Below, one piece after another: positions 1-64,000 of a stretch of 64,000 bases of DNA; the first letter of the stretch is position 1, and the number at the start of each line of letters is the position of its first letter. The stretch spans positions 434,001 to 498,000 of the forward strand of contig NZ_JADPQF010000002.1 in NCBI RefSeq assembly GCF_015687155.1, given 5' to 3'. Source of the DNA: Aliikangiella sp. G2MR2-5 (GTDB taxonomy: Bacteria; Pseudomonadota; Gammaproteobacteria; Enterobacterales; Kangiellaceae). A program made the position numbers and the translations under genes. The notes beneath the pieces were generated by a model. The model saw nothing but the letters and a program-made list of their open reading frames with translations, searched no databases and had not been told where the DNA came from.

Positions 1-112
1 TAAAATAGAAGTCGAAATCGCTCCTACCTTGCGCATGTAGCAATGATGGTAACGAATATGCAGTAGCGCAGCTAAGCGTTGCATATTGAAGAAACTGACG
101 ACGACTAATCAT
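1..112 (-). CDS. N-terminus of a Tat-exported protein (partial, runs off the window)
   Basis: The minus strand opens with ATG at 112 and stays open to the window edge. The first residues read MISRRQFLQYATLS, followed by a weakly hydrophobic stretch and a likely cleavage region near SLLHAQG. This matches the twin-arginine (Tat) signal pattern SRRxFLQ, so the product is probably exported folded, perhaps with a cofactor. Only 37 residues are visible and the mature protein cannot be identified. It lies on the same strand as the tldE/tldD pair, 119 bp downstream of it, so it could belong to the same transcription unit. Confidence 0.6.
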   Translation of the reverse strand, partial: MISRRQFLQYATLSCATAYSLPSLLHAQGRSDFDFYF

Positions 113-180
113 TTAAAACAGTATTTATGATGGTAACTTTATAATTTCTATTATTAAAAATTTATTCGAGTAACGCTATT

Positions 181-210
181 TGCGCTATCGTCTACTCTGA
201 CAATAGCGCA
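181..210. repeat. Intercistronic hairpin between tldE and the Tat protein gene
   Basis: TGCGCTAT (181-188) and ATAGCGCA (203-210) form an 8-bp inverted repeat with a 14-nt loop. There is no T-run on either side, so it is not a standard intrinsic terminator. It may attenuate transcription or stabilise the upstream mRNA. Confidence 0.35.
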
Positions 211-231
211 TTAGATATTGTTTTCTAACTG

Positions 232-1569
232 TTAAACAGCATCAGAAAGACTGGAAAAAGTGAAGTCTCTTACCTTCATTGGTGGAACCATATTACCATT
301 GATTCGCACCGGTTTTCCTAGCTCCTCGATATTATTTAGCATAACAATCGGGCTTTCATTGAAACGAAAATTCTTCACAGGATATTTGATTTTACCGTCT
401 TCAATATAAAACGTACCATCTCTAGTTAACCCAGTGTAAAGCTGTGTTTGAGGATCAACAGCACGAATATACCAAAGTCTTGTGACCAAAATCCCATGAC
501 GGGTTCCTTTGATCATTTCCTGTAGCGATTTGTCTCCTCCATCCATGATAAATTGACCGCTACCCGGTTTGTACTCGACCCCGGTTTTCTTCGCCCAATA
601 ACGAGAGTTCGGCATATTTTCAATTTTACCATCCTTAATCCAGTACATTTTTTCACGAGGATGTCCATCACCGCCAAAAGGTGCAAGTGGAACCTCAGGG
701 TGCTCAGGATCTGTATAAATATTCACTCGTTGATCAAACATCTTTTCACCGAGTCTATTCTTGGGTGGATTTTCCTCTCCCTCTTTGGGTTTATAGCTTA
801 GAAAACTTCTTCCTTCATCAGCTCCTCGCTGTCCCATACTCCCGACCATATTTTGAAGAAGCTGAACACTTGCTGCCGGCTCCAGAATGACAGTATATCG
901 GCCTGGTTCCATTTCTTTAGCATCAACAGAGCCGGTTGACTTATCAATTGCAATTCTGGAAGCTTTTGCAGTGTCCAGATGCTTGACGTCCGAGTAATCT
1001 CGAGTAACCCAGCCGGATCCTTTTCCATCTTCGGTGCGTATTGTTGCCGAAAAGCTCACATCCGTTGATACATTGTAGGCAAACAATCCTTTAGAGTTCA
1101 TGATTGCACTCATATTTTGATTATCATTGAGAAAGCCACTAGCAATCAGTTTATTTTTCTTAGAAGGAGAAATGCTATCATCAGCAGCTTTCGCTCTTAC
1201 TTCGGGCGTGATATTAGCCGTTGATGAAAAATTTGTTTTTGATTGCTTATATTTTTGAGGGCCTAAAATCGGCATATACTCCGGATTCTCAGGCGCCAAT
1301 TTTGCTAACTCTTCAGAACGACGTACCACTTTTTCCAGTGATGCATCATCAAATTCATTGATTGTTGCAACGCCACTCTTCTTGCCAAAAGAAGATTGTA
1401 CTACTAACGTTAAATCGTTCACTTCTCCTGCAGTCGTTACGGTGTTTCGTGCATAACGAATATTGCCACTTTTTTGTCCCGTTAGATTACATTCACATTC
1501 GTCTGCCCTGGAAAAAGCCAGGACCTTTTTTAAAATCGCTTTCGCTTCCTTTTCAGATAATATTGACAT
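232..1569 (-). CDS. TldE/PmbA-like peptidase subunit
   Basis: 445-aa protein of the TldD/PmbA (U62) family, the partner lacking the metalloprotease motif. In characterised bacteria TldD and TldE form a heterodimer that degrades unfolded peptides and trims peptide precursors such as microcin B17. No HExxxH motif is visible, as expected for TldE, and no signal peptide is evident. The start is supported by a strong GAGGTGA ribosome site 3-4 nt before the ATG. It follows the tldD-like gene by 40 bp on the same strand, so the two are very likely co-transcribed. Length matches the usual 440-450 aa of the family. Confidence 0.85.
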   Translation of the reverse strand: MSILSEKEAKAILKKVLAFSRADECECNLTGQKSGNIRYARNTVTTAGEVNDLTLVVQSSFGKKSGVATINEFDDASLEKVVRRSEELAKLAPENPEYMPILGPQKYKQSKTNFSSTANITPEVRAKAADDSISPSKKNKLIASGFLNDNQNMSAIMNSKGLFAYNVSTDVSFSATIRTEDGKGSGWVTRDYSDVKHLDTAKASRIAIDKSTGSVDAKEMEPGRYTVILEPAASVQLLQNMVGSMGQRGADEGRSFLSYKPKEGEENPPKNRLGEKMFDQRVNIYTDPEHPEVPLAPFGGDGHPREKMYWIKDGKIENMPNSRYWAKKTGVEYKPGSGQFIMDGGDKSLQEMIKGTRHGILVTRLWYIRAVDPQTQLYTGLTRDGTFYIEDGKIKYPVKNFRFNESPIVMLNNIEELGKPVRINGNMVPPMKVRDFTFSSLSDAV

Positions 1570-1609
1570 GATTCACCTCATTAAATTCTGTTTATTCTTT
1601 GCGCGACCA

Positions 1610-3241
1610 CTAAACTTTACGTTTGGTATTGAGAACGTTGATATTGTTAAATCTCGTTGTGGGGCAACCATGAGAAACCGCACTTACTTGAACAGGTTGT
1701 CCTTTACCATCGAAAAATGAACCGCCTACACGATAGTCAGACTTACCTGCCAGTTGCGTACAAGAATTCCAGAATTCCTGAGTATTGGATTGATATGCGA
1801 CATCTTCAATTTGATCAACGATTTTTCCATTTTTGATTTCATAGAAAAGCTGTCCTCCAAACTGGAAGTTATACCTTTGTTGATCAATTGAGAAAGAACC
1901 TCGACCGACAATATAGATGCCATCTTCTACATCTTTAATAACATCATTTGCAGATAAATCTTCTTTAGCATTTGGCATTAAAGACACGTTAGGCATGCGC
2001 TGGAACTGTACGTCACGCCAGCTTTGTGAATAGCAGCAACCATGTGATTCTTTTTGATCGATCATATGGACCTGATCACGCGTTGCCTGATAATTAACCA
2101 AAACGCCATCTTTAACCAGATCCCAACGCTTTGTCTTAACCCCTTCATCATCATAGCCAACGCAACCAAGCGAATGTTCCTGAGTTTTATCAGCCACAAG
2201 ATTAACAATTTCAGAACCATACTGAAATTTCTTAGAACGCCATTTGTCCAAAGTTGCAAAACTGGTACCAGCGAAATTGGCTTCATAGCCTAGTACACGA
2301 TCAAGCTCGAGAGGGTGGCCTACCGATTCGTGGATCGTTAACATCAGATGAGCCGGATCCAATACCAAATCATATTTACCAGGCTTTACCGACTTGGCTT
2401 TTAATTTTTTCTGTAGCTGTTCACCCGCATTACGAGCATCCTCAATCATGTCGTAAGAATTCTTATAGCCAATATTTGCACCCTGAACATGAATTTTATC
2501 TTCCTTGCGACCATCAAGATATTCAAAGCCCATTCCAACGGGATCACCTAAGCCATTGCGTTGTTTAAATCCAGATGGACCAACTGCGCTCGCAAAAAAT
2601 GGAGACCAAAGACGGTGAACATCTTGATCTATATAGGATCCATCCGTTGATGCAAAATATTTTTGCTCATTGACCAAAAAAAGCACTGAAGTTATATAAT
2701 TTGCTCCACTGGATAAGGCTGCATTATTAACTTCCAGCAACATATCCGCTTTTTCTTTTACCGGAATTTCAAAAGCATTCTTTTTAATTGGAGTCTTCCA
2801 GGAGACTTCTCCGACTCCTTTGACAGGTGCTAGCTTTACCGGTTCTGATTGAAACTTGGAATTAGCTTTGGCGATAGCGACTGCCTGTTTCGCAGTCTTA
2901 GCAATACTATCAGGAGTCATATCTGAGGTTGCTGCAAATCCCCAGGTTCCATTTGCAATAACGCGTATTCCGATCCCTGCAGACTCGGTATTAACCACAT
3001 TGTTAACAACCTTTTCTCTAGTTGTGATAAATTGATTCAGATAACGGCCAATTCTTGCATCGGCATAACTTGCGCCTGCTGATCTGGCAGCATTCAGGGC
3101 AATATCAGCTAACTGCTTTTTTAGCCCGACGTCCATTGGTTTATCAAGCAACTCAGCCGCCGTCACAATATTGCCTGTCATGGGTAGTACAAGCGCCCCC
3201 ATTCCAGTTCCAGTTATTTTGATAAAATCCCGTCTTTCCAT
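1610..3241 (-). CDS. TldD-like metallopeptidase with Tat signal
   Basis: 543-aa TldD-family protein. The zinc-binding motif HESVGH of TldD peptidases is present near the middle (around residue 300). Unlike cytosolic E. coli TldD, it begins MERRDFIKITGTGMGALVLP, a twin-arginine signal, giving about 60 extra residues relative to the usual length. A GAGGTGA ribosome site precedes the ATG. It is followed by the tldE-like gene. If the Tat signal is functional the peptidase works in the periplasm, and the signal-less TldE partner would have to travel with it or stay behind. Family assignment is firm; exported location is inferred from the signal. Confidence 0.87.
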   Translation of the reverse strand: MERRDFIKITGTGMGALVLPMTGNIVTAAELLDKPMDVGLKKQLADIALNAARSAGASYADARIGRYLNQFITTREKVVNNVVNTESAGIGIRVIANGTWGFAATSDMTPDSIAKTAKQAVAIAKANSKFQSEPVKLAPVKGVGEVSWKTPIKKNAFEIPVKEKADMLLEVNNAALSSGANYITSVLFLVNEQKYFASTDGSYIDQDVHRLWSPFFASAVGPSGFKQRNGLGDPVGMGFEYLDGRKEDKIHVQGANIGYKNSYDMIEDARNAGEQLQKKLKAKSVKPGKYDLVLDPAHLMLTIHESVGHPLELDRVLGYEANFAGTSFATLDKWRSKKFQYGSEIVNLVADKTQEHSLGCVGYDDEGVKTKRWDLVKDGVLVNYQATRDQVHMIDQKESHGCCYSQSWRDVQFQRMPNVSLMPNAKEDLSANDVIKDVEDGIYIVGRGSFSIDQQRYNFQFGGQLFYEIKNGKIVDQIEDVAYQSNTQEFWNSCTQLAGKSDYRVGGSFFDGKGQPVQVSAVSHGCPTTRFNNINVLNTKRKV

Positions 3242-3432
3242 TAGTCACCTCTATTTTTAATTTTCATTTGACCCCTAGCAGCCGCCAAAACGCACCTTAG
3301 AGAAAAGCGCATAGGTCTAAAAGCCATGCATGAAGGACCTGATAAAGCTACCTATAGTCTACTTTTCACTCAATTAAGGCAAAGGAGAAAATGTAAAAAA
3401 GCGTAACAACTGGAGTAGGAAGCGCTATGGAG

Positions 3433-4707
3433 TCATGGAGAGGTAACATCAATACAGTTTTTGCCCTTATCTTTAGCGCTGGTCAGGGCGGCTTCTGCGT
3501 CTGCAAGCATATTTTCAAATGAGTCATGTTTTTTCATTAATGCAGCCAGACCAATACTGACTGAAAACTCGATTTTCTCCTCTTCTTTGTAAAGCGCATT
3601 TTCACTAATTGCATCTTTTATGGCGTAGGCAATATCCAGCCCCCCAGTTATGTCGCTATGAGGTAATAAAATGGCAAATTCTGCTCCATTATATCTTGCT
3701 AAAAAGTCTTCATCCTTTAGCTGTCTTTCACATATCCTCGCTAGCTGGAAAAGTAGATTGTCACCAATGGAATGACCATAGTTTTCATTAATTTTCTTAA
3801 ACCAGTCACAATCAATCAACAAAAGCGTAAGTGAATGGTTGTATTTCTTTGCGCGAGCAAATTCCATATTTCCTCGTTCAAACAATGCTACACGATTTGC
3901 AATCTGAGTAAGATGATCGGTATTAGCAATTTGCTTCAACACAGCTGTTCGCTCTTCAACGATTTGCTGCAGAACATCTCGAGTCACCGTCGTTTTTTCC
4001 AGTTGCGAACTCATTTGATTGAATTGTGCAATAAACCTGGATAATTCTTCAAATCCGTGAATTGAGGGAAGTTGCTTAAACTGTCGCTTATTGATGCTAT
4101 CGATTCCCTGCTTCAAATTATATACCGCTTCACTCACAAGAAAACCTATGCGGTGAGCACCTACAAAAAGAATCAGTACTCCGCAAAGTAGTGTTATCAA
4201 AATAATCAGGATCTGGCGTTTCTCAATTTTTTTAATATCATTTCGAGCCAACGCGGCTAGGTGTTGGGAATCGGTAACTATCATATCAACCTGTACTAAC
4301 AACCTTTTGGTGAGCAAATTCTCGATTTTTCCACCTATCGTCTTAGAAGCAATTCCCATCAATTTCCGGTACAAAATATCAAGACTTTTATTTTGTGTAA
4401 TTAAGCTATTTTGCAACGTCTGTTGTGCGGGAGTTAGCTCAGGAGGCTGATTTAATATTTTTGTTAGCGAAACTAAATTTGTCTCCCATTTCATAGCACC
4501 CTCTAAATGGGCAACATCTTCTTTTAAAATAGTTCGCTGTAACGAAAAACTCATGTTTTGCACTTTTAGTGCATAGTCTTGCCGCTCCAGTGCTTTTTCA
4601 ATTTTCAACCATGAGTAAACTAGAGTTAAAACGACTAAGATAACAACAACAAGATTGCCGTATGCAAACAGTCCTAGCCTCTTTTTTAGTGTCCAATCAA
4701 TCAGCAT
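3433..4707 (-). CDS. Membrane GGDEF-domain protein with degenerate active site
   Basis: 424-aa protein. A transmembrane helix lies near residues 10-32, a second near 165-185, then a HAMP-like linker/coiled coil and a C-terminal GGDEF domain beginning near 265. The layout is that of a membrane sensor diguanylate cyclase with a periplasmic 4-helix-type input domain. The signature loop reads RYNGAEF instead of RYGGDEF/GGEEF, so the first Gly and the catalytic acidic residue are both changed, and the inhibitory RxxD site is KDED. It may therefore be a non-catalytic GTP- or partner-binding protein rather than a c-di-GMP synthase. It starts 21 bp after a periplasmic solute-binding protein gene, which suggests that protein is its input. 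Confidence 0.8.
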   Translation of the reverse strand: MLIDWTLKKRLGLFAYGNLVVVILVVLTLVYSWLKIEKALERQDYALKVQNMSFSLQRTILKEDVAHLEGAMKWETNLVSLTKILNQPPELTPAQQTLQNSLITQNKSLDILYRKLMGIASKTIGGKIENLLTKRLLVQVDMIVTDSQHLAALARNDIKKIEKRQILIILITLLCGVLILFVGAHRIGFLVSEAVYNLKQGIDSINKRQFKQLPSIHGFEELSRFIAQFNQMSSQLEKTTVTRDVLQQIVEERTAVLKQIANTDHLTQIANRVALFERGNMEFARAKKYNHSLTLLLIDCDWFKKINENYGHSIGDNLLFQLARICERQLKDEDFLARYNGAEFAILLPHSDITGGLDIAYAIKDAISENALYKEEEKIEFSVSIGLAALMKKHDSFENMLADAEAALTSAKDKGKNCIDVTSP

Positions 4708-4728
4708 ATACTTTATAGTTATATTTCG

Positions 4729-5733
4729 TTAATTTAGAGTAACAGCATAAGGAACTACATCCATCAAATATTCCTGGTCAATAAGATGTTCAAAATCAGG
4801 CATGACTACCGACTTGACAATCCCCTGACTGATAGCCCATTCAATTTGAGATTCCATATTCAATACTAAAGATCGGCTTAAAGACAGTTTAAATATGTAG
4901 TCCTGCCAAACCCAGTTGACAAAATTTGAATCTAACCGAAGCCGCTTAATTAATATTTGACGAGATTCTTCAGGGTGTTTTGCAATAAACTCCTGAGCTT
5001 TTTTCAGCCCCATAAGAATACATCTGGCCGCTTGTGGTTTCGCAGCAAGATTAAGCTTTTTTGCGACCAGATTGAAAGTTAGAGTATAAAGGTTCTTACT
5101 CGGTAAAATCTCAGCATCTCCATCAGACAGGCGAAGGGTTTCATAGGCATAAGGTTCCCACGGAACAACGACATCAACTTCTCCTTGCTGTAGAGATTTG
5201 GCGAGTGCCTCTGGTGCTTTGTCAATAACTTCTACATTTTTAAGATCGACTCCTGAAAGAGCAAGATAGATAGAAAGGAAGTACTCCCCGGCGGCACCTT
5301 TAGTAACAGCGATTTTTTTACCAACCAGGTCCTGAGGAACAATAATGCCGGATTTTTTTGATATGACAAATTTGACGTCATTATCAGATTGCACAAAAGT
5401 CGCAATATTGGCAAAGTCATTTCTTTTAAGGCTTTGGAAAGCAATTACAGATTCAGAACTGGTTGCAAAATCAGCCTCTCCTCGAATCATTTTTTCAAAG
5501 CTCGCTTTACCACCAAATACCTCCGTTAACTGTACATCAATACATCTTGGGTCAAATAGGCCTTTATCCTTGGCGATATAGATTGGTGCCGAAAGCGGGG
5601 TACGTGAAACTGCAATCCGAATATCTTCAGTTTTGGAATAAAAAATTGCCTGCCAATTTCCTAGTAGAAATAACACTCCTAGCAGAAGTGTGAGGATAAT
5701 AAATGCAAGTAATGAGTGCTGATTGAATTTCAA
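4729..5733 (-). CDS. Periplasmic solute-binding protein, NMT1/SsuA-like
   Basis: 334-aa protein with an uncleaved-looking N-terminal hydrophobic helix (residues ~8-28), then an ABC-type solute-binding fold of the NMT1/SsuA/ThiY group (motifs such as RIAVSRTPLSAPIYIAKDKG, then GKKIAVTKG). Such proteins bind taurine, sulfonates, pyrimidine precursors or bicarbonate. There is no permease or ATPase gene next to it; instead the next gene is a membrane GGDEF protein 21 bp away. This suggests a sensory role, with ligand-bound protein signalling through the membrane. The ligand cannot be inferred. Confidence 0.75.
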   Translation of the reverse strand: MKFNQHSLLAFIILTLLLGVLFLLGNWQAIFYSKTEDIRIAVSRTPLSAPIYIAKDKGLFDPRCIDVQLTEVFGGKASFEKMIRGEADFATSSESVIAFQSLKRNDFANIATFVQSDNDVKFVISKKSGIIVPQDLVGKKIAVTKGAAGEYFLSIYLALSGVDLKNVEVIDKAPEALAKSLQQGEVDVVVPWEPYAYETLRLSDGDAEILPSKNLYTLTFNLVAKKLNLAAKPQAARCILMGLKKAQEFIAKHPEESRQILIKRLRLDSNFVNWVWQDYIFKLSLSRSLVLNMESQIEWAISQGIVKSVVMPDFEHLIDQEYLMDVVPYAVTLN

Positions 5734-5847
5734 AAGACTTCCCTTTTATCTAACACTCAAAGTATAGAAAAGAAAAGAATTCTCTGCCTTGAATCACTAA
5801 TACCTTTTAAATAAGTTATCGCACATTTGATATGTTTTTTCAGAATT

Positions 5848-5876
5848 ATAAAAAAGGAGCCCTAAGGCTCCTTTCC
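5848..5876 (-). terminator. Intrinsic terminator after purD
   Basis: On the minus strand AAGGAGCC-TTAG-GGCTCCTT is followed by a T-run (A-run at 5850-5855 on the plus strand). It lies about 45 bp beyond the purD stop codon, closing the purH-purD transcription unit. Confidence 0.8.
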
Positions 5877-5917
5877 AAGCGTTGTTTTCAGCATAAGCTG
5901 AAGAATATTGTATCGCG

Positions 5918-7198
5918 CTATCGCTCGCGAGCAATGGCTCTGTGGCCAATATCATCGCGATAGTAGACCTTATCCCACGAAATGGTTTTCACTCTTTCAT
6001 AGGCTAAAGCCTGCGCTTTGGTAACATTCTCACCTAAAGCAACAACACAAAGAACACGACCTCCGGCCGTCACCACATTGCCGTCTTCTTCTTTGGTACC
6101 TGCGTGAAAAACTTTAGTGTCAGCAATTTCTGTATCGAGACCAGAAATAATATCGCCTTTAGGATAACTGTCAGGATAACCGCCGGCAGCCATCACCACG
6201 CCAACCGCTGGACGAGGATCCCAGTTGACACTGGCAGTATTCAGTTTACCGTCGAGTGCGGTTAAACACAGCTCAACCAGATCCGATTGTAGACGAGACA
6301 TAATAGGCTGGGTTTCCGGATCACCGAATCGGCAATTATACTCTAGTACTTTAGGGATTCCTTCCGGTGAAACCATAATTCCAGCATAGAGGAAACCTGT
6401 GTAAGGGTGACCTTCTTTCGCCATACCTTCAACAGTAGGAACAATAACTTGCTCCATGATGGCATCATGCATTTGTTGAGTAACAACCGGAGCTGGTGAG
6501 TAGGCGCCCATACCACCGGTATTGGGTCCCTTATCACCATTATCTCGCGCTTTGTGATCCTGTGATGTCGCCAAAGGCAAAATATTCTTACCATCAACCA
6601 TGACAATAAAGCTAGCTTCTTCACCGACCAGGAACTCTTCAACAACAACGCGGTGACCAGCATCACCAAACTTGTTGCCATCAAGCATATCATCAATCGC
6701 AGCGAAAGCTTCTTCTTGAGTTTGTGCAATAATAACGCCCTTGCCTGCCGCCAGGCCATCAGCTTTGATAACAATCGGCGTGCCCACCTTTTCGACATAG
6801 GCTTTTGCTTGAGCAATATCGGTAAAGTTGCCGTAAGCAGCGGTAGGGATATTGTGCCTGGCCAGAAAATCTTTGGTAAAAGCTTTTGAGCCTTCTAACT
6901 GCGCCGCTCCCTGAGTTGGTCCGAAACACTTCAAACCGGCTTCATTAAATTTGTCGACAACGCCCAGACAGAGTGGAGCTTCAGGGCCAACAATAGTCAA
7001 TTCGACGCCATTTTCTTTAGCAAAAGACAATAAACCATCAACGTCTTCGGCACCAACAGCAACATTTTCTAATTTGCTTTCAAGCGCTGTGCCTGCATTA
7101 CCGGGCGCAACAAAGACTTTTTCAACTTGCTCAGATTGAGCTGCTTTCCAGGCCAGTGCGTGTTCACGACCGCCACCACCAATAACCAGAACTTTCAT
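5918..7198 (-). CDS. purD: Phosphoribosylamine-glycine ligase (GARS)
   Basis: 426 aa, the standard length. Ligates glycine to 5-phosphoribosylamine with ATP, step 2 of de novo purine synthesis. Begins with the N-domain motif VLVIGGGGREHALAWK, has the ATP-grasp segment around KADGLAAGKGV and the family motif NCRFGDPETQ. It lies 124 bp downstream of purH on the same strand and is followed by an intrinsic terminator. Confidence 0.97.
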   Translation of the reverse strand: MKVLVIGGGGREHALAWKAAQSEQVEKVFVAPGNAGTALESKLENVAVGAEDVDGLLSFAKENGVELTIVGPEAPLCLGVVDKFNEAGLKCFGPTQGAAQLEGSKAFTKDFLARHNIPTAAYGNFTDIAQAKAYVEKVGTPIVIKADGLAAGKGVIIAQTQEEAFAAIDDMLDGNKFGDAGHRVVVEEFLVGEEASFIVMVDGKNILPLATSQDHKARDNGDKGPNTGGMGAYSPAPVVTQQMHDAIMEQVIVPTVEGMAKEGHPYTGFLYAGIMVSPEGIPKVLEYNCRFGDPETQPIMSRLQSDLVELCLTALDGKLNTASVNWDPRPAVGVVMAAGGYPDSYPKGDIISGLDTEIADTKVFHAGTKEEDGNVVTAGGRVLCVVALGENVTKAQALAYERVKTISWDKVYYRDDIGHRAIARER

Positions 7199-7251
7199 AG
7201 TTTTTCCGTTTTGATTTTAAATAATTGCTCTCACCAGTTTAGCTTTTCTGT

Positions 7252-7286
7252 CCCCTCTCCCCCTGAGAGAGGGTTAGGGAGAGGGC
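7252..7286. repeat. Intergenic GA-rich palindromic repeat
   Basis: The purH-purD gap holds an imperfect palindrome with arms CCCTCTCC and GGGAGAGGG around CCCTGAGAGAGGGTTA. Its form resembles the short interspersed palindromes found in many proteobacterial genomes. In the transcript it would fold between the two cistrons. Confidence 0.5.
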
Positions 7287-7322
7287 TATGATTTATTTCT
7301 TAGCACTTAGCGCTTAGTTTCT

Positions 7323-8894
7323 TTAGTGCTTAAAGTGACGCATTCCGGTAAAGACCATTGCCATACCATGCTCGTTAGCAGCATCAATGACTTCCTGATC
7401 ACGCATTGAGCCACCAGGCTGAATAATTGCGCTGATACCCGCTTCAGCTGCTGCATCAATACCATCACGGAACGGGAAGAAAGCGTCAGATGCCATAACC
7501 GAACCTTTGACTTCAAGACCTTCATCTGCGGCCTTAATACCGGCAATTTTAGCACTGTAAACACGACTCATTTGACCAGCACCAACACCGATGGTTTGCT
7601 CATTTTTAGCATAAACAATCGCATTAGATTTAACAGACTTGGCAACTTTCCAGCAGAAAAGTAAATCTTTTATTTGTTGCTCAGTCGGTTGAACTTCAGT
7701 AACAATTTTAAGATCATCCGCAGTGATGACACCCAAATCTCGATCCTGGACTAACAAACCGCCATTGACACGTTTGTAATCCCACGCGGCAGCAGGTGCG
7801 TCCCATTGGCCACACTCTAGAAGACGAACATTTTGTTTGGCTGCAACAACCGTTTTCGCACGCTCCGATACTTTGGGGGCGATAATGACTTCAACAAACT
7901 GGCGGTCAACGATCGCTTTCGCTGTTTCATGATCAAGTTCGCGGTTAAAAGCAATAATACCACCGAAAGCACTGGTAGGATCGGTTTGGAACGCTTTGTT
8001 ATAAGCCTCGAGAATATTGGCTTCAACTGCAACACCACATGGGTTGGCATGTTTAACGATAACACAGGCAGGTGCGTCAAATTGCTTTACACACTCCAGC
8101 GCTGCATCGGTATCGGCAACATTGTTGAATGAAAGCTCTTTACCCTGAATTTGTACAGCAGTCGCAACCGATGCTTCTTTCGGCTCGGCTTCTACATAGA
8201 AAGCCGCTGATTGGTGTGGGTTTTCACCGTAGCGCATCGTCTGAGCCTTTTTATATTGAATCGAGTAGCTCTGCGGGAAAGTTTCTGCTTGCTCGAGGTT
8301 TTCCAGGCGCGCTCCCAGATAGTTAGAAATAGCCGCATCATATTTTGCGGTGTGGGCAAATGTTTTCCATGCTAGTTGATAACGAAGCTTGTATTCAGTA
8401 CCGCCATTAGTTTCAACTTGCTCAAGCACTTTTTGATAATCTTCTGGCTCCACCACCACAACAACATCATTGTGGTTCTTGGCCGCTGCTCGTAACATAG
8501 TTGGTCCGCCGATATCGATATTTTCTATCGCATCAGCGAGCAAGCAATCATCTTTCGCTATTGTCGCTTCGAATGGATAAAGGTTAACGACCAGAAGATC
8601 GATCCCCTGAATACCGTGCTCCTCCATTACGGACTCATCTTGGCCACGACGAGCCAGAATACCGCCATGAATTTTGGGGTGAAGCGTTTTAATTCTGCCA
8701 TCCATCATTTCTGGAAAGCCGGTGTAGCTAGAAACTTCAGTCACCGGAACGTTATTATCCATCAACAACTTGGCGGTACCGCCGGTTGACAAAATTTCTA
8801 CATTTTTTGCTGCTAGCGCTTTAGCAAATTCTAAAACACCGGTTTTATCCGAAACACTTATAAGTGCACGTTTGATAGGTCGAATTGAGCTCAT
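7323..8894 (-). CDS. purH: Bifunctional AICAR transformylase/IMP cyclohydrolase
   Basis: 523 aa, typical length. Catalyses the last two steps of IMP synthesis. The N-terminal MGS-like IMP cyclohydrolase domain starts [16 protein letters not shown], with the STGGTAKLL phosphate loop; the C-terminal AICAR transformylase domain contains the KHANPCGVA motif and ends GMRHFKH. It sits between fis and purD on the same strand. Confidence 0.97.
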
Positions 8895-8976
8895 GATTTT
8901 CTCTATCTGCTTTGAAAGGGGTCACTTAATTAATCAAAAATTTAAAAGCGGTTTGCTTTTTACAGGATTCTACAAA

Positions 8977-9000
8977 CAACAAAACGGGCAAACGCCCGCT
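8977..9000 (-). terminator. Intrinsic terminator after fis
   Basis: On the minus strand CGGGC-GTTT-GCCCG is followed by TTTTGTTGTTTG. It lies 20-40 bp past the fis stop codon and separates dusB-fis from purH. Confidence 0.7.
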
Positions 9001-9021
9001 TTGTATTCGATCCGTCAGGTC

Positions 9022-9315
9022 TTAGTTTAGACCATACATTTTCAATTTCTTTCTTAAAGTTCCTCGGTTTAAACCAAGAACTTGTGAAGCTTTTGTCTGG
9101 TTCCCTTGAGTATAAGCCATTACACATTCCATCAAAGGCGCTTCTACTTCGGCCAGAACCATATTATAAATATCGGTTGGTTTTTCATCTTCCAGTTGTG
9201 CAAAATAAGCTTTCATCGCTTGCTCTACACTTTCACGGAGAGTCGTTTGCTGACTGGTAATCTCAAACGAGCCTGTTTCTTTTTGTTCCATTATTTCCAT
9301 GCTATCTAAGTTCAT
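9022..9315 (-). CDS. fis: DNA-binding nucleoid protein Fis
   Basis: 97 aa, matching Fis (98 aa in E. coli). The C-terminal helix-turn-helix is clear in [20 protein letters not shown]. Fis is a dimeric nucleoid protein that activates rRNA/tRNA promoters and bends DNA. Its start overlaps the dusB stop by 4 bp, the conserved dusB-fis coupling. Confidence 0.96.
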
Positions 9316-10298
9316 GCCACTTGTGCCTTATCAAATTTCTTTTGTTTAAAATAAGCTGTCAACGCATCGAGCTGCGCCTCAGCAGACTGAATCTGATTAA
9401 ATTGCTGCTTGAATGATTGCGCGGATAAGTGTTCCGCCAAATACCAAGCCGTATGTTTTCTCGCTATTCTTACGCCCTGAAATTCCCCATAAAACTCATG
9501 TAGTGCTTTAATGTGATCCACCAGCACTTGCTCAACTTCTTCAATTGAAGGTTCCGGAGCTAGTTCGCCAGTTTCTAAATAATGATTAATTTCACGGAAT
9601 ATCCAGGGTCTCCCCTGTGCCGCTCGACCGATCATTAATCCATCTGCACCGGTATAATCCAACACAAATTTTGCTTTTTGCGGCGAATCAATATCACCAT
9701 TAGCAATCACCGGGATTGAAACCGACTGCTTAACCAGTGCAATTGTGTCGTACTCTGCAAATCCTTGATATTTACATGCTCGGGTCCTGCCATGTACAGC
9801 AAGGGACTGGATGCCCGCTGCTTCGGCCATTTGCGCAATATCTATTGCGTTTTTATTTTCTGGATCCCAGCCTGTTCTTATTTTCAGAGTTACAGGTACA
9901 TCAACCGCCTGGACTACGGCATTAAGAATTTGTTCAACCAGCACTGGATCTTTAAGTAACGCAGAACCAGCGGCTTTTTTACAAACCTTTTTTGCCGGAC
10001 ACCCCATATTGATATCAATGACTTGTGCGCCATTTTCGACATTGTATTGGGCTGCCTGTGCCAGCATATCAGCGTCGCCCCCTGCGATCTGGACTATACG
10101 TAAGCCAGGTTCGTCATCATGACGTAATCGCAATTGGCTTTTTCTTGACTGCCTCAAGCTAGGATCACTCGACACCATTTCTCCTACAACAACACCCGCC
10201 CCCATCGACTTACAAAGTCGACGAAAAGGCAAGTCTGTCACTCCAGCCATTGGAGCCAGAAACAGATTGTTATCTAAAGAGTAAGAACCAATCCTCAT
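9312..10298 (-). CDS. dusB: tRNA-dihydrouridine synthase B
   Basis: 328 aa. FMN enzyme that reduces uridine to dihydrouridine in the tRNA D-loop. Visible motifs include [15 protein letters not shown], the catalytic-cysteine region [13 protein letters not shown] and the FMN phosphate motif NGDI...[10 protein letters not shown]. It forms an operon with fis. The upstream 248 bp is AT-rich and probably carries the dusB-fis promoter, but no confident -35/-10 pair could be picked. Confidence 0.95.
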
Positions 10299-10546
10299 GT
10301 CGGGATCAAATCCTCATTTATTAGCAGGATCGTCGGTTGTCTGAGACGACAGCTGGGGTTGGTCAAGAAAGCACCAGATTTTACACTGTTTAAACAATGA
10401 TGAAAATGCGAAAAAAGACTAATTTACCGATTTTTTTCTCATAAAAAGCAATAAAAAAGACTTGCAATTTGAAATTCTTTTGAGAATCAAATAGCTAGTT
10501 AATATTCATAAAAAGTGTCAAATGCTTCCAAAATCGGAACAAAATA

Positions 10547-12298
<1,752 letters not shown>

Positions 12299-12369
12299 GA
12301 AACCTTTCCTTGTATTTCTAGTTATTCGTCAGGTAGAGAAATCAGGACTAAATACTTTTAACGGTCGTA

Positions 12370-13251
12370 TTATCGTTTAATACCACTAAGTCGAGTCCAC
12401 TCTTGCTCATAAACAGCAGGCTCCATATCAAACCACTGCTGGTAGCAAGAATTGACTTCTTCCGACTGCACATCCAATAGTCCAGATAGCGCTAGTCTAC
12501 CATGACTTTGGCAATGGGCTGAAATTTGTGCAGCCAGCTCTTTTAATGGCCCAGCTAGTATATTGGCAACGACTATTTCGGTACTGATCCCGTTGACCAG
12601 TTCCGGCTTACCGACTAAAAGTCTTTCGTCCATAACCCCATTACGCTCGGCGTTGTCTTTAGTGGCAATTATCGCCTGTTCGTCAATGTCGACTGCATAA
12701 ACTTTTGCCGCTCCTAACTTTAGCGCAGCAATAGCCAGAATGCCGGAACCACAACCATAATCTATGACGGTTTTCCCGTCTAAATCGAGTCCATCGAGCC
12801 ACTTTAGGCAGAGCGAGGTTGTCGGATGGGTTCCTGTACCAAAGGCAAGGCCGGGATCGAGCATCACATTCACCGCAGATTCATCGGGCACAGGCTTCCA
12901 GCTAGGACAAATCCAGAGTTTTTCACCAAACTGGAGCGGCTCAAACCTTTCCATCCACTCTCTTTCCCAGTCTTTGTCTTCTAACAGTTCAAACTTTTCA
13001 TTACTGGAATGTTGACTGAGCGGATGCTGCTGCCAGGCATCAAGAATGCCTCGGGTATCAGTTTCAGCGTCAAACAGCACCATCATATGAACATTTTGCC
13101 AAAGAGGGGTTTCACCCGGTGCCGGCTCCAATATAGGGACATCTTCGGCATCCATCAAAGTGACGGATAATGCCCCCATTTCCATCAGGGCATCACCGAT
13201 ATTATCGGCATGGGGCTCGGTTGTGTTTAGTCTTAGTTGTAGCCAGGGCAT
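12370..13251 (-). CDS. prmA: Ribosomal protein L11 methyltransferase
   Basis: 293 aa, typical length. SAM-dependent enzyme that methylates L11 on lysines and its N-terminus. Motifs: the SAM loop VIDYGCGSGILAIAALKLGA and the family motif DPGLAFGTGTHPTT, plus NILAGPL. It begins the prmA - DUF3426 - dusB - fis run; the DUF3426 gene starts 72 bp after it. Confidence 0.96.
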   Translation of the reverse strand: MPWLQLRLNTTEPHADNIGDALMEMGALSVTLMDAEDVPILEPAPGETPLWQNVHMMVLFDAETDTRGILDAWQQHPLSQHSSNEKFELLEDKDWEREWMERFEPLQFGEKLWICPSWKPVPDESAVNVMLDPGLAFGTGTHPTTSLCLKWLDGLDLDGKTVIDYGCGSGILAIAALKLGAAKVYAVDIDEQAIIATKDNAERNGVMDERLLVGKPELVNGISTEIVVANILAGPLKELAAQISAHCQSHGRLALSGLLDVQSEEVNSCYQQWFDMEPAVYEQEWTRLSGIKR

Positions 13252-13350
13252 ATTAATTAATATTGTGTCTTAAAATTGGCGATAGTTTAACGGTTTTGTT
13301 CAATGATTCCTAATCACCATTGATATATGAAAAGCATTTGTATTTTGACA

Positions 13351-15708
13351 TTAGGTCGCTTTAACTTTCGATGCCAGATAGAGTTTTTCTAGCTCACCAC
13401 TAACTCGGCGACTGAGCGTATCTATCGACTCCTCCGGCTCCAGACAAAGTAACTCAACGGCCTGGTCAATGTTTTCTACAGCATAAACTTTGAATTGTTT
13501 TCGCTCGACAGCCTCAATAACCTGCTTATTTAACACCAGATTGCAGCTGTTGGCCTTGGGAATAATCACGCCATGATTTCCATCAAGACCACGCTTTTGA
13601 CAGATATTAAAAAAACCTTCGATTTTTTCGTTGATTCCCCCGACAGCCTGAACTTCACCAAACTGACTAACTGAGCCAGTGACCGCCAGTGACTGGCGAA
13701 TGGGACAATCGCTGACCGCAGAAATAAGACAACAGATCTCCGCCAGCGAAGCACTATCACCGTCAACCAGGCCGTAAGATTGCTCCATCACAATATTGGC
13801 AGACAAAGTCAACGGAAACGCCTTGGCATATCGATTTGCCAGATAGCCAGAGATAATCATCACTCCTTTGGAGTGAAGCGAAAGTCCAAGCTGACTTTCT
13901 TTCTCGATATCGATAATGCCTTTTTTCCCCGGAAAAACCGTCGCGGTAATACGTGCCGGCATGGCAAATTCGCTGCTACCGATTCGCCAGATAGTCAGAC
14001 CGTTGATACTACCGACTCGACGCTCTGCAGTTTCTATCAACACCTGACCCTCAATTATTTTGTCGAGCATTTCATCGCGGATCCTTGAATGGCGGTATTC
14101 CCGGTTAGCCTGCGCTTCAAGAATATTGTTGTCACTTAACTGATCATCACCGCGAGCGCGACGCACTACTTCAGCTTCGCTCAAGATTTCGAATATTTCC
14201 GATAGCCTGGTCGATAACTTATTTTGGTGGCCGCAACGACGAGCACTGTACTTGAGTAACTCGATGAAACCACGGTTATTCAACTCGCCAATATTGTCTT
14301 TTTCACAATGAGCCTTGACCAGGCGAGCAAGGTGCTCAATGTTCTCCCGAGAAGCTTCCATGTCTTCAGAGAAGTCGACCAGTACACGAAAAAGCTCGCC
14401 AAACTCACTGTCGAACTCTTCCAGCCAATAGTAGAAGTCCCTTTCCCCGACCAAAATAACTTTTACATCCAGCGGCACTCCGTGGGGATTTAGTCCGGTT
14501 GTCGAGCCTGGCAAATATTCGATTGTCGGCGGTGACAGTTTGATTTCTTTGGTTTGTAGCGCCTGCTTCAGCTGCCGCCATAGCACGGGGTCGGCCAGCA
14601 ATTTTTCAACCTCCAGCACTAAATAACCACCGTTAGCGCGATGCAATGCGCCACAACGAATATGTTGAAAGCTTGTTTTGGTGATGCCCTGTTCGTTCCA
14701 GTAATCTATTTGACCGAAAAGACTCGAATAGCTGGGACGAGATTCAAACACTACCGGTGCTCCCGATACCTGATTATTAGCCACCAATAAATTGGGAACA
14801 AAACTATGCAGTAGAGTATCCCTCAACTTTTCGTTATCTTTGCTTTCACTCGATTCGAGCAAACCTATATAGTCCAAAATTAAATCCACCAGGTGTTTTC
14901 GAGATTCCTTAAAATAGATCTGCACACCGGCCAGCCCCAAATAGTCATCTTCAATTTCATCGAAAAGCTGCGAAACAACCTTACTGATTGTTTCTTTGTT
15001 GAGCCTTTTTACCTTGTCATAAATCTTTCGCTTCCACTGAGGCATTTCCAATAAAGATTCAACCAACTCTTCTTCGAGACGGTCAATCAGGCGGTTAAAA
15101 TGGTCTTTATTTGACTGCGACAAGCCTGCGAATACCACATCGTCGACTGGTTTACCATCGATGATCGGCGAAAAAGACACATCCCCTCCTTCCTGATAGA
15201 GAGCAATACTCTGGCTGCTCGCCATTTTCTCGATCTCACTGATAACCGCCTCGACTTTGCGATTAAAAGATTTATCCAGTGAAGTTTTTTTTCGCTGGTA
15301 GGCGGGGTTTTCTATTGCAGCGGACAAAGATACCATCAGCTGCGAAATCAAATTTTTACAATCGTCCAAAAGTTTTTTTGCGACTCCAGATGGCAACTGC
15401 ATCGCCCAGGGATCTGTCGGCTCTTCAAAATTATTCACATAGACCCAGTCTGACTGGCATTTTTCAATCTTGGCTTTGGATTCCAAATGGTGGGTAACAA
15501 TAGACAGGCGTCCGTCTCCCCGCTCCCCCATCACAAAAAGGTTATAGCCTTTTTGCTTGGTGGTCAGTCCGAAGTGCATCGCTTCAATAGCCCGATCCTG
15601 ACCGAGAAACTCACTAGATGCTTGTAAGTCAGAGAATCTGGCAAAAGGCAGAGATTTCTCATCAATCGAAGAGGTCAAGTCAGCGGCATTTAAAAGGGTC
15701 TTGTGCAT
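13351..15708 (-). CDS. Lon-like ATP-dependent protease (S16, YcbZ/LonB type)
   Basis: 785 aa. N-terminal AAA-like region with a degenerate P-loop (GERGDGRLS), an inserted helical domain, and a C-terminal Lon proteolytic domain. The catalytic Ser is in GDSASLAE and the catalytic Lys in GGINEKIEGF. This is the family of putative Lon-like proteases seen in many gammaproteobacteria (YcbZ relatives), distinct from the canonical Lon, which has an N-terminal LON domain. It is monocistronic. Substrates are unknown. Confidence 0.85.
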   Translation of the reverse strand: MHKTLLNAADLTSSIDEKSLPFARFSDLQASSEFLGQDRAIEAMHFGLTTKQKGYNLFVMGERGDGRLSIVTHHLESKAKIEKCQSDWVYVNNFEEPTDPWAMQLPSGVAKKLLDDCKNLISQLMVSLSAAIENPAYQRKKTSLDKSFNRKVEAVISEIEKMASSQSIALYQEGGDVSFSPIIDGKPVDDVVFAGLSQSNKDHFNRLIDRLEEELVESLLEMPQWKRKIYDKVKRLNKETISKVVSQLFDEIEDDYLGLAGVQIYFKESRKHLVDLILDYIGLLESSESKDNEKLRDTLLHSFVPNLLVANNQVSGAPVVFESRPSYSSLFGQIDYWNEQGITKTSFQHIRCGALHRANGGYLVLEVEKLLADPVLWRQLKQALQTKEIKLSPPTIEYLPGSTTGLNPHGVPLDVKVILVGERDFYYWLEEFDSEFGELFRVLVDFSEDMEASRENIEHLARLVKAHCEKDNIGELNNRGFIELLKYSARRCGHQNKLSTRLSEIFEILSEAEVVRRARGDDQLSDNNILEAQANREYRHSRIRDEMLDKIIEGQVLIETAERRVGSINGLTIWRIGSSEFAMPARITATVFPGKKGIIDIEKESQLGLSLHSKGVMIISGYLANRYAKAFPLTLSANIVMEQSYGLVDGDSASLAEICCLISAVSDCPIRQSLAVTGSVSQFGEVQAVGGINEKIEGFFNICQKRGLDGNHGVIIPKANSCNLVLNKQVIEAVERKQFKVYAVENIDQAVELLCLEPEESIDTLSRRVSGELEKLYLASKVKAT

Positions 15709-15891
15709 AGGATTTTCTCTATCGGCCTTCTATAATCGTTATAGGTCAGAGATAGCCTTTAAGCAAATGTCGAGCGACCAGTTATATACTCTGGATTGCA
15801 GCAATTGGTAGTAAATATATTGACTATTTCGCATGGAGAGCCAACCGATAAAATCGATTGTTTAACATTCGTTACGACTTGTCGGGACTAC

Positions 15892-15924
15892 AATTCGTCA
15901 TAAAAATAGTTTAAATTGACGAAT
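15892..15924. promoter_or_regulatory. Inverted repeat upstream of the threonine aldolase gene
   Basis: ATTCGTCA (15893-15900) and TGACGAAT (15917-15924) form an 8-bp inverted repeat separated by 16 bp. It sits 27-58 bp before the ATG of the threonine aldolase gene, a position expected for an operator. The cognate regulator is not in this window. Confidence 0.4.
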
Positions 15925-15950
15925 CAAAAACTCCTCAGGACGAATCTTCG

Positions 15951-16967
15951 ATGATTTCATTTGCCAGCGATAATTACGCCAGTGTCCATCCAAAAATCAT
16001 GCAGGCACTTGTCGATGCCAACCACGGTCATGTTCCGGCTTATGGCAATGACGAGATAACTCAAAAAGCAATCAAACTCATTCAGCAAACACTTTCGGAA
16101 AAGGCAAAGGTCTGGTTTGTCGGCACTGGCACCGCGGCAAATACCCTCGCGATCAAAGCTTCACTCAGAAGTTATCAAAGCGTTATCTGCACTGACTCGG
16201 CGCATATCCAATGCAATGAAACTGGTGCGCCAGAGCAGTGGTGCGGCGTCAAGTTGCTAACCTGCCCTCATGAGCAAGGTAAGCTGACGCCGGAGGCTAT
16301 CCGCAAAGTCTACAACGCGGAAGCCTGCTGGGGACAGCACGCTACTAAACCCCGTCTGGTGAGTATTAGCCAGACCACCGAATTCGGCACCGTCTATTAT
16401 CCGGAAGAACTTTCGGCGATTCGCGCAGTGTGTGACGAGCTAGATTTATTACTTCATATGGATGGCTGTCGCCTTTATAACGCAGCGGCTGAATTAAATG
16501 TGCCTTTGGAAGAGCTAGTCAAAGACATCGATGTTTTGAGTCTGGGTGGAACCAAGGCTGGCTTGATGTTTGGTGAAGCAGTTGTTTTTCTTAATCCCGA
16601 GCTAGCTCAAGGATTTGAACACTTACAAAAACAGGGACTACAGCTTTTTTCAAAAATGCGTTACGTTTCAGCGCAATTTTTAGCACTTTTTACCGATAAT
16701 CTTGGCCTCGACCTGGCGGCACATAGTAATCAGCTGGCAACATCTCTGGCTGACAGTTTGCAAAGGTTTGACGGTGTCGAACTCCTTTACCCTGCAGAAA
16801 GCAATATGTTTTTCGCCAGACTACCACAGCTATGGGTGGAGACACTGCAAGCACATACCTACTTCTATATTATGCCGGGCAGTGATATCGCTCGTTTCGT
16901 TTTATCCCATGATGTACAACAAAGTCATGTGGATGACTTTGTCGAGAAGGCCAAACAGCTAGGCTAA
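15951..16967 (+). CDS. ltaE: Low-specificity L-threonine aldolase-like PLP enzyme
   Basis: 338 aa, usual family length. PLP-dependent fold-type I enzyme that cleaves L-threonine or beta-hydroxy amino acids to glycine and an aldehyde. Begins ISFASDNYASVHPKIMQAL; the Schiff-base lysine lies in SLGGTKAGLMFGEA and the PLP-binding Asp/His region in LLHMDGCRLYNA. A CAGGA ribosome site precedes the ATG by about 10 nt. It is divergent from the Lon-like gene, and an inverted repeat lies just upstream. Confidence 0.88.
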   Translation: MISFASDNYASVHPKIMQALVDANHGHVPAYGNDEITQKAIKLIQQTLSEKAKVWFVGTGTAANTLAIKASLRSYQSVICTDSAHIQCNETGAPEQWCGVKLLTCPHEQGKLTPEAIRKVYNAEACWGQHATKPRLVSISQTTEFGTVYYPEELSAIRAVCDELDLLLHMDGCRLYNAAAELNVPLEELVKDIDVLSLGGTKAGLMFGEAVVFLNPELAQGFEHLQKQGLQLFSKMRYVSAQFLALFTDNLGLDLAAHSNQLATSLADSLQRFDGVELLYPAESNMFFARLPQLWVETLQAHTYFYIMPGSDIARFVLSHDVQQSHVDDFVEKAKQLG

Positions 16968-17240
16968 TTAGGAACTGCTTAGCTGGAAAAGTAAGCTGTA
17001 CGAACGAATTCCTTTTCGTTTATTTCTGTGAAATTTATGAAAGCAGGTATCTGTATAAAAGCATGCTATTAAAAAGTCGTTAATAGTAATGTTTCATACT
17101 ATGCTTTCGCCAACGTCACACTTGATAGCGCAATTGTGCTAGTTTTATTTTATAACTCGTCGCCAGTCAGTCGCTGAATAGACTAAACGGATTGTTCTTT
17201 ACCCGCTTTGGTTTGCTATTTAACAAACTCGGGAATTTCG

Positions 17241-17975
17241 ATGAAACAGCAGCTACTCACAACCTCCATTGTTTTTTATCTGCTGTTAACGAGTGTGTTT
17301 AATGTACAGGCTAAAAGCCAAAGCGAGAGTAAAATGCAGCTGCTGATTGCTGAAATCATCAAGGATACTAAAACCACATCCCGCGAAACCGGGATCGATA
17401 CGCTTTCACCCAAAGTGCTGGAAGCGATGCAATCAGTTAAGCGTTATCAATTTGTCGACCAGCCCTACCTGCGTTACAGCTATGAAAACCGTCCGCTGCC
17501 TATAGGCGAAGGACAAACCATTTCACAACCTTTTATCGTCGCCATTATGACCGAGCTTCTGCAACTAAAGGGCGAAGAGGTCGTACTGGAAGTTGGCACC
17601 GGTTCCGGTTATCAGGCAGCGATTTTGAGCCGTCTGAGTAAAAAGGTTCATACCATCGAAATTATCGAGTCCCTCGCTGAAAAAGCAAAGTTAAGGTTGA
17701 AAAATCTCGGTTTTGAAAATATTTCGGTTTATCACGGCGATGGCTATAGAGGACTGGAAAAGTTAGCGCCTTTTGACGCTATCATTGTGACAGCAGCGCC
17801 GGCGCATATTCCGGAACCGCTAATCGACCAGTTAAAAGCAGGTGGTCGAATGGTGATTCCTGTAGGAGAACAAGATCAGATCCAGTTTCTGACGCTGGTT
17901 ACTAAAGATAAACAGGGAAAAGTTAAAAAAAAGCAAGTGCTACCGGTTAGCTTTGTGCCGCTGACTCGCGATTAA
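17241..17975 (+). CDS. pcm: Exported protein-L-isoaspartate O-methyltransferase
   Basis: 244 aa from the ATG at 17241; an in-frame start 33 bp upstream would add residues before a clear signal peptide (MKQQLLTTSIVFYLLLTSVF...VQAKS), so 17241 is preferred. The remainder is a PCMT: RPLPIGEGQTISQPFIVA and the SAM loop VLEVGTGSGYQAAILS. The enzyme methyl-esterifies isoaspartyl residues to start their repair. The signal peptide suggests periplasmic location, which is odd since SAM is cytosolic. Confidence 0.85.
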   Translation: MKQQLLTTSIVFYLLLTSVFNVQAKSQSESKMQLLIAEIIKDTKTTSRETGIDTLSPKVLEAMQSVKRYQFVDQPYLRYSYENRPLPIGEGQTISQPFIVAIMTELLQLKGEEVVLEVGTGSGYQAAILSRLSKKVHTIEIIESLAEKAKLRLKNLGFENISVYHGDGYRGLEKLAPFDAIIVTAAPAHIPEPLIDQLKAGGRMVIPVGEQDQIQFLTLVTKDKQGKVKKKQVLPVSFVPLTRD

Positions 17976-18228
17976 TATTTTTCGCTTACTCTACAGTAGA
18001 GATCATTCATTTTTTCGTTACAGAGAACTTGGGCTTCAACACCTATAAACAACGCAATGAATTAATAAAGCAATATTACTCAACCTTTTTTAATAATAAC
18101 CTCCTTTATAAACGATAAATTATTGTTTGTCATATTCACTTAAATTGCATTTCTTTATACTCAAACTAGGGCATTCAAAATTTTATGTTTGATGAGTTCT
18201 GACAAAAGTTAACGTGGCATAAAATTAT

Positions 18229-18913
18229 CTAAAGGGGACTTTCGCTTTTTTAAAAGCTTAGCAAAATTATTAGTTCAAGAGCATTTCGCAGCGCTGCGCT
18301 TTCCTGCGAGATACTTTTTTCAAGAGCGAAAAAAGTACCCAAAAACGCCCTTTTTCGCTGCGCTGGCACTCTTACATGAGCGCGTTGATGTCACCTAAAA
18401 CTTTGACCTGGATAAAACTGATAATTGCTATCGCCCTCAAGGTATAATTGCAGCCAAAGCTGGGAATGGTTGCTTTCGCGCCGGGGTTACGAATTGAGTT
18501 AAGTTCAGGCTGTAAAATCCATCCAAACCTTTAATTTATTTCGATCAGTTCTGGTTTTATTAACCCTAAAAATAGTTTTTACCAACGACTATAGTCACGA
18601 CTCAAAATGTATTATTCATGGTTCCTAGAGAGGTCCTACTAGAGGGTGGGGCGTGAATACAAATTGTTGGTGGGCGACCAGGAAGTGCTAAGGCCTTATC
18701 AAGAGTCAATTGCGCTGGCCCAGTGGCCTGAGCGTTGGGCATTTTTTGGTGACTTTTTGTTGCTCTTGACAAAAAGTTACTTATGTCCATGGATGGACTG
18801 TATGCAGTTTTTGCAGGAGCAAAAAACTGTCGCAGGAAAGCGCAGCGCTGCGAAACGCTCTTAAATTAAATTTTTCCTAGCTTTTATAAAAAAACTAAAA
18901 AGGTCCCCTTTAG
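18229..18913. mobile_element. 685-bp MITE-like element with inverted termini
   Basis: The otherwise gene-free stretch 17976-19012 holds an element bounded by perfect 11-bp inverted ends, CTAAAGGGGAC (18229-18239) and its complement (18903-18913). Similarity continues inward, and a 26-bp perfect inverted repeat pairs 18284-18309 with 18830-18855. Inside are further hairpins: ACTTTTTGT/ACAAAAAGT (18750-18778), CAGTTTTTGC/GCAAAAAACTG (18805-18829) and a related ACTTTTTTC hairpin near 18311-18338. No coding gene is convincing inside and no clear target duplication was seen. It looks like a non-autonomous element or a pair of inverted copies of a chromosomal repeat. Confidence 0.6.
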
Positions 18914-19012
18914 TGAGAATGCAGCCCTATTGCATGTCAACACAAACAGAGGCATAACATTCTCACTTCGTTATCTTGTAATTCTTTAATTAGAGTCGAA
19001 ATATTACGATGA

Positions 19013-20854
19013 CTATTTCGACTTCGTTTCCAACTCTCTGATCCTCAACTTAATCATTTCATTATCAGGCTGTATCGAAAGCGCCTTTTTAAAATTAGAC
19101 ATAGCAGCAGTATGGTCTTTCTGTTTCAAACGTAACTTCGCCATCTCCAACCAAGGGTATGCACTTTCGGGAAATAATTCTGCGGCCAATTTAAGGTAAT
19201 CTTCAGCTTGCTCTTCTTTTCCTGCCTGTAGTTCTTTCTGTGCAAACTCAACTATATTATTTTCCGCTTCCTGAGCGCTTTGCGGGCTCTCTTTCATCAT
19301 TGTCTGGTAGGCATTTTTCGCTTTTCCTAACTGTCCTTGAATGATGAATTCAAATGGCACCTTTACTTCATTCGATACTCTCGCTCTAATTGCAGGAGGT
19401 TCATCTCCCATATTGAACGCCAGATTAACGGCTCCATTATCTCCTTTAACAAAACTAAATTCTCTCGCAAACTCACGTCTGACATAGACATTGTCACCGA
19501 CTCTCAAAACTTCCATGGGGTCGCCGTTGAGGTACTGCATAAAAACTTTGTCGTCAGTTGAATAAATGCTAAACAGCATGTCATCCGAATATCGAAAGCG
19601 ACCAGAAATTCTATCTTGGTCTTTTTTTGAAATAGGAAGCGATTGATACTCTTTAGGCAAAAACTCATCCCACTGGTAAACGCTGGCAACGCTGTTGACC
19701 AGTTCGTTAATAAAACCCGGATGATTCGAATTAATCATCACAACCACACCGTAGCCTTTATTTTTGTGCGCTTTTAGATCGGCACTAAAGCCTTCATCCC
19801 AACCTCCGTGTTCGAAATATACATCGTCTGATTTCGGATTACGCAAGAATAATCCCAAACCAGTTTGAGGACTGACATACGGTGTTAGCATTTGCTCGAC
19901 GGTCTGCTGTTTTAAAACTTTACTTTTATCAGCTTTAATCGCCAGCTGTATGTCGATGGCAAATTTTGCTAAATCTTCTGCCGTTGTCCAAAGTCCCGCA
20001 GCTGCCATTTCCGGATAGACATGTCTTTTCCCGGGAACGGGTTCCTTATTGGGCAAATAACCTGCGGCAGCAAATTTTAGCTTCTCCGGCGGCAAAGGTT
20101 GCTCGTAGCTGCTGCGCTGCATGCCAATTGGTGAAAGAACCAGCTGCGCCATAATTTCCGGGTAGGCTTTATCTGTCACATCCGTTGTGGCCTTTTGCAT
20201 AACCGTATAACCGCCCCCCGAATAACGAAACTTATCACCCGGCATGAAGTCGACACGCACCGGATCAGAATTGGCTGGCTTCTCGCCATCCAGCACCTGC
20301 TCAATGGTCGGTACTTTCAACCCTTGTGAATACCCCCAAAATCCATGAACCGTTAACCCCGAAGAATGATTCATCAAATGTTTTAACGTCACCGGATTAC
20401 TTTTGGTGAATTCATTTTCTGGAATTTTCCAACCCTCTAGTTTGTGGTTAACCGGTTCATCCAGAGAAAGGAGCTTTTGTTCGGTTAATTTTAATGCGCC
20501 GTAAGCAGCTACCGGTTTGGATATGGAGCCAGCCTGAAACAAAGTATCTTCGGTTACCGGTGCCATTGTTTCCTTATCGGTAACACCATAGGTTTTGTGC
20601 CAATGAATTCTGTAGTCTTTAATTACCGCCAGACTAACCCCCGGTACACCATAATGCTTCATGCGCTCTTCTATCGTCCACAAAGGATCACCTTGAAAAC
20701 GATTACTCGCACGCAGGCTATTTTCAACTTGTTGAATTACAGTTTGAATTGATTCGGATTGTTCTTCTGTCTTTCCAGTCGCAGCTGTTGATACGAAAGC
20801 AGAACAGGCAAAAACCAGTGGAGTAAGCGCCAGAATCAGTTTATTGTTCTTCAT
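19013..20854 (-). CDS. Secreted serine hydrolase (class C beta-lactamase family) with TPR tail
   Basis: 613 aa. Signal peptide at residues 1-25, then a beta-lactamase/PBP-like serine hydrolase domain: SxxK as SISK in AGSISKPVAAYG, YxG as YSGGGY, and HGG in EHGGWDEGF. The C-terminal ~110 residues form TPR-like helices (AKNAYQTMMKE, then the NFKKALSIQPDNEM unit). Members act as esterases, D-amino peptidases or peptidoglycan-related hydrolases; a true beta-lactamase role is unlikely. It stands alone, without an operon partner. Confidence 0.85.
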   Translation of the reverse strand: MKNNKLILALTPLVFACSAFVSTAATGKTEEQSESIQTVIQQVENSLRASNRFQGDPLWTIEERMKHYGVPGVSLAVIKDYRIHWHKTYGVTDKETMAPVTEDTLFQAGSISKPVAAYGALKLTEQKLLSLDEPVNHKLEGWKIPENEFTKSNPVTLKHLMNHSSGLTVHGFWGYSQGLKVPTIEQVLDGEKPANSDPVRVDFMPGDKFRYSGGGYTVMQKATTDVTDKAYPEIMAQLVLSPIGMQRSSYEQPLPPEKLKFAAAGYLPNKEPVPGKRHVYPEMAAAGLWTTAEDLAKFAIDIQLAIKADKSKVLKQQTVEQMLTPYVSPQTGLGLFLRNPKSDDVYFEHGGWDEGFSADLKAHKNKGYGVVVMINSNHPGFINELVNSVASVYQWDEFLPKEYQSLPISKKDQDRISGRFRYSDDMLFSIYSTDDKVFMQYLNGDPMEVLRVGDNVYVRREFAREFSFVKGDNGAVNLAFNMGDEPPAIRARVSNEVKVPFEFIIQGQLGKAKNAYQTMMKESPQSAQEAENNIVEFAQKELQAGKEEQAEDYLKLAAELFPESAYPWLEMAKLRLKQKDHTAAMSNFKKALSIQPDNEMIKLRIRELETKSK

Positions 20855-21152
20855 TATTTTCCTTGTTTAATTAGTCGCTCAAAAAAGCCATTAGAACGCA
20901 CAAACGACCCAGCACTCCTGCGGGGGTTAGATCGCTCTGCTCAATTTTGCAGATAAATCCCTAAGACAGAGTCGAGCTACTATTTTTTAACTACTATATC
21001 TAGCTGCTATAAGCGGGTGTTAGCTTTATACCCAGCCTATTACATTAGTAACAGACTGGCAAGAAAATTATTTGGCGAGATAATTTGCTTAGTGAGAAAG
21101 TTCTCCCTCGCTAAGTTTGGAAATCTGGAATAGAAGAAACGGCAGCTATCGA

Positions 21153-22103
21153 TTAACTAATGCCGATTCCAAAACGGAAAGGATCTTTTTCATCGAACAA
21201 AATTTCGGCACTTAGATTAACAAATGCCTCTCCGCTAATAGTCGGAATAATTTGCTCTCCCTTTATTTCAACTGAACCCTGAAACACACTGCCTATAATA
21301 CTTTGCTGACGCCAGATTTGTCCTGGCTGTAATTTTTCATCTGCAATCAGACAGGCCAATTTTGCTGAAGTGCCAGTTCCACATGGACTACGATCGTAGG
21401 CACTACCTGGACAAAGTACAAAGCTTTGACTGTCGGCAATATCTTTGGAAGTTGGCGGACCAAATAACTCTACATGATCAATCATCTGGCCATCACTTCC
21501 GGTGATTTTTTGCTGCCATAGAGCATCGCGCACTCGCTCACTGTAGTCGGTCAGCCGGGTCACATTATCCAGCGACATCTTCTGGCCATGCTTCTCAACC
21601 AAGAAAAACCAGTTGCCACCCCAGGCGATATCACCGGTTACCGTTCCAACGCCATCGACTTCAACATCGACTGATTTAGCGAGCCGATAACTGGCCACAT
21701 TCTGGATCGAAGCTCGATTTGGAGAGTGTAAATTAACGATTACTTCCCCGACTGGAGTTTCAATACAGTGAACACCAAGGCCGATTTTTCCCATATGATA
21801 AAGAGTTACCGCAAGACCGATAGTGCCATGACCACACATGCCAAGGTAGCCGACGTTATTGAAAAAAATAACACCGGCGGCATTATCAGGATTGACCGGC
21901 TCACATAAAAGCGCGCCCACCATGACATCACTCCCTCTCGGCTCATTTACCAACGAAGAACGCAAATGATCATATTTCTCCCTGAACAGCACTAAACGTT
22001 CAGCCATTGAACCATCGCCCAAATAAGGAAAGCCTTCAACGATAGTTCGGGTCGGTTCACCACCGGTGTGTGAATCGATAATTTTTAAATTAACTTGAGA
22101 CAT
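21153..22103 (-). CDS. 4-hydroxyproline 2-epimerase
   Basis: 316 aa from the ATG at 22103; the longer frame to 22169 overlaps the upstream dehydrogenase gene and adds residues not found in the family, so the [19 protein letters not shown] start is chosen. Proline racemase family. Both catalytic cysteines are present (MCGHGT and SPCGTGT), which indicates a racemase/epimerase rather than a trans-3-hydroxyproline dehydratase. In context it should convert trans-4-hydroxy-L-proline to cis-4-hydroxy-D-proline, first step of the pathway. It is last in a three-gene minus-strand operon with the dehydrogenase and the deaminase. Confidence 0.88.
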
Positions 22104-22131
22104 TTTTTTTACCGAAAAAGCGATCAGAAAA

Positions 22132-23712
22132 TTAAGCTCCCAGATCTCCTTGTGTCCATGCTCCATCAATCAACCGCCAGATTTTTCCGTCTGGATTTTT
22201 ATCCTGCAATAAGTCTGGTAGTCGATGCTGTCGAACGTTATCAAAACACTTCAGCGCAGCAAATCGTTTGATTGCTGCGGGCAAACCGACAGCGGTAAAC
22301 CCGGGATGCCCACTGGATGGAAAAGGTCCACCATGGTTCATAGCAGGAGAAACCGCGACACCGGTTGGCATTTTATCATTGATTACTCGACCAACTTTAT
22401 TTGTCAGAGTCGCTGCAATCAGATCATAATCAGTATCATCAATACCATCTTCAGCAGAATAGACACACCCGGTTAAATTCCCCTCTAGCAAACTCAGTAT
22501 TTTTTGAGTTTGTTCAAGTGACTCGCTTCGAATGATTAAAGAAGCATTACCGAATATTTCGGTCTGAAAAGTTTTACTATCAGCAATAAAACTTTTACCA
22601 CTAACTTCAAGCAAAGTATTGGAGTGACAAAAGCGACCATCCTCCAGTTCTCGCGTAGAAGTTAGTAATGTTGCGCCGGCTGCAACCAGTTCACTGGAAG
22701 CTGCTGCAATATGATCCGCCGCATTTGGCGAAAGTAAAGTTCCAACCGGCCCTTGTTGAAATTTTTCACAAGCCGCCTGAACAAAACTGTCTGTCGACTC
22801 ATTTTCCTGAACAATAAGCAGTCCAGGCTTAGTACAAAGTTGTCCTGCCGCCATTGTACAGCTAAGAGCAAATTCTTCAGCGATAGCATTACCCCGCTGC
22901 TCGAGAGCTCCAGACAAAACAATCACGGGATTAACGCTGGATAGTTCAAGATAAATAAGTTTGCCGGCATCTTCCGCCGCTTTTTTCAGTGCAAGCCCTG
23001 CCGGTCGAGAACCAGTAAAGCCAGTTGCCGCTATTCTCGGGTCGCTTACCATTTTAAGTCCTGACTCATTGGACATAGCATAAACAAGTTGAACTGTTGC
23101 TTGCGGCAAACCAGTTTCCTCACAAGCCTTTTGTGCCAACTCCGCAAATAAACGAGTAGTCCCCGGATGAGAAGGGTGAGCTTTAGCGATTACCGGATTA
23201 CCGGCAGCAATTGCAGCTGCAAAGTCGCCTCCCGAAATACTGCCAAAAGCCAGAGGAAAATTGTTGGGTCCAAAAACAGCTACCGGTCCAATTGCGGTCA
23301 ATAAGGAACGAATATTGTTTGCACTATCAATTGTCGGCTGAGTCCAGCTTGCTTCCTGTGCAGCTTGCGCAGCTTGTCGTAACTGACCAACTGTACGCGG
23401 AATTTCCACATCAGCCAGTCGCGGCGATAGCGGCAATCCAGTTTCCAGATTAGCCATTTCAACAATTGCGTTCTTGTTGGAATCAATCAGGCTCGCATAA
23501 CGCTCCAAAAATGCCGCTACTGTTTCACGAGAAATTTTTTGCAACTGAACAAAACTTTCCACGGCAGCGCTTAAAGCCTTGTCAATATCACTCCAACTGG
23601 AAACAGGATAAACCTCTGAAAGTTGCTCTCCTGTCATCGGGTTAAACGCGCTGAACTCGCTTTCAGCATTGGCGGCTTGCCACTGACCGTTGATTAATAC
23701 TTTTTGCTGCAT
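22132..23712 (-). CDS. Alpha-ketoglutaric semialdehyde dehydrogenase
   Basis: 526 aa NAD(P)-dependent aldehyde dehydrogenase of the KGSADH group. The catalytic cysteine is in [10 protein letters not shown] and the general-base Glu in [20 protein letters not shown] lies in the substrate/cofactor region. In hydroxyproline breakdown it oxidises 2-oxoglutarate semialdehyde to 2-oxoglutarate, the last step. It lies between the deaminase and epimerase genes on the same strand, which fits this role over other ALDH functions. Confidence 0.88.
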
Positions 23713-23839
23713 AAATTTTTACTCTGGTTTTAACATTCGGTAATTACAATCGAAGGAAATTTGGGTTCACACCAGCTTTGTTGCCTTGAATAACATTAGC
23801 TATTTCAAAAACAAAAAAGCCGGTATTTAGCTCAATCTA

Positions 23840-24736
23840 TTAAAGCTTTGGACGGTTAGCTACGGCTTCGTTGTATATACGTTCTACGTAAGCTCGTTCT
23901 TCACCTTTTAGCGGCAGACGCGGTGCTCTGACTCTTTCCGAGCCTCGACCAGCAAGTTGCTCGGCAAGCTTGATGCACTGTACCAAAGTCGGAATAGTAT
24001 CCAGACGAAGTAGTGGCATGAACCAACGCCAGATTTCACGTGCTTCTTCAAAACGACCTTCGGCAGCAAGATTAAATATGGCCACCGACTCTTTTGGGAA
24101 TACATTAGTCAGTCCAGAGATCCAGCCAGTAGCACCTAACATCAAGCTTTCTAGCGCAATATCATCAACACCGCCAAAAACGGTATATCGATCACCAAAC
24201 TCGCGGAATAATTCGGTAATACGACGAGTATCTTCAGTCGCTTCTTTAACAGCGACAATATTGTCTTCTGCAGCAAGGGTTTTCATACCTTCAATCGATA
24301 CATCAACCCCATAAGTTATCGGATTGTTGTAAATCATAATCGGCAAACCACAGTTACGAGCAACTTGCTGATAATGATGAATAGCCTCATCTTCGGTGGA
24401 ACGATACACCATTCCAGGTAAGGTCATCAGGCCATCGATACCAATTTTTTCAGCATCTTGTGCGTACTGAACAGCTTGTGCAGTAGTCGTCTCAGCTACG
24501 CCGGACAATACGGGTACTCGGCCTCCTGCTACTTCCACTGCTTGCTGCATCACAGCTCTTTTCTCATCAGCCGAAAGCGAACAGTTTTCGCCAACTGTAC
24601 CGCAGACGATAATGCCGTGAACACCTTCATTGATCAGGTTATCCAACATCTTCGCATTCTCTGCATGGTCGACAGAAAAATCTTCCTTAAACTGAGTTGA
24701 TACTGCGGGATATACCCCTCTCCAATTAACTTGCAT
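23840..24736 (-). CDS. DHDPS-family 1-pyrroline-4-hydroxy-2-carboxylate deaminase
   Basis: 298 aa, class I aldolase fold of the DapA/DHDPS family. The Schiff-base lysine is in VAVKEATEDTR and the catalytic Tyr in MIYNNPITYG. Other DHDPS-like enzymes make lysine precursors or cleave sialate, but its place next to an epimerase and a ketoglutaric semialdehyde dehydrogenase points to the deaminase that forms 2-oxoglutarate semialdehyde. It is first in the minus-strand operon and divergent from the M24 peptidase gene; operator-like sites lie in the shared 370-bp gap. Confidence 0.82.
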   Translation of the reverse strand: MQVNWRGVYPAVSTQFKEDFSVDHAENAKMLDNLINEGVHGIIVCGTVGENCSLSADEKRAVMQQAVEVAGGRVPVLSGVAETTTAQAVQYAQDAEKIGIDGLMTLPGMVYRSTEDEAIHHYQQVARNCGLPIMIYNNPITYGVDVSIEGMKTLAAEDNIVAVKEATEDTRRITELFREFGDRYTVFGGVDDIALESLMLGATGWISGLTNVFPKESVAIFNLAAEGRFEEAREIWRWFMPLLRLDTIPTLVQCIKLAEQLAGRGSERVRAPRLPLKGEERAYVERIYNEAVANRPKL

Positions 24737-24863
24737 TTTTATAAACCTCTAAAGAAAGGTGGCTGCACCGTGAAGTTTTCTGAATTATCCGTTTCAGACT
24801 CATCCATAGTGCTCACGTAGTTCAGCCACTGATTGCCACTAAAGTGCAAACAGAATAACATTA

Positions 24864-24880
24864 TTTTGTGTACAATAAAA
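24864..24880. promoter_or_regulatory. Putative GntR operator 1 (deaminase operon side)
   Basis: TTGTGTACAA (24866-24875), nearly palindromic, followed by TAAAACAAT. It lies about 130 bp upstream of the deaminase start. It shares the GTACA core and A/T flank with sites near 25061 and 29266. Confidence 0.55.
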
Positions 24881-25054
24881 CAATATTTTGTTATAGTACG
24901 CCAAAACGTCGGTAGTGAATTGATTTTGCTTCTATTATTTTAGACAACAGAAGCTTGTTTTTACCGGGTTTCGACTACTAAAGCCCTTGCTGTGAGACTA
25001 ATCAAGTACATTGGGCCGAAGCAAAACGGAACCATATTAAAGAATTCTTTGCTA

Positions 25055-25071
25055 TCTGTGTACACAAAATA
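25055..25071. promoter_or_regulatory. Putative GntR operator 2 (peptidase side)
   Basis: Perfect palindrome TGTGTACACA (25057-25066), followed by AAATATATTTT. It lies 42 bp before the start of the plus-strand M24 peptidase gene. It is the second copy of the motif shared by the three promoters of this cluster. Confidence 0.6.
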
Positions 25072-25107
25072 TATTTTATTGGATATTTTAATCCATTAGG
25101 AGTCCCT

Positions 25108-26322
25108 ATGACTATAGGTGTTGGTGGTTTCGAACCTTCACAAGTATTGGCTTCATTAACCGATATGACAGCCGATGTTCAACCGATAGCACTCTCTGAG
25201 TACCAGCAACGTATCAATAATGCTGTTGATTTGATGAACCGGAATCAAATTGATGTGGTTTATCTCAATGCAGGGACAAACCTTTATTACTTTAGTGGCA
25301 CCCGCTGGTACGCCAGTGAAAGAATGGTAGGGGCCCTGCTTACCAAGGACGGACAACTACATTACATCGCACCCCACTTTGAAATTGATACCTTAAAAGG
25401 CTTTATGAAAATTTCCGGGGATATCCATGGCTGGCATGAAGATGAATCTCCATATGAGCTAACTGCTTCCTTGCTCAGAGAGATTGCGCCGGAAACCGCC
25501 ACCTTTGCAATTGATGAATCATCCAGTTTTTTCATTTTTGATGGCTTAAGAAAAGCATGTACTGCAGTACAGTTTGTGGACGCCAAGCCAGTGACTGCTG
25601 GCTGTCGCAGTCAGAAGTCTGAAACTGAACTGGAATTACTGCAAATAGCAAAAAATATGACGCTGGAAGTCCATAAAGCAGCTGCAAAAATCCTGCGCCC
25701 GGGAATTTCCACCCAGGAAGTCGAAGATTTCATTAACCAGGCCCACCAGAAAGTTGGCGCAAGTGGTTCCTATTTCTGTATTGTTCTGTTTGGGGGAGAT
25801 ACCGCTTTTCCGCATGGTGTTAGCAACCCAAAAGAACTGGAGCAGAACGACCTGGTATTGATTGATACAGGCTGCCAGATTGAGGGGTATAACTCCGACA
25901 TCACCCGAACTTATGTCTTTGGAGAGCCGACACAAAGGCACAGAGAAATTTGGCAAATAGAAAAAGAAGCTCAAGCAGCAGCCTTTGCCGCGGCTCAGCC
26001 AGGCACACCTTGCGGTGATGTCGATACTGCCGCCCGTAGTTATCTGGAGTCCAAAGGCTTTGGTCCGGGCTATCAGGTCCCGGGGCTCCCACATCGAACA
26101 GGTCACGGCATAGGACTCGATATCCATGAGTGGCCTTATCTGGTAAAAAATGATCGAACTCCACTGGCTAGCGGCATGTGTTTTAGCAACGAGCCGATGA
26201 TGGTATTACCCGGTGAATTCGGTGTACGTCTGGAAGATCATTTTTATATGACAGAAACCGGCCCTAAATGGTTTACCGAACCCTCATATTCAATCGATGA
26301 TCCCTTTGGATACGAGGCTTAA
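25108..26322 (+). CDS. M24-family Xaa-Pro peptidase (1)
   Basis: 404 aa. Creatinase-like N-terminal domain (to ~170) and a C-terminal pita-bread M24 metallopeptidase. Metal ligands are visible as Asp in LIDTG, Asp in YNSDITRT, His in RTGHGIGLD, Glu in NEPMM and Glu in RLEDHF. The ATG is preceded by TTAGGAGT. Such enzymes split dipeptides or N-terminal residues before proline. In this cluster the likely substrates are X-Pro and X-Hyp peptides, feeding free hydroxyproline into the neighbouring pathway. Confidence 0.88.
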   Translation: MTIGVGGFEPSQVLASLTDMTADVQPIALSEYQQRINNAVDLMNRNQIDVVYLNAGTNLYYFSGTRWYASERMVGALLTKDGQLHYIAPHFEIDTLKGFMKISGDIHGWHEDESPYELTASLLREIAPETATFAIDESSSFFIFDGLRKACTAVQFVDAKPVTAGCRSQKSETELELLQIAKNMTLEVHKAAAKILRPGISTQEVEDFINQAHQKVGASGSYFCIVLFGGDTAFPHGVSNPKELEQNDLVLIDTGCQIEGYNSDITRTYVFGEPTQRHREIWQIEKEAQAAAFAAAQPGTPCGDVDTAARSYLESKGFGPGYQVPGLPHRTGHGIGLDIHEWPYLVKNDRTPLASGMCFSNEPMMVLPGEFGVRLEDHFYMTETGPKWFTEPSYSIDDPFGYEA

Positions 26323-26354
26323 CTAAAACTCAATACTGCTACGCGACTAGCCAG

Positions 26355-26382
26355 CCTCTCCTGACGCTTCCTTCAGGAGAGG
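26355..26382. repeat. Hairpin after the first M24 gene
   Basis: CCTCTCCTGA and TCAGGAGAGG form a perfect 10-bp stem around an 8-nt loop, 32 bp past the peptidase stop. No T-run follows. It may be an mRNA-stabilising or partial termination structure, and resembles the GA-rich palindrome near 7270. Confidence 0.5.
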
Positions 26383-26467
26383 AAGCACGAGTTAACACTT
26401 GTGATAGAGTTGTTGCTAAACCAGTATCCCCGAGGAAAAGCTATCAGGATTTTTTGGAGTAGAATAA

Positions 26468-27709
26468 GTGAAACAACCCATCGCAGATGTTGCCGTTGTT
26501 GGTGCGGGAATCATTGGCACCTGTATTGCTGAACGCCTGCAATTTGAAGGAAAGAGAGTACTTCTTATTGATCGTCAAGGGCCCGGTGAAGGCTGCTCAA
26601 AAGGCAACGCAGGACACTTTGCCACCGATATTATTTTGCCGCTGGCCAACTTCTCAACCCTGTTAAGCGTCCCCAGGTTATTAATGGATCCCACTGGACC
26701 ACTGACTTTGCGGTGGCGTTTCTTACCTCAGCTTTTTCCCTGGTTAATGCGTTTTGCATGGGCAGCGATGCCACACAAAACTGCAGCCACAATAGATGCA
26801 TTGAAAAGATTAAACAGGCCCTCCATTGAACGTTTTGATGCACTGTTAAAGAGGACAGGGCTCGAGCATCTGATGACCCAAAAAGGCGCGCTAACCATTT
26901 ACCAAAAACCGGAATCAGCGGTCAAAAATCTGGCACACCTGAAAAAAGTCAGTGCACATGGCGTCAAGGTTGAGCATTTGACTGGAGATCAGATAAGAGA
27001 GCTTGAACCCGCACTCACGCAAGATGTGGCAGGAGGTCTTTATTACCCGGATACAGCCCACACAATTAACCCTTATCGACTGGTAACCAGCCTTTTCGAA
27101 TCCTTCATTCAAGCTGGAGGCGAGTTTAAAAAGCTTCAGGTAGAAGATTTTGCTTTTGGAGAAAAAGGGGTTGAACTGCTCACTAACGGTGAAAATATTC
27201 AAGCCAGAGAAGTTGTAATCGCCTGTGGTGTCTACTCAAAATCATTAGCCAAACAGCTGGGCTATTCAGTCCCACTAGAAGCCGAAAGAGGATATAACCT
27301 AACCCTTCCAGAACCCAATGTTGAATTGAACCGGCCGGTAACTTCCTTTGAACGCTCTTTTGTAATGACTCCCATGGAAGACGGCTTACGACTTGCCGGC
27401 ACCGTCGAACTGGCGAGTAAGGATGCGGAGGAAAACTGGCAGAGGGCCGATATTCTATTTGAACACGCCAGCCAAATTTTGCCCGGCTTAAATAAATCGG
27501 GGGCAACTCATTGGATGGGACGACGTCCTTCACTACCGGACTCACTACCGGTCATCGGTAGGGCACCAAAACACCCTCAGGTGATCATGGCATTTGGACA
27601 CCAGCATCTGGGCTTAACTCAAGCCGCGGTGACTGCAGATCTGATCAGCGAATTGAATAACCATCGCGCAAGTAAGGACCTGGATGCTTTTGCAATAGAG
27701 CGATTCTAG
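26468..27709 (+). CDS. FAD-dependent D-amino acid (D-hydroxyproline) dehydrogenase
   Basis: 413 aa DAO/DadA-family flavoprotein, GTG start. The Rossmann dinucleotide motif is VVGAGIIGTCIAERL near residue 11; the C-terminal FAD region includes GHQHLGLTQA. By context it should oxidise cis-4-hydroxy-D-proline to the pyrroline that the deaminase consumes, passing electrons to the respiratory chain. It lies 145 bp after the M24 peptidase gene and shortly before a cupin gene, all on the plus strand. Confidence 0.85.
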   Translation: MKQPIADVAVVGAGIIGTCIAERLQFEGKRVLLIDRQGPGEGCSKGNAGHFATDIILPLANFSTLLSVPRLLMDPTGPLTLRWRFLPQLFPWLMRFAWAAMPHKTAATIDALKRLNRPSIERFDALLKRTGLEHLMTQKGALTIYQKPESAVKNLAHLKKVSAHGVKVEHLTGDQIRELEPALTQDVAGGLYYPDTAHTINPYRLVTSLFESFIQAGGEFKKLQVEDFAFGEKGVELLTNGENIQAREVVIACGVYSKSLAKQLGYSVPLEAERGYNLTLPEPNVELNRPVTSFERSFVMTPMEDGLRLAGTVELASKDAEENWQRADILFEHASQILPGLNKSGATHWMGRRPSLPDSLPVIGRAPKHPQVIMAFGHQHLGLTQAAVTADLISELNNHRASKDLDAFAIERF

Positions 27710-27752
27710 TTTATTATTCTTCGCCTTGCCGTAAATGCCGCCGGGTAGAAAA

Positions 27753-28100
27753 ATGAAGATTAAATCAACAAAGAATACAGAACACTATATCTGGGGTGAA
27801 AACTGTGATGGCTGGCATCTTGCTAAATCGCAGAATCTGAGCATCATTCAGGAGAGAGTTCCTGCCGGGAGCAGTGAAATAAGACACCTGCACCAGAGGG
27901 CTGAGCAATTTTTCTTTGTTCTTTCGGGTACTGCCACGCTGGAGATTAAGGGTATAGAATACCAGCTGCATCCTGAGCAAGGCATTCATGTTCCGGCCAA
28001 TACGCCTCACCAGCTTATCAACCGGGGAACAGAAGAACTAATATTTCTGGTAACTTCAACACCTCCCGCTAAAGGAGATAGAGTGGCCGTTCCCAATTAA
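27753..28100 (+). CDS. Small cupin protein
   Basis: About 115 aa, single cupin_2 barrel. Metal-binding residues are visible in IRHLHQRAEQFFFVLSG (His, His, Glu) and in the second motif HVPANTPHQ. An in-frame ATG at 27735 is also possible; the start at 27753 has a GGGTAG sequence before it. It ends the plus-strand catabolic operon. Its role in hydroxyproline use is unknown. Confidence 0.75.
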   Translation: MKIKSTKNTEHYIWGENCDGWHLAKSQNLSIIQERVPAGSSEIRHLHQRAEQFFFVLSGTATLEIKGIEYQLHPEQGIHVPANTPHQLINRGTEELIFLVTSTPPAKGDRVAVPN

Positions 28101-28134
28101 GCCACTAACAACAAGCTCATGCTTTTATCTGGCG

Positions 28135-29034
28135 CTAGCGATTTGAATACAGGTTTTGTCGTTTCTTAAACTGCACCAGACGCATTACATTCTTCTTTTG
28201 ATCCCGAATGTGCTTAACCAACGCTCTTTCTGCTGCCTTATAATCTTCAGCAATCAATGCTTCAAGAATATCTATGTGCTCCTGCGCCATTTCCGTTTTC
28301 ACTTTTTCGCCCAGCGCAGCATAATCAAATAGTGCTGTGTAAAATGCGGCGTGGCGAGTGAAAAAATCCTGAATGTAAAGATTATCACAACGACTTATCC
28401 AATAGTTGTGGAGGTCATTATCCAGCTCGGCCAAGGCAGGATCATCGCTTGCGATATTGCCCTTGAGAAACATATGTAATTCATCCTGCATAAAATAGGG
28501 CCTTGCCAGTTCCATCGCTTTGACTTCAAGAATTTCTCGAATTTCCAGATAGTCGAGCATATCCTTTTCGCGGAAAGTTCTTACCTTCCAGCCGCAACGA
28601 GGCACATGTTCAATTAACCCTGCACCGGCCAGGCGAGAAAAAACCTGACGCATGATTGTACGGCCAGTGTTATATTTTTTGGCGGTCGCTTCTTCACGTA
28701 AATATTCTTCATGGTTTTGCAAACTTAGCTGCACAACATAATTGGTTACCTGCTCATCCAGATCCGAGTGAAGCTTAACCGGCTTTTGAAATTTCGCTAC
28801 CTTCTCACCTTCAGCGTCCCCGCTTGGCTCAACCACTCTTTCCAGACGGCCATTAGGCTTTCTGATCAAAACGTCTTCTTCGATCAGTTCTTCAACAACT
28901 TGACGCACAGGTGTCAGAGAAACATTGTAATAATCAGCGATCGCACCAAGCGTGAGTTTGAAAGGCAAATTCTTATACGTTGTTAATTGGTGGGTTAAGT
29001 CTTCTTTTATTTTATCCGTGACTTTGGAGCTCAT
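28135..29034 (-). CDS. GntR-family regulator with two winged-helix domains
   Basis: 299 aa. Residues about 5-65 read as a GntR winged helix (TLGAIADYYNVSLTPVRQVV). Residues about 90-150 read as a second, related one (REEATAKKYNTGRTIMRQVF, then GLIEHVPRCGWKV). The C-terminal FCD-like helical ligand domain follows (DYLEIREILEVKAMELA). A normal FadR/FCD regulator has one winged helix and is about 230 aa. It sits between the two plus-strand peptidase genes and is the obvious candidate to bind the three GTACA-core operators. Confidence 0.82.
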   Translation of the reverse strand: MSSKVTDKIKEDLTHQLTTYKNLPFKLTLGAIADYYNVSLTPVRQVVEELIEEDVLIRKPNGRLERVVEPSGDAEGEKVAKFQKPVKLHSDLDEQVTNYVVQLSLQNHEEYLREEATAKKYNTGRTIMRQVFSRLAGAGLIEHVPRCGWKVRTFREKDMLDYLEIREILEVKAMELARPYFMQDELHMFLKGNIASDDPALAELDNDLHNYWISRCDNLYIQDFFTRHAAFYTALFDYAALGEKVKTEMAQEHIDILEALIAEDYKAAERALVKHIRDQKKNVMRLVQFKKRQNLYSNR

Positions 29035-29256
29035 ATCGACGATATCCTACTTTTTATTGTTCTGTTTCTCTGATTTTACCTTTCAACTCAGGCTGACCGC
29101 TTTTGTCACTTACAAGCGGGACGCCCCCCTTGTAACCAGCAATCGGCCTGAATAAACGGATTTCGCTTTTAGTATACCAAATAATAATTTCCCGTGGCGA
29201 TCTTCCTGTTTTCCTGGTCAATGAGAACAGGACTTGCCAAGCGACAACCAATAGAT

Positions 29257-29275
29257 ATAATTGTACACAATAAAC
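29257..29275. promoter_or_regulatory. Putative GntR operator 3
   Basis: TTGTACACAA (29261-29270) followed by TAAACAAAA, 24 bp before the ATG of the second M24 peptidase gene. It matches the two copies upstream of the deaminase and first peptidase genes, suggesting common control. Confidence 0.6.
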
Positions 29276-29293
29276 AAAAAAAGAGTCCCGGTT

Positions 29294-30394
29294 ATGCTTG
29301 ACCCAAGAAAACAGAGAGTTAACAAGCTTTGCGCAAAGCTGGCTGACTCAAGATTTGATGCGTTACTAATCAATCAGGTTGAGAATGTTCGCTATCTGAG
29401 CGGCTTTGAGAACAGTGATCCTAATGTCGCGTTTCTAATAATCACACAGAGCGACAAATATCTGATAACTGATTATCGTTACTCTCAGCAGGCAGAAAAG
29501 GAGTGTCCCGGTTTTGAAATAATAGAACGAGACCGCCAAAAAGTTTCATTAGGGCAGCAATTTGAACTAGTGTGCAAACAGCATAATATCAGAACCCTTG
29601 CTTTCGAAAGAAATGCAATGGGGTATGGAATGCTAAAAGACATTGCAGCAGCATTAAAAAATATCCAGCTGGAAGCTTTTGCTGGCTGGGTCGAGGCGCT
29701 GCGGATGATTAAGGATGAATTTGAAATTTCAGCCCTGAAAAGAGCAGCAGCTATCGCCGACAATACACTAGCCAAACTGGTTGAACAAATGCGCCCCGGA
29801 ATGACTGAAAAAGATATTGCTCTGGAGCTGGAATACCAAATACAAAAGGCCGGTTCAGAAGGGTTTGCATTTGCCACAATAATGCTCGCAGGAGAGCGAA
29901 CTTCACTTCCTCACGGCATGCCCTCAGAAAAAACACTGGATCCGGGAGACCTGGTGACCATTGACTTTGGTGCAGTAGTCGATGGTTATCGTTCGGATAT
30001 GACACGCGCTTTTGTCGTGGGAGAACCATCGGCCAGACAGCTGCAAGTGTATAATACCGTTAAGTTAGCACAACAAGCCGGCATAGAAGCAGTAAAAGCG
30101 GGCATCAAAGGTAACATCCCCTACTTTGCAAGTGAAAGGGTCTTGTCCGCAAGTGAGTTTGCGCAGCATCAAGGTGAAGGCCTCGGTCATGGCGTTGGCC
30201 TTTTCCTTCATGAGCAACCATTTCTTGGACCTCAATGTGACATTCTGCTTGAGGAAAATATGGTAATAACTATCGAGCCGGGTATCTATATTCCAGGATG
30301 GGGAGGCATCAGAATTGAAGACGATGTGATAGTCACTGAGGACGGCTGCGAGATTATCACCAAAGCTCCACGAGATTTAATTCGTATAGGCTGA
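29294..30394 (+). CDS. M24-family Xaa-Pro peptidase (2)
   Basis: 366 aa from the ATG at 29294. A TTG 33 bp upstream is in frame but lies within the operator, so ATG is preferred. Creatinase N-domain plus M24 domain with ligands in TIDFG, RSDMTR, GHGVGLFLHE, TIEPG and RIEDD. It resembles bacterial PepQ/YpdF-type prolidases. It duplicates the activity of the other M24 gene in the cluster, probably with different substrate length preference. Confidence 0.88.
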   Translation: MLDPRKQRVNKLCAKLADSRFDALLINQVENVRYLSGFENSDPNVAFLIITQSDKYLITDYRYSQQAEKECPGFEIIERDRQKVSLGQQFELVCKQHNIRTLAFERNAMGYGMLKDIAAALKNIQLEAFAGWVEALRMIKDEFEISALKRAAAIADNTLAKLVEQMRPGMTEKDIALELEYQIQKAGSEGFAFATIMLAGERTSLPHGMPSEKTLDPGDLVTIDFGAVVDGYRSDMTRAFVVGEPSARQLQVYNTVKLAQQAGIEAVKAGIKGNIPYFASERVLSASEFAQHQGEGLGHGVGLFLHEQPFLGPQCDILLEENMVITIEPGIYIPGWGGIRIEDDVIVTEDGCEIITKAPRDLIRIG

Positions 30395-30529
30395 TATTGG
30401 CCTATTCAAACTTTCCTTTGTCTTAAGTATTTTTTAAACGCGTTTAATAGTTGCACATAAAAATTAGAAGGGCCAGAATGGTAAATCGTCCAGATGACGT
30501 GTATTCACTAATGCTTCAAAGGAATGATT

Positions 30530-31192
30530 ATGCTAAAGCAACTAACATCGAGTTTAATTCAGAAGGTTTCTTCGTCCAAACCTCAGGTAAAAGAACTCGA
30601 CCAAAAGGCGTGGGATGAGCTTTATGACAAAGGAAAGTGGGACTACCTGGACAGTCTGTCAGAATTAGCGCATTACTCGGTTATTCTGGGGTATGCACAA
30701 TACGTTATCAATCACCAGTCAGGTGCTCTGGGCTCAGCCGAGAACTTACCCGGTCACGCAGAAGCTTATGGGAAAATTCTTGATGTCGGTTGCGGTCAGG
30801 GGGTCTTACAGCAGAGGCTATCAGTGCTACCCTACCAATACTATTGCGGGATAGATATCGCTGGAAAGGCGATTGAAAAAGCTCAGAGTTTTGCCAATGA
30901 AAAAACCGAGTTTGTTGTTGCCGACGCTTCGAGTTTCAATAATGACACTTGTTATGATCTCATCATTTTTAATGAAAGCCTTTACTGTTTCAACGACTGC
31001 ATCGCTATCATCAGGCACTATCAGAAAATGCTGAAAAAAGACGGATATATTGTGATTTCCATGCATGAACAACCGGTAAGTCAGGCTCACTGGAAAAGCA
31101 TTGAACAAAATTATCAGCTGTTAGACTCAGTAACCCTGACCAACCGACAGGGTGTCAGCTGGCGCTGCGGGTTGTTATCGCTTAATGACTGA
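30530..31192 (+). CDS. Class I SAM-dependent methyltransferase
   Basis: 220 aa; the ATG at 30530 is chosen because AAAGGA lies 6-7 nt before it. The SAM-binding loop is ILDVGCGQGVLQQRL, followed by an acidic motif near GIDIAGKA. The substrate class cannot be told. It is unlinked in function to the neighbours as far as can be seen. Confidence 0.75.
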   Translation: MLKQLTSSLIQKVSSSKPQVKELDQKAWDELYDKGKWDYLDSLSELAHYSVILGYAQYVINHQSGALGSAENLPGHAEAYGKILDVGCGQGVLQQRLSVLPYQYYCGIDIAGKAIEKAQSFANEKTEFVVADASSFNNDTCYDLIIFNESLYCFNDCIAIIRHYQKMLKKDGYIVISMHEQPVSQAHWKSIEQNYQLLDSVTLTNRQGVSWRCGLLSLND

Positions 31193-31229
31193 AGAGCTGA
31201 GTTCTAGTCAAAGTTCACATTAAGTAAAC

Positions 31230-31766
31230 TCAGGATACTGCCAACGTCATCATGGTATAGCCGTAAGATTTTCCGTCCACACGAAAGCGGTCTTCTACTG
31301 TACACAGCTCTTTAAATCCTAGATTACGATAGAGTTTCAACGCAGGAAGATTAGTGCTGATTACATAAAGATCAAGCCATTCAAGAAAGTCGCAACTTCT
31401 GGCCCAGTCAATGGCAAACTCCATCAACGCCTTTCCTAATCCTTTACCTCTATGGTCGCGCTTAACTCCCATGCCAAGCAATACTCGATGTTCAGAGTTT
31501 GGCTCGCTGTAAGCTCTCAGATCCACATGACCAATAATTTCATCGTCATCTGATGTCGCTAACCAGAAACGCTTCCATTCTGGCTCGCCCGCTTTTTGTT
31601 GTATGCCAGAGCGAATGCCCGGCTTTCTGGAGTCAGAAAAGGGCTCACCAGCTTTTGCAAATGGGTGAAAAAAGAATGTTTCACCGACACCATTGTCCGC
31701 AAGATGATCATCCAGATAGATAAAAAAATCCTCAGTTCGGTAAAGAGTAAGTGGCTCCAGTATCAT
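31230..31766 (-). CDS. GNAT-family N-acetyltransferase
   Basis: 178 aa. Acetyl-CoA binding motif in VKRDHRGKGLGKALMEFA, with the C-terminal strand region NLPALKLYRNLGF. A RimI-like small-molecule or N-terminal acetyltransferase; substrate unknown. It is convergent with the upstream methyltransferase gene. Confidence 0.82.
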   Translation of the reverse strand: MILEPLTLYRTEDFFIYLDDHLADNGVGETFFFHPFAKAGEPFSDSRKPGIRSGIQQKAGEPEWKRFWLATSDDDEIIGHVDLRAYSEPNSEHRVLLGMGVKRDHRGKGLGKALMEFAIDWARSCDFLEWLDLYVISTNLPALKLYRNLGFKELCTVEDRFRVDGKSYGYTMMTLAVS

Positions 31767-31921
31767 GCCAATTCATCCTTTGGTTTTATTGCAAATTACA
31801 GAGTGTTTACAGCACTATCGAGTTTAGGTTCCATAAACTATCGTAAATTTCAGCCTCGGTGCTAATGAAAACAAATTATCAATGCTACAATAACGGTTTG
31901 TTCTATAAGAAACCGACAACA

Positions 31922-33115
31922 ATGAATTTAGCCAGGATACGCCTCAGAAAAAACGAAGACAAACGCATTAAGAGTGGCCACCTTTGGGTTTACTCCAATG
32001 AAATTGATACCAAAGCCACCCCACTCAAACCATTCTCCGCAGGAGAGCAGGTGATTATAGAGGCTGATACAGGGAAAGCTATGGGGGTCGGCTATATCAA
32101 CCCGAACAACCTGCTTTGTGTACGAATTTTAAATCGTGATCACAAGGTGGCCATCGATCGCTCCTTCTTTGTTCACCGCTTTAATATAGCCAAATCTTTG
32201 CGAGAACGCGTTTTTAACAAGCCTTTCTATCGCGCGATTTATGGTGAAAGTGACGGTCTTCCCGGTTTGATCGTTGATCGTTTTGGTGACCACCTGGTAG
32301 TACAGATCACTACAGCAGGAATGGAGCAACAAAAATCAGCGATCATCGATGCCCTGACCAAAGTGTTCAAACCTGAGTCGATCTTGTTAAGAAACGACGC
32401 CAATTCCCGCAAGGCGGAAAACCTGGAAAGCGGGGTCGAGCAAGCATCGGGAACAACTCCGCAAACATTACAAATCGAAGAAAATGATACCCAGTTTTTA
32501 ATCCACCCGCATACGGGTCAAAAGACTGGCTGGTTCTACGACCACAGGGTTAGTCGCAAACAGATAGCCCAATATGTCCAGGGAAAAAGAGTACTGGATG
32601 TGTTTAGTTATATTGGTGCATTTGGTATTCAAATGGCGAACGCTGGCGCGGAAGATGTCTGGTGTATCGATATTTCCGCCAAGGCACTGGACGAGCTGGA
32701 ACAAAATGCAGAACTCAATAAAGTCTCTGATAAAGTCGCCTGTGTTGAAGGCGATGCCTTTAACGCGATGAAAGAACTGAAACAAGCCGGCGAAAAATTC
32801 GACGTGGTAATTGTCGATCCACCAGCTTTTATCAAGAAGAAAAAAGATCACAAGCAAGGACTTAACGCTTATCGCAAAGTTAACGAAGCTGCGATGCGTC
32901 TGCTCAACAAAGACGGCATTCTGCTATCGGCCTCTTGCTCAATGCACTTAAAAGAAACAGAGCTTGAAGATGCGCTCCGCGGCGGCAGCCGTCATCTGGA
33001 CAAGACACTGCAAATTATTGAACAGTGCCATCAGGGACAGGACCACCCAATCCACCCGGCAATTCCGGAAACTCGCTATATTAAAGGCTTTATCAGCCGG
33101 GTTCTATCTGCGTAA
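31922..33115 (+). CDS. rlmI: 23S rRNA m5C1962 methyltransferase
   Basis: 397 aa from the ATG at 31922; the upstream in-frame extension is not family-like. The N-terminal PUA domain starts MNLARIRLRKNEDKRIKSGH. The Rossmann domain has VLDVFSYIGAFGIQMANAG and the catalytic NPPY-like motif VIVDPPAFIKKK, then SCSMHL. Methylates C1962 of 23S rRNA. Family length is 390-400 aa. Confidence 0.93.
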   Translation: MNLARIRLRKNEDKRIKSGHLWVYSNEIDTKATPLKPFSAGEQVIIEADTGKAMGVGYINPNNLLCVRILNRDHKVAIDRSFFVHRFNIAKSLRERVFNKPFYRAIYGESDGLPGLIVDRFGDHLVVQITTAGMEQQKSAIIDALTKVFKPESILLRNDANSRKAENLESGVEQASGTTPQTLQIEENDTQFLIHPHTGQKTGWFYDHRVSRKQIAQYVQGKRVLDVFSYIGAFGIQMANAGAEDVWCIDISAKALDELEQNAELNKVSDKVACVEGDAFNAMKELKQAGEKFDVVIVDPPAFIKKKKDHKQGLNAYRKVNEAAMRLLNKDGILLSASCSMHLKETELEDALRGGSRHLDKTLQIIEQCHQGQDHPIHPAIPETRYIKGFISRVLSA

Positions 33116-33139
33116 AGTTTGATAAAATTGTTGAACCCT

Positions 33140-33835
33140 ATGACACCGGAAGAGCAACGAAGACTTAACTACGTCCAGACGAAAATCTTGTGGGGGCTTG
33201 TCGGCCTGCTGGCCGCCATATTGCTGTTGACCGGTGTCATTATCATCGCGATAGAAGCTCCGCAAACCTATCCGCAGGATCAGCATTTTGTCATTATTCC
33301 TTTGCTGGTTTTCTGGATTTATCTACTGCGCCACTACCCGCGACAACTTTGGCATTTAAAAAATGATTTAAAGAATAAGAATGTTGAGCAAGTCCGCGGG
33401 ATCGGTATACTCCACAATAAACCAGGCTTTCGTATTCTTTTCTCGCCTCCGCAACAAGTCAGTGTCAGTGGAATCACAATGGACCTACAGGGTTTTCCTG
33501 TGGAAAAGCTTTTAATTGGTCAAAGAATAAAGGTCCGCTATTTGCCCCAATCCCTTACCCTTTTGTCAGCCAAAGTAGATGAACTTGCCGTAAGCGACGC
33601 TGATACTCACGACCAATCATCACACTCTCCACCCATGGAGCTGAGCGAACTTGAAGTTTCAATTATTCAACTGATGGCGGAAGGTCTGTCGGACAAGTTG
33701 ATCGCTCGCCAGTTAAACCTTGAACCTGCCACCGTTAGAACCTACAACTCAACAATTTACCGCAAACTCGCGGTAAAGAATCGAAAGCAGGCCAGCGAAA
33801 AAGCTCGGCAATTAGGCCTGGTCGATGTCAATTGA
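33140..33835 (+). CDS. Membrane-anchored LuxR-type regulator
   Basis: 231 aa from the ATG at 33140. Two transmembrane helices near the N-terminus (residues ~15-40 and ~50-65), a middle region of beta character, and a C-terminal LuxR helix-turn-helix (ELEVSIIQLMAEGLSDKLIA, then PATVRTYNSTIYRKL). A membrane-bound LuxR regulator is unusual; release or membrane-proximal DNA binding are both possible. A CPBP intramembrane protease gene follows 81 bp downstream on the same strand. Confidence 0.75.
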   Translation: MTPEEQRRLNYVQTKILWGLVGLLAAILLLTGVIIIAIEAPQTYPQDQHFVIIPLLVFWIYLLRHYPRQLWHLKNDLKNKNVEQVRGIGILHNKPGFRILFSPPQQVSVSGITMDLQGFPVEKLLIGQRIKVRYLPQSLTLLSAKVDELAVSDADTHDQSSHSPPMELSELEVSIIQLMAEGLSDKLIARQLNLEPATVRTYNSTIYRKLAVKNRKQASEKARQLGLVDVN

Positions 33836-33916
33836 CATCAACTAACATATTAGAAACAGTCACTTAGCAAAAACTCGGTTAAGCTCAAGCAATCAAACTA
33901 ATCGAGGAAATCAAAC

Positions 33917-34681
33917 ATGCTAAATCAACGACTGGAAAGCCCCTGGAACTTCTCGCAAGGGCTGCTGGTGTTAGTCACCTTTATCGTTTTGTACATCGCG
34001 TTAACCGCAGCCCACATGCTGTGGGTTAAGTCGACAGTAGGATTTGAAGTCTATTTAAAGTCGGACACCGATTTTTATACCAAGGTGTTAATGTCCGGGC
34101 AAATTTTTAAAGGGCTAGCCATTTTAGCCGCCATCTGGTTTATGGCACTTAAACGACACCGGCTCAACTGGACTTCACTGGGATTTGTTTCTACCACAAA
34201 AAAGTGGCTTGCTATTGCCCTGTTAGTTGCTTGCCTTGGTTTTGTTCTCCGCCTTTTACTAATGAAATGGTTGGCAGTGGAGATTCCCGGCTGGACCAGG
34301 TTTATGCAGCCCCCGCTAAAAGACCTATCCTTAAGTGGCATTACGCTCGCGCTGTTTCTATTACTTACTGTCATACTTACCCCGATAGTGGAAGAAATCT
34401 TTTTCCGCGGATTTTTGTTTCGCTGGATGGCAAATCGTCGCCCGGTTTGGCTAGCTGCAGTAATCAGCTCAGCAATGTTTGGCGCCTCGCATATTGTGCC
34501 ACCGCAAGCAATTTCAGCCGCATTAATGTCCTTCCTGATTATTTATCTTTACGTTAAAAGTGGCTCCATATGGCCCGCCATTTTCTGCCATATTGTCAAT
34601 AATGCCATTTCTTTTTGTGGAAACCTGCTGGCCAGTGCAGATATGCTACCGAGCTTTCTGTCACCTCCGGTAACAATCTAG
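33917..34681 (+). CDS. CPBP-family intramembrane glutamic protease
   Basis: 254 aa with about seven hydrophobic segments. The CPBP/Rce1 motif is present: EEIFFRG in PIVEEIFFRGFLFRW, and the later FGASHI histidine motif. Bacterial members cleave membrane peptides or anti-sigma factors; some act in bacteriocin self-immunity. It sits downstream of a membrane-anchored LuxR protein, which makes that protein a plausible substrate. That link is only inferred. Confidence 0.85.
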   Translation: MLNQRLESPWNFSQGLLVLVTFIVLYIALTAAHMLWVKSTVGFEVYLKSDTDFYTKVLMSGQIFKGLAILAAIWFMALKRHRLNWTSLGFVSTTKKWLAIALLVACLGFVLRLLLMKWLAVEIPGWTRFMQPPLKDLSLSGITLALFLLLTVILTPIVEEIFFRGFLFRWMANRRPVWLAAVISSAMFGASHIVPPQAISAALMSFLIIYLYVKSGSIWPAIFCHIVNNAISFCGNLLASADMLPSFLSPPVTI

Positions 34682-34800
34682 ACCTCGATCTGTTTCTTTG
34701 TTTTGTTAGTATTCCAGTCTGTTTTATTATCTAAAATACTGACAACAAAAATACTGTAAGAAAAATACCAAACAAAGAATTACTAAAGAGAGTAACGCTG

Positions 34801-35331
34801 ATGAAAACGATTGCTGCTATTTTGCTCATGTTGTTTGCCCAGTCGCTGTGGGCTAAAGAAGAAGTAAGTACGTTCCATCGTATTCTGGTTTTTAACGAAA
34901 AGAATGAGTTGATGCTGGTAAAAATAAAGGATAAGGATTTCTGGGTCACTCCAGGCTGGTATCAAAATAGTACGCAGAGTATTGCGCAAGGTTTTGGACT
35001 GTTCGAAGAGGAATATAGCCTGGAGATTACCGAACCCAGACTAGCCGGAATTTTTATGCTTAAAAATGAAAAGGATGCTATTTTTTCTATCCGCAATTTT
35101 TATATTGCCCACGCGACTCCGCAAAGACTTTCTCTACCTGAAATGATTGAACAGGTAGAGTGGTTGCCGATAGAAAAAGCCCTCGAAAAAATCACCTTCC
35201 CACATATCAAACTGTTAGTAGAGCAAGTTCACTTAAAACCGGAACAACTGTTAAGTGGCACCGTAAAGCGATTTAAAGAAGGAGATATCTATCGCGCAGT
35301 TGTAACCGAAGATTTTTTCCAGTTACGTTAA
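34801..35331 (+). CDS. Exported protein with degenerate Nudix fold
   Basis: 176 aa with a clear signal peptide (MKTIAAILLMLFAQSLWAKE). The rest resembles a Nudix domain (HRILVFNEKNELMLVK...FWVTPGW), but the Nudix box GX5EX7REUXEEXGU is not intact: around residues 60-82 it reads WYQNSTQSIAQGFGLFEEEY, lacking the Gly, first Glu and Arg. It is therefore probably not a pyrophosphatase. A periplasmic Nudix-like protein is odd; binding or structural roles are possible. Confidence 0.65.
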   Translation: MKTIAAILLMLFAQSLWAKEEVSTFHRILVFNEKNELMLVKIKDKDFWVTPGWYQNSTQSIAQGFGLFEEEYSLEITEPRLAGIFMLKNEKDAIFSIRNFYIAHATPQRLSLPEMIEQVEWLPIEKALEKITFPHIKLLVEQVHLKPEQLLSGTVKRFKEGDIYRAVVTEDFFQLR

Positions 35332-35366
35332 TCCAACAACTCAATTCAGGAGGAAGACTCTGCACC

Positions 35367-36377
35367 ATGACTCACCTGCTCCCTGCATCACCGGAATATA
35401 AGGAGATTTGTCTTCTGCTGGATAGCGCAGATGACTCATACTGGCGCCCGGCGGTTGAATATATTTGTCGCAAGTATGATTTAAGCGATAGCAATGCAAG
35501 TCGTATTCATGAAGGGGGAAATCTGCTATACCAAATTGATGACAACCTCATCCTTAAAATAGTACCTCCCAACTGGCGCTATCAAGGCGAATCAGAGATT
35601 GTTGCCAATGACTTACTGAAGGGTAAGTTGTCGGTAACAATTCCCGAACTAATTCATTATGGTGAGCTTGATAACTGGCTATATCTGATCATGCGGCGGC
35701 TCGACGGCATTTCTCTTGCGCAGGTGTGGGCTAAGCTGGGGATTGCCAACAAGCGTTCCATAATTGAACACCTGGGCCAGTTAATGAAAGAGATCCACCA
35801 GCTTGCTGTCGACAAGAATGGTATGCACGGCAACGCCAAACAAATAGCACCAAACTGGAAAGATTATTATCAGCAACTAAAAAATGACTGTGTCCCTCGC
35901 CATCAGAGAAAAAATGTCGCACCGGATCTGGTGGAGCAAATTGACTCTTACTTCAAGGCAAGTAAAACTGACGATGACTCAATATTGGATGATTTGGCAG
36001 AGGAAGCTCCTCCTATCTTTATTCATATGGATTTACATCCATGGAACCTGATGGTGAAAGAGATAGATGGTGAATACAAAGTCACCGGCATACTCGACTT
36101 TGGTGATGCTGTAATTGGAAAAAGTCGGCTACTGGAGCTAGCGACACCGCTGTTGTTTATGTGCCAGGGAAATGCTGAGCTATGTAGGCTTCTGATTGAA
36201 TCCTACGGGTTACTCGAACAATGTCCAGCCGAAGAGTTACAAGGCCGTCTTATGGCCGTATCTTTGCTTCGTCCGGCCTGTGATTTTAATTTTGTGCTCG
36301 CTCAGGTTCCAGAGACAGCTCCGCGAACTAGCTGGCAAGCAATAGCCAGACAACTTTTTCCTTTTTCCGATTCTTGA
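35367..36377 (+). CDS. Aminoglycoside phosphotransferase (APH)-family kinase
   Basis: 336 aa. Brenner motif HMDLHPWNLMV and metal-binding ILDFGDA identify the APH/choline kinase fold. The natural substrate is unknown; there is no specific reason to call it a resistance enzyme. An AGGAGG lies 14 nt before the ATG. Its TGA stop falls in the first, imperfect unit of a 7-bp tandem repeat, so one base change (TGA to TGG) or slippage would extend the protein. Confidence 0.8.
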   Translation: MTHLLPASPEYKEICLLLDSADDSYWRPAVEYICRKYDLSDSNASRIHEGGNLLYQIDDNLILKIVPPNWRYQGESEIVANDLLKGKLSVTIPELIHYGELDNWLYLIMRRLDGISLAQVWAKLGIANKRSIIEHLGQLMKEIHQLAVDKNGMHGNAKQIAPNWKDYYQQLKNDCVPRHQRKNVAPDLVEQIDSYFKASKTDDDSILDDLAEEAPPIFIHMDLHPWNLMVKEIDGEYKVTGILDFGDAVIGKSRLLELATPLLFMCQGNAELCRLLIESYGLLEQCPAEELQGRLMAVSLLRPACDFNFVLAQVPETAPRTSWQAIARQLFPFSDS

Positions 36378-36440
36378 TTCTTGGTTCTTGGTTCTTGGTT
36401 CTTGGTTCTTGGTTCTTGGTTCTTGGTTCTTGGTTCTTGG
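36371..36440. repeat. 7-bp tandem repeat (TTCTTGG) across the APH stop codon
   Basis: Ten units of 7 bp: the first is TTCTTGA and the next nine are exactly TTCTTGG. The unit is not a multiple of three, so any change in copy number upstream of a stop would shift frame. The TGA of the first unit is the stop codon of the APH-family gene. Confidence 0.95.
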
Positions 36441-36498
36441 TTCACAACCAATCGCTTTCACAAAGCAAAGACTGCCCCCAGCTTAATGATGAGAATCA

Positions 36499-36516
36499 GG
36501 GCCTAACGGCCCTTTT
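36499..36516 (+). terminator. Intrinsic terminator after the APH-family gene
   Basis: GGGCC-TAAC-GGCCC followed by TTTT on the plus strand. It overlaps the 3' end of the convergent small membrane protein gene. Confidence 0.65.
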
Positions 36517-36691
36517 CCATTTCTTCACTTTCTTTTAATTTAAACCGGTTATACCCCTGATACATCAATACTAAAGCGAATATCCCATAGATTACCGCAG
36601 GATAAATATCGGGTTCACTCCCGCGATGATAGTCAATAAAAAATAGCACCGATGCCAGCATCATCATTGCGCTCATAACCAGCTCTTTCAC
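36503..36691 (-). CDS. Small two-helix membrane protein
   Basis: About 62 aa from a GTG at 36691, chosen because AAAGGAGAT lies 6-8 nt before it; the longer frame from 36718 has no such site. Two hydrophobic helices (MSAMMMLASVLFFID and AVIYGIFALVLMYQGY) and a charged tail ending EEMEKGR. No family recognised. It lies downstream of an XRE/2TM gene on the same strand, with 95 bp between. Confidence 0.5.
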   Translation of the reverse strand: MKELVMSAMMMLASVLFFIDYHRGSEPDIYPAVIYGIFALVLMYQGYNRFKLKESEEMEKGR

Positions 36692-36785
36692 AGCATATCT
36701 CCTTTGAACATTGCTCAATAGTCAAAGAAACGAAGCAAAAGGCGAATTATTCCAGCAAGTAATCAGCCTAAATTGAACGCATAAA

Positions 36786-37319
36786 TTAAAGCTTACGCCC
36801 CAGCCGCTTTTCAACCTGACGTTTTTCCCATTCGGGGCTAAATATTTTCAAAACGGGAAAGGTAAATGCAGCGTGCATTACCAGCCCTACCAGCCAGGAT
36901 CCCAACACATAGAAGAACCATAGCCTATTCGGAGTGACCCAGAGGTTTAGCATAACAAGTCCGGACATAACTACGATAAAGGCAATCAGGTGCATATAGA
37001 ACCCCTTCACGTTTTCAACATATTTAATAGCTTGCTCTTCTTCATAGCTAATCCACTGGCGCTGCCCGGCCACCTGTTGCTGATTATTCTGCGAATTATC
37101 GATACTTGTCTCATTTGAGGATAGATCAGACGTCATTGTTTGCTCCTGTTGTAGTTGAGTAACATCAAGTTCAAACACAGATGCCAAAGCTTTCAGGCTT
37201 TCCATACTGGCCGGCTGTCCTTTCTCCAAACGCTGAATTGTACGTACGCTTAAGCCTGACATTTCAGCCAATTGCTCTTGTGACCAGCACTTTTGAAGTC
37301 GGAATTTTTTCACCCACAT
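36786..37319 (-). CDS. XRE-type HTH protein with two-helix membrane domain
   Basis: 177 aa from the ATG at 37319, which has AAAGGT upstream. N-terminal Cro/C1 helix-turn-helix (WSQEQLAEMSGLSVRTIQRL) and a C-terminal 2TM domain with two hydrophobic helices. Proteins with this combination are membrane-tethered regulators. The small membrane protein gene downstream may be its partner. Confidence 0.8.
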   Translation of the reverse strand: MWVKKFRLQKCWSQEQLAEMSGLSVRTIQRLEKGQPASMESLKALASVFELDVTQLQQEQTMTSDLSSNETSIDNSQNNQQQVAGQRQWISYEEEQAIKYVENVKGFYMHLIAFIVVMSGLVMLNLWVTPNRLWFFYVLGSWLVGLVMHAAFTFPVLKIFSPEWEKRQVEKRLGRKL

Positions 37320-37466
37320 AGAATCTACCTTTAGCAATTTGCAGTTAGTGTTTGTGGAACCAATTGTGATGGTTCAACGGCAGCCAATCCACGACACTAA
37401 CCTGACAATAGCCTGACAAATCTTAAAAATCAAAGAGTTAGTACGCTTTTTTGTTTGCTGGAAGTG

Positions 37467-37508
37467 AAAAAGAGGGACTTATTGTTGACTAGAAATTCCC
37501 CCTCTTTT
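37467..37508 (-). terminator. Possible terminator after the DUF6624 gene
   Basis: On the minus strand AAAGAGGG and CCCTCTTT pair around a 23-nt loop and are followed by TTC. It lies 60-100 bp past the stop. The long loop makes it a weak candidate. Confidence 0.4.
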
Positions 37509-37565
37509 GCTAAAAAACCAAGAAGGGGAGGAACCAAGCAAGCGTGAGTGACTCAAGTATTGAGA

Positions 37566-38168
37566 TTAGTTTAACTCAACATCTGGATGGTCTTTTAAAC
37601 CATAAGCCTCTTCAAGAATTTTCTTGTAAAAAGCCAGCGGCGGCATTCCCATCGCTTTTCGTCTTTTGTCGACATTGGCTTCATCTTCAATCGGAAGAAA
37701 GACCATTTCGCCATTCTCTTCATTCGCCTGAGTCCCGTAGATCTGCTTTTCTCCATGACGAATTCGAACTCTGTCGGTCAGCAGAGCAAAAGCTTCGCCA
37801 TTGATACCTTCATCGTTATTAAACGCTTTTTCAATATGAGGTAGCATTTCCTTTTGAAAGCTCTTGTCGGAAGCATGTTGAACCATGATAAAGGCAGCGT
37901 TAACCCCCTCTGCATCAACCAGTTTGCTTGTTGGCCATCCAAACTCTTTAATAATTTGTTTGATACGAATCAGGTTTTTACTATCGATCTGACTCATTTC
38001 CGTGCCCAGACGTTTTTCATCCTCAGGCGTTTTTGCCTTGATATGCTGGTCTCGAATTTGCTGATCGACCTTAAGCATGGCTAAGAGTTCAGCTTTTAAG
38101 TCTTCGTTTTCAGCGGCCCAGGTGCCGAAACTGAAAAAAATTAAAAATAATCCTGTAATAAATTTCAT
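37566..38168 (-). CDS. Secreted DUF6624-like protein
   Basis: 200 aa. A signal peptide (MKFITGLFLIFFSFGTWAAE) is followed by a helical domain with the segment WPTSKLVDAEGVNAAFIMVQ and the later QIYGTQ motif, which I associate with the DUF6624 family. Function is unknown. It is likely periplasmic. Confidence 0.65.
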   Translation of the reverse strand: MKFITGLFLIFFSFGTWAAENEDLKAELLAMLKVDQQIRDQHIKAKTPEDEKRLGTEMSQIDSKNLIRIKQIIKEFGWPTSKLVDAEGVNAAFIMVQHASDKSFQKEMLPHIEKAFNNDEGINGEAFALLTDRVRIRHGEKQIYGTQANEENGEMVFLPIEDEANVDKRRKAMGMPPLAFYKKILEEAYGLKDHPDVELN

Positions 38169-38198
38169 TTTATTTTCCCTTAGTAAGTTTTACAGATG

Positions 38199-38663
38199 TC
38201 ACGAATTCGTATTCACAGATAACCAAAGAGCTTGCCATCTTTCGACTTTGTCGCGGGCATTTAGTTGCTTTGGAGAAACAGTTTCAGCAGGCTTTAATTT
38301 GGTACGTTCATCGAGTAGCTGTGAGTTTAACGAACCAATAATCATATGGTTTACTTTAAAAGTAGCGGCGATAACATCCTGGCAATTAGGACAGGCTAAA
38401 AAACACGCTTGATTCGAGCCCTGACGCAGCTCTTGCAGCGGATTGCTACTCTTCAAATAAAGCTTACCATCGGGATGCGAAATATATTCAATATGACGGC
38501 TGGTGCAAAAATCACAGTCACAGGCTCTGGGAGAAAAGTTTTCTATCGGTTGAGGAAGAGAGACATTGAGGGTAACTGAATGACAGGCGCAGTGACCTGT
38601 GTACTCATGATTCAATTCACGACTGATACTAGTCTGAGCTGCTTTCTTTCCCGAGTTATTCAA
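38199..38663 (-). CDS. GFA/CENP-V-like zinc-binding protein
   Basis: 154 aa. Cysteine pattern HCACHSV, CDCDFC and CPNC matches the zinc-binding GFA (glutathione-dependent formaldehyde-activating) fold. The start is a TTG with GGAG about 10 nt upstream; no better in-frame ATG exists before the conserved part. The family name is historical and catalysis is doubtful for many members. Confidence 0.7.
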   Translation of the reverse strand: MNNSGKKAAQTSISRELNHEYTGHCACHSVTLNVSLPQPIENFSPRACDCDFCTSRHIEYISHPDGKLYLKSSNPLQELRQGSNQACFLACPNCQDVIAATFKVNHMIIGSLNSQLLDERTKLKPAETVSPKQLNARDKVERWQALWLSVNTNS

Positions 38664-38702
38664 ACTATCGCTCCATGCAAAACCATGGCATCAAGTTTAA
38701 AT

Positions 38703-39029
38703 TTAACAGCGCCACCAGGCAATAATATTCAGTTTCTTTTTAAACCAGTCATCGTGAGCTTGTGGATGTATGCCAAAGTCAGCCGATATCAATAGTTTTC
38801 GCCAGTCGGAATGAGCAAGATCTATCCCTTCTTTTAGCTTGGAAAGGCAGCCATCACTTTGTTTAATAATAGCGAATCGAATTCGATCCAGCTGCTCAGG
38901 ACTGCTGTTACCACAAAAAGGAATGGTTCTTCCGGCATTTTTTTCGATATAGCTTTGCGCATCAAAATAATCTTCCTCTGAGAAACATTTCTCCAGAATG
39001 ATTTTTTGGCGAGTGCTGAGTTCTAGCAT
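38703..39029 (-). CDS. Hypothetical 108-aa protein
   Basis: Not recognised. Mixed helical composition, cysteines at about 15, 39 and 60, and a C-terminal DDWFKKKLNIIAWWRC. ATG start, 40 bp before the TTG of the GFA-like gene on the same strand, so the two are probably co-transcribed. Length and composition look like a real cytoplasmic protein. Confidence 0.55.
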   Translation of the reverse strand: MLELSTRQKIILEKCFSEEDYFDAQSYIEKNAGRTIPFCGNSSPEQLDRIRFAIIKQSDGCLSKLKEGIDLAHSDWRKLLISADFGIHPQAHDDWFKKKLNIIAWWRC

Positions 39030-39199
39030 GCTTTATCGTCTTTTTGGTAGCTTGGTTGGGATGACTGGCCATTCAATGGCTAGGGAGCTTCGGTTAGCAT
39101 CTCATTTAAAATCGGATTTGAGATATGGCAGTCACTAGTTGCAACTAAATTCTAATAGAGGGGAGGTAAGCAGGATATACCTCACAAGTGGTAGGCCCA

Positions 39200-39241
39200 A
39201 CAGGTCGAGGAGATTTTAAGTCTCCGGTTCGTCGACTCCGG
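39200..39241. repeat. tRNA-like or REP-like palindromic structure
   Basis: GGAGA-TTTTAAG-TCTCC (39209-39225) is a perfect 5-bp stem with a 7-nt loop, like an anticodon arm. On the minus strand its loop reads CTTAAAA, which would show a UAA (Leu) anticodon. It is nested in TCGA/TCGA, and CCGGTTCG...GACTCCGG (39224-39241) resembles a T-arm with insertions. No acceptor stem can be built, so it is not a working tRNA. A REP palindrome linked to the adjacent broken RAYT transposase is the other explanation. Confidence 0.4.
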
Positions 39242-39291
39242 TAGATTAAATGCTTGCTAACTGAATCATTAGAAATCAATACCAGTAGAGC

Positions 39292-39387
39292 TTATGGCAT
39301 TTGATTAATTCTCTTTGTTCTATCTTGCAAGTTGACAGTAAAGAAATATGAGTCTCCAGCAACAAAATTTCGTCTATATGCAACCAT
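39292..39387 (-). pseudogene. N-terminal remnant of a REP-associated tyrosine transposase
   Basis: The 31-residue reading starting MVAYRRNFVAGDSYFFTVNL and ending ...DRTKRINQMP matches the N-terminus of IS200-like REP-associated (RAYT/Y1) transposases, which begin with a YRRxFVPGGTYFFTVNL-type segment. The rest of the ~150-220-aa enzyme, including the HUH and Tyr motifs, is missing. It lies between the RNA-repair operon and the palindromic sequence at 39200-39241. Confidence 0.6.
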
Positions 39388-39516
39388 AATTTTTTTAAAT
39401 TTCCGTTTAAACATGTTCCTTGATTCCGCAAGCTGCATCAAGGCTACGTTGCTGCTATTATTTATGACACTAATTATATACAAAAACGTAGCAAAACAAA
39501 TCGCGGTGACAAATTA

Positions 39517-39900
39517 TCAAGTACTTGAATTGACCTCTTTAGCAATGACAAAGCCATAAAAGCCAATTGCTGATGTAATTTCCCAAACTCGTAACCCCAT
39601 AGATTTCAACTCGTCGATATAGCTAGCGATATCTGACTGCCAAAATTTTACTCCATACATGCGGCTCCACTCCGACAGTTCCTTTTCTAAAGAAATGATA
39701 AATCTATTTAAAGAAACCTCCTCGATATCATTGATAATCGCTCCCTGAGTATTAATGAAATGATAGAGTGCCACATCATTAAAAATAATTTGGCTATCGT
39801 CAGTTTCCTCTCCAGGATAATCATAGACCAAATTAAGTTCGATTTTTTCTCCCCTATTTGAGACTTTGTAGCTTTCCATATGATAGTCGTGAAATTTCAT
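39517..39900 (-). CDS. Hypothetical protein at the end of the RNA-repair operon
   Basis: 127 aa from the ATG at 39900, preceded by TAAGGA 6 nt upstream; a longer frame starts inside rtcB. Not recognised. It is rich in charged residues, has no signal or membrane segment, and ends with a hydrophobic stretch ITSAIGFYGFVIAKEV. It begins 86 bp after the rtcB stop on the same strand, so it may be a last gene of the RtcR-controlled transcript or an unrelated immunity-like protein. Confidence 0.55.
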   Translation of the reverse strand: MKFHDYHMESYKVSNRGEKIELNLVYDYPGEETDDSQIIFNDVALYHFINTQGAIINDIEEVSLNRFIISLEKELSEWSRMYGVKFWQSDIASYIDELKSMGLRVWEITSAIGFYGFVIAKEVNSST

Positions 39901-39985
39901 ATTTTCCTTACGGTTTTTATATGCAGTGAATTTCATAAATAACGGTACTATAGTGCCTGTAATATGAGAATGTAAAGGAGCATCC

Positions 39986-41212
39986 CTACCCCTTAACACA
40001 AACCACCTGCTTCAATGTATGCACAACTTCAACCAGATCCTTCTGCGCTTCCATCACCTTATCGATATCCTTATAGGCCATTGGAATCTCATCAATCACT
40101 GACGAATCCTTACGACACTCAACGCCTTCCGTTGCTTTGATCTGGTCTTCTACATTAAACAGTTTTTTCGCTTTGGTTCTCGACATAACGCGTCCTGCAC
40201 CGTGCGAGCAGCTATGAAAACTATCTTCATTTCCTAGTCCTCTCACAATGTAAGATCTGGCGCCCATTGATCCTGGAATAATTCCAAGCTCGTCCTTTTT
40301 CGCGCTTACCGCACCTTTACGTGTTACAAAGCAATCCTTTCCGAAATGATGCTCACGTGAAATATAATTATGATGACAGTTAACCGCCAACTCATCACAC
40401 TCGAAAGGAATTCCCATTTCATCTCTCAGCGCTTTAATCGCATTGGTCATCATAATCTCACGATTGATTCTTGCGAAATCCTGCGCCCACTCAACTGCCT
40501 CGACGTAATCATCAAAGTGCTCACTTCCTTCCTTTAAGTAAGCCAGATCCTTATCCGGCAAATGAACATCGTTCCTTTCCATATCTTTTTTTGCCAGCTC
40601 GATAAAGTAGGTTCCGATCCGGTTTCCGACACCACGACTTCCCGAATGCAACATAATCCAGACTGCGTTAAATTCATCCAGACACAACTCCAAAAAGTGA
40701 TTCCCTGTGCCCATGGTTCCCAGGTGAACAATATGGTTACTTTTTTCGATTGCCGGATGCTTTTCACAGATCGCTTTAAAACGCTTAGCCAGTTTTTGCC
40801 ACTCATCGGAAACCAGCGTTGGAATATCATGCCAGGCACCTTTATCACGAACCTTACGCCCTCTTTTTCCCGCAGTTCTACCATGCGGAATCGCTTTTTC
40901 AAAAGCGGCGCGGATGGCAAATAAATTATCCGGCAATTGCTCGGCTTTTAAACTGGTTTTCACAGCCACCATTCCACAACCGATATCCACACCCACGGCT
41001 GCAGGGATCACCGCATCAACCGATGGGATCACCGAACCGATAGTGGCGCCTTTTCCCATATGCACATCCGGCATTACCGCAATATGCGAATGGATAAAGT
41101 CCATTTGTGAAATATTTTTTAACTGTTCCTGCGCCTCTTTTTCAAAAGGCACATCATTCACCCAGGCTTTAATGGGCTTTCTGTTTTCTTCTTTAAATAA
41201 TTGGTAATTCAT
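39986..41212 (-). CDS. rtcB: RNA-splicing ligase RtcB (3'-phosphate/5'-OH ligase)
   Basis: 408 aa from MNYQLF at 41212, exactly the E. coli RtcB length; the in-frame extension upstream is not part of the family. Joins RNA 2',3'-cyclic phosphate or 3'-phosphate ends to 5'-OH ends using GTP and Mn. Metal and catalytic motifs: DVHMGKGATIGSV, VGVDIGCGM, HLGTMGTGNHF, HSGSRGVGN, NCHHN and the guanylylated His in CSHGAGR. It is the core repair enzyme of a locus with rtcR, slipin and a nucleotidyltransferase. rtcA is absent. Confidence 0.96.
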   Translation of the reverse strand: MNYQLFKEENRKPIKAWVNDVPFEKEAQEQLKNISQMDFIHSHIAVMPDVHMGKGATIGSVIPSVDAVIPAAVGVDIGCGMVAVKTSLKAEQLPDNLFAIRAAFEKAIPHGRTAGKRGRKVRDKGAWHDIPTLVSDEWQKLAKRFKAICEKHPAIEKSNHIVHLGTMGTGNHFLELCLDEFNAVWIMLHSGSRGVGNRIGTYFIELAKKDMERNDVHLPDKDLAYLKEGSEHFDDYVEAVEWAQDFARINREIMMTNAIKALRDEMGIPFECDELAVNCHHNYISREHHFGKDCFVTRKGAVSAKKDELGIIPGSMGARSYIVRGLGNEDSFHSCSHGAGRVMSRTKAKKLFNVEDQIKATEGVECRKDSSVIDEIPMAYKDIDKVMEAQKDLVEVVHTLKQVVCVKG

Positions 41213-41291
41213 TTTAATAATCCTCAAAGAGCCTCTGCAGAATATTGGGCAATATGCTTTCGCCTCCACTACTCTACAGCTGCCCCCGCTT

Positions 41292-42116
41292 TTAATTTTT
41301 AATGCTTTCTAGCCATCGCAGGAAAAATTCATTGATCGGATGAATACCAGAAACTTTTTTCTCCAGCTTTTTCACCCTGCTATCAACGTCAGCAAGCTCC
41401 TGCTCAATGAACTCATTGAGCACCGCTACTTTAGGTTGTAGCTGGCTTTCCTTAGCCTCAATTTTTTTCGCCAACAGCTCTTCAATCACCGCTTTCACCT
41501 CGGCTTCGACACACATGCTATCCAGCAGTTCTCTGAAACGCATTGGCACTTGCGTTTGTCTCTGTTCTATCCAGCGCATCGCCAGCAGAGGTCTAAGCAC
41601 GTAGAAGTACTTCTTGGTTTTGACCATATCCTGCTTTAAGTGCTCGCGATAGTTACCGCTTGCCATATGCTGGTAATGATAAAAACTCGCCCTTGGACAT
41701 AGATATTCGTCAGCCAGTTGCGACAACTGTCGCCTGAACCCTTCCGCTGCACTGTAGACAATAGGTGAAGCTATCCACTCGAGTAATGTAGGGTTGGATT
41801 TTCGCAGCAGTTTTAAAGCCTTCTGCAGTTCCCAACCGTTAATATCCAGATCATCGACTATCGGTAATTCGATAACGTCGCGTTGATGTTCCTTATCCAC
41901 CCTTAAATACCACTCAGATTGGTGAATATAGATAAACCTGACATCGTAATCACTATCGGGTGATGCAAAATCCCAGGCTCTGCTGCCTGACTCACAAGCA
42001 TAGAGCACCTTGACCTGGTATTCCTCTTCTATCTGCACAAGCTTTTGAGCGATTTCTTTTTCGATAGCTGTATCAATCGCTGGTTCGATAGTTTCCTCTA
42101 CTATACTTGTTTTCAT
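41292..42116 (-). CDS. Pol-beta-type nucleotidyltransferase (RlaP/COG3541-like)
   Basis: 274 aa. Nucleotidyltransferase signature GSRAWDFASPDSDYDVRFIY gives the GS motif and the catalytic DxD aspartates. This family is often found beside RNA ligases and is predicted to act on RNA ends, for example adding nucleotides or capping during repair. It is located between slipin and rtcB on the same strand, 79 bp before rtcB. The exact reaction is not established. Confidence 0.85.
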   Translation of the reverse strand: MKTSIVEETIEPAIDTAIEKEIAQKLVQIEEEYQVKVLYACESGSRAWDFASPDSDYDVRFIYIHQSEWYLRVDKEHQRDVIELPIVDDLDINGWELQKALKLLRKSNPTLLEWIASPIVYSAAEGFRRQLSQLADEYLCPRASFYHYQHMASGNYREHLKQDMVKTKKYFYVLRPLLAMRWIEQRQTQVPMRFRELLDSMCVEAEVKAVIEELLAKKIEAKESQLQPKVAVLNEFIEQELADVDSRVKKLEKKVSGIHPINEFFLRWLESIKN

Positions 42117-42154
42117 TTTAATTTCCCTTAATACAAATTTGTTTGTCTGCAGGA

Positions 42155-42178
42155 TGGGTTAGACTTTTGCCCAACCCA
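42155..42178. repeat. Hairpin between slipin and nucleotidyltransferase genes
   Basis: TGGGTT and AACCCA form a stem in the 71-bp intercistronic gap. No T-run. It may be a processing or stability element in the polycistronic mRNA. Confidence 0.35.
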
Positions 42179-42187
42179 CTCAACAAA

Positions 42188-43360
42188 CTAAACATCCAAC
42201 TCATTAAAAGATAATGTGTTGTTCATCAAACCGTTGAGTCCGCCGTAGACTTTAATGCTATCGACTTTTTCAGCGATTTTTTCCAGAGACTCAAGCTCTT
42301 TCAAACGCATTAACGTTGGGTTGTTTTCCATCATTTTGGCGGTGTTATGCAAGCTTCTGGTCGCTGCGGTTTCTTCACGACGTTTAATCACGTTTGCTTC
42401 TGCCGCTTTTTGCGCTTCAACAACCTGATTTAGGATCGCTTTCATTTCACCGGGTAAAATAATATCTTTCACACCAACACGTTCCAGCTTGACGCCAACT
42501 TCGGTCAAATCAGCTTCAACCAGCTCTCTAACGGTTTCGTTGATATACAACTTGTCCACCAACAATTCGTCGAGCGTTCTGGTACCAACCGCTTCCCTTA
42601 ACGCCAGCTGCATGGTTTTGTAAATGTAATCATAAACATCTACCACTTTTTCAGCTGCCTGTCTGACATCAACCAGTCGAGTATGCGCAGTCAGGTTAAT
42701 TCTCAAGCTCACTCTATCTTTGGTCAGGATTTCCTGACCGGAAATTTCGTTTGCCTGCGTTTTGGTTTCATACAATTTAACTTCAACTTCCTGAAGCAAT
42801 CGCCAGAAACCGTATTTACCTGGTTCGAGCATTCTTTCCAGTTTGCCATCGAGGTATAAAAGACCAATCTGATCACTGGAAACCAGCACTTCAGCAACAG
42901 GCACCACCGCTTTGGTTCTCGCGGTTTTAATCAGAGACGTTGCAGTATTGGCATTACGTCTGTTAATTTCGGTGACCAGCTCACTGGTAACGTCTACGTT
43001 ATCTTTAATATTGATACGCTCCAGTCTCGCTTCACCGGCATCTTTCCATACAAAAACACGCTCACCAGGGACGACAATGCCCATCAATTGCTCGTTCATA
43101 TAAAACAGACCGACCTCATCGTTGGCAATTGTCCAGTCGTGCAGCAACTCGGCAATTTGCGGAAATTGGCTAACACGGGTTTTGGCAAATTTTTCTGTGT
43201 AGTACATGGTACTGATATCAAAAATTTCGAAGGTTACTTCATTTTTCAGATCCCAGATGGAATGTTTTCCCTGAGCTAACACTCGCTCAAATTGCTTGTT
43301 ACGCATCAGGTAAGCTTTCTGATTTTCAGCCAGTACCAGAGTTTTTCGTAAACCAAACAT
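42188..43360 (-). CDS. Slipin (SPFH/Band 7) family protein
   Basis: 390 aa. Prohibitin/stomatin-like SPFH domain with the TKDRVSLRINLTA region and a C-terminal coiled-coil segment (NQVVEAQKAAEANVIKRREE). Unlike membrane slipins, no N-terminal transmembrane helix is apparent; it starts MFGLRKTLVLAENQKAYLMR. Soluble slipins of this type are recurrent partners in rtcB/rtcR loci and may scaffold the repair enzymes. It is the first protein gene after the sigma-54 promoter and tRNA-like sequences. Confidence 0.85.
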   Translation of the reverse strand: MFGLRKTLVLAENQKAYLMRNKQFERVLAQGKHSIWDLKNEVTFEIFDISTMYYTEKFAKTRVSQFPQIAELLHDWTIANDEVGLFYMNEQLMGIVVPGERVFVWKDAGEARLERINIKDNVDVTSELVTEINRRNANTATSLIKTARTKAVVPVAEVLVSSDQIGLLYLDGKLERMLEPGKYGFWRLLQEVEVKLYETKTQANEISGQEILTKDRVSLRINLTAHTRLVDVRQAAEKVVDVYDYIYKTMQLALREAVGTRTLDELLVDKLYINETVRELVEADLTEVGVKLERVGVKDIILPGEMKAILNQVVEAQKAAEANVIKRREETAATRSLHNTAKMMENNPTLMRLKELESLEKIAEKVDSIKVYGGLNGLMNNTLSFNELDV

Positions 43361-43540
43361 TGTTTTTCTTCCTTCTTTGCTGTGACTTAAAAGTCATTTC
43401 AATAAAATGATTACAAGGGCTGTTAACTTGGTTCAGCCAGCTGCAAGGTAGGACTTAACGAGGAAGCTTCCTGCTTGCTGTAGTTAAGTTGTACTCTGCG
43501 CAATTACCGGACCAGCGGTTAAAGTCTGCTTGTAATCCCT

Positions 43541-43556
43541 TGCCGACAAGTCGGCA
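43541..43556 (-). ncRNA. CUUG-loop hairpin after the Asn tRNA-like sequence
   Basis: On the minus strand TGCCGA-CTTG-TCGGCA forms a 6-bp stem closed by a stable-type CUUG tetraloop, 10 nt beyond the encoded CCA of the tRNA-like sequence. No T-run follows, so it looks like a processing or exonuclease barrier rather than a terminator. The next 180 nt before slipin (43361-43540) holds further pairs: AGGAAGCTTCCT inside ACTTAAC...GTTAAGT and GGCTG/CAGCC. Confidence 0.5.
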
Positions 43557-43566
43557 CTTTCTAACT

Positions 43567-43643
43567 TGGTGTTTAAGGTGGGACTCGAACCCACAACCAA
43601 CAGATTAACGGTCTGCTACTCTATCCAATTGAGTTACTTAACA
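43567..43643 (-). tRNA. tRNA-Asn(GUU)-like sequence with encoded CCA, atypical
   Basis: Minus strand. D-stem ACTC/GAGT with GG in the loop, anticodon stem GCAGA/TCTGT (one G-U), loop CCGTTAA giving anticodon GUU, T-arm GTGGG-TTCGAGT-CCCAC, discriminator A and encoded CCA. Two features argue against a normal decoding tRNA: position 33 is C instead of the near-universal U, and acceptor pairs 1-72 and 2-71 are mismatched (only five pairs form). It overlaps the preceding Glu-like sequence by 2 nt and lies between a sigma-54 promoter and slipin-rtcB, so it probably belongs to the RNA-repair transcript. Confidence 0.75.
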
Positions 43644-43714
43644 TTTAGGCAGGAATCGAACCTGCGACAATTAGCGTGAAAGGCTAATGCTCTACCGGAC
43701 TGAGCAACTAAATT
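43642..43714 (-). tRNA. tRNA-Glu(UUC)-like sequence, no CCA
   Basis: Minus strand. Acceptor AATTTAG/CTAAATG pairs at six of seven positions, D-stem GCTC/GAGC with GG loop, perfect anticodon stem TTAGC/GCTAA with loop CTTTCAC (anticodon UUC), T-arm GCAGG-TTCGATT-CCTGC. There is no discriminator plus CCA: the acceptor runs directly into the next tRNA-like sequence, sharing 2 nt. The acceptor is AU-rich, unlike a bona fide tRNA-Glu. It is the first structured element encountered before the Asn-like unit in the rtc transcript. Confidence 0.72.
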
Positions 43715-43857
43715 ATCTCTTACCTAAAAAGAGCGAGGTTTTGAGCCTCAAGCTTTCGCTTCCAAGTTATGGAGCACTTCACTGTGGAATACGTGTCGGT
43801 AAAACCTGACGTACCGCGGTGCTATCCAGAAACACCCGCAAACAATGACTTTGTGCA
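43715..43857 (-). ncRNA. Structured leader of the RtcR-controlled transcript
   Basis: Between the sigma-54 promoter and the tRNA-like pair. On the minus strand GGATAGCAC (43827-43819) can pair with GTG-CTCC (43777-43771), enclosing TACGT...ACGTA with inner GGT-TTT-ACC (43813-43790). Next is AAGC-GAAA-GCTT, a GNRA hairpin (43761-43750). No reading frame is convincing. The folding suggests a functional RNA rather than a simple 5' UTR. Confidence 0.5.
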
Positions 43858-43867
43858 GTTAGACTAT

Positions 43868-43883
43868 TACAAGGCGCGTGCCA
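43868..43883 (-). promoter_or_regulatory. Sigma-54 (-24/-12) promoter of the RNA-repair operon
   Basis: The minus strand reads TGGCACGCGCCTTGTA, matching TGGCACG-N4-TTGCW at every defined position but one (T for C next to the last). GG and GT fall at the required 12-nt offset. It points toward the tRNA-like sequences, slipin, nucleotidyltransferase and rtcB. RtcR, encoded divergently, is a sigma-54 activator, so it is the expected activator here. Transcription should begin near 43857. Confidence 0.85.
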
Positions 43884-43993
43884 GTTTTTGAAAAATGGTC
43901 GAAAATATTTTTTAACTCATTGTATATAAAGGATTTATTTTTATATTTCTGCTTTTAGCAAGAGCAGCAAGCTTATTGAAGAATTTTTTTGAA

Positions 43994-44009
43994 ATATCCT
44001 GTAGGATAT
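43994..44009. promoter_or_regulatory. Palindrome, candidate RtcR upstream activator site
   Basis: ATATCC-TGTA-GGATAT lies about 120 bp upstream of the sigma-54 promoter and 34-49 bp before the rtcR ATG. Both the distance and the symmetry suit an enhancer-binding protein site, which could also give autoregulation of rtcR. Confidence 0.4.
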
Positions 44010-44042
44010 ATCTATATCTTTATAGAAATATATGCATCACTT

Positions 44043-45656
44043 ATGTCAGGCAAACGAATAGCATTCAGTATTCTGGGCACGGTAAAAGACTTTGTCGGCC
44101 GCAAAAAAGACCGCTGGCAGCGCTGGCGACCCAATGTCGCCTTGTGTTATCAGGACGATCTGCCGATAGACGAGCTACATTTGATCCATGAATCTCGCAG
44201 TAGCCGCCTCGCCGATAAGGTCATTCTGGATATCAACGAAATCTCGCCGCAAACCAAAGTCGTTCACCATGTAACCGAGTTCGAAAATCCATGGGATCTG
44301 GAAGAGGTTTACGCCAAGCTATTTGATATCTGCGATCAACACCCATTTCAGCCTGAGAAAAATGAATACCTGTTTCATATTACAACCGGTACCCATATCG
44401 CCCAGATTGTTTGTTTCCTGCTGGCGGAAAGCCGAATATTTCCGGGCAAGCTGATCCAGACCTCTCCGGCCAAAGGAGACAACAAAGCACTGGGAACTTA
44501 TCAGGTTATCGATTTAAATCTGAGTAAATACGATAAAGTCGCGGCCCGCTTTAAACAGAAGCAGTTGCAGGGCACCGAGTTTCTGAAAGGCGGTATAGCA
44601 ACCAGAAACAAAGCCTTTAACCATATGATCGATCAGATTGAGCGAGTCGCCATCCGCTCGAAGGCCTCCATTCTGCTCACCGGTCCAACTGGCGCCGGTA
44701 AGTCGCAACTGGCACAACGGATTTTTGATTTAAAGCATTTGCGAAAACAGGTTGAAGGCAGCTTTGTCGCGGTTAACTGTGCGACCCTGCGTGGTGACAA
44801 TGCAATGTCGGCTTTATTCGGCCATGTTAAAGGCGCTTTTACCGGTGCCCAGAATAAGCGCGAAGGTTTTCTGGTCAGTGCCGACTGCGGCGTTCTATTT
44901 CTCGATGAAATCGGAGAACTGGGACTGGATGAACAGGCCATGCTGCTGCACGCGCTGGAAAACAAAAGCTTTTATCCGGTGGGCGCCGATAAAGAAGTTT
45001 GCTCTGACTTTCAGCTGATTGCCGGAACTAATCGCGATCTGCAACAACAGGTTAGCGAAGGGAAATTCCGAGAAGATCTGCTGGCGCGAATCAATTTATG
45101 GACCTATCAGCTCCCCGGACTGGCTGACCGGCGCGAAGATATTGAGCCCAATATTGAATTTGAACTGAGACTATTTGAAGCCAAAGAAAATTTGCGGGTT
45201 GAATTTAATGCCGAAGCGAAAAAGGCTTTCCTCAAATTTGCCATGTCGCCACAATCAAGCTGGCAGGGTAATTTTCGCGATCTTAACGCTGCGATTTTGC
45301 GCATGAGTACACTGGCCGAAGGGGGCAGAATTGGGGTGGAAGATGTCAGTCAGGAAGTATCCCGGTTAACCCAAAGCTGGCGAAATCCTGAGGAAAAACT
45401 TAATAGAGTCAAACTGGAAAACTACCTGAATGCTGAACAGCTGGAAAACCTTGATCGCTTTGAAGTTGAACAGCTGAGCTATGTGATTGGCGTCTGCCAA
45501 AAGCATTCGAGCATGGCTGCGGCCGGCCGGTATCTTTTTAATAAAAGTCGCGAATCAAAAAGCATGGTAAACGACTCCAGTCGACTGCAGAAATATCTGG
45601 CTCGTTATGGATTGAAATGGAGTGATTTGAATCGATTTACCTGGCGCTCTACCTGA
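44043..45656 (+). CDS. rtcR: RtcR, sigma-54-dependent activator of RNA repair
   Basis: 537 aa from the ATG at 44043 (MSGKRIAFSILGTVKDF), which aligns with known RtcR starts; a TTG at 43989 would add 18 residues across a palindrome. The N-terminal ~180 residues are a CARF domain that senses RNA-derived ligands. The AAA+ domain has Walker A GPTGAGKSQL, the sigma-54 contact loop GAFTGA and Walker B VLFLDEIGELG. A C-terminal Fis-type DNA-binding region follows. It is divergent from the repair genes it should activate. Confidence 0.96.
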   Translation: MSGKRIAFSILGTVKDFVGRKKDRWQRWRPNVALCYQDDLPIDELHLIHESRSSRLADKVILDINEISPQTKVVHHVTEFENPWDLEEVYAKLFDICDQHPFQPEKNEYLFHITTGTHIAQIVCFLLAESRIFPGKLIQTSPAKGDNKALGTYQVIDLNLSKYDKVAARFKQKQLQGTEFLKGGIATRNKAFNHMIDQIERVAIRSKASILLTGPTGAGKSQLAQRIFDLKHLRKQVEGSFVAVNCATLRGDNAMSALFGHVKGAFTGAQNKREGFLVSADCGVLFLDEIGELGLDEQAMLLHALENKSFYPVGADKEVCSDFQLIAGTNRDLQQQVSEGKFREDLLARINLWTYQLPGLADRREDIEPNIEFELRLFEAKENLRVEFNAEAKKAFLKFAMSPQSSWQGNFRDLNAAILRMSTLAEGGRIGVEDVSQEVSRLTQSWRNPEEKLNRVKLENYLNAEQLENLDRFEVEQLSYVIGVCQKHSSMAAAGRYLFNKSRESKSMVNDSSRLQKYLARYGLKWSDLNRFTWRST

Positions 45657-45720
45657 AGCTCTTTGTGCAGCATTGGCAGATGTATTAATTTTATTAATGA
45701 CGCTGGAATCGAAGTTAAGC

Positions 45721-45772
45721 GGAGGGTTGTTTAATTGAATAAACTCAGATGAATAAAATCGGACAACCCTCC
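45721..45772. repeat. Inverted repeat between convergent genes
   Basis: GGAGGGTTGT (45721-45730) and ACAACCCTCC (45763-45772) form a perfect 10-bp stem with a 32-nt loop between the rtcR and lipoprotein gene ends. No adjacent T-run on the reading strand; it may act as a bidirectional transcription barrier. Confidence 0.45.
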
Positions 45773-45787
45773 CAAAAAAGATTAAAT

Positions 45788-46357
45788 TCAAGATTGAGCA
45801 AGCGAAGTCAACAGCCCGATATCAATCCGATTGATAGCTTCATCAATCTGCTCATAGGTTGAATCCCACTGGCCATTTAAAATTAAAATAAATCGATTCT
45901 CAACCAACACCTTGATACTCGGCACGCCGTTCTCCATAGGGATCGAATTCAATCTTGGGTAACCTTTAAATTTGGTATAGACCAACTTGTTACCATCCTT
46001 GTCCGTTTCGTTAACTCCGAGTGCGTCCAATCCCTGAAACTCCAAAATAAATGCCGTCATTCCCGGATTAGCCAGATCCTGAATAACCATCGTATATTCG
46101 TAACGAGGTTCATCCCCCTCAATTACCGATTTTGCATAGCGAGTAACAGTATCACTACCAAAATCCTTGGGAACATTATTAATTTTTTCGGGAAACAGCG
46201 GTCTAAATTTTTCGGTAGGGACAGGCTCTAAGGCTTCAAGCACTTCAAGTTGATTGGTCGATTCTTCAAGTGCATCCAGAGCATCCATTCCTTTGGAAAC
46301 ATCATCACAAGAAGAAATTAATGTAGAAAGCACAATTAGTGCGATGAACTTTTTCAT
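45788..46357 (-). CDS. Putative lipoprotein
   Basis: 189 aa. Signal peptide with lipobox LISSC (MKKFIALIVLSTLISSCDD), so it is probably a lipid-anchored protein. The mature part is mixed alpha/beta with no recognised motif. It is monocistronic and convergent with rtcR; metX starts a separate unit upstream on the same strand. Confidence 0.7.
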   Translation of the reverse strand: MKKFIALIVLSTLISSCDDVSKGMDALDALEESTNQLEVLEALEPVPTEKFRPLFPEKINNVPKDFGSDTVTRYAKSVIEGDEPRYEYTMVIQDLANPGMTAFILEFQGLDALGVNETDKDGNKLVYTKFKGYPRLNSIPMENGVPSIKVLVENRFILILNGQWDSTYEQIDEAINRIDIGLLTSLAQS

Positions 46358-46452
46358 TGGTCATTCCTTTGATTAATGAGTTTGAAGTGAAAATTATGAC
46401 GCCCTTAGCAGTTTAAAGATGTGTATCCTTTCACACTATTTTTATTTAACTG

Positions 46453-47571
46453 TTAAAGGCTATGTATTTTGAACTCCTCAAAATGCAGGTCTTGTAAAAA
46501 TTCCCGGATATAGCCACCAAATCGATTGGTTTCGACTAGAAAAGCGTCGTGTCCGAATTGGGAATGGTGACTGATAAAATGACAGTTTACATCCGCCTCC
46601 TGCAACGCCATAAAAAGCTCTTCCTGCTGTTGCGGGGTAAACAGGATATCGTACTGCTCTGAAACAACGACTACGTTGGCTTTAATTTTCGAAAAGGCTT
46701 CTTTGTTAGAAGTATAGTTCTGGGTGACATCGTAAGAGTCCATAGCAGTCGTGATCGCCAGATAGCTATTAGCATCGAATATTTTGACAAACTTTTCGGC
46801 ATTGTAATCCATATACCGCGTGATCTCGCCATCTTCAGTGTCCTTATCGTCATGGCTGTTAAAGCGTCGATTCCACTCGGCCGAATTGCGATAAGTATAA
46901 AGTCCCAGCTTTCTGGCGAGCTTAAATCCTTCCAGCTGTTCATTGGATTCGTAGTCTCCCTGGTTCCACGCCGGATCCAGTCGAATGGCAGACTGCTGAA
47001 TATTGCGGTTGGCAATATTGGCTGGATAAGCTTTATAGGAACTACAGCTGAGCATCACCCGATCGACATTTTCTGGGTACTCAATCGCCCAAATTAGCGA
47101 CAGCATCGCGCCCATGGAGTTACCAACGATAGCATAAAGGGTTTTAATCCCCAGAGCATCGATAAGGCGTTTTTGGCTGTTGACCATATCACCGATGGTA
47201 ATTTCAGGAAAAGTAGCGTTGTAAGGCTTACTCGTTTCAGGATTAATGCTGGTAGGCCCGGTGGAGCCAAAACAGCTACCAAGGTTATTAATACAGATGA
47301 CGAAATACTTGTCTGAATCGATTGCCTTACCCGGCCCCACCATATCGTTCCACCAACCCTTTTCCGGATTGCGTTCAGACTCGGCGACATGAGCGCCTAC
47401 AGACAAGGCATGGTGAACCAGAATGGCGTTGGATTTATCTGCATTCAGAGATCCCCAGGTTTCATAAACCAGATCGATACCACAAAGCTCACCGCCCTTT
47501 TCTAATGGCAAGCATGTATCGCTGGAATAAATCCAGCTTCCGTCATTGTTCTGCACACCAACGTTAGACAT
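46453..47571 (-). CDS. metX: Homoserine O-acyltransferase (MetX type)
   Basis: 372 aa alpha/beta hydrolase-fold enzyme, usual length. Nucleophile Ser in IVGNSMGAML, catalytic His in QFGHDAFLVE, and the family block GSCFGSTGPTSINP. Acylates L-homoserine in methionine synthesis. In gammaproteobacteria MetX proteins often use succinyl-CoA; which donor is used here cannot be decided from the sequence. No SAM riboswitch was found in the 220 bp upstream. Confidence 0.93.
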   Translation of the reverse strand: MSNVGVQNNDGSWIYSSDTCLPLEKGGELCGIDLVYETWGSLNADKSNAILVHHALSVGAHVAESERNPEKGWWNDMVGPGKAIDSDKYFVICINNLGSCFGSTGPTSINPETSKPYNATFPEITIGDMVNSQKRLIDALGIKTLYAIVGNSMGAMLSLIWAIEYPENVDRVMLSCSSYKAYPANIANRNIQQSAIRLDPAWNQGDYESNEQLEGFKLARKLGLYTYRNSAEWNRRFNSHDDKDTEDGEITRYMDYNAEKFVKIFDANSYLAITTAMDSYDVTQNYTSNKEAFSKIKANVVVVSEQYDILFTPQQQEELFMALQEADVNCHFISHHSQFGHDAFLVETNRFGGYIREFLQDLHFEEFKIHSL

Positions 47572-47793
47572 GTTCTTTGATTAGTCCTTTGTTTTAACAA
47601 GCACCACTTTCCATTTAACTAGAAAGGATACCCCTTCGCTTCACATAGATCTCAGTTCCAACGGTTATACTAGCATGACTAATGGGCATTATTTAATAGT
47701 AGATTCAGTTTTGATGTATCAATCTTGTACCATCAATAGGTAGAGCTACGCCAGAGAGTCAGAATGAGCTTTGCCAGGAGCAGGAAAATTGCC

Positions 47794-50700
47794 TCATTTT
47801 CCCTCGCGAACTTGATTAGGCGTCTTGCCGAAGTGAGCCTTAAAACAATTTGAAAAATAGGCAATAGATGAGAATCCTACTGAGTAAGCTACAACTTTAA
47901 TAATTTCTCCCTTTTGTAACATCTCTTTCGCTTTTTTAAGCCGTGTAACCCGTAGGTATTCATTTGGTGAAACATCGAGCAATGCTTTCAGTTTACGTTG
48001 AAGTTGTCTCTCCCCCATCATCATTCGAGAAGCCATCTCTGGCAGCTTAAAGCTTTTGTCCTCCAGATTGTCATTGATAATGGCTTCGAGTCGACTAATA
48101 AAGGCTTTATCTTTTTCACTTATATCTTCTACTTGTGATAGTGTTACTTCAGTTGAGTCACCACTATTCATCAACTGGCCAAAACGACTTCTCAAAATCC
48201 GCCTGATGGTCAGCAGGTTGGCTACTCTTAAAGCCAGTTCTTCTTCGTCGAAAGGCTTATTTAAATACTCATCAGCCTGACTTTTCCAGCCGGTCAGACG
48301 ACTTTCTCTATCACCTCTGGCAGTTAACAAAATAATTGGAATATGGGATGTTCTTTCATCTTGCTTCAGTGTTTCGCTCACCTGAAATCCATCCATAAGC
48401 GGCATCATTACATCACTAATTATTATGTCCGGGATCGACTCATACGCAATGTTTATCCCCTGCTGTCCATTTTCAGCAGTCAAACATTGATAATCATGCG
48501 CAAGCGTTTCTGCAATATAGGCTCGCATATCTGGATTATCTTCAATTATTAGGACTTGCTCTTTTGTAGTATCTTCAACAACAGGCTTACTATCGATAAC
48601 TTCTGCGAGCATATTTTCCTGAGCCGACTGTCCAATCAAATTTTCTATTTCCAGTTCTAGAGACTCATTTGAAGGATTGTTTACCTTTTCTTTTTTATCC
48701 AGCACAAATGAAGAAGGCAGTACAGGAAGATAAACCGTAAAACAGGATCCTTTTCCTGGCTCACTTTCAAGCTCAATTTTACCATTATGTGCTTCAATTA
48801 ATTCTTTAACCAGAGACAAACCAATTCCTGCACCGGTAATTTTCTCACTATACTCACTTAAAACTCTCTCGTAACGACCAAAAATTTTATGCTGCATATC
48901 TTCAGGAATACCGATCCCTGAATCAGAAACTTTTATCTGACACTCACAATCACCAATCCTTTCCGAAGAGATTCCGATGCTTTGTCCCGAGGGGGTGTAT
49001 TTAACGGCGTTAGACAGTAAATTCAACAGTATTTTTTCAAGTGCATCGGGAGCACTTTGAACATAGATTGGTTCGTTTCTTTCCAAGAATAAGGAAATCC
49101 CCTTCTCTTTCGCCAGATCTTCAAAAGCACCTGCAAGATGATTGATCAGCTCCTGCAAGTCGACTATTTTTCTAACACCCTCTTTTGCGGCTCTAAACTT
49201 TTCCATGTAGATCAATTGGTCAACCATTCGCATTAATCGATAACTATTTCTTTGCATAGTCTCTAACTTACGCTTCTTATCTTGGTCCGATTCAATTTTA
49301 AGCATTGACTTCAATGGACCTAAAACCAATGTTAGCGGGGTCCTAAACTCATGAGAAACATTGGCAAATTCTTTATTTTTGTGGGCAAGCAGTTTTTCCA
49401 CATGTGCTTTTTCAATTGCAAGTTCTTTTGTTCGTTCTGCTACAGAACTCTTTAATTCTTCAGCTTTTCTTCTAAGCATTTTGGTCCTGAATTGAACCAA
49501 CAGAAAAATCGATAGCACAAGAATAAAAAGGTAAGCAGACAACGCCCAATAGGTTTGCCACCAGGCCTTATCAATTTTAATCAAAATAGTTCTGGCAGGC
49601 ACATCCCAGTTGTCTTTATTGTCGCTTGCCTTAACTTGAAATTCGTAGTTTCCGGGAAGAATATTGGTATAGCTCACATATCTTTTATTTGAATCAACAA
49701 TATTCCAGCGTTCGTCATGATTTTTTAACCTATAGGCGTAAAATAGCTCATCAGATTTAAGATAATCCATCGCAGAAAATTCGAAAGAAAAGACATTCTG
49801 GTCATGGTCCAGATTTAAAGCAGAAGCATCAAACATACTACTACCTGAAACCTCTAAGACACTACTATCAGAAAAATCGATTTCTTCATAAAAGAGTTGA
49901 AAAGAAACAATTTGTGTATTAGAGCCTTCTCGATTGTATTTTGTTGTGTTTTCTATAATTCGATTAATACCGTTTTCACCGCCCAGCCAGACATCACCGT
50001 TTTTCTTATCAATACTAATAGCGGATGTTAAGTCTTCATTCTGAATTCCCTCATGATGAGAAAATTTTGTGAATTTCTTTTTTTCATTATTATATTTGGA
50101 CACCCCTTTGCTGGATCCCATCCATAGATTACCAGAGTTATCCTCTGCAATACTCCATATCATATTTGAGGAAATATTACTGTTCTTAACATTAAAGACT
50201 TTTGCTATTTTATTTTCTGAATCCAGTTTTATTGCACCATATCCTTTACTTCCCAGCCATAAAGACCCCGCTTTAGTCTCTGTAATGGCATAAATAGCTG
50301 AAGGAATAAAACCTTCATTCACATCAAATTTTTCCAGAGTGTTGGTTTGCTTATTTAACTTCAACAGCCCCTTTTCTCTAGTACCTACCCATAACTCATC
50401 TTTTGAATCTACAAGAGAAATATTAGGTGAGTAACCTGACAAGTTTTCAGCCGCGACTTGAATACGACTAAACTTTTTTGTAGCTTTATCAAATAGATTA
50501 ACACCTTTATCGTAAGTTGAAATCCATACATTATTTCCTTGACCGGTTATATGATTAATCGAGTTTGAAGCTGGTGATAAGTCGTCGCCTTCTTTATAAA
50601 CATAGTGACTATAGCTTTTCTCTGAGTAATCGTAATGAACAATACCTTTATTAAAAGTACCTATCCAAAGATCACCTTCTTCATCTTGAAATATCGAGAC

Positions 50701-51930
50701 GATATTATCTAGAGGCTGTTCAAACTTCTCTCCTTCAAAGCTGGAAATTTTTTCACACTGCATCGATTCTAGATTCACTTTCACTAAATTTTTTCCGGCG
50801 ACAGAAAATAGAAGCTCACCATTGTTCATACTTGATATTGCATAAACGACCTTTTCCATTAAACAATCAGGACTGGAGCGCCATGTGTAGGACTCTATTT
50901 TTTGATTATTGGTTTTTATGATTATTGGTCCACTATTTGTACCCGCCCAGAAAACACCTTTGCTGTCTTCAAAGATCCTGATGATGATATTGCTCTTTAA
51001 CAGATTATTGGATTCACTGGTGAATCTTTGTAGAACATTTAACATCTGGTCTGTAATAAACAGACCATTGCCATAAGTTCCTATGAGAAGTCTTTTATCT
51101 GGTAATTGCTTTACTGCTCTTATAAATGAGTTTGCCAGTTCATTATCATCTGCCTTTTCCAGGAGCCTTTCTGTAGTCGGTTCCAGTTTGTAAACACCTC
51201 TTTGAGTACCAACGATAAGATTAGAGGACTGGTCAGTGGATAATGTTCTGACTTTATGAGGCTCGATATTGTTTACTTTGGAAATTGAAACTAATCGGTT
51301 ATTTTTCTTATCTAGCTTATAGAGACCCTTCTTTGTTCCAATCCAGGTGTTACCCTCATCATCATGAAGAATCGAGGTAACATAAAATTTAGCAATGTCT
51401 GATAACAACGAATAGCTGCTTTCTGCTGGCTGTATCGACTTTCGATCAGCAGAGATAGTGAGGGTACCTGACGATGTACCTATCCATATTACCCCATTCT
51501 TATCTTCAGAAATCTCTGTAACATTAATATCTGCATAAGAAAAGTACTCATCTCCATTGCCGATGAACGGAAAGGTGTCAGTGTTATGGTCGTATTGTCT
51601 TAGCCCCTTCTTTGTACCGACCCAAAGTACTTCATTATGATCCAGATATAGTTTGTTGATGTGAAAGTGGGGCAACGAAAAAGGTCGATCAATTGCCGGT
51701 AAATATTCTCGCGACTGATATCCGTCAAATCGGTTGAGTCCTTCAGAGGTCGCAATCCAGATAAATCCAAACTTATCCTCGGCGAAATCATTGACCGTTT
51801 GATTCGAAATGCCGGGTTCAACACTGTGCAAACGAATACTTTCTTTGGAGAATTGGGCTTTTACGCTTGTAGAAGCGGACAAAGCCCAAATCCCAATAAT
51901 GAGAAAGACGGTTATCTTGTAATTTCTCAC
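47794..51930 (-). CDS. Hybrid two-component system regulator (HTCS)
   Basis: 1378 aa one-protein signalling system. Signal peptide, then about 670 residues of Reg_prop beta-propeller repeats (many WIGT/WVGT units), a Y_Y_Y domain, a transmembrane helix near 797-815, a histidine kinase (phospho-His in NVSHEFRTP near 859, N-box NLLSNAVKYT, DSGIGIP, GAGIGLSLV), a receiver with phospho-Asp in ISDVMMP near 1170, and a C-terminal AraC helix-turn-helix. This architecture is typical of Bacteroidetes, where it senses extracellular oligosaccharides, and is uncommon in gammaproteobacteria. It starts 30 bp after a small secreted-protein gene, so it is likely co-transcribed with it. Confidence 0.93.
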   Translation of the reverse strand: MRNYKITVFLIIGIWALSASTSVKAQFSKESIRLHSVEPGISNQTVNDFAEDKFGFIWIATSEGLNRFDGYQSREYLPAIDRPFSLPHFHINKLYLDHNEVLWVGTKKGLRQYDHNTDTFPFIGNGDEYFSYADINVTEISEDKNGVIWIGTSSGTLTISADRKSIQPAESSYSLLSDIAKFYVTSILHDDEGNTWIGTKKGLYKLDKKNNRLVSISKVNNIEPHKVRTLSTDQSSNLIVGTQRGVYKLEPTTERLLEKADDNELANSFIRAVKQLPDKRLLIGTYGNGLFITDQMLNVLQRFTSESNNLLKSNIIIRIFEDSKGVFWAGTNSGPIIIKTNNQKIESYTWRSSPDCLMEKVVYAISSMNNGELLFSVAGKNLVKVNLESMQCEKISSFEGEKFEQPLDNIVSIFQDEEGDLWIGTFNKGIVHYDYSEKSYSHYVYKEGDDLSPASNSINHITGQGNNVWISTYDKGVNLFDKATKKFSRIQVAAENLSGYSPNISLVDSKDELWVGTREKGLLKLNKQTNTLEKFDVNEGFIPSAIYAITETKAGSLWLGSKGYGAIKLDSENKIAKVFNVKNSNISSNMIWSIAEDNSGNLWMGSSKGVSKYNNEKKKFTKFSHHEGIQNEDLTSAISIDKKNGDVWLGGENGINRIIENTTKYNREGSNTQIVSFQLFYEEIDFSDSSVLEVSGSSMFDASALNLDHDQNVFSFEFSAMDYLKSDELFYAYRLKNHDERWNIVDSNKRYVSYTNILPGNYEFQVKASDNKDNWDVPARTILIKIDKAWWQTYWALSAYLFILVLSIFLLVQFRTKMLRRKAEELKSSVAERTKELAIEKAHVEKLLAHKNKEFANVSHEFRTPLTLVLGPLKSMLKIESDQDKKRKLETMQRNSYRLMRMVDQLIYMEKFRAAKEGVRKIVDLQELINHLAGAFEDLAKEKGISLFLERNEPIYVQSAPDALEKILLNLLSNAVKYTPSGQSIGISSERIGDCECQIKVSDSGIGIPEDMQHKIFGRYERVLSEYSEKITGAGIGLSLVKELIEAHNGKIELESEPGKGSCFTVYLPVLPSSFVLDKKEKVNNPSNESLELEIENLIGQSAQENMLAEVIDSKPVVEDTTKEQVLIIEDNPDMRAYIAETLAHDYQCLTAENGQQGINIAYESIPDIIISDVMMPLMDGFQVSETLKQDERTSHIPIILLTARGDRESRLTGWKSQADEYLNKPFDEEELALRVANLLTIRRILRSRFGQLMNSGDSTEVTLSQVEDISEKDKAFISRLEAIINDNLEDKSFKLPEMASRMMMGERQLQRKLKALLDVSPNEYLRVTRLKKAKEMLQKGEIIKVVAYSVGFSSIAYFSNCFKAHFGKTPNQVREGK

Positions 51931-51960
51931 TGCTATCTTTCCACCTGCCGAAATTGAATT

Positions 51961-52254
51961 TTAATTATCAGGCTCTCTTGGGGGTGGAGAGTTAGGGCAG
52001 GATACATGACCATACTCATCCTTATGGGGATAACAGCCGCGAGTTGGATCATTGTTATCGTATGTCACGCCATATCGTTTAATCGGAAACTCATTACCAT
52101 AAATATCAACAACATTGATACAGTGATTATTGTCACAAAACTCAACCACATCATCCCAATTACTAAAAATTTTGTACAATATTTCGGCCATTAATAGTGT
52201 TGAAAAACTCAAGAAAGCAATGGCAATAATTTTAAGAAAAGTTCTCTGTAACAT
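51961..52254 (-). CDS. Small secreted Cys/Pro-rich protein (A)
   Basis: 97 aa with a signal peptide (MLQRTFLKIIAIAFLSFSTLLMA cleavage region). The mature part has four cysteines and a Pro-rich acidic end, PPPREPDN. It is a clear paralog of the 98-aa protein at 53230-53526 (both contain WD-VVEFC-NNHCI and D-YG-EFP). It directly precedes the HTCS gene by 30 bp and has a CGAC-N17-CGAC site 250 bp upstream. No known family; it could be a ligand, cell-surface protein or toxin-like peptide linked to the sensor. Confidence 0.7.
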   Translation of the reverse strand: MLQRTFLKIIAIAFLSFSTLLMAEILYKIFSNWDDVVEFCDNNHCINVVDIYGNEFPIKRYGVTYDNNDPTRGCYPHKDEYGHVSCPNSPPPREPDN

Positions 52255-52503
52255 TTCTCTATAAGCTCCTACTTAACAGTTGTTCTTTTTTGTCTAAGCA
52301 CTTTGTTTCCAAGCCGGGTCATTATACTCGTTTGCTTTATCTCAGGATGTAAATAATTACATTCATTTGTCTTCCCTTCTGCTCGATTGAGAAAAAAATC
52401 AATGACTTAGCCAAGCGTTGTAATCCATAGCAAGCGACAAAAGGAAAAATTACTTCTTGTAAAACAATCAGTTAAGTTGAATTTCGGGGTGCGATTGTAA
52501 TTA
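52255..52503 (-). other. Duplicated leader region of secreted protein A
   Basis: Non-coding. It is similar along its length to 53527-53773 upstream of the paralog: both start TCTCTATAAGCTCCT, share CTTTGTTTCCAAGCC, a GGATGTAAATAATTACA block and an ACTTCTTSTAAAACAA block. Promoter and leader were duplicated with the gene, implying these ~250 bp matter for expression. Confidence 0.65.
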
Positions 52504-52532
52504 TGCGACTTAGTTATGCAATATCACGACAT
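52504..52532 (-). promoter_or_regulatory. Direct-repeat regulatory site A (CGAC-N17-CGAC)
   Basis: CGAC at 52506-52509 and 52527-52530, 21 bp apart, in the context TGCGACTTAGTTATGCAA. 21-bp direct repeats are the arrangement used by AraC-family dimers. It is upstream of secreted protein A and the HTCS gene, which would make the HTCS autoregulated. Confidence 0.6.
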
Positions 52533-52775
52533 AACATTATTTTCTAACCAGTTTAGTGTGACAGGTGAATCATTCAGCGATTTATGAAGATAATAGTATC
52601 GATAACTAGCGATACGCAGGGTTAGATGCCCCAGCTCGATGAAGCTTGATCACCATTAATATTACGCGATATTTAAAGTGGCAACTATAGGACACAGTTC
52701 CATTCAAAAACATGCGCACGTAGAGATTGAAGAATTGCATCAAAGTTAACTCAACCTCTACTTGAATGAAGGAGT

Positions 52776-52988
52776 TTATTTTAGAACACAGAACGTGACT
52801 CCAAGTATTTCGATACAACCATCCTGCACTTCCTCATCCACTGGATCTTCATCCGGTATATCCTTTGGTGGAACGATAAAAACGGGATCGTCGCCCGAAT
52901 CAGGCTCATCTGCAAAGCTAACACTAGAGGTAGCCAATAACCCCAGAGAGAGACCGAGCAGTAGTGCTTTTAATTTTGTTAGTTTCAT
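52776..52988 (-). CDS. Small secreted peptide with C-terminal Cys pair (B)
   Basis: 70 aa. Signal peptide ending near SVSFADEP, an acidic Pro-rich middle (DPVFIVPPKDIPDEDPVDEE) and a C-terminal QDGCIEILGVTFCVLK with two cysteines that could form a disulfide loop. The shape resembles a processed peptide precursor. Only a half-site CGAC (53109) is visible upstream, not the full 21-bp repeat. Confidence 0.6.
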   Translation of the reverse strand: MKLTKLKALLLGLSLGLLATSSVSFADEPDSGDDPVFIVPPKDIPDEDPVDEEVQDGCIEILGVTFCVLK

Positions 52989-53229
52989 ATTTGATTCCTT
53001 TTATATAAATTATATCGGCGCTTTTGCGCTCTTCTATAGAATCAACTAAAAAGCGATAAATAGGAATCATTTGGTGTTGTACTAAAACGTCTATTTACTG
53101 TAGAAAAGCGACTTTATTAGTCCTTAGTTGGTTTCCTAATGTCAGCAAACAGTTTCACGCAAAATTACTTCGTGCGAAGCCAGAGAAACTGCTGCTTTTG
53201 ATTAATCAAATAAAGTCACCACTTAATCA

Positions 53230-53526
53230 CTAGTCGTCTGGCTCTCTTGGTGGAGGCTCAATTGGACGACAGGTCAAATTTCCATCACCGTCCATATCTG
53301 GAGCGCAACCTGGTTCAGAATTACTGTCATCATAAGTTACCATATATAGCTCTGTCGGGAATTCTCTTCCATAAATATCGGAGACACTTATGCAGTGGTT
53401 ATTTTCACAGAACTCAACCACTTCATCCCAACTACGAAAAAACTTATACATGATATCTGCCATTGCGAGCGTTGAAAAACTCAAGCCAGCCATAGCGATG
53501 ATTTTAAGAAAAGTCTTTTTTAACAT
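53230..53526 (-). CDS. Small secreted Cys/Pro-rich protein (C), paralog of A
   Basis: 98 aa, signal peptide MLKKTFLKIIAMAGLSFSTLAMA. About half its residues match protein A (51961-52254), including paired cysteines and the PPPREPD end. It has its own CGAC-N17-CGAC site about 250 bp upstream and the same leader blocks, so gene and control region were copied together. No recognised family. Confidence 0.7.
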   Translation of the reverse strand: MLKKTFLKIIAMAGLSFSTLAMADIMYKFFRSWDEVVEFCENNHCISVSDIYGREFPTELYMVTYDDSNSEPGCAPDMDGDGNLTCRPIEPPPREPDD

Positions 53527-53773
53527 TTCTCTATAAGCTCCTGCTTTACATTTATATTTTTATTTAATCGCTTTGTTTCCAAGCCGCTTCATTATACCCA
53601 TTTACTGCACCCTAGGATGTAAATAATTACACGCCATTGCTCTTTATCTAATTTTGAGCGAGATAAATTAAGCAATTTTGCAAACTTAATAAGATTTAGC
53701 CAACCACGAAAGAGTAAACACTTCTTCTAAAACAAGCAGTTAGATAGCTTTCGCCAGTTAGGTTGTAGTTCTG
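53527..53773 (-). other. Duplicated leader region of secreted protein C
   Basis: Non-coding counterpart of 52255-52503. It shares the blocks listed for that region, in the same order, ending just before regulatory site B. Confidence 0.65.
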
Positions 53774-53800
53774 CGACATTGTTTTGCAGTATTACGACAC
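53772..53800 (-). promoter_or_regulatory. Direct-repeat regulatory site B (CGAC-N17-CGAC)
   Basis: CGAC at 53774-53777 and 53795-53798, spacing 21 bp, context TGCGACATTGTTTTGCAG. Upstream of secreted protein C. Confidence 0.6.
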
Positions 53801-53864
53801 AGCATTATTTTAAACTGACTTTAACCTGATTGATTGATGGATCGTTCACTAATTTAGAAAGTAA

Positions 53865-53884
53865 GAAAGGGGCATAAATGCCCC
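53865..53884 (-). terminator. Intrinsic terminator after the 53-aa peptide gene
   Basis: Minus strand GGGGCAT-TT-ATGCCCC followed by TTTCTT. It lies about 35 bp past the peptide stop codon, supporting that peptide gene as a separate transcription unit. Confidence 0.7.
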
Positions 53885-53918
53885 TATTGGTGGAGAACAA
53901 AACTGGAAACAGGAGATT

Positions 53919-54080
53919 CTAATCGTCGTTGACACTACAAATAGGACACACCGGTGGATCTGGATAAAGCTGCACACTTGCTTCCTGGTTATTATTCATT
54001 CTATCGCTTTCGTTATTTAATGCATTGGAATTTGCAAATCCCATTAATGCAATTAGTAGAAGTAGCGTGTTCACATTCAT
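53919..54080 (-). CDS. 53-aa secreted peptide with CPIC motif (D)
   Basis: A short frame: signal-like start MNVNTLLLLIALMGFANSNA, then a short acidic/Asn-rich part and a C-terminus YPDPPVCPICSVNDD. GGAGAAAAAT precedes the ATG (ribosome site), a terminator follows, and a CGAC-N17-CGAC site lies 150 bp upstream. These three signals make it a real gene despite its size. The CxxC motif could bind metal or form a disulfide. It may be a peptide signal or cell-surface factor of the HTCS regulon. Confidence 0.65.
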   Translation of the reverse strand: MNVNTLLLLIALMGFANSNALNNESDRMNNNQEASVQLYPDPPVCPICSVNDD

Positions 54081-54230
54081 ATTTTTCTCCATAGAAGTTA
54101 AAATAATTTAAAAGTTGAAAATGATGAAGATTGATTTTCCTTTTACAAAGGACGAACTTTAATATCTTACAATCTAGCGTTTAGATTAACATGGAGTATA
54201 TTAATAAACCTCTCACTTTCATTGCAGAAT

Positions 54231-54259
54231 ATCGACATTGTTTTGTAAAGACCCGACAA
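54231..54259 (-). promoter_or_regulatory. Direct-repeat regulatory site C (CGAC-N17-CGAC)
   Basis: CGAC at 54233-54236 and 54254-54257, spacing 21 bp, context ATCGACATTGTTTTGTAA. Upstream of the 53-aa peptide gene. Confidence 0.6.
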
Positions 54260-54362
54260 AAAGCAACTTCAAACTTTCAAAGCAGGACGTAAGCTCGCTT
54301 ACTACAAATGAATAATCGAGCAATGTTTAACTTCCAAGCGATAACCTCCAATTACCATTCTT

Positions 54363-55349
54363 TTAAAACGGATGAGGTGGATTAGTGCCAGAGCAACTGG
54401 GTACATTCGCTTCAAATTCCTTCCACTCTCCAAACCCAAAATAGTTTCCAGAACGAATTCTCAGTTTGTGTATCCCGTAATCAGAACTATTATATGACCT
54501 TGCGGTCGTTCTTCCTTGATACAATAATTGCCAGCCACTACCAACCAACTCCTCGACTTGGTAATCATCTGCATCAGGATTGTCTTCCCAGCTAATCAAG
54601 CCTGTTCTAGTATAAAAATCACATGCGCCAAACTCGTACAAAATATTGCTGACATTTCGGGGAGGGCCACTAACATGAAAAGTTGCTATCACAGTATTGT
54701 CGGAATAATAATTACCATCATATGTTTGCAACTTTACAGTATAATCTCCTTCGATTTTATAGGTGTGAACAGGATTTTTTTCGGTTGATGTTGTGCCGTC
54801 ACCAAAATCCCATGAATAGCTCAGAGACATTTGGGCTGCCCACTGGTCGATCCATCCTTTTCCGGTAAACTGTATTTCAAGTCCAGCATCAATATCAGTT
54901 ATATCGCCCAAAGAATGACTAGCGGATGCAGTCGGTTTTTTCTGAACGTACCATTGGCGATTATTACAATAATCTTCCTTTCCATCTATTTTTGTTCTTA
55001 CAACAGTCATATAGTTGCCGCTTGAATAGATTCGGGCAGTATACTTTGTACTCTTCTCGTAAATATCTTTTTCGTATTCCATCCAATTTACTTGCCCCCA
55101 ACCAGATGAGTACTTTTTCCAGACAGACCAATAGGCTTTTCGATCGTTTGGGAATTTTGCATAAGCTTTAAACTCTTGCTCTGTTCCGATTAATACAGGC
55201 AAGTCAGTAGTTGGACCTTTTTCTATTCGTAAAATACCGGAATAGGTATCTTTTGAGTCACATCCGATTACATTGGCTTCTACCTTTAGCGAAGCTAAAA
55301 ACAGAAAAATCAGATAGTAAAGTAATTTTATTTTTACACTATACAACAT
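54363..55349 (-). CDS. Secreted PKD-domain protein
   Basis: 328 aa with signal peptide (residues ~1-24). A PKD domain is clear around residues 150-225, with the typical YSWDFGDGTTSTEKNPVHTY motif; it is followed by a fibronectin-III-like domain (SWEDNPDADDYQVEEL) and a Pro-rich end NPPHPF. PKD/Fn3 proteins act in surface display or polymer binding. Site D lies about 80 bp upstream, the closest spacing in this group, so it is a good candidate target of the AraC domain. Confidence 0.75.
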   Translation of the reverse strand: MLYSVKIKLLYYLIFLFLASLKVEANVIGCDSKDTYSGILRIEKGPTTDLPVLIGTEQEFKAYAKFPNDRKAYWSVWKKYSSGWGQVNWMEYEKDIYEKSTKYTARIYSSGNYMTVVRTKIDGKEDYCNNRQWYVQKKPTASASHSLGDITDIDAGLEIQFTGKGWIDQWAAQMSLSYSWDFGDGTTSTEKNPVHTYKIEGDYTVKLQTYDGNYYSDNTVIATFHVSGPPRNVSNILYEFGACDFYTRTGLISWEDNPDADDYQVEELVGSGWQLLYQGRTTARSYNSSDYGIHKLRIRSGNYFGFGEWKEFEANVPSCSGTNPPHPF

Positions 55350-55682
55350 ATTTTAACTCCATTATTAAGGAGATAAAATAATAATCGACTGAAGCATTTA
55401 ATTCTTAGCTTTTAAAATAAAAATTACGACATTTTGTTATAACAATCCGACTAACGATTAGTTAATAATCTGAGACCACGCATGATTTAGTTATTCAAAA
55501 AAACTTACTAACCATTATTTTTATTTAGGTGACCAAAGCCCCAATCATTAAAGAGTATCACTTAGCATAGTTCATTCATTTCAACTCATGATGCTTTTAC
55601 TACTCTAAAGAATTCATCCCCCACATTTACATAGTAGTCAATTGAAAATAGTATTACTTCGACAGAAAATATAGTCAGATTA
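55350..55682. other. Intergenic region upstream of the PKD gene
   Basis: No reading frame is convincing. It is AT-rich and carries site D (55427-55451). The terminator at 55683-55713 follows on its far side. Nothing else was identified. Confidence 0.6.
55425..55453 (-). promoter_or_regulatory. Direct-repeat regulatory site D (CGAC-N17-CGAC)
   Basis: CGAC at 55427-55430 and 55448-55451, spacing 21 bp, context TACGACATTTTGTTATAA. It lies about 80 bp upstream of the PKD gene start, with a TAAGAAT element about 20 bp downstream on the minus strand that could serve as -10. Confidence 0.6.
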
Positions 55683-55713
55683 AAAAATAAGCCTATCATA
55701 ATAGACAGGCTTA
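55683..55713 (-). terminator. Intrinsic terminator of the Rhs-like operon
   Basis: Minus strand AAGCCTGTC-TATTAT-GATAGGCTT followed by ATTTTTTA. It lies about 170 bp past the zinc-ribbon membrane protein gene. A second AT-rich hairpin, GCTAAAAAA/TTTTTTAGC, is near 55758-55783. Confidence 0.65.
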
Positions 55714-55881
55714 CAATCAAAGCGTGCTGGATGTGAGGTATCATATTTTTAGAAAGAGCTAAAAAAACAAGGTATTTTTTAGCCCGAAAGAAACTATTCT
55801 TGTATTAGATTACTCTAGGAATAAAAAATTACCATATTTCCTTCCAGCTCTTTTAATTAAATTTTTTCTAGCTTTAATCGC

Positions 55882-56154
55882 TCACACTCTTTTTACGCCA
55901 CATTTTGGACACTTTCTAGGTGGAATCATAAATAATGGATGCGGCATTCCGTGATAACTCTTGTCATACCGGTATAACAGCACATCACAATTTTCACAGC
56001 GAATAAAGAGAGCATAAATCGAACATATTGAGAAAAACAACAATAACAGCCAACTAATCAATCCACTTGGAAAGATTGTAATCAATAAAGCAGCTAACCA
56101 TGCGAAAAGCATTACTCTTAAAAATCTAATTCTCGCATATGATTTTTCAATACT
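55882..56154 (-). CDS. Small membrane zinc-ribbon protein behind the Rhs gene
   Basis: About 90 aa from a GTG at 56154, just after the Rhs stop codon (56160-56162); an upstream ATG at 56196 would overlap the Rhs gene by 37 nt. Two hydrophobic segments (MLFAWLAALLITIF and LISWLLLLFFSICSIYALFI), then CENC and CPKC as a zinc ribbon. Its position suggests an immunity or partner protein of the Rhs-like product, but no immunity family is recognised. Confidence 0.6.
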   Translation of the reverse strand, partial: SIEKSYARIRFLRVMLFAWLAALLITIFPSGLISWLLLLFFSICSIYALFIRCENCDVLLYRYDKSYHGMPHPLFMIPPRKCPKCGVKRV

Positions 56155-56159
56155 CACTC

Positions 56160-59100
56160 TTAGCAACCACCTATCTTGTCTCTGTTGTATGTGCACTGGT
56201 CAGTTAAAGTATCAGCAATTTCATGAGCAATATTACTCACAGCTTCAATTGTATCTGGAACAATTGATGACGTAACGTTTACTGTCGATTCAATACCAAT
56301 AGAGCCACCTATTTTGAGTTGTGGTTTAATTTCAACAACTGCTTCGCTGACACCTATACTAGTTGTTCCATCAGCTAACCCTGAAACTTTTCCTGCTCCA
56401 TCACTAGATACCAATGTTTTGCTGATAGACACGGGACCAAAATTTCCTTCAGCAGTAACTTTTGTACTTGAAAACACGTCATTTTTCGCAGGGGATGTTC
56501 CGCTTTTTTCAATAGCTCCACTAACACCGATACCGAGACCAGCACCTAGTCTAGGCCCTCCTCCTGCAGCGAATCCTAGTTCTAGAGTCTCAGTGTCAAA
56601 GGACACACTAACTCCAACTTTCAAGCCAGCCACAGCTACTAATTCCCCATTAATTCCTAACGATAATTTAACCATACCACTTGGGTCTAAACTATTCATA
56701 GGGTCGTTTCCAACAAAAGCATACCAATTCATCCCATCCTGGTAGCCGATCGGATCTGTCTGCAGAAAACGCCCTAGTTCAGGGTGATACACTCGCGCTT
56801 TAAAATGATAAAGCTCGGTCCCTGGTATTAATATCTGCCCCGTGTAGCGAAATCGTGATGAACTATTATTAACAGGCTCACCAAAAGGTCCATATTGATG
56901 AGTAGTAACTAGTCCACCACTATTATTCGTTTCCGAAATAATCGAGCCGCGCTCATCAGAAAGAAGATAGCGCTTATTACCTGTGGAACTCCCTTCCATC
57001 CAGACCAGTGGGTTGTCTTCGGCAATACCATGAACATAACGTCTTAAAATTGTTCCCGAAGTGCTATATTCGGCAACCAATTCATCTTCATCATAAAGAA
57101 ATTTGGTAGAACTACCGTTATAGGTTGATTGGTTTAATCGGCCTATCGCATCGTATTTCAGAGTCAATGATTTCCCGGAAGCTGCTCCCGATATCAACCT
57201 GTTGTGCGCATTGTACGAATAGCTCCAGCCATCATAACCTTCAAGGTTACCATTCAGATCGTAGCGTAAAGATTTACCTGCAATCTGAGTGTATTGATTG
57301 AGTTCATTGACACTGTAGTTCTCAGTTCCAACAGTTGGTATTTTTATTTGGTAGCTGTTATTGGAAACCTGCCTCGAAACAATTTGATTTGATGGATTGT
57401 AGGATAGATCCGTATTATTAAAACCGATATGATCAAAGTCGCTAGCTCTACCTACTTCATCATATTTAAGATTGGAAACAACACCATTGCCTCGCGTAAT
57501 TCTTGTTAAACGCCCTAAAGAGTTATAGGAGTAGTTTACCAGGTTAGTACTTCCATACTCTTTCAGAGCAGTCAACGAACCAACAGCGTCATAATTGTAT
57601 GTGATGTAGTAACCATCGGGGTGTTTCAAACGCGAGCGTCGTCCGGCTGCATCGTATAGGTAAGATAGAGTCTTTCCGTCGATTGTTGAGGATTTTTTTC
57701 TCCCCAGCCCATCATAAGCGTAGCTAACAGTACTTGTACCACGACTAACGGAAGTCTGGCGGCCTAGTCCATCGTAGTTAAAATAGATAGTTGATTCACC
57801 TGGCACCGATGTATAGCGCGTTTGATCTCGCCCATCAAATACGTGAGTAAAAGTTGTTCCGTCTCTTTTTCGATAACTGGTTTGATTTCCATTTTTATCA
57901 TATTCAAAAGCTTCATAGGTTCCGTCCATGAAGGTAATTTTAGATAGTCGATCAAATCCGTCATAATCATAGGTCGTATAGTATTCATTACCATCAATAC
58001 GAATCGACACTTGACCATTTGCGCTGTAGTCCATTCGAATATCATTGCCCTGGCTTGGTGTTCCGTATCCAGAAGTTTTCTTTATAACTCGCGACTCTGA
58101 GTCATATGCCGTTAGTGTGATTCGATCTTTACCGTAACTACCTTCTGTTCCCAAAACACATGCAGAAGATGGAGGAGAGGCGAATATTGATGGATTCATC
58201 CTTGTTGCTTCGCATTGAATTCGATTGAGATCGTCATAGCTGGTCTGTGACAAAGCTACGATTCCTGCAGGTGAAGATTTGGTAGTCTGTGTTAACAGGC
58301 CATATGAATCATATTGAAAAGTTTTTGTATGTGAAACCGACAGGTTCGTGCTTGTCGGTGAAGTCACCGTGCCAGTTTCGACTTTTGAAAGTTGATCATC
58401 CTGATTACGATAAGCCATGCGGTTACTAACACGATACCCCGCTTGATTAACTGGACCGATACTCCATGTTTTTCTGCCAATAGAATCATAGCGACTGTAA
58501 GTTTTGTCCGCGGTACCAGCCAGAGGACCGTCAGTAGAAACTAACCTTCCAGCACTGTCATATTGATGGGTAGTAATCTGGCTCAGTGTACCAGCGCCGT
58601 TAGTTTGCTCTACAGTAAGAGGTAGGCTTGTATTTCCCCAATAAGTGTATTTGGTAATCTGCTCATTCTCTGTACCACATTCGTTTTCCGCACAAACAGA
58701 AACTTGTTTTACGCGGTAAGGACTCGAGTAGTAGGTGTAGGTTGTCTTACGACGGTTTCCATTCGCGTCAGCGGGCTCTAACATTGTTAGCAGACCACCG
58801 TGAGTAGAATCGAAGGTATAATCTGTTCGGTTTCCCTTACCATCAATGGTATAGGTAGGTCGATAACATCCAAATAAGACACAACTACCTGTGTTGTAGT
58901 TAGCAACTACTGTGATATCCGCAAGCCCGCTTCCCGGCTTTGCTTTCGTTGTTTTAGATGTGACATTTCCGTATGCGTCATAAGTATAATGAACCGAGTT
59001 TCCTTCGGGAAATATGATTTTTTTGATTCTATTATTTGTGGTATAGCCATACCGGGTTGTGTTGCCCTGACTATCAGTTTCAGCAGTAACCAACTGACGA

Positions 59101-60203
59101 TGATTAGGTGCCCCCCATACTGCATAATCAAGTTTTCGGTAATAGCCTTCCGGACCGGTAATGACGAGTGTAGAAAACTGCTTGCGAGGGTCATAACCTG
59201 TCCCTGATTTGGCGGTATAGGCATAATTGTAAGTAACCCCTTTCGTTTCGACTGAAGTTACAAAATTACTGTGGCTGATGCCCGCATAATTTTGAGTTGC
59301 AGAAGAAACGCTAGTGACATAGTTAGTTGAGGAAGGCAGTTTAAACTTATAATTTCTGGCTTGTTCAGAAGTACCAAGCGCATTGATCAATCCTGTGTAG
59401 TAAAAAGTCCGTCCACTGAGATCATCAAAATATCCGTTATTGCCAGGATGGGAAAACTTTGCCAGAACTGTCGATGGATTTTTAGTTGCAACTATGTAAG
59501 CTTGCTTAAGAGCGCCCCAACCATACGAACCTGTTGTGATGTCATTGGACCGATAAGAAATATGGAGTTCATATCCCAGAGAGGAACTAACCTTTGTAGG
59601 ACGATGATAAGTTACAACGCCTTCAGTTGTTGTATCATAGGTAAGCGATAGTATTTCACCCGTAGGAAACTTGATGCTGCTCGCATACCAGGTCCCCTCT
59701 TCGGCTTTTTTATCAAGTGCATTATTCCACTGAAATAATGAGGATTGCAGATTATATCTCACTTCAATGCCTGTACCTCCCTGCGTATAAAGAAAGTTTT
59801 TGGTACGCATATTTCCTCTTAATTGCGAACCTGTTGAATTGGAAGCTACGCAATCATAGGAAAGACAAGTGAAGTATTCGGAAGTACTTGCTCCATAAGT
59901 TAGAGAGTAGGTTTCTCTTCTTTGTGATGTACCACCACCACCAGCAGAATCTCTCCAAAGAGTTCCGGTAATTTTGGAATCCAGTTTTTGTAATGTTTGA
60001 AAATTTAAGTTTGGCGCGGCAGGAATGCTCAATACGGGTAGCTGAGGTCTATACTTACCACTGAGAAGGTCAACAGAATTGATATCCGGTTCAATTTGAA
60101 GCGGCTTAATATGATACTCGGCGGACTCCGTAGCGCCTGCAGCATTCGAATGTAGTAGCACAATTGAAGCTACAAAATAAAAGAATCTTATGATCTTGTT
60201 CAT
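56160..60203 (-). CDS. Secreted Rhs-like YD-repeat protein
   Basis: 1347 aa with a signal peptide (residues ~1-24). Many YD repeats (for example YDGLGRQTSVSRG, YDAAGRRSRLKHPDG) through residues ~350-1080, then the Rhs core ending RYTGQILIPGTELYHFKARV and LGRFLQTDPIGYQDG, and the DPSGM junction. The ~200-residue tail after this is the variable effector part. It is Gly/Val/Ser-rich and resembles a channel or membrane-active protein rather than a nuclease. The N-terminal signal peptide indicates Sec export, unlike type VI Rhs effectors. It follows the small YD-repeat gene by 37 bp. Confidence 0.88.
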   Translation of the reverse strand: MNKIIRFFYFVASIVLLHSNAAGATESAEYHIKPLQIEPDINSVDLLSGKYRPQLPVLSIPAAPNLNFQTLQKLDSKITGTLWRDSAGGGGTSQRRETYSLTYGASTSEYFTCLSYDCVASNSTGSQLRGNMRTKNFLYTQGGTGIEVRYNLQSSLFQWNNALDKKAEEGTWYASSIKFPTGEILSLTYDTTTEGVVTYHRPTKVSSSLGYELHISYRSNDITTGSYGWGALKQAYIVATKNPSTVLAKFSHPGNNGYFDDLSGRTFYYTGLINALGTSEQARNYKFKLPSSTNYVTSVSSATQNYAGISHSNFVTSVETKGVTYNYAYTAKSGTGYDPRKQFSTLVITGPEGYYRKLDYAVWGAPNHRQLVTAETDSQGNTTRYGYTTNNRIKKIIFPEGNSVHYTYDAYGNVTSKTTKAKPGSGLADITVVANYNTGSCVLFGCYRPTYTIDGKGNRTDYTFDSTHGGLLTMLEPADANGNRRKTTYTYYSSPYRVKQVSVCAENECGTENEQITKYTYWGNTSLPLTVEQTNGAGTLSQITTHQYDSAGRLVSTDGPLAGTADKTYSRYDSIGRKTWSIGPVNQAGYRVSNRMAYRNQDDQLSKVETGTVTSPTSTNLSVSHTKTFQYDSYGLLTQTTKSSPAGIVALSQTSYDDLNRIQCEATRMNPSIFASPPSSACVLGTEGSYGKDRITLTAYDSESRVIKKTSGYGTPSQGNDIRMDYSANGQVSIRIDGNEYYTTYDYDGFDRLSKITFMDGTYEAFEYDKNGNQTSYRKRDGTTFTHVFDGRDQTRYTSVPGESTIYFNYDGLGRQTSVSRGTSTVSYAYDGLGRKKSSTIDGKTLSYLYDAAGRRSRLKHPDGYYITYNYDAVGSLTALKEYGSTNLVNYSYNSLGRLTRITRGNGVVSNLKYDEVGRASDFDHIGFNNTDLSYNPSNQIVSRQVSNNSYQIKIPTVGTENYSVNELNQYTQIAGKSLRYDLNGNLEGYDGWSYSYNAHNRLISGAASGKSLTLKYDAIGRLNQSTYNGSSTKFLYDEDELVAEYSTSGTILRRYVHGIAEDNPLVWMEGSSTGNKRYLLSDERGSIISETNNSGGLVTTHQYGPFGEPVNNSSSRFRYTGQILIPGTELYHFKARVYHPELGRFLQTDPIGYQDGMNWYAFVGNDPMNSLDPSGMVKLSLGINGELVAVAGLKVGVSVSFDTETLELGFAAGGGPRLGAGLGIGVSGAIEKSGTSPAKNDVFSSTKVTAEGNFGPVSISKTLVSSDGAGKVSGLADGTTSIGVSEAVVEIKPQLKIGGSIGIESTVNVTSSIVPDTIEAVSNIAHEIADTLTDQCTYNRDKIGGC

Positions 60204-60240
60204 GAATTTCTCGCAAACTATAGGTTAATTATTTCTGAGG

Positions 60241-60717
60241 CTATCGAAGGTTAAAGCCGCCACTAGATATTCGGATCATTTTTGATTGAAATGCGCTTTT
60301 GCTTCCGTTCACGCAAGTAATCTTTACAATCATCGATTCAAAAACTCTAAAGGACCGACTCCCTGAAGTAGGTAAATCCGTATATCCGTTGGTGCTTCCG
60401 TTTCTGGCAAGTTCACAACTAATTGCGTTTTGGGAAACCCAGCTAACGGTTGCCCAGTCACCCGCACTGGCAACCGAACTAGGCACACTAAAACTGGAAA
60501 TAATTGGCTCTGGAGTTTCAACTGCTCCACCATTGGTCACGGCAGAACGATTCCCTGCTTTGTCATAGGTATAATTAATTTCTTCATTAGCTGAATTTTT
60601 CACCTGAACAAGTCTTCCTCTTGCATCATATTGGTAGCTAGTAGAAGACGAAGCTAAAATCGTCGTCGACGAAAACAAAGCAACGAGTCCAATAGCCCGC
60701 AAACTCAAAGTCATCAT
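60241..60717 (-). CDS. Short secreted YD-repeat protein
   Basis: 158 aa. Signal peptide ending near ILASSS, one or two YD repeats (YQYDARGRLVQVKNS, YTYDKAGNRSAV), then an Ig-like beta domain with two cysteines. It resembles a truncated Rhs-type N-terminus and is transcribed together with the large YD-repeat gene, which starts 37 bp downstream. Its role may be accessory to export or assembly. Confidence 0.75.
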   Translation of the reverse strand: MMTLSLRAIGLVALFSSTTILASSSTSYQYDARGRLVQVKNSANEEINYTYDKAGNRSAVTNGGAVETPEPIISSFSVPSSVASAGDWATVSWVSQNAISCELARNGSTNGYTDLPTSGSRSFRVFESMIVKITCVNGSKSAFQSKMIRISSGGFNLR

Positions 60718-61024
60718 TGATAAGCATCCTTTTGATTAATAAATAGAGAACATAAAATTTGAAAACTAGAGGCAAGGAAGTTGAATAAACTAAAAGTCGA
60801 GAGTATTGATGAGACAGAGTAAGAGGCAATCAACCCCTCAAAGGATTTCGATGTTGCACAGGTCAAACACAATCGAAAAGCTGGGAAAAATACGTAGGAT
60901 AGTACGAATAAGATACGGCTTTGCTTCACTCTTCCCTCAACGTCAACTTTATTGCTGTATAGTTTTCTAGTTGAGGAATCCTATTACAAGTGCTTGATTT
61001 ATTTACGAAGAATCTTTGAACTAT
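60718..61024. other. Intergenic region upstream of the Rhs operon
   Basis: No convincing gene. It contains regulatory site E at its far end (61025-61053). No clear -35/-10 pair was assigned. Confidence 0.55.
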
Positions 61025-61053
61025 TACGACCATTCATTATAAAAATACGTCGT
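61025..61053 (-). promoter_or_regulatory. Variant direct-repeat site E (CGAC-N17-CGTC)
   Basis: CGAC at 61027-61030 and CGTC at 61048-61051, the same 21-bp spacing as sites A-D, context TACGACCATTCATTATAA. Located 310 bp upstream of the YD-repeat/Rhs operon. Confidence 0.4.
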
Positions 61054-61068
61054 TTTATATTTTGTGGG

Positions 61069-61090
61069 GCAAAAAGCCGACTTAGTCGGA
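61069..61090 (-). terminator. Terminator overlapping the hydrolase stop codon
   Basis: Minus strand CCGAC-TAA-GTCGG followed by CTTTTTG; the loop is the TAA stop codon of the alpha/beta hydrolase gene. Confidence 0.6.
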
Positions 61091-61882
61091 GTTCCATTTT
61101 AGTATTTGCTCAACTACCGGCAAAGGGTCTTGCATCCAGTTAAAGTGACCGGTTTTCCCTGATGGAAAATCCCCCTTACCTAAATGCATGTAGGTGACTT
61201 CACTTGCCGAGAGCTTTTTACCGAGATTCTGAGCTGATTTTGGCGGTGCAAGTATGTCATCGTCGATAGTAATCAATAGCGCTCGCTTTTTGAGCTGATG
61301 ACAGAGAGTTTCAAATTCATGCGGATTACCTTCCACTCTATATTCGCCACTGCTGACCGAGCGACTCCAGTCTCTAATTACCTGACGAGCCTCTCGTCCG
61401 GCAAACCCCAGTTTTCGTCCAGGAAAATGACCGATTGCAGCGGCAATCCAACGCATCAGTTTGGACGAAATAAACAGGCCTAAATTACTGGGAAACTGCC
61501 AACCTTTAAAATATGGCGTACCAGTAGCGACTCCAACCATTCCCTCAAACTCATCCGGGTATTGACACAGGGCAAGCAACCCCAGCTGTCCCCCAAGAGA
61601 ATGACCGAGAATGTACATCGGGTTTTGTGGAAAATCCTCACGAACTTGCTTGATGGCAACGGGGAGATCATCACTTAAGATATGGTTATAGCCAAAATTT
61701 ACCTTGCGCGAAGCCCGCAAATTACTACTTCCCAATCCACGCCATTCAAATAACGCCGTCGCAACCCCTTCTGCGTTAAGGTTTTCGGCAAGGGGTAAGT
61801 ATTTACGAGCCGGTACGCCCATGGCCGGCAAACACAGGAACACGGGCTGCTTTGGATTCTGATTACCTGCGGAAACAATCAA
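61082..61882 (-). CDS. Alpha/beta hydrolase (S33-like)
   Basis: 266 aa. Nucleophile Ser in YILGHSLGGQLG and the catalytic His near GKTGHFNWM. The fold matches lysophospholipase or esterase-type hydrolases; substrate unknown. The start is a TTG at 61882 with no strong ribosome site; the same frame extends 50 nt upstream without ATG, so the true start is uncertain. It overlaps a short frame upstream by 4 nt. Confidence 0.75.
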   Translation of the reverse strand: MIVSAGNQNPKQPVFLCLPAMGVPARKYLPLAENLNAEGVATALFEWRGLGSSNLRASRKVNFGYNHILSDDLPVAIKQVREDFPQNPMYILGHSLGGQLGLLALCQYPDEFEGMVGVATGTPYFKGWQFPSNLGLFISSKLMRWIAAAIGHFPGRKLGFAGREARQVIRDWSRSVSSGEYRVEGNPHEFETLCHQLKKRALLITIDDDILAPPKSAQNLGKKLSASEVTYMHLGKGDFPSGKTGHFNWMQDPLPVVEQILKWNSD

Positions 61883-62103
61883 ATCATGCTCAGCGCCATC
61901 AGAACTCTGTAATCGATAGGTTTTAATAGGACTTCCCTTGAATTTTGCTGTAATTCCGCCAGTTTAGAGGATTTTAACAACTCATCCAACCAGTTAAAGA
62001 AAAATTCTTTGGCCTTCGAATATCTCTGCCTGACCAGCTGTTCCGAACAAAATACGAATTCAGCCCCTAATCGCCCGCCATTAAAGGCACACAGGGGTTG
62101 CAT
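61879..62103 (-). CDS. Hypothetical 74-aa protein upstream of the hydrolase
   Basis: Not recognised. Helical, charged (KAKEFFFNWLDELLKSSKLA), no signal peptide. It overlaps the hydrolase start by 4 nt in the common ATGA-like arrangement, which suggests translational coupling, but it could be a chance frame. Confidence 0.35.
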   Translation of the reverse strand: MQPLCAFNGGRLGAEFVFCSEQLVRQRYSKAKEFFFNWLDELLKSSKLAELQQNSREVLLKPIDYRVLMALSMI

Positions 62104-62126
62104 TACCTGATTAAGATCGGTAAGAT
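62098..62126 (+). promoter_or_regulatory. Possible sigma-70 promoter of rpmE
   Basis: TTGCAT (62098-62103), 17-bp spacer, TAAGAT (62121-62126), about 110 bp before the rpmE ATG. Confidence 0.35.
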
Positions 62127-62235
62127 CGCGCGTCCCATTAATGGTGTATGGTATTTGAGCAGTCGAACTAGTCTTAAATAAGACTTAAGTCCAGTCTGGC
62201 TTTTATGGCGATACCCAAAATATAGAGATTAGACG

Positions 62236-62451
62236 ATGAAAACTGATATCCATCCAAATTACGAGCAAATCACTGCAACTTGTAGCTGTGGCAACAAAGT
62301 TGAAGTTGGTTCAACTCTTTGTAAAGACATCAATCTGGACGTATGTTCAGCTTGCCACCCTTTCTACACTGGTAAGCAAAAAATGGTTGATACTGGTGGT
62401 CGTGTTGACAGATTCCGTAAACGTTTCGGTGCACGTTCACTTAAAAAGTAA
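62236..62451 (+). CDS. rpmE: 50S ribosomal protein L31 (zinc-binding form)
   Basis: 71 aa, usual length. The zinc-binding cysteines of the C+ form are present (TCSCG and VCSACHP). The 3' end is followed at 40 bp by an intrinsic terminator located inside the next gene. Confidence 0.96.
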
Positions 62452-62469
62452 GCCTGGCTTTATCGAGTC

Positions 62470-63273
62470 ATGTTACTTGACCCAATATCAAAAAAGACGC
62501 TTTTTAGCGTCTTTTTTATTGCCTGTCTTTTCTCATTCAAAACAGCAGCACTTCCCGCCCACTGCCCTAGCAAAGACATTATAAAATCGACGAATATCAG
62601 CGTGGATAAAGTGAAGTGGCTCCCCGACGGCGATACAATTCATACCGAAAATGGTAAAAAGCTCCGCTTGCTCAATATCGATACCCCGGAAATCAACGCC
62701 AACAAGGATAAACCCGCCGAGCCATTTTCAGTCGCAGCCAAAGAACGGCTGGAAAAGCTTATCGGCCCGCCACAAACAATTTATTGGCAAACCGATTACC
62801 AAAAAAAAGATCGCTACGGACGAATACTCGCCCATGTTTTTAATCAAAAAGGCGAGCTGCTAAGCGCAAAACTACTGGAGCAGGGCCACGCCAGAATGCT
62901 GGTCATTCCGCCCAACGACGGTTACTGGCAATGCCTGAAAGCCATTGAAAATAACGCAGTCAAAATGAAAGCCGGACTCTGGTCCGTTAAGGCAAACCGG
63001 GCAAAGAGCAAAAATGCTATTCTCCAGAAAAAAGGCTTTCAATGGGTTGCCGGAACGATTACCGAGCGCTACCAGTCAAAGAAAAATCTATGGTTCGTGT
63101 TAGACGATAAACTTTGGGTCGGGCTCCCGAATGATCGTCACAGCTATTTTGAAAAAGAACTGCTCAATAAAAAAGTCGGTGATCGACTGTCGTTAAACGG
63201 TTTTGTTTATCAATCACACGGCAAGTTAAGAGTAAAGTTGAAACATCCGGGAATGTTGATGGGTGATAATTAG
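62470..63273 (+). CDS. Secreted thermonuclease-like (SNase) protein
   Basis: 267 aa. Signal peptide MLLDPISKKTLFSVFFIACL... to the LPAHC region. Staphylococcal-nuclease fold with WLPDGDTI, LRLLNIDTPEIN (active-site Arg and Asp) and the second Arg in KKDRYGRILA. It is likely a periplasmic or secreted nuclease; the C-terminal ~100 residues (from ~170) form an extra OB-like part. The start at 62470 is 19 nt past the rpmE stop. The rpmE terminator hairpin lies inside its signal peptide coding sequence. Confidence 0.82.
   Translation: MLLDPISKKTLFSVFFIACLFSFKTAALPAHCPSKDIIKSTNISVDKVKWLPDGDTIHTENGKKLRLLNIDTPEINANKDKPAEPFSVAAKERLEKLIGPPQTIYWQTDYQKKDRYGRILAHVFNQKGELLSAKLLEQGHARMLVIPPNDGYWQCLKAIENNAVKMKAGLWSVKANRAKSKNAILQKKGFQWVAGTITERYQSKKNLWFVLDDKLWVGLPNDRHSYFEKELLNKKVGDRLSLNGFVYQSHGKLRVKLKHPGMLMGDN
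62490..62518 (+). terminator. rpmE intrinsic terminator within the SNase coding sequence
   Basis: GACGC-TTTTTA-GCGTC followed by TTTTTT, with an upstream A-run. It is a textbook terminator 40 bp after rpmE and simultaneously codes for KKTLFSVFF of the thermonuclease signal peptide. Confidence 0.85.
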
Positions 63274-63420
63274 ATTTAGTGAACAAGCCTAGTCTAAAGC
63301 AGACTCGCTATGCCCTAACATTCCTCTACTCTTTCTGAAGTTTCATTCACTCCACAAGGCCGTTATAACAGCAGAGCGAATCGTCCACAGATTTTTTAAA
63401 GTGTTCTAACAAGCAGAGCA

Positions 63421-63616
63421 CTGGAAAATAATGATGATAAGACCCGAAGGGGTGAGGCAAGGATGCCGAACTTTTTTAACGGCCAGGAAGGCCGTTTAAA
63501 AAATCCAGCATTATTTGAAGCGCGCAAGGTACCAGGCGCTGTTCGCCTGGCTTGTTAGCACACAGGGGTACTTTTGCCTACTTTTGTTACTCCTGACAAA
63601 AGTAGGTCGCACGCAA
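63421..63616. repeat. Interspersed hairpin repeat before maeA
   Basis: The gap 63274-63656 has no gene. It contains two strong inverted repeats: TTTTTTAACGGCC-AGGAA-GGCCGTTTAAAAAA (63472-63503) and CCTACTTTTGT/ACAAAAGTAGG (63577-63606). The second is of the same style as the hairpins in the 18.2-18.9-kb element (ACTTTTTGT...ACAAAAAGT). It looks like an interspersed chromosomal repeat family. Confidence 0.5.
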
Positions 63617-63656
63617 GCGTAGCGGTGCAAAACAAAGCGCCTATCAAAAACCAGAA

Positions 63657-64000
63657 CTAGAAAGAAGTCCTTCTATACTCCCGATACTCCGGCATCCAGA
63701 AATTTTTCTCTACTCTTTTCGCCAGGACTTTCGGTTCGATTTTGGTCGCAACTCCCTGCTCCATCGCCTTAAGCCCGACTTTATTAGCAATATACTTACT
63801 CACTTCACGAATTTGATTGAGTGCGGGTAACAGGTCATCCCCTTCACCTTTAACTAAGGGCGAACACTCAGCGAGCGCTTCACTCGAAGTCATAAACATT
63901 TCTTCTGTCACTCGAGTTGCACCGCTGGCGATGACCCCGAGGCCAACACCAGGAAATATGTAGCTGTTATTACATTGCGCGATCGGATAGCTGTTGCCCT
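63657..64000 (-). CDS. maeA: NAD-dependent malic enzyme, C-terminal part (partial)
   Basis: About 114 codons, open to the window edge. The C-terminus has the malic enzyme pattern [30 protein letters not shown] and the ending [14 protein letters not shown]. Converts malate to pyruvate and CO2. The N-terminal and catalytic parts lie outside the window. Confidence 0.88.

What the first reader, a model, noticed from the sequence alone, without database searches (positions are those of the whole stretch)
43567..43714. Two back-to-back, defective tRNA-like sequences inside a sigma-54-driven RNA-repair operon
A Glu(UUC)-like and an Asn(GUU)-like cloverleaf lie head to tail, sharing 2 nt, between a sigma-54 promoter and the slipin-nucleotidyltransferase-rtcB genes, on the operon strand. 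They keep arms and anticodons but have flaws: C33, mismatched acceptor tops, no CCA on the first. Established: RtcR activates sigma-54 transcription in response to damaged tRNA, and a tRNA-like module (YrlA) occurs in the Salmonella rsr-yrlBA-rtcBA locus. Inference: these RNAs may be decoys for tRNA-cleaving toxins (anticodon nucleases acting on Asn or Glu tRNA), repair substrates, or RtcR signal sources. Whether this exact pair has been described I cannot tell.
Basis: partly seen in the sequence, partly recalled or inferred. Interest (0 to 1): 0.88.

Follow-up and report, generated by a model that had tools for sequence, protein, structure and literature searches.

The report
tRNA-mimic RNAs ahead of slipin genes
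The two odd tRNA-like sequences are real and belong to a family of bacterial RNAs that keep the shape of a tRNA but often not its decoding parts, and that sit just ahead of a membrane-protein (slipin) gene linked to RNA repair, where some other bacteria keep a different tRNA mimic.

Summary
In detail: two head-to-tail cloverleaves (43567-43643 Asn-like, 43641-43714 Glu-like, minus strand; Rfam tRNA 54.6 and 54.3 bits) lie between a sigma-54-type promoter (43868-43883) and slipin-RlaP-rtcB, divergent from rtcR. They are not chance. Of 68 loci with this slipin subfamily across Pseudomonadota, 58 have a cloverleaf upstream on the slipin strand by ARAGORN, 63 with a covariance model added; shuffled sequence gives 0-3 of 68. 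The cloverleaf covaries strongly. Decoding features are not kept: U33 in 27 of 49 seven-base loops (34 of 34 ordinary tRNAs of this genome), some tetraloops, CCA encoded in 20 of 58. Among close relatives the anticodon loop is the fastest-changing part. The four RtcR loci with Rsr instead of slipin carry YrlA or YrlA-like RNAs, a permuted tRNA mimic (two above Rfam's cut-off, two below). Best reading: a non-decoding tRNA-mimic RNA, the slipin-side counterpart of YrlA, induced with the repair enzymes and acting through its tRNA elbow. The anticodon-specific decoy idea is weakened, since some lineages have tetraloops there. New variant of a known kind; how it acts is untested.

The parts
43641..43714 (-). 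upstream tRNA-like RNA, Glu(UUC)-like, no encoded CCA, 1:72 mismatch
   Evidence: ARAGORN; Rfam 54.3 bits; fold
43567..43643 (-). downstream tRNA-like RNA, Asn(GUU)-like, C33, encoded ACCA, bulged or mismatched acceptor top
   Evidence: ARAGORN; Rfam 54.6 bits; model R1 75 bits (R1, which was trained on both, reports only this one, probably because the two hits overlap); fold
43868..43883 (-). sigma-54-type promoter TGGCACG-N4-TTGTA, 154 bases before the first tRNA-like
   Evidence: 11 of 12 consensus letters; 22 of 60 tested loci have a motif of at least 10 of 12 against 0.52 expected in shuffles
43361..43566 (-). structured leader between the tRNA-likes and slipin; long bulged stem with an AGC-GGA-GCT hairpin
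   Evidence: z -1.76 alone; 7 related loci: 84% of cells paired against 68.9% shuffled, 22 of 35 pairs with double changes
42188..43360 (-). slipin (Band_7/SPFH), first protein gene of the operon
   Evidence: Pfam; alignment A1
41292..42116 (-). RlaP, RNA-repair Pol-beta-type nucleotidyltransferase
   Evidence: Pfam PF10127
39986..41269 (-). RtcB RNA ligase
   Evidence: Pfam PF01139
39517..39999 (-). 160-aa ORF after rtcB, no family match; possible operon member
43989..45656 (+). RtcR activator (CARF-AAA-HTH), divergent; an ATG at 44043 is the likelier start (by eye)

Best explanation
The pair belongs to a family of non-decoding tRNA-mimic RNAs that travels with one slipin subfamily, often inside RtcR-controlled RNA-repair gene sets, in Pseudomonadota. 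Shown here: linkage, a cloverleaf kept by compensatory changes, near-invariant D and T arms, loss or drift of decoding features, a sigma-54-type promoter directly upstream in about a third of the loci, and YrlA or YrlA-like RNAs in its place in Rsr-type RtcR loci. Inferred: when tRNA is cut, RtcR turns on the operon; the leader yields one to three tRNA-shaped RNAs plus slipin, RlaP and RtcB; the RNAs are recognised through the tRNA elbow and acceptor by tRNA-acting proteins (nucleases, repair or processing enzymes, perhaps a slipin-anchored assembly) and work as a competitor or scaffold, as proposed for YrlA with Rsr. The anticodon loop is not read, so it is free to change.
For: Linkage: ARAGORN (lowered threshold) finds a cloverleaf within 1.5 kb upstream, same strand, in 58 of 68 slipin loci; in the 1,000 bases upstream 57 of 68 against 0-3 of 68 in ten dinucleotide shuffles, 5 of 68 on the other strand, 3 of 68 downstream; at the default threshold 52 of 68 against 0 of 68 ten times. 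Model R1 adds G074, G330, G940, G050, G419 (42.9-62.4 bits): 63 of 68. RNA selection: 92.3% of cells paired against 64.4% in column shuffles, 473 double-change cells against 140, slides at most 43.1% (rows were picked by a tRNA finder, so biased upward). Not decoders: Fisher tests; tetraloops in Burkholderia, G940, G050, G1045; own Asn and Glu tRNAs exist and are not the closest relatives. Regulon. YrlA: L021 77.3 and L058 92.3 bits, above Rfam's 69; L061 66 and L054 37.9, below it; slipin and Rsr in no common region among 42 examined.
Against: No expression, processing or binding data exist here. Five of 68 loci lack a copy: G158, G064 and G726 show at most a weak T arm (14-17 bits), G634 a T arm by eye, and G1041 is a contig edge. 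Two copies that count lack most of the acceptor stem (G419, G074), and G337 is an ARAGORN call that R1 scores at only 16 bits. 14 of 49 seven-base loops equal an ordinary tRNA loop against 4.6 expected, so in some lineages the loop may still mimic real tRNAs. Loops change faster than flanking DNA in 7 of 9 close pairs, which fits bait diversification as well as freedom from constraint. The rest of the RNA is less divergent than its flanks in only 4 of 8 close groups. 38 of 60 loci have no good sigma-54 motif directly upstream. L054's 37.9 bits is close to the 28-31 bits that ordinary tandem tRNAs reach. Elbow binding is inference.
Confidence: 0.5

Rival explanations
1. Anticodon-loop baits or signal sources: the RNAs are cut in their loops by anticodon nucleases, sparing real tRNAs or making the 2',3'-cyclic-phosphate ends that keep RtcR active; loops follow the local nucleases.
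For: Anticodon loop is the fastest part: 115 of 242 compared positions differ against 0.06-0.17 elsewhere in close groups; faster than flanks, 14 of 58 against 198 of 2038, P=0.001, or 11 of 58 against 200 of 2040, P=0.03 with another choice of pair. 14 of 49 loops equal real tRNA loops. Operon regulation by damaged tRNAs is published (PMC7790460, title, abstract start and passages).
Against: 4-6-base and GNRA-type loops in several lineages; U33 often lost; one group (g449) keeps the loop TTTGGG while the body changes. In Salmonella YrlA fragments were not detected when tRNAs were cut (PMC7790460, passage).
Confidence: 0.2
2. Processing or cis-acting leader elements: RNase P and 3' processing cut at the tRNA-likes and set the ends or stability of the slipin mRNA.
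For: Found 156-1355 bases upstream of slipin (median 353.5; the count looked only upstream on that strand, controls); followed by a second structured leader RNA in 7 loci; acceptor and elbow are what RNase P reads (recalled).
Against: One to three copies with different stems; acceptor top pairs often broken; anticodon stem kept by compensatory change, which processing would not need.
Confidence: 0.15
3. Spare, translation-competent tRNAs that replace cut ones.
For: Three slipin loci carry ordinary-looking tRNA arrays beside slipin (G005, G001, G341; 39 of 40 U33); Anabaena switches on a 26-tRNA operon, rtcB and a slipin gene through TrcR (PMC10272220, passages and abstract start).
Against: Loop length, U33, 1:72 and CCA statistics; anticodon turnover within genera.
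Confidence: 0.1
4. Decayed tRNA genes or integration-site remnants.
For: Mismatches, missing CCA, T-arm-only remnants in some loci.
Against: Phylum-wide linkage and covariation.
Confidence: 0.03

Closest known systems
YrlA Y RNA (RF02553) of rsr-yrlBA-rtcBA operons
   Same: tRNA mimic with D, T and acceptor parts in RtcR-controlled repair operons, beside a protein partner; anticodon arm not kept
   Different: YrlA is permuted (T arm, closed acceptor hairpin, D arm, by the Rfam alignment) and partners Rsr; these RNAs are unpermuted cloverleaves beside slipin. The junction hit to RF02553 in the window (37.1 bits, cut-off 69) has weaker parallels at 27.8-31.1 bits in ordinary tandem tRNAs
Phage tRNAs with changed anticodon loops (PMC10264068; title and abstract start in the listing)
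   Same: altered anticodon loops in a setting of tRNA cleavage
   Different: those are proposed to escape host nucleases as tRNAs; here loops often cannot decode
Anabaena TrcR regulon: trn tRNA operon, rtcB, slipin alr0740 (PMC10272220, passages)
   Same: tRNA genes, rtcB and a slipin gene switched on together
   Different: separate loci and a repressor, not RtcR; the passages read do not describe tRNA mimics ('tRNA-like' 0 hits)
paFlo8 (PA14_60630) SPFH gene inside the P. aeruginosa rtc locus (PMC13086221, passages)
   Same: SPFH gene in a locus with RtcA, RtcB and RtcR
   Different: 'tRNA' has 0 hits in that text; the paFlo8 deletion showed no difference in the assays of the passages read. 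Whether it is of this slipin subfamily was not tested

Membership tests
functional elongator tRNA | seven-base anticodon loop with U33 | tested here: not met
   family: 49 of 58 seven-base by ARAGORN, 27 of those 49 U33; control 34 of 34. Window: Asn-like C33, Glu-like U33, both seven bases
functional elongator tRNA | paired 1:72 and CCA end | tested here: not met
   1:72 paired in 40 of 67 aligned rows with letters on both sides (6 more rows gapped) against 33 of 34; CCA encoded 20 of 58 against 34 of 34
functional elongator tRNA | aminoacylation and ribosome use | not testable with these tools
   needs bench work
YrlA (RF02553) | score above Rfam gathering (69 bits) | tested here: not met
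   37.1 bits, model positions 26-82 only; ordinary tandem tRNAs 27.8-31.1 bits
YrlA (RF02553) | permuted order and Rsr gene beside it | tested here: not met
   ordinary cloverleaf order; no Rsr in the window region or the other slipin-bearing regions among 42 examined
RtcR regulon | RtcR gene and sigma-54-type promoter ahead of the RNA | tested here: met
   sequence only; activation itself not tested
cloverleaf tRNA-like fold | four helices kept by compensatory change | tested here: met
   with the caveat that the rows were picked by a tRNA finder
anticodon-nuclease decoy | cleavage in the loop protects tRNAs | not testable with these tools
   loop evidence is mixed

The most novel reading that the evidence does not exclude
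The RNA-repair operon encodes its own damage-responsive tRNA mimics whose anticodon loops are under diversifying pressure from each lineage's tRNA-cutting nucleases: cut mimics both spare real tRNAs and make the ends that keep RtcR on, while slipin gathers RNA and enzymes at the membrane.
Probability: 0.17. Interest if true: 0.92.

Novelty: new variant of a known kind. Interest (0 to 1): 0.76.

Why it matters
It extends the idea that RNA-repair operons carry a tRNA mimic from Rsr/YrlA to a second arrangement with slipin. It suggests a rule (repair operon plus tRNA mimic plus a partner protein) that can be tested by exchanging or deleting the parts, and it gives rtc-linked slipin genes a candidate RNA partner. 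In 52 of 68 loci a standard tRNA finder at its default threshold calls these RNAs ordinary tRNA genes, so tRNA counts of such genomes may be wrong.

Tried and rejected
YrlA junction: the 37-bit hit across the two tRNA-likes looked like a bridge to YrlA, but ordinary tandem tRNAs of this genome (L162, L163) and the array of G001 (L028) give 27.8-31.1 bits, and three slipin loci 25.5-32.4 bits; not specific enough. Antisense loops: loop-complementary 6-mers in the leader occur in 9 of 58 loci against 13.0 with permuted loops, 5-mers in 43 against 39.1, 7-mers in 1 against 1.9; rejected. Phage source: no slipin match in the phage records, one viral-contig locus. PADLOC: among seven window proteins only RtcR had hits. 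Leader motif GCAAGC-GGA-GCTCC: 13-14 of 14 letters in six loci of the window's order, 12 in G352, shifted in G009, near the shuffled level in most others. A repeat search of the intergenic region gave one 12-base pair.

Rows dropped or chosen: one search dropped exact duplicates and one odd call each in G445 (82 bases) and G907 (83 bases); of its 75 references I left L141:2977-3059 and L149:1102-1175 out of alignment A2 (73 rows). The 58 copies still include the odd G445 call, G337 and a copy 1355 bases away (G191). R1 was built from A2 and finds those rows by construction; it was run on 13 of the 68 loci. The Rsr profile was built from L054, L058 and L061, which match by construction. Not all 68 loci were put through Rfam. 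Close-relative groups (10 groups; 8) and the nine pairs were my choice, the pairs; a different g209 pair weakens P from 0.001 to 0.026. Fetched regions differ in length, so absence of rtcR or Rsr nearby means within what was fetched. The promoter test used 60 loci with at least 150 bases upstream. One search's test of pair 1:72 counted six gapped rows as unpaired (40 of 73); 40 of 67 is the cleaner count. Two script errors: tRNA parsing and a mis-indexed promoter filter.

Literature: nine of ten searches used. Burroughs and Aravind 2016 and the Anabaena trn paper are not held, so an earlier mention there cannot be excluded.

Full report
What is there. On the minus strand, from upstream to downstream: a sigma-54-type promoter (43883-43868), a Glu(UUC)-like cloverleaf (43714-43641), an Asn(GUU)-like cloverleaf (43643-43567), a leader of about 200 bases, then slipin, RlaP and RtcB; RtcR runs the other way. 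They are the only tRNA calls in the 64 kb. The genome (G000, unnamed) has 42 matches to the tRNA model in all. Of these I re-read 34 ordinary tRNAs; they include one Asn(GTT) and two Glu(TTC). The Asn-like is closest to a Met tRNA (0.70) and the Glu-like to an Arg tRNA (0.62), not to their namesakes.

Relatives. RtcR was sought in 99 relatives (19 with a match) and 369 genomes of the class (15); the slipin in 394 genomes of the order (30), and as a profile in 369 of the class (21) and 398 of the phylum (23), sets that overlap. This gives 68 distinct slipin loci. ARAGORN at lowered threshold puts a cloverleaf upstream on the slipin strand in 58 of 68, median distance 353.5 bases. Controls: 57 of 68 in 1,000 bases upstream against 0-3 of 68 in ten shuffles; 52 of 68 against 0 of 68 in ten at the default threshold; other strand 5, downstream 3 at the lowered threshold, the latter being loci with tRNA arrays. 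A covariance model from 73 copies, run on 13 loci, finds five more (63 of 68), of which G419 and G074 lack most of the acceptor stem; it gives G337, counted from ARAGORN, only 16 bits. G158, G064 and G726 show a weak T arm alone (14-17 bits), G634 a T arm by eye, and G1041 ends 92 bases upstream. Named relatives with a copy: Photobacterium sp. GJ3 (two in tandem) and Burkholderia cenocepacia, stagnalis, arboris and multivorans.

It follows slipin rather than RtcR. In some genomes the order is rtcB, rtcA, tRNA-like, slipin, as in G001, and in others slipin and its tRNA-like have no RtcR in the fetched region (L101-L105). Among 42 regions examined, slipin and Rsr share none. By my count regions hold both RtcR and slipin, and 20 of these have a tRNA-like; L038, L064, L106 and L107 do not. 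The four RtcR-Rsr regions all match YrlA: L021 77.3 bits and L058 up to 92.3 are above Rfam's 69; L061 up to 66 and L054 37.9 are below, though both show the permuted order by eye. Regions with neither slipin nor Rsr show no tRNA-like by R1, apart from L023, whose contig end carries the same tRNA-like as the slipin contig of that genome, and tRNAs called ordinary in L063 and L066.

Selection on the fold. RNAalifold finds the cloverleaf without being told it, 19 of 20 pairs with compensatory changes. With 21 pairs, 92.3% of cells pair against 64.4% in shuffles and at most 43.1% when slid. D stem and T loop are nearly invariant; acceptor and anticodon stems vary with compensation. The rows were picked by a tRNA finder, which favours paired stems.

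Not decoders. Of 58 copies nearest slipin, 49 have seven-base loops, seven six and two eight by ARAGORN; 27 of the 49 have U33; CCA is encoded in 20 of 58. Ordinary tRNAs of G000: 34 of 34 on each. Array tRNAs of three slipin loci: 40 of 40 seven-base, 39 of 40 U33, 38 of 40 CCA. Pair 1:72 is formed in 40 of 67 rows with letters on both sides against 33 of 34. ARAGORN counts stem bases into some short loops; by eye two g316 loops are five bases (TACCA, CACCA) and the arm ends in a tetraloop in G050 (UUUU) and G940 (GCAA), G1045 (GCGA) and B. cenocepacia and B. arboris (GAAA). GG in the D loop and TTC in the T loop are kept in 58 of 58: the elbow stays.

Loop evolution. In ten close groups, loop positions differ in 115 of 242 comparisons, anticodon stem 21 of 360, acceptor 30 of 504, D arm 85 of 706, T arm 70 of 612, variable loop 30 of 180 (pairs not independent, g316 dominates). 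Against flanks, the loop is faster in seven of eight groups and slower in g449; in nine disjoint pairs 14 of 58 against 198 of 2038 (P 0.001), or 11 of 58 (P 0.03) with another pair, faster in 7 of 9. The rest of the RNA changes less than its flanks in four of eight groups only. So the loop is at least free and possibly driven.

Regulation. A motif with at least 10 of 12 sigma-54 consensus letters lies 100-214 bases before the 5'-most tRNA-like in 22 of 60 loci; 0.52 expected. It includes G011 and G401, whose rtcR lies on another contig. The other 38 loci do not reach that score; in some the tRNA-like lies inside a longer operon.

Mechanism. I favour a tRNA mimic that works through elbow and acceptor, because those parts are what the family shares and because YrlA, its counterpart in Rsr operons, is described as resembling the D, T and acceptor arms (PMC8394870 passages). 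Hughes et al. suggest that the YrlA tRNA-like domain could be a competitive inhibitor of the nuclease and did not detect YrlA fragments (PMC7790460 passages). Whether the mimic competes, scaffolds, or is a substrate is open.

Known or not. Full-text searches for RtcR with slipin, RtcB with slipin, RtcR with tRNA-like, tRNA array with RtcB, RNA repair with anticodon nuclease, YrlA, tRNA decoy (15 of 94 listed) and RtcB or SPFH terms (25 of 326 listed) gave no description of these RNAs in the listings and passages I saw. PMC13086221 notes an SPFH gene in the P. aeruginosa rtc locus and has no hit for 'tRNA'. Only open-licence papers are held, and a key review was not readable.

Noticed in passing
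L025 (G005), L028 (G001), L137 (G341): Large arrays of ordinary-looking tRNAs on the slipin strand beside slipin, in addition to tRNAs elsewhere in the genome (54, 50 and 35 tRNA-model matches in all). Looks like an emergency tRNA bank linked to RNA repair, like the Anabaena trn operon.
   Followed up: partly
window 43361-43566 and the same place in L098, L099, L027, L035, L031, L036: A second structured RNA between the tRNA-likes and slipin, with 22 of 35 pairs covarying in 7 loci and a conserved AGC-GGA-GCT hairpin; no Rfam match in the window.
   Followed up: partly
L058 4963-5811, L061 7990-8484: Four and three YrlA matches in a row between Rsr and RtcB; two L058 copies keep ACCA in the loop of the acceptor hairpin, as if a tRNA's two ends had been joined.
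   Followed up: partly
L183 4466-6919 (E. coli pSTEC639_1), L184 (Citrobacter freundii): Slipin-RlaP locus in 1617 of 5426 complete E. coli genomes (at least 80% of the query), with a sigma-54-type motif (by eye) and an RNA reduced to a T arm plus a hairpin ahead of slipin.
   Followed up: partly
L187 3631-3705 (Subdoligranulum variabile, Bacillota): Weak tRNA-like (19 bits) upstream of a slipin outside Pseudomonadota.
   Followed up: no
L101, L102, L103: Complete-looking Lys(UUU) and Asn(GUU) tRNA genes just upstream of the tRNA-like and slipin in three genomes of one genus; the Lys copy of L101 carries an insertion.
   Followed up: no
L073 (G050): The slipin reading frame contains one TAA.
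   Followed up: no
L056 5218-5289 (G397): A 72-base slipin-like fragment (75% identity) in an RtcR-RtcB region without an intact slipin match.
   Followed up: no
G737 contigs C17, C25, C35, C42: Four matches each for slipin and the tRNA-like in one genome, with identical scores; real duplication or assembly copies.
   Followed up: no
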